Source: a virus
Virus record (IMG/VR): IMGVR_UViG_3300027917_000191
Span: 1 to 21,509 of that record
Length of the DNA stretch: 21,509 nucleotides
Direction: 5' to 3' (one strand)
Under the pieces are notes generated by a model. It made no database searches and was not told the DNA's origin. It saw only the letters and a program-made list of their open reading frames with translations. Made by a program: the position numbers and the translations under genes. Each line of letters opens with the position of its first letter. The first letter of the stretch is position 1. Shown here one piece after another: positions 1-21,509 of the stretch.

Positions 1-1083
1 GCTTAAAGAACCTGTGTCTGTGGTCCCTACATTGGCAGTGTTAGCACTCATTGTGCCCAACACATCACTGTTTGCAATGTTTAAGGTTTGAAAACTGTTG
101 CCTGTGGTCACAAATTGTGGAGCAATAGTAGCATTTGTGATATCAACGTTTGCATCATCATCTGCATCTTCACTGGTAAAGAATCTTAATTCATCACTGA
201 TGTTTCTTAAACTGTTTGCACCACTAAAAAACGACCCTGAGTCAACTGCACTTGATGGATATCCATGTCCATATCTACCCACTGTTAAATAATCATATAT
301 CACATTAGCAGGATTTGAATAATCTTGGTTTGTAATGTCAAAAGTAAACGTGCCTAATCCTTGTATGCCAGCATCAGCATCATATGTTAAATTCACAAAA
401 GCCCACAGTGCACCTCTGCCATAATAATCAGCTGAATTTGTGTTCCATTTGGGAATACCGGGCTTATCTTTCCCTGAATAATCTGGTGTACTGCCCATTA
501 CATTAGCAAATGGTGTGTAAAAATCACCTTGGTATAATGCTATGTCTATTTTGTCATCATATTTTGTTGTACTAGTACCATCATTCAGGGTAGCACCTCT
601 AACAGCACCATTAGCACTCACGTTTAAGGATACATCATTCCAAAATACTTTGTTTAATGTGTAATCTCCCACATCTGGATATTCGCCAACAGTTTCTGCT
701 AACACAAATGCAGTCTTCAACACTGTGTTGTTTTCTAATTCACTGCCTACCACACTGCCTCTTACTTGACATTGTCCATACAGTAAAGGCAAACTGGCAT
801 TGGTATCTGCAGTGATCTGATAACTGCCTGTGCCTGTTATGCTGGTGTTTACACTTGCGCCTGTTTGGCTACCTGATCCTTGACTGGGATCTGCATTTGA
901 AACTTGTGTAGGACCCATTTGCTCATTTGTCTGTGTGGCACTGAAAGCCGCTTGTTGTGCCCGCATGGTTGCTTGCTGGGCAATAATTCTGTTACGCTCT
1001 GCTTTTTTCTTTCTTCTGAAACCACTGTATATTGCGGCAGCACCACCTAGGTATGCCAATGTTTTAAATAACTTATCACTCAT
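1..1083 (-). CDS. Tail tip/hub protein, lambda J-like, C-terminus beyond window
   Basis: This reading frame is open from an ATG at 1083 to the window edge (361 codons), so the protein is cut at its C-terminal side. The N-terminus has a short hydrophobic Gly/Ala-rich segment (residues about 9-21) followed by a basic patch and a Gln/Ala-rich helix. Around residue 98 it reads LPLLYGQCQVRGSVVG, which resembles the 'PvvYGxxrvgG' segment of tail hub/J-type proteins that close the tail tip and carry receptor-binding parts. It follows two minor tail genes after the tape measure gene, the place where lambda J lies. Its ATG overlaps the upstream stop as TAATG, suggesting translational coupling. The hub role is inferred from position and this motif; the receptor-binding part is not in the window. 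Confidence 0.72.
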   Translation of the reverse strand, partial: MSDKLFKTLAYLGGAAAIYSGFRRKKKAERNRIIAQQATMRAQQAAFSATQTNEQMGPTQVSNADPSQGSGSQTGASVNTSITGTGSYQITADTNASLPLLYGQCQVRGSVVGSELENNTVLKTAFVLAETVGEYPDVGDYTLNKVFWNDVSLNVSANGAVRGATLNDGTSTTKYDDKIDIALYQGDFYTPFANVMGSTPDYSGKDKPGIPKWNTNSADYYGRGALWAFVNLTYDADAGIQGLGTFTFDITNQDYSNPANVIYDYLTVGRYGHGYPSSAVDSGSFFSGANSLRNISDELRFFTSEDADDDANVDITNATIAPQFVTTGNSFQTLNIANSDVLGTMSANTANVGTTDTGSLS

Positions 1084-1682
1084 TAACCTGTCCTACCAAA
1101 TGCAAACTTTTTGCCGTTCAATGCGGCAACATCATCCATAGCTTTATCATAGTTAAAACCTTGGGTAAATCTTGTGTAATCATTCCAGTCTTCTGAGTTA
1201 CACCTTCTACTTTTTGACGTATTCTTTTTGAGTCCAAACAGATTACTGCATTCAAAAATCACAGTGTCATCATGATCCACACCCAGTTGTGGGAAAGTTT
1301 CTGCAAAGTTTATGTTTCTCACAAATCCTCTGTACACTGTGTACACTTTGTCATTTTCTATGATGTCTTCACTGCTGGTAGGTGATAGTCCTCTTCTGAT
1401 AACCACATTGCCACCTTTGCTTTTTGGTGCTAGTGCTAGTTGTTTGAAATCTCTATCGCCTGCTATTCCACTGACCACAATACTGGTGGCATTTTCACCC
1501 GGATTTATGTCTGCAACTATGTCACCAATACCCATTAATTCTCCTAGAGGTTGATACACATTTCCTTCGAACGTGTAATCGACATACAAATCACTGATGT
1601 AGTATGTTACGTCTGCTATTTCAAGATCTATAAGATATGCATGAAATAAATTGTCGCCACTTGTATCTGTTGCCAATGTCAT
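1083..1682 (-). CDS. Minor tail protein (tail tip assembly, lambda L/DUF2163-like position)
   Basis: The protein has 199 residues when started at the ATG at 1682, which overlaps the previous stop as TAATG; a longer frame exists but would run further into the upstream gene. The N-terminal half is beta-rich and contains a 'VYQPLGELMGIGDI' segment of the kind seen in siphophage tail-tip proteins. The C-terminal third is rich in Cys, Trp and Phe (SRRCNSEDW, ALNGKKFAFGR). It sits third after the tape measure gene and directly before the hub gene, where lambda-like phages encode the tip proteins linking the tail tube to the hub. The exact family was not tested, so the role rests mainly on gene order. 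Confidence 0.65.
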   Translation of the reverse strand: MTLATDTSGDNLFHAYLIDLEIADVTYYISDLYVDYTFEGNVYQPLGELMGIGDIVADINPGENATSIVVSGIAGDRDFKQLALAPKSKGGNVVIRRGLSPTSSEDIIENDKVYTVYRGFVRNINFAETFPQLGVDHDDTVIFECSNLFGLKKNTSKSRRCNSEDWNDYTRFTQGFNYDKAMDDVAALNGKKFAFGRTG

Positions 1683-2347
1683 TATGTAATAATCTCCATC
1701 AGTGCCATGTCGCCATCCCACTGAATATATCTTCCTGGTATAATAGTGTATGTGGGTTGTTCTATCATCTTAACTCTGAATGTGCAATCATTGCCAAATA
1801 CCACACCATTGCCGTTGTATGTGTAACCATCTTCATCAAATATTGCTCTGCTTATTGGTATTTCCACTGTGCTACCAACACCTCGTAATACTCTTGCTGT
1901 TGCTTGATAAGGATAACGACTGCCATCAGGCTGTATGTAATCACCTTTTTCAACTACAACTGCTGAACTTAAAGCAGTTGTGCTTGATACATCCAGCACA
2001 ATTCTAGTATCACCTGCTACAGTTAATGCGGTCATTGTTACAGCTGATTGATCAGCGCCTGAAAGTGCGCCTTGATATTCCATCAAGTATGCACTGCCAC
2101 TCACATTACTGAGGCTTACTTCTTCTTCTGTGGTTCTGCCGGTGTCATCATATTCTTCTAAAAATCCTCTGTTGCCGTCAAGGTCATACCTTAAACCGGG
2201 ATTTAGTCCTACCACAAATTTGTACACCATAGGTGCTCTACTCTGTGATTTTAAGTGTTGTCCTCTGCTCACAGTAACGGCAGTAGGCTTTCTTTTGTCA
2301 ATTGTTAACTGAGTTGCAGTGTTCAATAAAGTTTGTATAACTGCCAT
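1682..2347 (-). CDS. Minor tail protein / distal tail-tip component
   Basis: This 221-residue protein directly follows the tape measure gene, with its ATG overlapping that gene's stop as TAATG. It looks beta-rich and soluble, with many Val, Thr, Gly and Tyr residues, no signal peptide and no membrane segment. In lambda-like siphophages the slot after the tape measure gene is filled by proteins that start tail-tip assembly and dock on the end of the tape measure protein (lambda M and L, or distal tail protein). I do not recognise a specific motif, so the call is by position and general composition. Confidence 0.6.
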   Translation of the reverse strand: MAVIQTLLNTATQLTIDKRKPTAVTVSRGQHLKSQSRAPMVYKFVVGLNPGLRYDLDGNRGFLEEYDDTGRTTEEEVSLSNVSGSAYLMEYQGALSGADQSAVTMTALTVAGDTRIVLDVSSTTALSSAVVVEKGDYIQPDGSRYPYQATARVLRGVGSTVEIPISRAIFDEDGYTYNGNGVVFGNDCTFRVKMIEQPTYTIIPGRYIQWDGDMALMEIIT

Positions 2348-4848
2348 TATAATCTCCTGCTAAACATTCTGCTGTCTTGATCCATCACAAGACTGTGAAT
2401 AATTTCTGGTTGCTCTGAAAGCATTTCAACAAAACTTGCACTGTCCACAGCATTGATGTTGTATGTTACTTGAGTTGCACCACCACCCATGCCTGCAAAG
2501 TTAGGAATAATACTGCCACTGCTTGCTGGTGTAAATATTTCTGGTCCTCTTTCACCAACTATCACACTCTTGTTACCAGCAACATATCCGCCTTCTGCAA
2601 AGCCGAACAATCCTTTAACAAAGTCAACACCCTTGTCAATCAATCCGCCTAGGCCACCGCCTTTGCTACCGCCTCCACTTGAGCTACCACCGCCACCACT
2701 GCCAGCTGTTTTGCCGCTGATGTTGATGCCAAATGCATCAGCAAGTGCTTCTGTGAGTTTGATGAATGCCGCATCTGCAAGAAACATCACAATACGCTTC
2801 TTCATGTTGTCTATCAATGTTTTAAAACTGAGGTCACCTGTTTCACTGGCTTCTACCCAAGCATTTCTCCAGTCTTGAGCCGCTGTTGTGAATAGATCGC
2901 TAGCCAATGTTGCGGCATTTGTGCTGTCCTCTTTGAACTTGTTGTATGCTTCTTTGAAACCTTGTTCAAAACTTCTGCTTGCTTCGTAATGTGCTCTGGT
3001 GAGTTCTTCTACCCTTTCCTTTGCATTAGCAAATTCTTCATTTAATCTTCGAACATCTTCTGCTTTTCCTGGATAATCTTCCAGTGCATTAATTCTAGCA
3101 AGTGCCCGTGCTCTTTCTTCTTCCAGCTGGTTGATTGCTTTTTTTACTTCTCTTTCTTCACCAAAGTAATCCAACAATTCAATTTCATTTTCGACTCTTT
3201 TTTGTTCTTTTGCTAATGCACCTTCTGTTTGACTTAAAATTCTTTCTGCTTGCTTCTGTGCTCTTTCTTGTGCCTTAGTAAGCTCATCTGTCGAATCAGT
3301 AAGATCATCTGTTTCTTCTTTGGCATCTTTTAATGCAGTTTCTAACTGTTCAATTTTTGTTTTGAACATTTGACAACTGTCAGCCGCTTCTTCAGCCGCA
3401 GGTGCTATTGCATCTAGTGCTTCTGCTTGTTCTTCAGTGCTCTGCTTTGCTCTGTTTTCAATTGCGGCTTCTAGTGCGGCAATTTCTGCTTCTGTTTCTG
3501 CAATTCCCCATGCCGCTATTTCTGCACTGTCTGCCACATTCAGCTGAGCGGCTCTCTGTTCATCCAACGCTGTTCTAACTTCTTCTGCGGCTTGTTTGTA
3601 TGCATCAAATGCATCCAGTGGATCCTCTGCGGCAGCCTTAACACCTGCAAATGCCGCTTGTGCTTCTCTGCTTACAGCATAGAATGCATCACTAATTAAT
3701 TGTATTGCTGGTGCAAATGTGCCTAGGAACCATGCTCTTAACTTTTCCCAATATAATTCTATGTTAAGTGCGGCTAACTGACCGTAGTCCATGATGTTTT
3801 GCCACAGTGTTTCGAAGAAACTCTTAACAGTTTCCCAATTGGTCACTATCAACACTGCCGCCGCAGCCAATGCTGTGGCAATTGCTGTGATTGGGTTTGC
3901 TAACAATGCCGCATTCACAGCCAATACTGCTGTACGCAATGATGCCATTGCTGTTACCAATGTGCCTAAGTTTGTTATTAGGCTGGCTATCTTGAATGTT
4001 GCCCATGCGGCAACAAATGCTTTGATACCTACCACAATGGTGTCTAAGTTTTCCAACATCCATTGTAGTGCTTCACCGATCAACTGACCAAAGCCAGCAA
4101 TCAGTTCTTTGTTCTGTTTGATCATTTCTTTTGCACCAGTAGCGGCTTCTGCTATTGCTGGAGCAAAGCCTTCACCAAATGCACTTGATACTTCAAATAA
4201 TACACCGTTGAGGTTACTGAATGCCTGGTTCAATGGACCAGCAACAACTTCAGCAAATTTACCACCTTCCTCACCTTGAGCTCTAACTGCCTCTACAACT
4301 TCCTGTGCTGAATTTACAACCTTTTCACTGCCATCAGCAAAACGTATTGCAAATTGGTCATTTTCCTTACTGACCTTAACACCAAATTCTTTTAATCTTT
4401 CAAATTCACCAGTCAATGCATCTGCTACTGCTTCTGCTAACTGTGTAAAGTCTTTGCTGTTACCTGCGGCTACTTTAGAGAACGCTTCAAGGCTTGCGCT
4501 GGTAGTGTCAATACCATTCCTTTGTAATATGATGAAACCTTCAGTGATATTATCTAAATCTTGGGGTAGTTTGTTGGCTAACTCTGTTAGTCTTTCAATC
4601 TCACTGTTTGCGGCTTGCTGACTGCCCAAATATGCTGTGAGCGTGGTCCTAAAGTTTTCCATTTTAAGTGTTGCATCCAGCACACCCTTGACTGCAAAAC
4701 CAGCACCAATAGCAGTAGCGGCTTTGATAGCGGTGCTTAACCCGCCAAAACTGCCGGACAGTTTGTTTACTTGTCCGTCTGCACTTCTAATTCCGCGATT
4801 AAAACCTCTATCATCTAGTTCTAATGCTACTGTTATACTTCTTGCCAT
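2347..4848 (-). CDS. Tail tape measure protein
   Basis: At 833 residues this is the longest gene in the window. The tape measure protein sets tail length and is packed inside the tail tube. An N-terminal helical domain is followed by a strongly hydrophobic stretch at residues about 270-337 (several possible membrane-inserting helices), then a long Glu/Ala/Lys-rich coiled-coil region at about 410-660. A Gly/Ser linker precedes a C-terminal segment with FAEGGYVAG and VGERGPEIFTP (VGERGP at about 764-769), a signature common at the C-terminus of siphophage tape measure proteins. The gene follows the chaperone pair, as in lambda. Its ATG overlaps the upstream stop as TGATG. Confidence 0.95.
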   Translation of the reverse strand: MARSITVALELDDRGFNRGIRSADGQVNKLSGSFGGLSTAIKAATAIGAGFAVKGVLDATLKMENFRTTLTAYLGSQQAANSEIERLTELANKLPQDLDNITEGFIILQRNGIDTTSASLEAFSKVAAGNSKDFTQLAEAVADALTGEFERLKEFGVKVSKENDQFAIRFADGSEKVVNSAQEVVEAVRAQGEEGGKFAEVVAGPLNQAFSNLNGVLFEVSSAFGEGFAPAIAEAATGAKEMIKQNKELIAGFGQLIGEALQWMLENLDTIVVGIKAFVAAWATFKIASLITNLGTLVTAMASLRTAVLAVNAALLANPITAIATALAAAAVLIVTNWETVKSFFETLWQNIMDYGQLAALNIELYWEKLRAWFLGTFAPAIQLISDAFYAVSREAQAAFAGVKAAAEDPLDAFDAYKQAAEEVRTALDEQRAAQLNVADSAEIAAWGIAETEAEIAALEAAIENRAKQSTEEQAEALDAIAPAAEEAADSCQMFKTKIEQLETALKDAKEETDDLTDSTDELTKAQERAQKQAERILSQTEGALAKEQKRVENEIELLDYFGEEREVKKAINQLEEERARALARINALEDYPGKAEDVRRLNEEFANAKERVEELTRAHYEASRSFEQGFKEAYNKFKEDSTNAATLASDLFTTAAQDWRNAWVEASETGDLSFKTLIDNMKKRIVMFLADAAFIKLTEALADAFGINISGKTAGSGGGGSSSGGGSKGGGLGGLIDKGVDFVKGLFGFAEGGYVAGNKSVIVGERGPEIFTPASSGSIIPNFAGMGGGATQVTYNINAVDSASFVEMLSEQPEIIHSLVMDQDSRMFSRRL

Positions 4849-5144
4849 CAGTCGATCCTACCTACTTGTCTCGCTACCTCATCTTCTATGAAGTCCTCAG
4901 TGGGTGCAGTAAATCCTTTGGGTGCTTGTTTACTCCACCCATCGTCCAATCTGCCTGCATACCCATAATCGGCTACAATTTTGGTTTCACCACGACGTTT
5001 TGTGTTACGTCTAGCATTGCCAGTGTCAACAGGAGTATTTTTTACCATGTTTGGTTCTGCTTTTTTCATCACAGCACCTGGTAAATCTTTTAACTGTGCA
5101 ATCAACTTGTCAAAATCTCTGGTGTCTACCTTAATCTTTGCCAT
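4848..5144 (-). CDS. HK97 gp10-like head-tail/tail completion protein
   Basis: This 98-residue protein has the pattern of the HK97 gp10-like family: an N-terminal 'DFDKLIAQLKDLPGAVMKKA' helix, a 'TPVDTGNARRN' segment near residue 40, a short beta region, then 'FIEDEVARQV' at the C-terminus. Family members act as neck or tail completion proteins at the head-tail junction. The usual place is before the tail tube gene, whereas here it lies between the chaperone pair and the tape measure gene. Its start overlaps the GT extension by 14 bases and its stop overlaps the tape measure start. Family assignment is by motif recognition only. Confidence 0.68.
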   Translation of the reverse strand: MAKIKVDTRDFDKLIAQLKDLPGAVMKKAEPNMVKNTPVDTGNARRNTKRRGETKIVADYGYAGRLDDGWSKQAPKGFTAPTEDFIEDEVARQVGRID

Positions 5145-5684
5145 ATTTTTCCTTGTGCTTACGCATTATTTCTTCTAGTTCCTTACTGTCAACAGGAGGA
5201 ACATAGTTTTTACTGTTCTTTTTGTTTATGTGATGCCTATAAGTTGCGGCAACATCAAAAACAATCATGTCAAGTGTTGTGGCGTCTCTCAATATGTGTG
5301 TAGGTAGTGTGCTATATCGTTCTGCCATTGCGTCTACAAGTAAAACTAGACCCAATTCTCTGTCTGTTTCATCGAAGGTGAGGTCTGTTACTTTCCCAAC
5401 GTTTCGATGACCTTTGTAAATGCTTTCATCAACACATTTGTTGGCAACATCACATTGCCTTGCACAATTCTTTTTCCTTCTTCATCCAATATCATTTCAT
5501 TTACTGCTGAAACAATGTCGTCAAAGTTTTCAGTTGTGCTCTTAGCCATTCTCATGTAACTGTCGATTGGCTGTCTATCCCAGATCCAAAACTCTAGGGG
5601 CTCGTTATATTTCTTAACAAGATCCTCATCGTCTAAAATAATTTTGATTAGTTTGGGTTCTGCGGCTAATTCTGCTAGTTTCAT
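5131..5684 (-). CDS. Tail assembly chaperone, GT fusion made by -1 frameshift
   Basis: The frame starting at the ATG at 5684 ends right after a GGGAAAG heptamer (read TTG GGA AAG TAA). Slipping back one base on that heptamer joins it to an open frame of 86 more residues, beginning VTDLTFDETDRELG and ending at 5131, for a fusion of 184 residues. GGGAAAG is the same slippery sequence used for lambda G/GT, and the gene sits between tail tube and tape measure, as in lambda. The fused protein would bridge tape measure and tube subunits during tail assembly and be absent from the virion. The downstream frame has no convincing start of its own: its first candidate is a TTG at 5355. Frameshifting is inferred from sequence and synteny. 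Confidence 0.85.
5388..5684 (-). CDS. Tail assembly chaperone, G-like short form
   Basis: This is the unshifted product of the chaperone gene, 98 residues, starting at an ATG with a good upstream AAGGAG. It is acidic and helical, with a 'FWIWDRQPIDSYMRMAKST' segment in the middle. Synthesis stops at the TAA directly behind the slippery heptamer. In lambda the short form (gpG) is made in excess over the fused form, and both are needed to assemble the tail around the tape measure protein. It is smaller than lambda gpG (about 140 residues). No strong sequence motif exists for the family; the call depends on gene position plus the frameshift site. Confidence 0.82.
   Translation of the reverse strand: MKLAELAAEPKLIKIILDDEDLVKKYNEPLEFWIWDRQPIDSYMRMAKSTTENFDDIVSAVNEMILDEEGKRIVQGNVMLPTNVLMKAFTKVIETLGK
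5391..5397 (-). other. GGGAAAG slippery heptamer for -1 frameshift
   Basis: On the minus strand the sequence is G GGA AAG followed at once by TAA in the zero frame. It fits the X XXY YYZ rule and is identical to the lambda G/GT site. A weak stem, AGACC pairing with GGTCT about 30 bases further on, may lie downstream. Confidence 0.85.
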
Positions 5685-5698
5685 ATCTTCATATCTCC

Positions 5699-5890
5699 TT
5701 AATGAACTTTCATATCTTTAGGATCTTGTCGACCCGTTAATTCGTGGATTGCACTGAGGCAAAATCTCACTCTGTTTGATGTTTTTTCAACATCTGCCAT
5801 TGCACACTTTAGCTCTTTAGTGGCTTTGGCTAATTCTGATTCAAGACTCTTCAGTATCTCCGGTTGAGTCCTGTTCTTCCAAATCTCCAT
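5699..5890 (-). CDS. Small coiled-coil protein, unknown
   Basis: This 63-residue protein reads as an almost continuous helix, with Leu, Lys, Glu and Ala spaced as in a coiled coil (for example EILKSLESELAKATKELK). No known family is recognised. It lies between the tail tube gene and the chaperone pair, so a tail-related or chaperone role is possible. Its ATG at 5890 lies 50 bases inside the preceding gene in another frame, an unusually long overlap for this genome. An internal ATG at 5800 would avoid the overlap but would cut the predicted helix to about half. The start is therefore uncertain. Confidence 0.5.
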   Translation of the reverse strand: MEIWKNRTQPEILKSLESELAKATKELKCAMADVEKTSNRVRFCLSAIHELTGRQDPKDMKVH

Positions 5891-6071
5891 AATCTTCGTC
5901 CGTTATATCTTCATATGTATTTACCGGTGCTTTAGCTTTTGGCGCTGGTTTATGACCGATAAGTGCTTCAAATTCTGTTTGGCTATAGTAAGTACCTTCA
6001 GCTTTAAATTGTGCTGATTTTTTGGCTTTTGCTTTCCATTTCCAATACCTGTCTATTGTTGCTGATTTCAT
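5841..6071 (-). CDS. Small hypothetical tail-region protein
   Basis: This 76-residue protein has an N-terminal half rich in Lys and aromatic residues (YWKWKAKAKKSAQF) and a very acidic C-terminal tail (DITDEDYGDLEEQD). The ATG at 6071 has a good AAGGAGA ribosome site. It follows the terminator hairpin after the tail tube gene and precedes a small coiled-coil gene whose start it overlaps. I do not recognise the family. A charged small protein just upstream of the tail chaperones could be a tail assembly factor, but that is position-based speculation. Confidence 0.6.
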   Translation of the reverse strand: MKSATIDRYWKWKAKAKKSAQFKAEGTYYSQTEFEALIGHKPAPKAKAPVNTYEDITDEDYGDLEEQDSTGDTEES

Positions 6072-6088
6072 TATATCTCCTTAAAAGT

Positions 6089-6116
6089 TGTAACAGCACC
6101 CGAAGGTGCTGTTACA
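6089..6116 (-). terminator. 12-bp hairpin with UUCG loop after tail tube gene
   Basis: A perfect 12-bp stem (TGTAACAGCACC with its complement) closes a TTCG loop on the minus strand, giving the very stable C(UUCG)G tetraloop. It is followed by ACTTTTAAGG, a short U-tract, so termination is probably partial. It would lower expression of the genes after the highly needed tail tube protein, or protect that mRNA's 3' end. Confidence 0.7.
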
Positions 6117-6131
6117 TTGTTAGCTTGGCTT

Positions 6132-6617
6132 TTAAGCTTCTTCGCCTTCTGCGAAGTCACCATCGACTTCGATGGTCACAGGACTGATCCAAACTGGAGC
6201 GTCCATATTTACAGTTGGGCTTAGTCCACTAATGAAGCCTGATCCTTCTAGATACTTGCTACCACTTGTATCTGGATCACTGAAGTATGCTCTAAAGAAA
6301 ACTTTTGTTTTACTAGAGCTTACACCAAACAATCCAGTTTCAATAACTGCGCCTACGTCTGCGTTGCCGCTTCCGAAGAATGTAGTCTCATCTACAACAA
6401 CATTCAAACTTAATTGGTTAGTTGCTGGAGTTGTTACTGCACTTTCTGCAGTGTTGTCAAGAGTTTTAAATCTGAAAACACCTGTGCTGTTGTTGATTGT
6501 GATGTCTTGCATCTGTGGGACAGTCATGACATTAGCGGCTACGTTAGCTAGATCATCAGCTGATGGTGCTAACTGTAATACAGCTTGTGAGCCTGCTGAT
6601 ACGTTTATCACTGCCAT
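6132..6617 (-). CDS. Major tail tube protein
   Basis: This 161-residue protein is rich in Val, Thr, Ser, Asn and Gly with little helix, as expected for the beta-sandwich subunit that polymerises into the siphophage tail tube. Length and place (after the tail terminator gene, before the chaperone pair and tape measure) match major tail proteins. The C-terminal region 'WISPVTIEVDGDFAEGEEA' is acidic. The ATG at 6617 has a strong GAGGAG ribosome site, in line with high expression. A stable hairpin follows the stop. The family is not identified by a diagnostic motif, but the context is strong. Confidence 0.8.
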   Translation of the reverse strand: MAVINVSAGSQAVLQLAPSADDLANVAANVMTVPQMQDITINNSTGVFRFKTLDNTAESAVTTPATNQLSLNVVVDETTFFGSGNADVGAVIETGLFGVSSSKTKVFFRAYFSDPDTSGSKYLEGSGFISGLSPTVNMDAPVWISPVTIEVDGDFAEGEEA

Positions 6618-6628
6618 TGTTATCTCCT

Positions 6629-7018
6629 CTATATAATAGTAATAAAATTAAATTCAAATGTATAAGTTATTGCATCGTTTTCTATTTCAGTGGTCACACC
6701 CGCACTATTATCAATAGTGTTAGTGATCACACTGTTTGCCGATAAGATACTGGCGACAACATTTGAAATGTCGCCTGGTTGATTTTTGGCATCCACAGTC
6801 AAATAGCCATTCAACGTGGTTGTAGTTTGTTCAACATCGTTTTTGTCCAAACATTTTATAAACTCTTCTCTTGCCTCTTGTTCAGCATCGAGATAGAAGT
6901 GCTTTTTATTTTTCATATAAAGCACTTCGCCCCCGTTGTTAAAGGGCAGTTCACTGCTGACTTTAACATTACTGCCTGCTAAATTGGTTGTGATCTGAGT
7001 TAACAGCGTGTCTCTCAT
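6629..7018 (-). CDS. Tail terminator / tail completion protein
   Basis: This 129-residue protein starts 'MRDTLLTQITTNLAG', an amphipathic N-terminal helix typical of tail terminator (lambda U-like) and related neck proteins, followed by mixed alpha/beta sequence ending in 'AITYTFEFNFITII'. Such proteins cap the end of the growing tail and join it to the head. Position supports this: it lies between the head-tail connector and the tail tube. Only a single base separates it from the connector stop. A gpZ- or gp10-like completion role is an alternative. Confidence 0.62.
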   Translation of the reverse strand: MRDTLLTQITTNLAGSNVKVSSELPFNNGGEVLYMKNKKHFYLDAEQEAREEFIKCLDKNDVEQTTTTLNGYLTVDAKNQPGDISNVVASILSANSVITNTIDNSAGVTTEIENDAITYTFEFNFITII

Positions 7019-7019
7019 T

Positions 7020-7583
7020 TTATCTTACCCTTGTGACGTATCGCATACCGCGAGTCCTACGTGTCTTTCTAAAAGTAGTCATCTTCTCGCCTGATTCAAC
7101 TGTGCCGTCTCCGTCATAGTCATACCAGTCTGCTAAACTGATTAGTTCATTGAACATGTCGCTGTATTTGTTCTCATAGTAACGTATTTTGAGTGGATCT
7201 TGGCTGTCTTCAGTGAAGTCAGCGATCTTGGGCAAAATATATTCCTTGAGCGTGTAATACACACACATATCAGTAAAGTCCTGCTGTCTACTCTTAATAT
7301 TAGTGGGGTCAACGTCTGGGAGATTATTAATGTCGGTAATTGAACTACCAACAAAAGCGTTATAATCTCTCCACCACGCTGACGCCTTTAATTTCAACAG
7401 TATTCTGTCGGTGCTTTTTTCACATAGGGCATCTAGATAATCATCAAGACTTGCAAATGCAGGTGACGCCGCATCTTGGAAATTGATCTCGTTTGCTTCA
7501 AAAACACGTTGATCAATGTCGCGACAATCAAAACTGTCTGCAAAACTAATTACGTTTCCTGATCCATCTGTTACAAATGCCAT
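7020..7583 (-). CDS. Head-tail connector protein with EF-hand-like loop
   Basis: This 187-residue, mostly helical protein follows the major capsid gene, where siphophages encode the adaptor that binds the portal ring and prepares the head for the tail. Residues 155-166 read DYDGDGTVESGE, which fits the 12-residue EF-hand calcium loop (acidic residues at positions 1, 3, 5 and 12, Gly at 6, Val at 8). The C-terminus is strongly basic (FRKTRRTRGMRYVTRVR). The connector call rests on position and size; the calcium loop is seen directly, but binding is inferred. Confidence 0.68.
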   Translation of the reverse strand: MAFVTDGSGNVISFADSFDCRDIDQRVFEANEINFQDAASPAFASLDDYLDALCEKSTDRILLKLKASAWWRDYNAFVGSSITDINNLPDVDPTNIKSRQQDFTDMCVYYTLKEYILPKIADFTEDSQDPLKIRYYENKYSDMFNELISLADWYDYDGDGTVESGEKMTTFRKTRRTRGMRYVTRVR

Positions 7584-7611
7584 GTTATCTTCCTATATTC
7601 AATAACAACTA

Positions 7612-8589
7612 TTAAGATGTAGCTGTTATACCTGTTGGTACATTATTACTTCTATAGAATCGACAGCCAACAGCCTGACCGATCAAGCCTTCAAGCAATG
7701 CTTGGTTAGCTAGATCCTGACTGATTGAACCAATAGATCCAGAACTAATACCGCCAACACCATTTAGCTCTTTGGCTAAGTGGAATTCATGAGCGGCACT
7801 GACCACTGATGCAAAGAAACCTGCATCGTCAGTTGGAGCATTGATGCTTCTTAGTCTTGCTACTGCTTCAGAAACGTTGTCAAGACTTAGTCTTAGTGCA
7901 TCTGTTGTTTCAGCAATTAGGTCAGAACCGATCAATGCAAATGCCATTTGATTTCCAGCGTTAGGGGTTCTTACGAAACCATTTCTAACTGTAGCAACCA
8001 TTTGGTGTTGATCGTTTTGAATGTCTTCAAACATTTTTACAGTTGGCTCACGCTTAACAGCATATGCCATTGCTTCTGGGCTCATAACAAAAGACACGTC
8101 TGCGTTTGTTAATGCCGAAACGTTACCGCCAGCAAAGATCTTAGTTAAGTCGATGTTAGCAGTGTCAGTAGGATCTGCTACTGCACCTGTGCCTAAGATG
8201 TTAAAACCACCTTTGTCAGTTTCTTGTGCAATTGAACGAGAAAGTCTTGTTACTACTGCATTTCTGACAGTTTCGAAACCACCGTCTTCGAGGGCTTCTT
8301 CGTTTACTAGTGTACCAGCACCTTTCTTAGTTACTGAAAGTGAAACTGATGTAGGATCGAAATCCTGAGTGTTTGCTGAGATAATGTCATTACCTTCGCC
8401 TACGCCAGAACCTGCGGTCCATGCGTTTGTTAATGGGATCTTTACAGTGTTACCTACTGCGCCAGTTAGGTTGTATTGATTTACTATGAGTTGTGGATTT
8501 GGAAGCAAAACCATATTATCATAGTAAGGGATCAAATCAGCCACGACATCAGCGTATAACTCTGCAATTCCTGCACTTGTTGTTGCCAT
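7612..8589 (-). CDS. Major capsid protein
   Basis: This 325-residue protein forms the shell of the head. It begins 'MATTSAGIAELYADVVADLI', continues with a segment around 'GNTVKIPLTNAW', and includes 'VNEEALEDGGFETVRNAVVTRLSRSIAQETD' and 'DVSFVMSPEAMAYAVKREP'. These resemble HK97-fold capsid proteins of the N4 gp56-like kind. It directly follows the scaffold-like gene and precedes the connector gene. It has no long N-terminal delta domain, consistent with a separate scaffold. The ribosome site (AAGGAG) is strong. No head maturation protease gene is seen nearby. Confidence 0.88.
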   Translation of the reverse strand: MATTSAGIAELYADVVADLIPYYDNMVLLPNPQLIVNQYNLTGAVGNTVKIPLTNAWTAGSGVGEGNDIISANTQDFDPTSVSLSVTKKGAGTLVNEEALEDGGFETVRNAVVTRLSRSIAQETDKGGFNILGTGAVADPTDTANIDLTKIFAGGNVSALTNADVSFVMSPEAMAYAVKREPTVKMFEDIQNDQHQMVATVRNGFVRTPNAGNQMAFALIGSDLIAETTDALRLSLDNVSEAVARLRSINAPTDDAGFFASVVSAAHEFHLAKELNGVGGISSGSIGSISQDLANQALLEGLIGQAVGCRFYRSNNVPTGITATS

Positions 8590-8623
8590 TGTATTTCTCC
8601 TTGTTTAATAATATTTTGGCTTG

Positions 8624-9487
8624 TTATAAGGACATTTTAGTTTGTCCATAACCTTGTTTTTCTACAAAAGATCTTAATTTAGACTCCGTAATGTCGCCTG
8701 CCTTAAGTCCTCTGCCTCGCAGTTTTACATAAGCATTTCTAAGAGCACTGTCTTCTCTGATAAGACTTTGTATGTCTTTACCAGATTCTTTTGCCTTAGA
8801 AGGCTGTTTATCTGCGTCAAAGGAATCTACTCCTTTCTTTGCAAATGGTAAACCTAAACTTTTACCAACTACTTCTACAGCAGTCTTGTAGTCTGGTGTT
8901 TCACCATCTTGGGTAAAATAACTGTCACCATTTCTGATGGCAAATGTATCACCCTCCAAATGTAGCATGTCTCTGGCTTTCATCAAATCAACTACTGCTG
9001 ACTTCTGATCACCACTCCACTGCGACGGCATGTTGTCTTTGAGAGTGCCAATATGTTCCTTAAGGGCATAACTGGTTTTAACACTTTGAAGCTCTGCTCT
9101 CAGTTCTTCAACTGTTTGTTCTCTCTTTGCAACTGCATCTCTTAGACTTTGTACGTTAAGACTGTTGTCAGCGATATCAGTGCTTCTTAATTCAGAAACT
9201 ACTTGCTTAACTTTGTCAAAACTGTCAACGTCAAGGTCCTTAAGGATTGTTTGTTCAACTTCCTTACGAGCCTTAGATGCAATCATGTTAGTTTCATCAC
9301 GTGAATAAACACGGACTCCATCAACATAAGTTTTGCCATCTTTAACCTCTACACTTGGTGCTTTTGGCTTAGATGCCTTTTCTTCAGAGTTTTGCTCAAC
9401 TTTTGAAGTATCTGCTTCCGTCTCTGTTGTTACGGATTGCACGTTCTCGCCTGCAATTAGCGTATCTGTAGTGATTTCCTCACTCAT
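8624..9487 (-). CDS. Capsid scaffolding protein
   Basis: This 287-residue acidic protein lies between portal and major capsid genes, the standard place for a scaffold. The N-terminal 60 residues are low-complexity and Glu/Thr/Ser-rich. The middle (about residues 95-150) has a predicted coiled coil (REQTVEELRAELQSVK), and the C-terminal part is basic (KLRGRGLKAGDI), as scaffolds need for contact with the capsid protein. No Ser/His/Asp protease signature is visible, so it is not obviously a protease-scaffold fusion. The ATG has a good AAGGAGA ribosome site. The call is by composition and gene order. Confidence 0.78.
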   Translation of the reverse strand: MSEEITTDTLIAGENVQSVTTETEADTSKVEQNSEEKASKPKAPSVEVKDGKTYVDGVRVYSRDETNMIASKARKEVEQTILKDLDVDSFDKVKQVVSELRSTDIADNSLNVQSLRDAVAKREQTVEELRAELQSVKTSYALKEHIGTLKDNMPSQWSGDQKSAVVDLMKARDMLHLEGDTFAIRNGDSYFTQDGETPDYKTAVEVVGKSLGLPFAKKGVDSFDADKQPSKAKESGKDIQSLIREDSALRNAYVKLRGRGLKAGDITESKLRSFVEKQGYGQTKMSL

Positions 9488-9531
9488 ATGTATCTCCTTT
9501 TTATCGGCTGAGTAGCCGTAATATCAATTGT

Positions 9532-11253
9532 TTAAAGACTGTTGGAACTGCTTGTTGAACTCAGCAACTCCTCCATTCTTAGGCGCAATTGGTCACGCAA
9601 TGTTTCTTTTAAATCCTGTGCATTGATTGCTAAACCTTCTTCATAGTCTGAACCTTGGTTTGCAATCTGTAATCTTAATTCGTATTCGCTGTGTGTTTCA
9701 AATGGCATGTACACTGTGGTACCGTCATTTAACACATGCTCGTGATAGCCTCTACCACCCAATTGCACAGCCCTTGCTTCTGCTTCAGTGGGTGTTGCAA
9801 AGTGTTCTGCTGTAAAACGTACAACGTCTGTGTAGAACACTGTGTCATATTTTTCAAACACTGAGATCAGTTTGTTTATTTCATCAATTTCTTTTTCAAC
9901 TGCTCTGGTGTTGTATTGTCTGTTATAGCTGATGCTGAAATCATCTGGCATGGTTTGATTTGTCCAGTCGAACCATATTTCCCACATGTTGTATTCAGCA
10001 TTTTCTAAATTGGTTGCTTTTTTGCGTATGAATGCTTCCATTTTTGCATCATACTCTCTAATCTGTTCGCCGCTTCTGGAACTTTTAATCAAATCATCTG
10101 TTCTGATCATGGCAAGTTCATTCATCTTGTCTATTTTTTGATCTACTAGTGCTCTTATTTCGCTGAGTGCTGTTAATGGAGGTGCGGCAAACTCATAAAC
10201 ATAATTTGGTTGTCCGTTTATGCTGTTTGGCACTCTTACGATCGAACCAGGTTCGGCCCCTAAATCTCCATTGTTTAGGTTGTCTGTTTCTTCATCAACT
10301 ACCAAACTGGGATGAGCACTGTAAGCAATAGTGCTGTATATTTCTGCCATGTCACCATACACACTTCTCTGTATTTGTGCTAGGTCAAATGTTGGTGTGC
10401 TACCAACACCGTTATAGATTTTTTGATTTTGATAGATTGCTTTGCAAGGGATATATCCGAGGGGATTCTCCTGCTGTATTACGAAAATGTTGTCTGCCAA
10501 TTGAATTAATTCTGGGTCATCGATAACTGGTGCATACTCATCATCGTCTTCACTGCCCATGAACACTGTGGCAATAGTGTCTTTGTCCATGTATCTGTAC
10601 ACAGTTTCGTTGTCATCACTGCTTAATTCAATTAGAATCTTGTTCAGTGTTAAATTTCCGTTTCTGTCATATGCATATTCCCAATTCTTCACACTGATTG
10701 GGTCATGCACTCTCCATTTTGGTATGTCATCATCGCCAAATTTGATACAACTAACCCATGTAACACCATACACTGTGGTTAGGATGTCCACTTGACTCCA
10801 AAATTCATTTATGCTGTTGCCCTCACCGTCAACATCGTTAACAAATGCATCTACTTCTGGTGTTTCTGGTAATACTCTGTGAGGTGGGCTTTTGAACAAC
10901 ATGCTGTTATACTCTGAAACGTATAACTTGAGGTAATTCATGTTGGGCACATTGTGTAACTTCTCGTAATAAAATGTGCCATCTAGGTGGTCTATGCCTT
11001 TTCTGGCTTCGTCGCTGGTTCTTACGTTTTCTACTTGGGCTTTAACTTTGCTCACATAACTGCCATCGGCATCCACCATGTAAGTGTTAATTGTTTCGGC
11101 TGGGGTTTGAGTATCGACTTGATATTGTTTTAGATATTGTCCCAATCTATACTCAGGTCCACCCCAGAAGGTGTTTACTGCTAATTTCCAGTCGCCTATG
11201 TATCGGTCGTATAAATTGTGGACACCTGTGATAAAATTAAGTAAATTATTCAC
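9532..11253 (-). CDS. Portal protein
   Basis: This 573-residue protein would form the dodecameric ring at one vertex through which DNA enters and leaves. It is long, mixed alpha/beta and rich in Asp, Asn and Tyr, and it precedes the scaffold and capsid genes. The segment 'LGYIPCKAIYQNQ' and the long helix 'KMNELAMIRTDDLIKSSRSGEQIREYDAKMEAFIRKKATNLENAE' region (about residues 375-420) resemble the wing/stem parts of phage portal proteins. The start is GTG at 11253, preceded by TTGGAG at good spacing, so the non-ATG start appears genuine. Late-promoter-like octamer GATAAATA lies about 40 bases upstream. Confidence 0.87.
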   Translation of the reverse strand: MNNLLNFITGVHNLYDRYIGDWKLAVNTFWGGPEYRLGQYLKQYQVDTQTPAETINTYMVDADGSYVSKVKAQVENVRTSDEARKGIDHLDGTFYYEKLHNVPNMNYLKLYVSEYNSMLFKSPPHRVLPETPEVDAFVNDVDGEGNSINEFWSQVDILTTVYGVTWVSCIKFGDDDIPKWRVHDPISVKNWEYAYDRNGNLTLNKILIELSSDDNETVYRYMDKDTIATVFMGSEDDDEYAPVIDDPELIQLADNIFVIQQENPLGYIPCKAIYQNQKIYNGVGSTPTFDLAQIQRSVYGDMAEIYSTIAYSAHPSLVVDEETDNLNNGDLGAEPGSIVRVPNSINGQPNYVYEFAAPPLTALSEIRALVDQKIDKMNELAMIRTDDLIKSSRSGEQIREYDAKMEAFIRKKATNLENAEYNMWEIWFDWTNQTMPDDFSISYNRQYNTRAVEKEIDEINKLISVFEKYDTVFYTDVVRFTAEHFATPTEAEARAVQLGGRGYHEHVLNDGTTVYMPFETHSEYELRLQIANQGSDYEEGLAINAQDLKETLRDQLRLRMEELLSSTSSSNSL

Positions 11254-11290
11254 TAGATCTCCAATTTGTATAAATGCATTTGTACGATTG

Positions 11291-11298
11291 TATTTATC
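11291..11298 (-). promoter_or_regulatory. GATAAATA late-promoter-like octamer upstream of portal
   Basis: The octamer fits NATAAATA, the late-promoter core of T4-like phages, and lies about 40 bases before the portal GTG. No better -35/-10 pair for the portal operon is seen. A matching sigma factor is not in the window, so function is inferred. Confidence 0.45.
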
Positions 11299-11424
11299 AC
11301 TGTGTCCAATATTTTGTGGGATATCGGTGTATTATGGGTAAGTACATAAGCAATAATCACGCAAATGATTTTGTAGTCGGTAAAACAAACTTAAATCTAA
11401 ACATGTTTAAGTTATAGTTGTGTT

Positions 11425-11521
11425 TTAGGTGTATCAACCGACGTACATCGTTAACTACGGCGTTATGGTGTGATAGCAATAACGTGACAAATAGCCAGAT
11501 TAATCCCCTGGCTATTTTTTT
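11425..11521 (+). ncRNA. Possible small structured RNA ending in terminator
   Basis: About 100 non-coding bases precede a strong plus-strand terminator, and no convincing open frame feeds into it. The stretch contains the inverted pair CGTTAT/ATAACG (around 11461-11484), able to form a hairpin, before the terminator stem. A weak promoter-like pair, TTAAAT-N16-TATAGT, ends at 11418. No known RNA family is recognised, and the 5' end is a guess. Confidence 0.3.
11489..11521 (+). terminator. Intrinsic terminator, plus strand
   Basis: A perfect 10-bp stem (AAATAGCCAG with CTGGCTATTT, loop of 9) is followed by a run of T. On the minus strand the tract after the stem is weak, so it acts mainly on plus transcripts. 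It ends only 6 bases before tRNA-Asn. Confidence 0.8.
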
Positions 11522-11527
11522 ATGTGT

Positions 11528-11603
11528 TGGCAAGTAGTTCAGTTGGTAGAACTCCTGACTGTTAATCAGGTAGTCGCTGGTTCGAGCCCAGCCTTGCCAG
11601 CCA
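11528..11603 (+). tRNA. tRNA-Asn (anticodon GTT), CCA encoded
   Basis: All arms fold: a 7-bp acceptor (TGGCAAG/CTTGCCA), D arm GTTC/GAAC, anticodon arm CCTGA/TCAGG around CTGTTAA, a 5-base variable loop, and T arm GCTGG/CCAGC with TTCGAGC. G73 and an encoded CCA follow, 76 bases in total. It is intact and so probably functional. It is on the plus strand beside the cargo operon and could supply Asn-tRNA for late protein synthesis. Confidence 0.97.
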
Positions 11604-11641
11604 AAATCCCTTAAAAATCCTCAAAAAACCACGAAAAAAGG

Positions 11642-11670
11642 TTGACTTCTGCCTGCATTTCTCATATACT
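11642..11670 (+). promoter_or_regulatory. Sigma70-type promoter of plus-strand operon
   Basis: TTGACT and TATACT are separated by exactly 17 bases, each with 5 of 6 consensus bases. Transcription should start near 11677, about 34 bases before the first gene. This is the best host-type promoter in the window. Confidence 0.85.
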
Positions 11671-11710
11671 AATAGAGTGAATTAACGGGTTATTGGAGGC
11701 CCTTACTATT

Positions 11711-12187
11711 ATGGCTACTGAATTATTTTGTACAAAAAGAGTCGTGTGTGATAAAGAGCACCAATATTGGTTAGACAGAACTACGCCTTTCCCCGGAATG
11801 CGTGAAGATGTTGCAGATCGTTACAGAATATGTAATCCTTATTATGATGAAGAGATTGTTAATAAGGATCATATAGGTGAAGATCAGTTTATTTCATATT
11901 ATCCTTATAGCAGAATCTTATCTTGGTGCGGATGGAGTATGAGAGCGTATGATGAAACAAATGGCTTTATCTGTAAAAGTAAAAGTAGTTCAAAATCTAG
12001 ATTAGCAAAAGAGTTAGCTGGATTTAAAAACTGTGACCCGTCTATTATATTAGATCATTTTGATGGAAACAGTATTTGGTATTGGGATTGCTACGACGCA
12101 GGCTATAGTGACAGAACTTGCCTAGAAACCATATACAATCCTAAAACTGGTAAGTCAACTTATTTTCCAATCGAGGAGGTGGCGTAA
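11711..12187 (+). CDS. Unknown Cys- and Tyr/Trp-rich protein, first gene of plus-strand operon
   Basis: This 158-residue protein has no recognised family. It carries eight Cys (positions 7, 13, 41, 73, 88, 108, 127, 137) and many Tyr and Trp residues (for example SIWYWDCYDAGYSD), with no signal peptide or membrane helix, so it is probably cytoplasmic. The ATG at 11711 is chosen over an upstream TTG at 11693 because that TTG lies in the GGAGG ribosome site. It is the first gene behind a strong sigma70-like promoter and is coupled to the next by a 1-base overlap. Early expression and a role against host functions or defences are possible from context, but unproven. Confidence 0.8.
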   Translation: MATELFCTKRVVCDKEHQYWLDRTTPFPGMREDVADRYRICNPYYDEEIVNKDHIGEDQFISYYPYSRILSWCGWSMRAYDETNGFICKSKSSSKSRLAKELAGFKNCDPSIILDHFDGNSIWYWDCYDAGYSDRTCLETIYNPKTGKSTYFPIEEVA

Positions 12188-12636
12188 TGGCACAGTTAGA
12201 AAAAAGACATATTAACACATTAGCAAAGTTGTTGGACAATTACAGTGTTGCTGATATTATTGAAGCGGCAAATGCTATTGAAAGTCACAAGAATGACATT
12301 GAAACATACAAAAAAGTGTTTGCTACAGATGATTCAGCAGTTGAATGGTTTAAAAACTTTTGTGCTCGATATAACCTAACTGTAAATCGTATAATGGTTA
12401 AATGTCGCGATGGGCAAGAAGTTCCATATGGTCGTTATGTTGTTGAAGAAATGCGTGACACATGTAAGCCTTATTTCACTCTGTGGATCAAAGACGGTCA
12501 CCAAAATCCAGATCAAACTCCTCATATTGAAATGGGTAACGGTCTAGAAGATTTATGGTGGGCTACTGGTTTGCAAGAGCTCGAACGCAAAATGCACAAA
12601 TTATGCCATATGGCTGGCATCAAAAAAGTCTCTTAG
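12187..12636 (+). CDS. Unknown 149-residue protein, second gene of plus-strand operon
   Basis: I do not recognise this protein. The N-terminal 55 residues look helical (LAKLLDNYSVADIIEAANAI), the middle has mixed structure with 'CRDGQEVPYGRYVVEEMRD', and the C-terminus is again helical with Cys and His (MHKLCHMAG). It appears soluble. Its ATG overlaps the stop of the preceding gene by one base (TAATG) behind a GAGGAGG ribosome site, so the two are probably made together. It belongs to the unit bounded by the promoter at 11642 and the terminator at 12890. Confidence 0.8.
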   Translation: MAQLEKRHINTLAKLLDNYSVADIIEAANAIESHKNDIETYKKVFATDDSAVEWFKNFCARYNLTVNRIMVKCRDGQEVPYGRYVVEEMRDTCKPYFTLWIKDGHQNPDQTPHIEMGNGLEDLWWATGLQELERKMHKLCHMAGIKKVS

Positions 12637-12648
12637 AGAAGGTGCATA

Positions 12649-12858
12649 ATGATTATCAAATTTGGCGACAGTAAACCTCGAGTGTTGCACAATTGGGAAA
12701 TATATTCTCCCAATCAGCCTATACACATCAAACAGAAGTATTGGCAGAACTATGATGTTGCATCCAGTTATGCCAAAATATTAAATGCCAAACATGGCGG
12801 TGCTTTTGCTGTGCGTTGGTGTAAACCTTATCCACAAAAACCAGTTCGCTTGTTGTAA
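12649..12858 (+). CDS. Small basic unknown protein, third gene of plus-strand operon
   Basis: This 69-residue protein is basic and aromatic (KQKYWQNYDVASSYAKILNAK), with a C-terminal 'FAVRWCKPYPQKPVRLL'. It lies 12 bases after the second gene with a ribosome site (AGAAGG) before its ATG, and about 30 bases before a strong terminator. Size and charge would suit a nucleic-acid or protein-binding inhibitor, but no family is recognised and this is only a guess from composition. Confidence 0.72.
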   Translation: MIIKFGDSKPRVLHNWEIYSPNQPIHIKQKYWQNYDVASSYAKILNAKHGGAFAVRWCKPYPQKPVRLL

Positions 12859-12889
12859 CAGTTTTCTCATTTTCCTGTTACACACAAGT

Positions 12890-12932
12890 AACCCTGCATG
12901 TGAATTATTCTCCTCACATGCAGGGTTTTTTT
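12890..12932 (+). terminator. Strong intrinsic terminator of plus-strand operon
   Basis: A perfect 14-bp stem (AACCCTGCATGTGA with its complement, loop of 10) is followed by seven T. On the minus strand there is no T-run after the stem, so late transcription can probably pass through. Confidence 0.93.
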
Positions 12933-12983
12933 GTGCACTACACTACTTGTTCTAACAACACACACACACTAAGTGCACACCTT

Positions 12984-12991
12984 TATTTATG
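12984..12991 (-). promoter_or_regulatory. CATAAATA late-promoter-like octamer
   Basis: This NATAAATA match overlaps the TAA stop of the minus-strand gene ending at 12987. It would drive transcription antisense across the plus-strand operon toward the portal gene. It may simply be a by-product of the stop codon. Confidence 0.25.
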
Positions 12992-13220
12992 AAATAATTA
13001 TGGTGTCAGGATTGGTGTGTTCTGTGGTACTGCCTACGCCTGCAATCATTCTTGGTTGTTCGGGTGCATATTGAACACCTTCAATTTGGATGCCTGCTCT
13101 TTTCAACAGTGCAACCATTTTGGGCATGTCATATATGGTTGTTTTATAACCTAAACTTTGTGCTATTCTACGCACATGTTCTCTGTTTTTTGAACCTTTG
13201 TATTTTTGTGTTGCTCTCAT
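12987..13220 (-). CDS. Small hypothetical protein after TerL
   Basis: This 77-residue protein has a basic N-terminus (MRATQKYKGSKNREHVRRIA) and a middle segment 'MPKMVALLKRAGIQIEGVQY' that may fold as helix-turn-strand. No family is recognised. It ends a chain of three small genes behind the large terminase gene and overlaps the preceding gene by four bases (ATGA). It is the last late gene before the inverted plus-strand island, and may be a minor virion or packaging factor. The start ATG is supported by the overlap. Confidence 0.62.
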   Translation of the reverse strand: MRATQKYKGSKNREHVRRIAQSLGYKTTIYDMPKMVALLKRAGIQIEGVQYAPEQPRMIAGVGSTTEHTNPDTIIIS

Positions 13221-13525
13221 AACTGTATTATTTCATCCTGTTCTGCTTCTACAATGTTTTGCTGTACTGTGGGATCTTGCATGTCTGGTTCATTGTCTGG
13301 TGAACCATAACCTTCTCCTCTGTGCGCTACATCACTGAGTCCAAATGCCAATGCATAATATTTGATGTAACTGTACACATCTGCTTTGTCCACACCTTTG
13401 AATTCCATTATTTTACTTCTTGGTTCAAAGTTGTTTTCATGATCACGCCACCATGCTTCTACTCTCACAATGAAAGGATTTTTGTTTTCAGCTGGCACAG
13501 CCACACCCCGTTGATTATTTGTCAT
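13217..13525 (-). CDS. Hypothetical protein after TerL
   Basis: This 102-residue protein has a structured middle ('FIVRVEAWWRDHENNFEPRSKIMEF' region and 'DVYSYIKYYALAFGL') and an acidic, disordered-looking C-terminus rich in Asp, Glu and Gln. I do not recognise a family. The start overlaps the upstream gene by 11 bases and the stop overlaps the next start by four, so it is part of a coupled chain with the terminase. A virion-associated role is possible from location only. Confidence 0.65.
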   Translation of the reverse strand: MTNNQRGVAVPAENKNPFIVRVEAWWRDHENNFEPRSKIMEFKGVDKADVYSYIKYYALAFGLSDVAHRGEGYGSPDNEPDMQDPTVQQNIVEAEQDEIIQL

Positions 13526-13802
13526 CTACATACTTCCCATTTATTTTGACTCTAAAACTGGTGTTGCTAGCCAACTTCTTGCCCCATTCAATTTGGTCAT
13601 AGTTGTCTTTGTATGCTTGCTCATTGCCTACACGTCTAGCTGAACCTTTGCCACCATGACTGCTACCATAATTCTTGCCGTCAGTGTTAAAGCCTTGACT
13701 TTTGTCTCTGGCTTTTTTCAGTATAGGGTTTTCATTGATTATCTTTTCGTTTTTCTTCCATTGGCTAGTGCCAGTTTCTGGAACATTGCTTTTTTTATTC
13801 AT
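13515..13802 (-). CDS. Small basic hypothetical protein downstream of TerL
   Basis: This 95-residue protein starts one base after the terminase stop region and is rich in Lys, Asn, Gly and Ser, with a flexible middle (GFNTDGKNYGSSHGGKGSARR). The C-terminus 'FRVKINGKYVDDK' looks like a short beta hairpin. The composition suggests nucleic-acid contact or a disordered linker. No family is recognised. Its tight spacing behind TerL indicates co-transcription in the packaging block. Confidence 0.65.
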   Translation of the reverse strand: MNKKSNVPETGTSQWKKNEKIINENPILKKARDKSQGFNTDGKNYGSSHGGKGSARRVGNEQAYKDNYDQIEWGKKLASNTSFRVKINGKYVDDK

Positions 13803-13803
13803 A

Positions 13804-15051
13804 TTAATTTACCATCCTTCCTGTGTTGCGTCTAGTTTGTCCACGCACATCATCGAATAATTGTTCTCGCCTAATGGCAAAGTTTTGATACACACAATAT
13901 CCCAAACTGTCTACCAAATGGTCATAGCCATCATCTTTATTGGGCTGACGTGTTCCTTCTTTGTAGGTGTGTTTTATCAAACACTCTCTTAATCGTTTGC
14001 ATTTTGGATCGATTAACAGTTTACGTTCGCCTAGGTTGTTGCACAACATACTATTTACTGCATTGATTCTGTCCACAACTGGCGGATTGGTTTTGCCTAC
14101 TTTAACTGTGAAACCTGCATTACGCAAAAACAAGTGGTCACTCATTCCTGCCGCTGAGGTCTTCAAACTGCCTCCACTTGCATCTGGATATGCAAAATAA
14201 ATTCTGTGGGGATATCTACTCTTTATTTCGTTGATCATCTCTATGGTGTTAGAACTGTATATTTCTATTTCATCTATGATGTGCATGCTGTCGCCCAACA
14301 ACACACCCACTGTGGCACTCATAGGATTGATGTTGAAGTCAATGCCAATGTGCAGTGGTGTTCTGGGTGTGAGTTTGTTTTGGTCAAACTGTGCTATGTT
14401 TTCATCACTGAATGCATAATATATCACACCAGCATAGTCCACAAAACTGGCAAGATACTCTTGTTGGAACTGTCTTGCATCCATGTCTCGCTTTGCGGCT
14501 TCTATTTCTTCTGCATCAACGTTGCCACCATCTAAAGTAGAAAATTGATGTGCATTCCAATCTTGAGTAGCACCGGCTTGCACCCATAAATCATAAAACC
14601 AATTTCTGCCTTTGGGTGATCCAATAAACAGTGCATGTCCTTTTGTGTCTGATAATGTTGGTCTTAGCACACTGTAAAATGTTTCAGGATCCATGTCTGC
14701 ACACTCGTCTAACACAATAAAATCATACTTGGCACCTCTGAGTGCTTCTTTGTTGTCACTGCTACGTATGGCTATTGTGCTGTTGTTTACGAGGTGTATC
14801 ATCAGTTCACTTTCATTTATTTTCTTGACCCAATTCACTGCATACAGTTGATTCTTTAGTTCATCCCATATAACTGTTTTTGCTTGTCTGTATGTGGGTG
14901 CAACATACAAACATTTTCTGTTGGGTATTCTGGCATACTTTGCCAATTCATTAATGCTTAAAAAACTTTTGCCAAAACGTCTGCCGGCAACCACCACTCT
15001 AAATCTGGATTCATCACTTGATATAATCTTTTGTGGTTCAGTTAATTTCAT
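13804..15051 (-). CDS. terL: Terminase large subunit (packaging ATPase and nuclease)
   Basis: This 415-residue protein powers DNA packaging into the head and cuts the concatemer. The N-terminal ATPase shows Walker A AGRRFGKS (residues 22-29), Walker B FIVLDE (111-116, catalytic Glu 116) and a coupling motif FIGSPKGR (142-149). The C-terminal RNase H-like nuclease shows acidic residues in IGIDFN (Asp 238), YPDASG (Asp 290) and DGYDHLVDS (Asp 377, Asp 381). All expected catalytic positions are present, so it appears complete, though slightly short. The start overlaps the methyltransferase stop as ATGA. The small subunit gene is about 1.6 kb upstream, separated by an endonuclease and a methyltransferase. 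Confidence 0.96.
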   Translation of the reverse strand: MKLTEPQKIISSDESRFRVVVAGRRFGKSFLSINELAKYARIPNRKCLYVAPTYRQAKTVIWDELKNQLYAVNWVKKINESELMIHLVNNSTIAIRSSDNKEALRGAKYDFIVLDECADMDPETFYSVLRPTLSDTKGHALFIGSPKGRNWFYDLWVQAGATQDWNAHQFSTLDGGNVDAEEIEAAKRDMDARQFQQEYLASFVDYAGVIYYAFSDENIAQFDQNKLTPRTPLHIGIDFNINPMSATVGVLLGDSMHIIDEIEIYSSNTIEMINEIKSRYPHRIYFAYPDASGGSLKTSAAGMSDHLFLRNAGFTVKVGKTNPPVVDRINAVNSMLCNNLGERKLLIDPKCKRLRECLIKHTYKEGTRQPNKDDGYDHLVDSLGYCVYQNFAIRREQLFDDVRGQTRRNTGRMVN

Positions 15052-15755
15052 AATTCAATACACAAATGACTTTTGTCTCTTACTTTTGTTGTGTGCCCTT
15101 CACAATAACTGTCATACAACTTATCATCAACTAACCTACAGTGTATTTCTTTTCTAGCATACTGACCCACAGCAATTGGGTGATACTTTTTCCAATTCAC
15201 CACTATGAAATAACCCTTAAAGTTGGCTTTTATCTTTTGCCATTCTGGATCAAAATGTTCTGCCAATATGTGTTCTAAACTTTCCACCATTAAGATTGTG
15301 TCGTATTCACTGTAGTCAATTTGTGCCTCATGTATGGGTTTGTTTATCACTGTGTAGTCTAAATGCATATCCTCAAACAAACTGTGTTTGCTGTGATCGA
15401 ATAAACTTGCATAATCAACACCAGGCTCAACTGCTGTTACATCATATCCCATTGCGGCTAAGAACAGTGTGACTTCTCCTCTGCCTGCACCTATTTCCAA
15501 TATCTTTTTGGGTGTGCGAACAGCATTTTTCTTTATAAAATCCAATTGACAATCCACAGGATAACCGCCTGCAAATCTTTCATTGGGTCCTACTTGTGGG
15601 AAACGCTCAATGATTTGTTCATATGTTATGTCATGTGCGTATGCTATAGCGGCTAGTGCATCACCAAACTTTATTTGACCCATGTTTAGATTTTTGATAC
15701 CATCACTTTTATGCATCAGTCCTTCATTGTATGTGTTGCTGTAATCAATCGTCAT
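15048..15755 (-). CDS. SAM-dependent methyltransferase, class I
   Basis: This 235-residue protein has the class I SAM-binding signature: motif I 'ILEIGAGRGEVTLFLAAMG' (residues 85-103), then 'DVTAVEPG' with an acidic residue at 110 to hold the ribose, and 'DTILMVESLEHI' (152-163) after strand 4. The lack of DPPY or a Pro-Cys motif speaks against standard adenine or cytosine DNA methylases. It is closer to small-molecule, sugar, protein or RNA methyltransferases; the N-terminal 'FAGGYPVDCQLDFI' is substrate-side sequence. It is coupled to TerL by an ATGA overlap. The substrate is unknown. Confidence 0.85.
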   Translation of the reverse strand: MTIDYSNTYNEGLMHKSDGIKNLNMGQIKFGDALAAIAYAHDITYEQIIERFPQVGPNERFAGGYPVDCQLDFIKKNAVRTPKKILEIGAGRGEVTLFLAAMGYDVTAVEPGVDYASLFDHSKHSLFEDMHLDYTVINKPIHEAQIDYSEYDTILMVESLEHILAEHFDPEWQKIKANFKGYFIVVNWKKYHPIAVGQYARKEIHCRLVDDKLYDSYCEGHTTKVRDKSHLCIEL

Positions 15756-15948
15756 ATCTATCCCATGGATGATCTTTTATGGCAGTGCCATGCGGCAACA
15801 GATCCCAATATTCTTCTCTCAGTGTGTAATAATGTTTTATATAGAAAAACATCTTTTCTTCTTCACTGTCAAAGCCACGTTCCCATTGTAGAATGATATC
15901 CCTAACTTCATTCATATCTCTAGGCACGTGCCTCCTAGGCACACTCAT
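15745..15948 (-). CDS. Small hypothetical protein
   Basis: This protein has 67 residues when started at the ATG at 15948, which makes a four-base ATGA overlap with the endonuclease stop. A longer start at 15966 adds six residues but overlaps more. It is highly charged and aromatic (KMFFYIKHYYTLREEYWDLL) and probably one helical bundle. It overlaps the methyltransferase start by 11 bases, so it sits in a coupled chain between endonuclease and methyltransferase. No family is recognised. Confidence 0.6.
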   Translation of the reverse strand: MSVPRRHVPRDMNEVRDIILQWERGFDSEEEKMFFYIKHYYTLREEYWDLLPHGTAIKDHPWDRYDD

Positions 15949-16535
15949 CTTGCTATGTGTTGCCATGTTTTGCCCATGTGTATTGCTTCTATGGTGCTCA
16001 CACCCACATTGAACAGTTTTGCCAATTTCTTCTGTGTGATCATGCGACGATTCTCTATGATGAACAACACTTGATCTTCTGTGAGTTTGGCATTGTGGTT
16101 GTCTTCACCTAGCAGTGCAGGTGGCTTCACATATCTACCTTTGTTGATACAGTCCTGTATGTTGTCTTTGACTGTGCCTAAAAACAAGTGATCTGGATTC
16201 ACACACTGACGGTATGTGATATCATTCTTTGCATAATTTTGGTCACAATCATGAAGCACACAATAATCGTTTACAGAGTTTTCAGCAAACTTGCCGCTGA
16301 TCAGTGCACTGAATCTGTGTGCTGTGATAAAACGCAGTATCTTTTCATCACCTTCTTGGTATCTATACCACCAATTGATATAGCCAGTGTTTTGCACGTT
16401 GCCCTTGAGGTATATGCAACCATTTGCTTGAGGTTCACATCTGTCATGGAATTTTTGAATGTAGAAATCACTGATGTTTTCTACTCTGTGGGGTTGCCCC
16501 TTTAAGCCGGGCTTTTTGCAAGTTTTCATCTTCAT
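15945..16535 (-). CDS. HNH endonuclease with C-terminal helix-turn-helix
   Basis: This 196-residue protein looks like a phage free-standing HNH nuclease. The core reads TAHRFS (His 73), VLHDCD (His 95) and CVNPDHLFLGT (Asn 113, His 116), followed by the usual 'KDNIQDCINKGR'. The C-terminal 45 residues hold a helix-turn-helix (QKKLAKLFNVGVSTIEAIHMGKTW) like those of NUMOD/HNH homing enzymes, which binds the target DNA. It lies between TerS and TerL, where HNH genes often sit, either as mobile elements or as packaging helpers. No good ribosome site precedes the ATG, in contrast to neighbours. Confidence 0.87.
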   Translation of the reverse strand: MKMKTCKKPGLKGQPHRVENISDFYIQKFHDRCEPQANGCIYLKGNVQNTGYINWWYRYQEGDEKILRFITAHRFSALISGKFAENSVNDYCVLHDCDQNYAKNDITYRQCVNPDHLFLGTVKDNIQDCINKGRYVKPPALLGEDNHNAKLTEDQVLFIIENRRMITQKKLAKLFNVGVSTIEAIHMGKTWQHIAR

Positions 16536-16647
16536 ATCTATTATGCCTATTAAAACGGGTGCCTCTCAGTTCAGTAACACACGATCCTCACTCAAGTCAC
16601 GGATCATGCAAAGCGGCTACTGCTTGGAGGTCTTACCCCTCGAACTG

Positions 16648-17043
16648 TTAATCATCTTCTTCTCCTGTCCATGGTAAGACAGCATTGTTATCATCTGTTA
16701 TTGGGCTTTCTGATTGTCCCAACATCTGTTTGCCCAACCAAATCAACATCACTCTGTCCTGCTTGTTGAGTGCTAGATCCAGTTGTGCTTTACGCAAACG
16801 TTGCTTCGTCAAGATCCTATTTTTTGTGATAATATCACGGAAGTTGTCCACAAACGTTTGCAGTTTAACACCAAAAAAGTCCGCCATCTCTTTGTTGGTG
16901 CAATGATACTGTGCTAACTGAGCAACTTGTTCTTCTGGAATAACCACTTTGTCTCTGCCCACTACTCTGCCCCGTACGGTTTTCTCACCATACTTCACGT
17001 TGGTCACTGTGTAAGGCTGATTGTGTTCAGTTTGCTCAGTCAT
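16648..17043 (-). CDS. terS: Terminase small subunit
   Basis: This 131-residue protein likely recognises phage DNA and hands it to the large subunit. Residues about 37-67 form a helix-turn-helix ('VAQLAQYHCTNKEMADFFGV'), in the style 'iA..hct.kEmA.ffgv' typical of small terminases. It is followed by a long oligomerisation helix and a 'MLIWLGKQMLGQ' segment near residue 100 that is frequent in this group. The C-terminus is acidic. It begins the packaging block and is preceded by a GATAAATA octamer. The four genes between it and the large subunit's end make the terminase pair non-adjacent. Confidence 0.82.
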   Translation of the reverse strand: MTEQTEHNQPYTVTNVKYGEKTVRGRVVGRDKVVIPEEQVAQLAQYHCTNKEMADFFGVKLQTFVDNFRDIITKNRILTKQRLRKAQLDLALNKQDRVMLIWLGKQMLGQSESPITDDNNAVLPWTGEEDD

Positions 17044-17101
17044 ATTTGCTATTCCTGTATATCACCATGCAGTACAAACCGCATGCTGTAAGTTGCAATG
17101 T

Positions 17102-17109
17102 TATTTATC
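17102..17109 (-). promoter_or_regulatory. GATAAATA late-promoter-like octamer upstream of terS
   Basis: This NATAAATA match lies at the stop of the preceding gene and about 60 bases before the terS start. It could start a packaging transcript. Function is inferred from motif and position only. Confidence 0.4.
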
Positions 17110-17425
17110 TAAATATCACAGGATGCTTGCATCTTTTGACTTGTTTTGCACGATTATGATTGTAAAGGTTGTAGTATTCTACTTTTCTGGGTGTGAGATC
17201 ATACCACTTGCCCCACATGAATGCTTGGTGTTTGAGTGTGTCAAACTCTCTCACACTCACATGCTGTAAAAACTCAATGTCATCACTGTGTATGTGCTGA
17301 GTGCGTATCCATTTACTTCTCACCTGCTTGTAGTGGTCTGCCCACAGTAACAGTGATAAGTTTCTAAACTTTCTAAGACGTTTGTCTATGCCGTCAAACA
17401 GCATCTGAATGTGTTGTGTGTCCAT
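17105..17425 (-). CDS. Hypothetical protein upstream of terS
   Basis: This 106-residue protein starts at an ATG at 17425 behind ATAGGAG; an in-frame TTG just before it is rejected as start. It is basic and rich in His, Trp, Tyr and Arg (RLRKFRNLSLLLWADHYKQVRSKW, then FMWGKWYDLTPRKVEYYN). It appears soluble and helical and may bind nucleic acid. No family is recognised. It sits just before terS in the same direction, possibly as a packaging or late regulatory accessory; this is only positional. Confidence 0.65.
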   Translation of the reverse strand: MDTQHIQMLFDGIDKRLRKFRNLSLLLWADHYKQVRSKWIRTQHIHSDDIEFLQHVSVREFDTLKHQAFMWGKWYDLTPRKVEYYNLYNHNRAKQVKRCKHPVIFR

Positions 17426-17460
17426 CAATACTCCTATATGTGAGTATTTAATGGATTTAG

Positions 17461-17637
17461 TTATTTTTTGGGCTTTTTAGGTTTCAACAGTCGCAGGTAT
17501 TTTTCACTGTCCACGCCAGTGCCACGTGTGACTTCACTGCGGCCCTTGAGGAACTTCTCAAACTCTCTGCGTAGTTCTAGTAGTTGTTGATCTTTTTCGT
17601 CTTTGACTATGAATGGTGTTTTGTCTGAAAACTTCAT
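17461..17637 (-). CDS. Small charged hypothetical protein
   Basis: This 58-residue protein has a helical middle (QQLLELRREFEKFLKGRSE) and a Lys/Pro-rich C-terminus (LLKPKKPKK). The ATG at 17637 follows the preceding stop by five bases; an in-frame GTG at 17655 would overlap that gene and is less likely. No family is recognised. The basic tail could contact nucleic acid. It is part of a three-gene minus-strand chain between the polymerase-like gene and terS. Confidence 0.55.
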   Translation of the reverse strand: MKFSDKTPFIVKDEKDQQLLELRREFEKFLKGRSEVTRGTGVDSEKYLRLLKPKKPKK

Positions 17638-17641
17638 ACTG

Positions 17642-17953
17642 TTACTTAGCCGCACTTACCCATTTTATCCATGCTTTGCAGTCGATACACATCTTTTTAG
17701 CCCTGTGTGGCCCCCAATTGCCCCGCACAGTGATAGTTGTCAAATGTTTACACTCTGGTGCCACTTGTGGTTGTTCAGTGCGTACAGGCTCGCTGTAGGT
17801 GCCTTCTGTGAGGTCAATCCAATACTGTGGATATCGCTGTTTGTGTTCTTTGAGATGCTGTCGCACTTGACCAGCTGATGCACCGTGCAACCATTTGGGC
17901 TTTGTGCTCTTTGGTCCTACATACATGGTGTTGTCTTTGTATTTTATCTTCAT
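17642..17953 (-). CDS. Small protein with C-terminal zinc-ribbon-like motif
   Basis: This protein has 103 residues from the ATG at 17953, which has a GAGG ribosome site; an upstream in-frame TTG lacks one. The C-terminal 40 residues contain Cys 68, His 70, His 83, Cys 89 and Cys 92, arranged as C-x-H ... GPHRAKKMCIDCKAWIKW. This 'GPHxAKxxCxxCxxxIKW' ending occurs in small phage proteins and looks like a zinc-binding ribbon. Such modules often bind DNA or mediate protein contacts in replication or recombination. The exact role is unknown. Confidence 0.7.
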   Translation of the reverse strand: MKIKYKDNTMYVGPKSTKPKWLHGASAGQVRQHLKEHKQRYPQYWIDLTEGTYSEPVRTEQPQVAPECKHLTTITVRGNWGPHRAKKMCIDCKAWIKWVSAAK

Positions 17954-18039
17954 AACATTTTCCTCATTGTGTTTGTTAAGGTTCAACTGAACTGATTAAA
18001 AAAGAAGTTATACTATATGCTGACTACCTAGCTAATATC

Positions 18040-18069
18040 TTATAATGTAAAGCAATTTTTTTTAAACAA
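18040..18069 (-). promoter_or_regulatory. Weak promoter-like pair upstream of zinc-ribbon gene
   Basis: TTGTTT and TTATAA lie 18 bases apart on the minus strand, in the 176-base gap before the gene starting at 17953, within an A/T-rich stretch. The match is modest and could be chance in such composition. Confidence 0.25.
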
Positions 18070-18129
18070 CAACATAGAAAACTCAATTGAGCTGAAACAG
18101 CGTTAGCTGTGAAGCCAATGAGTATTTCT

Positions 18130-19215
18130 CTACTGGCACGCAGTGCTGGTAGAATCACTAAACTGTTCATATTCAATCTCCAAATTGATACCTGTTTTAT
18201 ATCTAACCACTTCTTTGACTATATCCACGTCCAATTCCACATTACAGCTCCAGCCATCATGCTCTTTGAAGTAACGCACATATTCTCTGTCCAAATAGTC
18301 AGCAATAACATCCATTATGAGTTTTTCATATTGAAAATACACAGCCCACTTCTTTCTACTGGTCATTCTCTTGCGTTTGGGTAATTCAATATCTTCTCCC
18401 ACTTGTATCAGTTTCCATGCTTTGGCAATAGCAGTTCTCAATTCAGTCAATTGACTATCAGCTTGCAATGCTCTCATACTGTTATAGTTGTAAGCCAACA
18501 GCTTGTAAGTGTCATAGTTGGTGTTACAGCCTAAATTAGCACCAGCAAACAGTGCATTGATTAACTTCTTTGCCACACTGTATTCTATTCCAGCAGTTTC
18601 AGCTATATGCTGTCTAAACTGTGCTGTGTTGTTTAAGAAGTTGTTGAATGTGTTATTCATACGTTTAACAGTTATTGTTTGTTTGACTGCATATGAGTTT
18701 GCTAGATGTGCAATCACAGTGGGTGCACATGCTTTGATGTCATAGATGTGACTGTATCCGTGTTTGTTAAACAATTGTTTTCTTGGCTCACTTTTGATGT
18801 TTTGCAGTGGGTGCCAACTTCTGTTTGACTTGTCCTTGTATTCAAAATTGCCACTTTGCAATTCAGTGAGATGTTCTTTTTCCCATGTGTCAATTACTAA
18901 TTGATATTCACGCTGTTTTGTGAGTGTGAGATTATGACTGATGTCACTGTATAATTTCAGTGCACCTGTTCTGTTCAGCTTGTATGTTTTGCACAGACTT
19001 TTTTCACCGCCAAACTGGTAGTGCGGATCAACCGGTGTTAGTAGTTGTGCTTTTAGATATTGGCTGATTTGAGTTTGCCCTTGACCAAAGTATTTGTCCA
19101 TGCTTCTGGCATGGCACTGTTTTTCTTCTTTTGTGCCCAGTATTCCAAACGCAAAACCTAGTGCACGTTTACAACGTTTGATCACTCTGGGGTCATTGAA
19201 ATTAGGTTCATACAT
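18130..19215 (-). CDS. Unknown protein with possible palm-polymerase motifs
   Basis: This 361-residue protein starts at the ATG at 19215 (AAGGAG upstream); an in-frame TTG at 19245 lies before the ribosome site. Three segments in the right order resemble motifs of palm-fold polymerases. They are YDIKACAPTVI (Asp 159, like motif A), SVAKKLINALFAGANLG (Lys 216/217 and Phe 223, like motif B), and FKEHDGW (His 319-Asp 320, like the HD of motif C in family A and T7-type enzymes). A helix with 'YFQYEKLIMDVIADYL' (293-308) lies before motif C, where such enzymes have a conserved Q..E helix. The protein is much smaller than known single-subunit polymerases. It is a single-gene unit with its own promoter. 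Activity is unproven. Confidence 0.75.
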   Translation of the reverse strand: MYEPNFNDPRVIKRCKRALGFAFGILGTKEEKQCHARSMDKYFGQGQTQISQYLKAQLLTPVDPHYQFGGEKSLCKTYKLNRTGALKLYSDISHNLTLTKQREYQLVIDTWEKEHLTELQSGNFEYKDKSNRSWHPLQNIKSEPRKQLFNKHGYSHIYDIKACAPTVIAHLANSYAVKQTITVKRMNNTFNNFLNNTAQFRQHIAETAGIEYSVAKKLINALFAGANLGCNTNYDTYKLLAYNYNSMRALQADSQLTELRTAIAKAWKLIQVGEDIELPKRKRMTSRKKWAVYFQYEKLIMDVIADYLDREYVRYFKEHDGWSCNVELDVDIVKEVVRYKTGINLEIEYEQFSDSTSTACQ

Positions 19216-19273
19216 ATTGAGCTCCTTATATATATTGTATAACAAGTGTATGACTTTTTATTCATGCCATGTT

Positions 19274-19302
19274 ATGTTAGCAGAATATAATTTAAAAGTC
19301 AA
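19274..19302 (-). promoter_or_regulatory. Sigma70-like promoter for polymerase-like gene
   Basis: On the minus strand TTGACT and TAACAT are separated by 17 bases (5 and 4 consensus matches). Transcription would start near 19267, about 50 bases before the ATG at 19215. It lies just downstream of the terminator that ends the previous unit. Confidence 0.55.
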
Positions 19303-19326
19303 GTTTAGTTTGCCACCTTACACAAG

Positions 19327-19334
19327 TATTTATA
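19327..19334 (-). promoter_or_regulatory. TATAAATA late-promoter-like octamer
   Basis: This is an exact match to the T4 late-promoter core, about 110 bases before the polymerase-like gene. It is followed by CTTGTGTAA, similar to the sequence after the octamer at 19572. Confidence 0.4.
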
Positions 19335-19370
19335 CAAATATGCAAAAAAGGGCAAGAAAAGAATGGTAAA

Positions 19371-19405
19371 AAAAACTCCCCATGCTGTGCACAAAGGGAG
19401 TTTTT
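19371..19405 (-). terminator. Intrinsic terminator closing the small-gene operon
   Basis: A perfect 10-bp stem (AAAAACTCCC with its complement, loop of 15) is followed on the minus strand by eight T. Some T also follow on the plus strand. It ends the transcript of the small genes at 19593 and beyond. Confidence 0.85.
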
Positions 19406-19571
19406 CGTTTTAGGTGAATTAAATTGGCATAATTTAATTTGAATGTGTAAAGAGTGAATCTTGATTGAAGTATAAAGTTTTGGCAAACATTAGATCAACA
19501 TCGATTATATGAATTGGAGCTCATAATAAAAGAAAAATATGTAGTAAGATATCGAGCTCTTTACACAATAT

Positions 19572-19579
19572 TATTTATC
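19572..19579 (-). promoter_or_regulatory. GATAAATA late-promoter-like octamer
   Basis: This NATAAATA match is 14 bases past the end of the gene stopping at 19593 and is followed by ATATTGTGTAA. A transcript from here would soon meet the terminator at 19371-19405, which makes a promoter role doubtful. Confidence 0.3.
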
Positions 19580-19592
19580 CAAAAATGCTAAA

Positions 19593-19907
19593 TTACTGCT
19601 GTTTTTTGATTTCTTTGTTAACCCATGCAAGTGCTCTATCGCCACCCCATAGGTTGTATGCTTGTATTGCTTTGCTTGTTTTGTTGTCTAAGCCACGCTG
19701 TTTTGCTTGTCTATAGTTAGACTTTGCTCTGCTCAAATAACTACGCATTCTGATCAGTGTGCTCAAACTGAGATCTTCACCACTTGCCAATTGATTTGCT
19801 CTTGCCAGCCCTACCAATGTGCCTGCACGTCTACTAGGAGGCAATGTTTCTCTGTCTGCTAGTGCTTTTTTAGCAACGTCTCTGATATACCCTGGTGCTA
19901 CAGCCAT
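19593..19907 (-). CDS. Small phage protein with RMRSYLSR and LWGGD motifs
   Basis: This 104-residue protein carries 'GLARANQLASGEDLSLSTLIRMRSYLSR' (residues about 33-60) and a C-terminal 'YNLWGGDRALAWVNKEI' (84-100). The pairing of an R-M-x-S-Y helix with an LWGGD...W ending is familiar from many phage and metagenomic proteins of unknown function. The sequence is basic and helical, so a virion-internal or DNA-associated role is possible. It is the last gene before the terminator, and its start overlaps the preceding small gene by 10 bases. Confidence 0.72.
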   Translation of the reverse strand: MAVAPGYIRDVAKKALADRETLPPSRRAGTLVGLARANQLASGEDLSLSTLIRMRSYLSRAKSNYRQAKQRGLDNKTSKAIQAYNLWGGDRALAWVNKEIKKQQ

Positions 19908-20008
19908 GTGTCTTTCCTCTTGGGCTTTTTGGCTGTTTTGATACGCATTTTCTTTGTGGGCACTTTTTTGGTGTACAGTGCACCTACTTTTTTACTGGTT
20001 GTTGCCAT
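19898..20008 (-). CDS. 36-residue highly basic protein
   Basis: This very small protein (MATTSKKVGALYTKK start, KPKRKDTWL end) is about one third Lys and Arg. The ATG overlaps the upstream stop as TGATG and the stop overlaps the next gene by 10 bases, so it fits the coupled chain and is probably real despite its size. It could bind nucleic acid or be a minor virion peptide. No family is recognised. Confidence 0.6.
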   Translation of the reverse strand: MATTSKKVGALYTKKVPTKKMRIKTAKKPKRKDTWL

Positions 20009-20241
20009 CACATGCTCCCTATAACACTGACTAACACTGTGACCAGCGTGGTCACTGTGAAACCCATTATCCAAAATATTTTGGTGTCGATTTTGTCTAA
20101 TCTGTCTATGAAAAAACTTCTGTTGTCTTTGAGACCCAGCTTTAGTTCATCGATATCCTGCGCCATGTGTGCTAGATGATTATCTCTAATCGTCTCCACA
20201 TCCTTTTGCAGTTTGATTATTTCTGCTTGATGTTCAGCCAT
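20008..20241 (-). CDS. Small membrane protein, XhlA/holin-accessory-like
   Basis: This 77-residue protein has an N-terminal coiled coil (residues 1-50, 'AEIIKLQKDVETIRDNHLAHMAQDIDELK') followed by a single membrane helix at about 55-74 (IFWIMGFTVTTLVTVLVSVIG) and a very short tail. That layout matches the hemolysin XhlA-like family, membrane proteins that assist holins in host lysis. Similar topology is also found in other small phage membrane proteins, and no endolysin gene is in the window. It overlaps both neighbours by a few bases. Confidence 0.62.
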   Translation of the reverse strand: MAEHQAEIIKLQKDVETIRDNHLAHMAQDIDELKLGLKDNRSFFIDRLDKIDTKIFWIMGFTVTTLVTVLVSVIGSM

Positions 20242-20341
20242 TTTGCTTCTCTAATTCTGCCTCTATGGCCTTTATGTTATCATATTCTTCTTTGGTGACT
20301 ATAATTTGCTCACCATCGTTGTAAATCACATATTCACTCAT
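20234..20341 (-). CDS. 35-residue acidic protein
   Basis: This small frame (start MSEYVIYNDGEQIIVTKEEY) looks like a beta hairpin followed by an acidic helix. It overlaps the upstream gene by 8 bases and the membrane protein gene by 8, filling the only gap between them. Coupled overlaps at both ends make it a credible gene. Function is unknown. Confidence 0.55.
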   Translation of the reverse strand: MSEYVIYNDGEQIIVTKEEYDNIKAIEAELEKQNG

Positions 20342-20822
20342 CAGTATATCCTACTTGTTTTCTTAGATCTGTTAGCAGTGCTCTATCTTGCACTATCACA
20401 CACGGTTTTGGTGTGTTATTGTCACCTTCTATGGGGTGACTCCAAAAAGCTATCAACTCTTTATATTTTGCTTCTATTTTTTCTGTAATTGCATAAAGCA
20501 TATCTACACTGGCTTTGTTATTATACTCAAACAGTATGGCTTCATGTGCTAAATGTTCTTTGCCAGGTTGTGGTGTTCCAGCAAATGCCGCACACCAATT
20601 CAGCTCACAACCGTTTGGTTCTTTTATGTGAAGTATTTTGTTTTCCATCCAGTACTTTAAACTCCATGGGCATAATTTTCTTATGCTTAGGAAGTAGTCC
20701 TCAATCCAAGTTACTTCTTCTTGGATCCTCTGTTCTTTTTCTTCTTCTTTGAAGAACCTCTGTTCTTTTTCATCATAGCCATTATCTTCTCCTTTTAGGT
20801 TTGTTGCTGTATCCACTTGCAT
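20334..20822 (-). CDS. Hypothetical protein, start uncertain
   Basis: The conserved-looking body begins at WIEDYFLSIRKLCPWSLKYW and ends at 20334, with 'CELNWCAAFAGTPQPGKEHLAHEAILFEYNN' in the middle. It looks like a soluble alpha/beta protein and belongs to no family I recognise. The start is unclear: an ATG at 20822 gives 162 residues but overlaps two small genes in other frames, and the ATG at 20648 would remove the WIEDYF segment. Neither has a good ribosome site. A third option is a -1 frameshift from the Lys-rich small frame at 20711-20782. The end is firm: it overlaps the next gene by 8 bases. Confidence 0.65.
   Translation of the reverse strand: MQVDTATNLKGEDNGYDEKEQRFFKEEEKEQRIQEEVTWIEDYFLSIRKLCPWSLKYWMENKILHIKEPNGCELNWCAAFAGTPQPGKEHLAHEAILFEYNNKASVDMLYAITEKIEAKYKELIAFWSHPIEGDNNTPKPCVIVQDRALLTDLRKQVGYTDE
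20711..20782 (-). CDS. 23-residue Lys-rich peptide
   Basis: An ATG overlapping the previous stop as TAATG opens a 23-codon frame with 12 Lys, containing KKNRG twice (start MAMMKKNRGSSKKKKK). It lies inside the 5' part of the next gene in another frame. The start/stop overlap is the same as at neighbouring genes, which supports translation, but a chance A-rich frame cannot be excluded. Confidence 0.4.
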   Translation of the reverse strand: MAMMKKNRGSSKKKKKNRGSKKK

Positions 20823-20919
20823 ATGCGGCTCTGCCTTGACGTTCTGCTTGTTCTCTTGTCTTGTACACTTTGCCACTTTTGCCCCACTTGTATCCGCCTT
20901 TAACTCTCATTACAGGCAT
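20782..20919 (-). CDS. 45-residue basic phage protein (GYKWG...QGRAAYASGY type)
   Basis: This small basic protein contains RVKGGYKWGKSGKVY, then TREQAERQGRAAYASGY and a KPKRRR end. This pattern is familiar from many marine and other tailed phages as a conserved small protein of unknown role. The ATG overlaps the upstream stop as TGATG and the stop overlaps the next ATG as TAATG. Its charge suggests DNA contact, perhaps inside the virion. Confidence 0.78.
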   Translation of the reverse strand: MPVMRVKGGYKWGKSGKVYKTREQAERQGRAAYASGYSNKPKRRR

Positions 20920-21113
20920 CACTTACTCCTTTTGGTTATGCTCAATCTACTACGCACACCTTTGTTTTTTAGTGCTTTTTGTTCCAGTCTCATACCACTG
21001 TTGAAACTGCTTGAACTTCTTGTTAAACTTCTACCACCACCTCTCACATATCTTGCACCAGCTCTGTGTCCACTGCAATCTGTTTTACATGGTGAACCTT
21101 TATACGTTGCCAT
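20919..21113 (-). CDS. 64-residue basic Gly/Ser/Arg-rich protein
   Basis: It starts at the ATG at 21113 (TAATG overlap with the upstream stop); a longer in-frame start lies inside the upstream gene and is rejected. The sequence contains CKTDCSGHRAGARYVRGGG and RSSSSFNSGMRLEQKALKN. The 'C..DC.GHRAGxxYxRGGG...SSSSFNxGM' pattern is familiar from marine phages as a small conserved protein. Two Cys and a His near the N-terminus could bind metal. It is strongly basic. Function is unknown. Confidence 0.75.
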   Translation of the reverse strand: MATYKGSPCKTDCSGHRAGARYVRGGGRSLTRSSSSFNSGMRLEQKALKNKGVRSRLSITKRSK

Positions 21114-21301
21114 TATGCTTCTCCTGGATGATTGTGTATTTGTTCCCATCGACCACTGCTGACAAGTGGATCAATATATACCACATACATATTATTTGTG
21201 GTATCATAATATTGCTCACCATGCTGAGGATTTTCAATAGCATCTATTTCTGCTCTTGTCAGACTAGCTGGATTTTCATCTATAATAAACATATTATTCA
21301 T
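21113..21301 (-). CDS. 62-residue hypothetical protein
   Basis: This small acidic protein contains 'LTRAEIDAIENPQHGEQYYDTTNNMYVVYID', ending in HNHPGEA. 'YYDTTNNxYxVY' resembles short beta repeats found in phage fibre and structural proteins. The ATG follows the upstream stop by one base and the stop overlaps the next ATG. It may be a minor structural protein; no family is assigned. Confidence 0.65.
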   Translation of the reverse strand: MNNMFIIDENPASLTRAEIDAIENPQHGEQYYDTTNNMYVVYIDPLVSSGRWEQIHNHPGEA

Positions 21302-21302
21302 C

Positions 21303-21509
21303 TTATGTCACCTGCGAATCATCTGCATAGTAATACCAGTTAGCACCATCACCATATGCTGGCTTACCAAAGTTACTAATGAATATCTGTCCACCTGCAA
21401 CACTTGCTGGCAATGAAGTATTTGTGTAACTGGGCACAACTGGTATGTTGGTAAACACTGTTTGGTCTGCTGTAAACTTAACTTCTTCAGTGCCATCTTT
21501 CTTAAGACG
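21303..21509 (-). CDS. Virion structural/fibre-like protein, C-terminal part only
   Basis: An open frame enters from the window edge and ends at 21303, giving 68 C-terminal residues; the N-terminus is outside. It includes SLPASVAGGQIFISNFGKPAY and GDGANWYYYADDSQVT. Such 'GGxIFISNxGKPAYxDGxNWY' endings occur in phage virion or fibre-type proteins, which supports a structural role. It shares the direction and tight spacing of the following small genes. The competing frame in the same place has no such pattern. Confidence 0.7.
   Translation of the reverse strand, partial: RLKKDGTEEVKFTADQTVFTNIPVVPSYTNTSLPASVAGGQIFISNFGKPAYGDGANWYYYADDSQVT

Follow-up and report, generated by a model that had tools for sequence, protein, structure and literature searches.

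Why three genes that read against all their neighbours lie among the late genes of a phage, and what they could do there, is the question raised by this locus. The window, that is, the whole stretch of DNA analysed, is a linear 21.5 kb IMG/VR record from an uncultured tailed phage. According to the ORF list and to codon scoring over its full length, all confident genes are encoded on the minus strand except those at 11711-12858. The minus-strand genes encode a small terminase, an HNH protein, a methyltransferase, a large terminase, three small proteins, the portal, a probable scaffold protein, the major capsid protein and tail proteins, some of these names being assigned by order and size alone. 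The three plus-strand ORFs (P1, P2 and P3) lie in the gap that separates the portal gene from a small late gene, and the sign of the GC skew is reversed across the island.

The original prediction, made from the letters alone, described these ORFs as a unit with its own promoter and stem terminator, lying beside a tRNA gene and another terminator and encoding one product with eight Cys. All these elements were recovered (Table 1): the ORF coordinates were exact, the eight Cys were counted in P1 by inspection, the promoter hexamers and both terminators were found, that of the island with a 15-pair stem and a T run, and the tRNA gene was identified by ARAGORN and Rfam.

Table 1. Features of the island, of its surroundings and of two related loci (window positions unless a locus is named)
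Feature	Position	Strand	Remarks
Portal gene	9532-11253	minus	
GATAAATA, late-promoter-like motif	11291-11298	minus	upstream of the portal; aligned likewise in L004-L009
Noncoding segment adjoining the portal	11335-11521	plus	ends in a rho-independent terminator
Segment terminator	11490-11521	plus	stem 11490-11516, T run 11515-11521
tRNA-Asn (anticodon gtt)	11528-11603	plus	ARAGORN; Rfam RF00005, 70.5 bits; 3'-CCA encoded
Sigma70-like promoter TTGACT-N17-TATACT	11642-11670	plus	preceded by AAAAAAGG
P1 RBS GGAGG	11695-11699	plus	
P1	11711-12187	plus	158 aa; 8 Cys; orphan; ends in EEVA, stop
P1/P2 junction AGGAGGTGGCGTAATG	12174-12189	plus	strong RBS; overlaps both P1 stop and P2 start (TAATG)
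P2	12187-12636	plus	149 aa; relative in L003
P3	12649-12858	plus	69 aa; inverted relative in L004
Island rho-independent terminator	12890-12933	plus	15-pair stem 12890-12927, then TTTTTTT
CATAAATA, late-promoter-like motif	12984-12991	minus	reads antisense into the island
Other BATAAATA sites	17109, 19334, 19579	minus	
Candidate structured noncoding RNA	L009:4950-5235	minus of locus	fold z -4.9; 12/12 sigma70 promoter
Candidate structured noncoding RNA	L006:6760-7032	minus of locus	fold z -4.5; 12/12 sigma70 promoter

Coding status of the three inverted ORFs

Two ATG-initiated ORFs of at least 149 codons occurred in 0 of 2000 Markov-shuffled islands, so that ORFs of 158 and 149 codons together are improbable by chance. 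Codon log-odds per codon amount to -0.01 for P1, 0.15 for P2 and -0.08 for P3, versus 0.30-0.39 for the adjacent late genes; by this measure the island has the atypical composition looked for in a moron, part of which may be explained by differing codon usage of early and late genes.

P2 and P3 are, on the strength of these comparisons, real genes with one diverged relative each (41-53% identity). Indeed, (i) the sole relative of P2 is encoded in L003, at another site, with 41-44% identity and with neither P1 nor P3 present, (ii) the sole homolog of P3 (53% identity) is encoded in L004, inverted, at the same junction, next to a different partner gene and again without the other two, and (iii) both are conserved as proteins with changes biased to the third codon position, the differences between P3 and its homolog being distributed 26/23/42 over the three positions. 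The P2 homolog of L003, a contig that does not reach the portal, adjoins repeated leaders CGGCTGAATAGCCAGAGG.

P1, the longest ORF of the island, has no relative in phages, viral contigs or the fetched loci, and the evidence that it is coding comes from its ORF length and from the P1/P2 junction. The 16-mer AGGAGGTGGCGTAATG of this junction is also present in inverted islands of L010, L171, L173 (three copies) and L174. It was considered as a mark of a family-specific cassette and rejected as such, since the scan of viral contigs revealed a widespread stop/start junction, present in at least 119 viral contigs; among the viral-contig matches listed, 109 of 127 sites form an in-frame stop/start between ORFs of at least 40 codons. 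The junction thus supports coding and not shared descent. P1 and P2 were also compared as possible paralogs, a relationship that the comparison did not bear out.

The junction upstream of the portal in related phages

Relatives were found by protein scans with the portal and the large terminase, yielding 64 distinct relatives including the window (portal identity of at least 45%, near-identical records removed), of which 58 were informative; the contigs of the relatives are fragments. Over the interval from the small late genes to the portal, inverted genes are present at the junction upstream of the portal in 22 of these 58, most of them different genes, versus 34 with no inverted gene there, and two relatives carry an inverted gene elsewhere in the interval. 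In 15 of the 22 the inverted genes are preceded by portal-strand genes, and in the other seven only inverted genes are found up to terL or the contig end. These counts are lower bounds, because the simple codon-usage gene caller, trained on late genes, under-calls small foreign genes, and even in the window P1 and P3 escape it.

The content of this hotspot is variable. The inverted genes can be sorted into many groups that are unrelated to one another, the commonest of which has 15 members (the first being a 149-aa protein of L087) and no Pfam or PHROG match; an AAA-type ATPase gene lies at the junction of L006, and L171, L173 and L192 hold 9-12 genes each. In L004, the nearest relative spanning the junction (portal 79%), the P3 homolog is paired with a 77-aa protein that recurs inverted in L010. 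Apart from P3 in L004 and P2 in L003, P1-P3 are absent from all other surveyed relatives. The survey therefore indicates that P1-P3 do not belong to a conserved core and do not move as one unit.

This survey supports the proposal of a moron-like autonomous unit between late genes, as relatives have an empty site or a different inverted insert, and P1-P3, being absent from nearly all relatives, are not essential genes conserved at one place. The idea of an undescribed system was overstated: the island holds three small, unrelated ORFs that have not been conserved together, as L003 and L004 illustrate. The comparison of genomes with and without the island, proposed as a way to its borders, did yield empty and differently filled sites. 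The exact borders are not readable from them because among relatives with near-identical flanks none reaches across the junction; L085, with 98% TerL identity, ends inside terL.

A few further observations were made on these contigs. A second site for such genes adjoins homologs of window gene 19593-19907 (L366:1000-1945; L295, near 10042). In L366, which belongs to the L014 genome, whose portal junction is empty, this site carries an inverted gene similar to the 149-aa family of L087, with a strong promoter at position 953; in L295 the gene found there is a copy, 96% identical, of one from the L010 island. The block from the large terminase to the portal, including m95-type small genes, is inverted in L003, L089 and L225. 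The C-terminal portal residues 485-525 (..YMPFETH..) are matched at 50-70% identity in numerous contigs in which this portal is otherwise missing, and the match usually lies upstream of a gene homologous to window gene 19593-19907; as judged from these matches, this stretch is a shared mobile domain.

Transcription signals and noncoding segments

The predicted promoter of the island agrees with the consensus at 10 of 12 positions, and comparable sites arise by chance in this AT-rich DNA (16 promoter-like sites in the window versus 9.3 +/- 3.3 in shuffles). It gains weight from a family-wide enrichment. Indeed, when the pattern TTGAC(A/T/G)-N15-18-TATA(A/C)T was counted in the same relatives, the junction (68 kb) was found to contain 44 near-consensus promoters on the inverted strand versus one on the portal strand, and the DNA elsewhere (842 kb) 26, with eight on the inverted and 18 on the portal strand. 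Many of the junction promoters are perfect (12/12) and are preceded, as in the window, by an A-rich stretch and GG. The island also has a factor-independent terminator of its own, as expected of a moron, with no comparable T run on the minus strand.

The opposite strand carries another motif, (T/C/G)ATAAATA (BATAAATA). In the window it occurs five times, always on the minus strand; family-wide, 140 sites are intergenic on the portal strand, at a median of 57 nt before the next gene start, and the inverted strand has 30 intergenic and three coding sites. The motif is similar to NATAAATA, a late promoter of marine T4-like phages; T4-like late promoters are given as TATAAATA / NATAAATA (PMC2984593). 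The likeness to these promoters extends to its position, intergenic and on the late strand, whereas the family that carries it here has genomes of roughly 22-35 kb. A search for a T7-type RNA polymerase was silent and is uninformative because the control genomes were silent too. The simplest reading of these signals would be that the inverted genes are transcribed early by the host RNA polymerase and the virion genes from a different, late promoter; from the motif at 12991 we further infer a possible antisense shut-off of the island.

Between the portal and the tRNA gene, segment 11335-11521 could possibly be a small RNA. It shares, together with the portal start, about 76% identity over 155 nt with L004, which covers part of the segment, its core CACGCA..TTGTA is aligned in seven relatives, and its fold has a z of -2.5, terminator included. 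The tRNA-Asn gene begins 6 nt past the T run of that terminator, and no tRNA was found in other relatives with a portal hit. Neither for the segment nor for tRNA-Asn was a promoter identified, so that the tRNA would need read-through or another expression route. Rfam gave nothing in the island beyond the tRNA and nothing in L003-L009 at gathering thresholds, weak matches below these being disregarded. Conserved noncoding segments are present at the junctions of L004-L009. In two of these relatives, L006 and L009, the 270-290 nt after a 12/12 promoter give folds far stronger than those of shuffled sequences; these candidate RNAs are about 72% identical to each other and have no counterpart in the window. 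Furthermore, an element GGCGC..hairpin..GGGCTTGTCC, preceded by ATAAGTAA, lies between terminators and is conserved adjoining the portal in the six relatives L004-L009 (for example L008:3008-3212, minus strand).

Possible role of the island and comparison with known systems

The reading preferred here, with a probability of about 0.8, is that the island would be a moron-type accessory operon at a family-wide hotspot, expressed early from a host-sigma70 promoter, with cargo that is exchanged. Host sigma70 RNA polymerase would most likely use the promoter at 11642-11670 and read P1, P2 and P3 early after infection, with translational coupling of P1 and P2 through their overlapping stop and start and with transcript termination at 12890-12933. 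The virion genes would be driven late in infection by NATAAATA-type promoters on the opposite strand, and this transcription would probably pass antisense through the island. Since related phages exchange this cargo, the family may be able to do without it, and its probable target would be the host or rival elements, through takeover, counter-defence or exclusion; the swapping pattern by itself makes an accessory role towards host or competitors likely, and anti-defence would be one option among several.

As predicted, the products match no recognised family: nothing reliable was found for P1-P3 in Pfam, PHROGs, PADLOC (which covers defence genes, not counter-defence genes) or the PDB. The anti-defence, exclusion or host-changing function suggested in the original prediction is thus neither favoured nor disfavoured by these searches. 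The AlphaFold2 model of P2 (mean pLDDT 58) has a helical N-terminus and an alpha-beta C-terminus, both at low confidence, and that of P3 reaches a pLDDT of 67; both models are too uncertain for use. The C-terminal half of P2 weakly resembles a UEV/RWD-like fold in this low-confidence model, and the match to UEV/E2-like folds (Foldseek E about 1, VIA Z 3.5) is not significant. The fold search with P3 gave no significant match. A similarity of P1 to ubiquitin-conjugating enzymes (E2; phmmer E = 0.011) was judged probably due to chance, as it covers the N-terminal half alone and not the catalytic Cys region.

A more specific role, in which P1-P3 form a counter-defence or superinfection-exclusion operon, can be entertained tentatively, at odds well short of even. 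Such functions are typical content of morons and phage hotspots in the literature, as far as the available text of these sources goes (PMC9122126, PMC3573128), and small early-type orphan proteins would suit them, but P1-P3 match no defence or phage family searched, do not travel together and gave nothing significant in structure searches. A broader version is rather doubtful: the junction would be a reservoir of host-polymerase early cassettes and of structured RNAs foreign to Rfam, swapped to counter host defences, and P1-P3 would represent three new anti-host effector families. Expression from a prophage, with the island as a lysogenic-conversion moron, is unlikely. Classical morons are expressed in lysogens, and the island has its own predicted promoter and terminator; however, 18 related records of 22-34 kb, which may be incomplete, yielded no tyrosine integrase, and a scan of 84,980 bacterial and archaeal genomes gave no relative of the portal. 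Other integration routes exist, and these two results argue mildly against it. The scan of the genome collection with P2 was likewise without relatives, and so no host is assigned.

The two remaining explanations concern the ORFs themselves. It is quite improbable that they are partly spurious and that the true product is a noncoding RNA plus the tRNA: the codon scores of P1 and P3 are near zero and several close relatives have solely noncoding, strongly folding DNA at the junction, yet P2 and P3 show protein-level conservation with third-position-biased change, and the end of P1, the longest ORF, coincides with a junction sequence which elsewhere identifies genuine stop/start pairs. Least probable of all is that P1-P3 are core phage genes merely placed on the other strand, as their position among virion genes and the conservation of the region adjoining the portal might suggest; with P1-P3 absent from the surveyed relatives, save P3 in L004 and P2 in L003, and other genes or none in their place, this appears already contradicted.

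The locus is of interest beyond this phage, whose family is without a close cultured relative in the collections searched. Most cargo of such sites in uncultured phages escapes family searches, and a fixed address (upstream of the portal, inverted, behind a near-consensus promoter) would allow early accessory genes and RNAs of this kind to be harvested and tested for host-takeover or counter-defence activity.

The closest published case is P22 pid, a small ORFan in the late region, opposite to its neighbours and with a 3' rho-independent terminator, at a site where relatives have no insert or another insert (PMC3573128). The island shares this anatomy, agreeing with pid in orientation, predicted promoter and terminator, but it has three genes and an adjacent tRNA, and no sequence relation to pid is shown; P22 is temperate, but the family of the island gave no integrase (18 records). 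The available text on P2-like phages and P4-like satellites describes hotspots of antiviral systems (PMC9122126), and within that account the likeness is one fixed position whose cargo varies across related phages. Unlike those hotspots as described there, the cargo here has no known defence-gene match, belongs to a different phage family and is inverted with early-type promoters. The accessory island as a general kind and the idea of a hotspot are thus already known, to the extent covered by the available text of these sources (PMC3573128, PMC9122126); the new elements are the genes carried, the family of phages in which they occur and the crowding of strong inverted promoters into a single junction.
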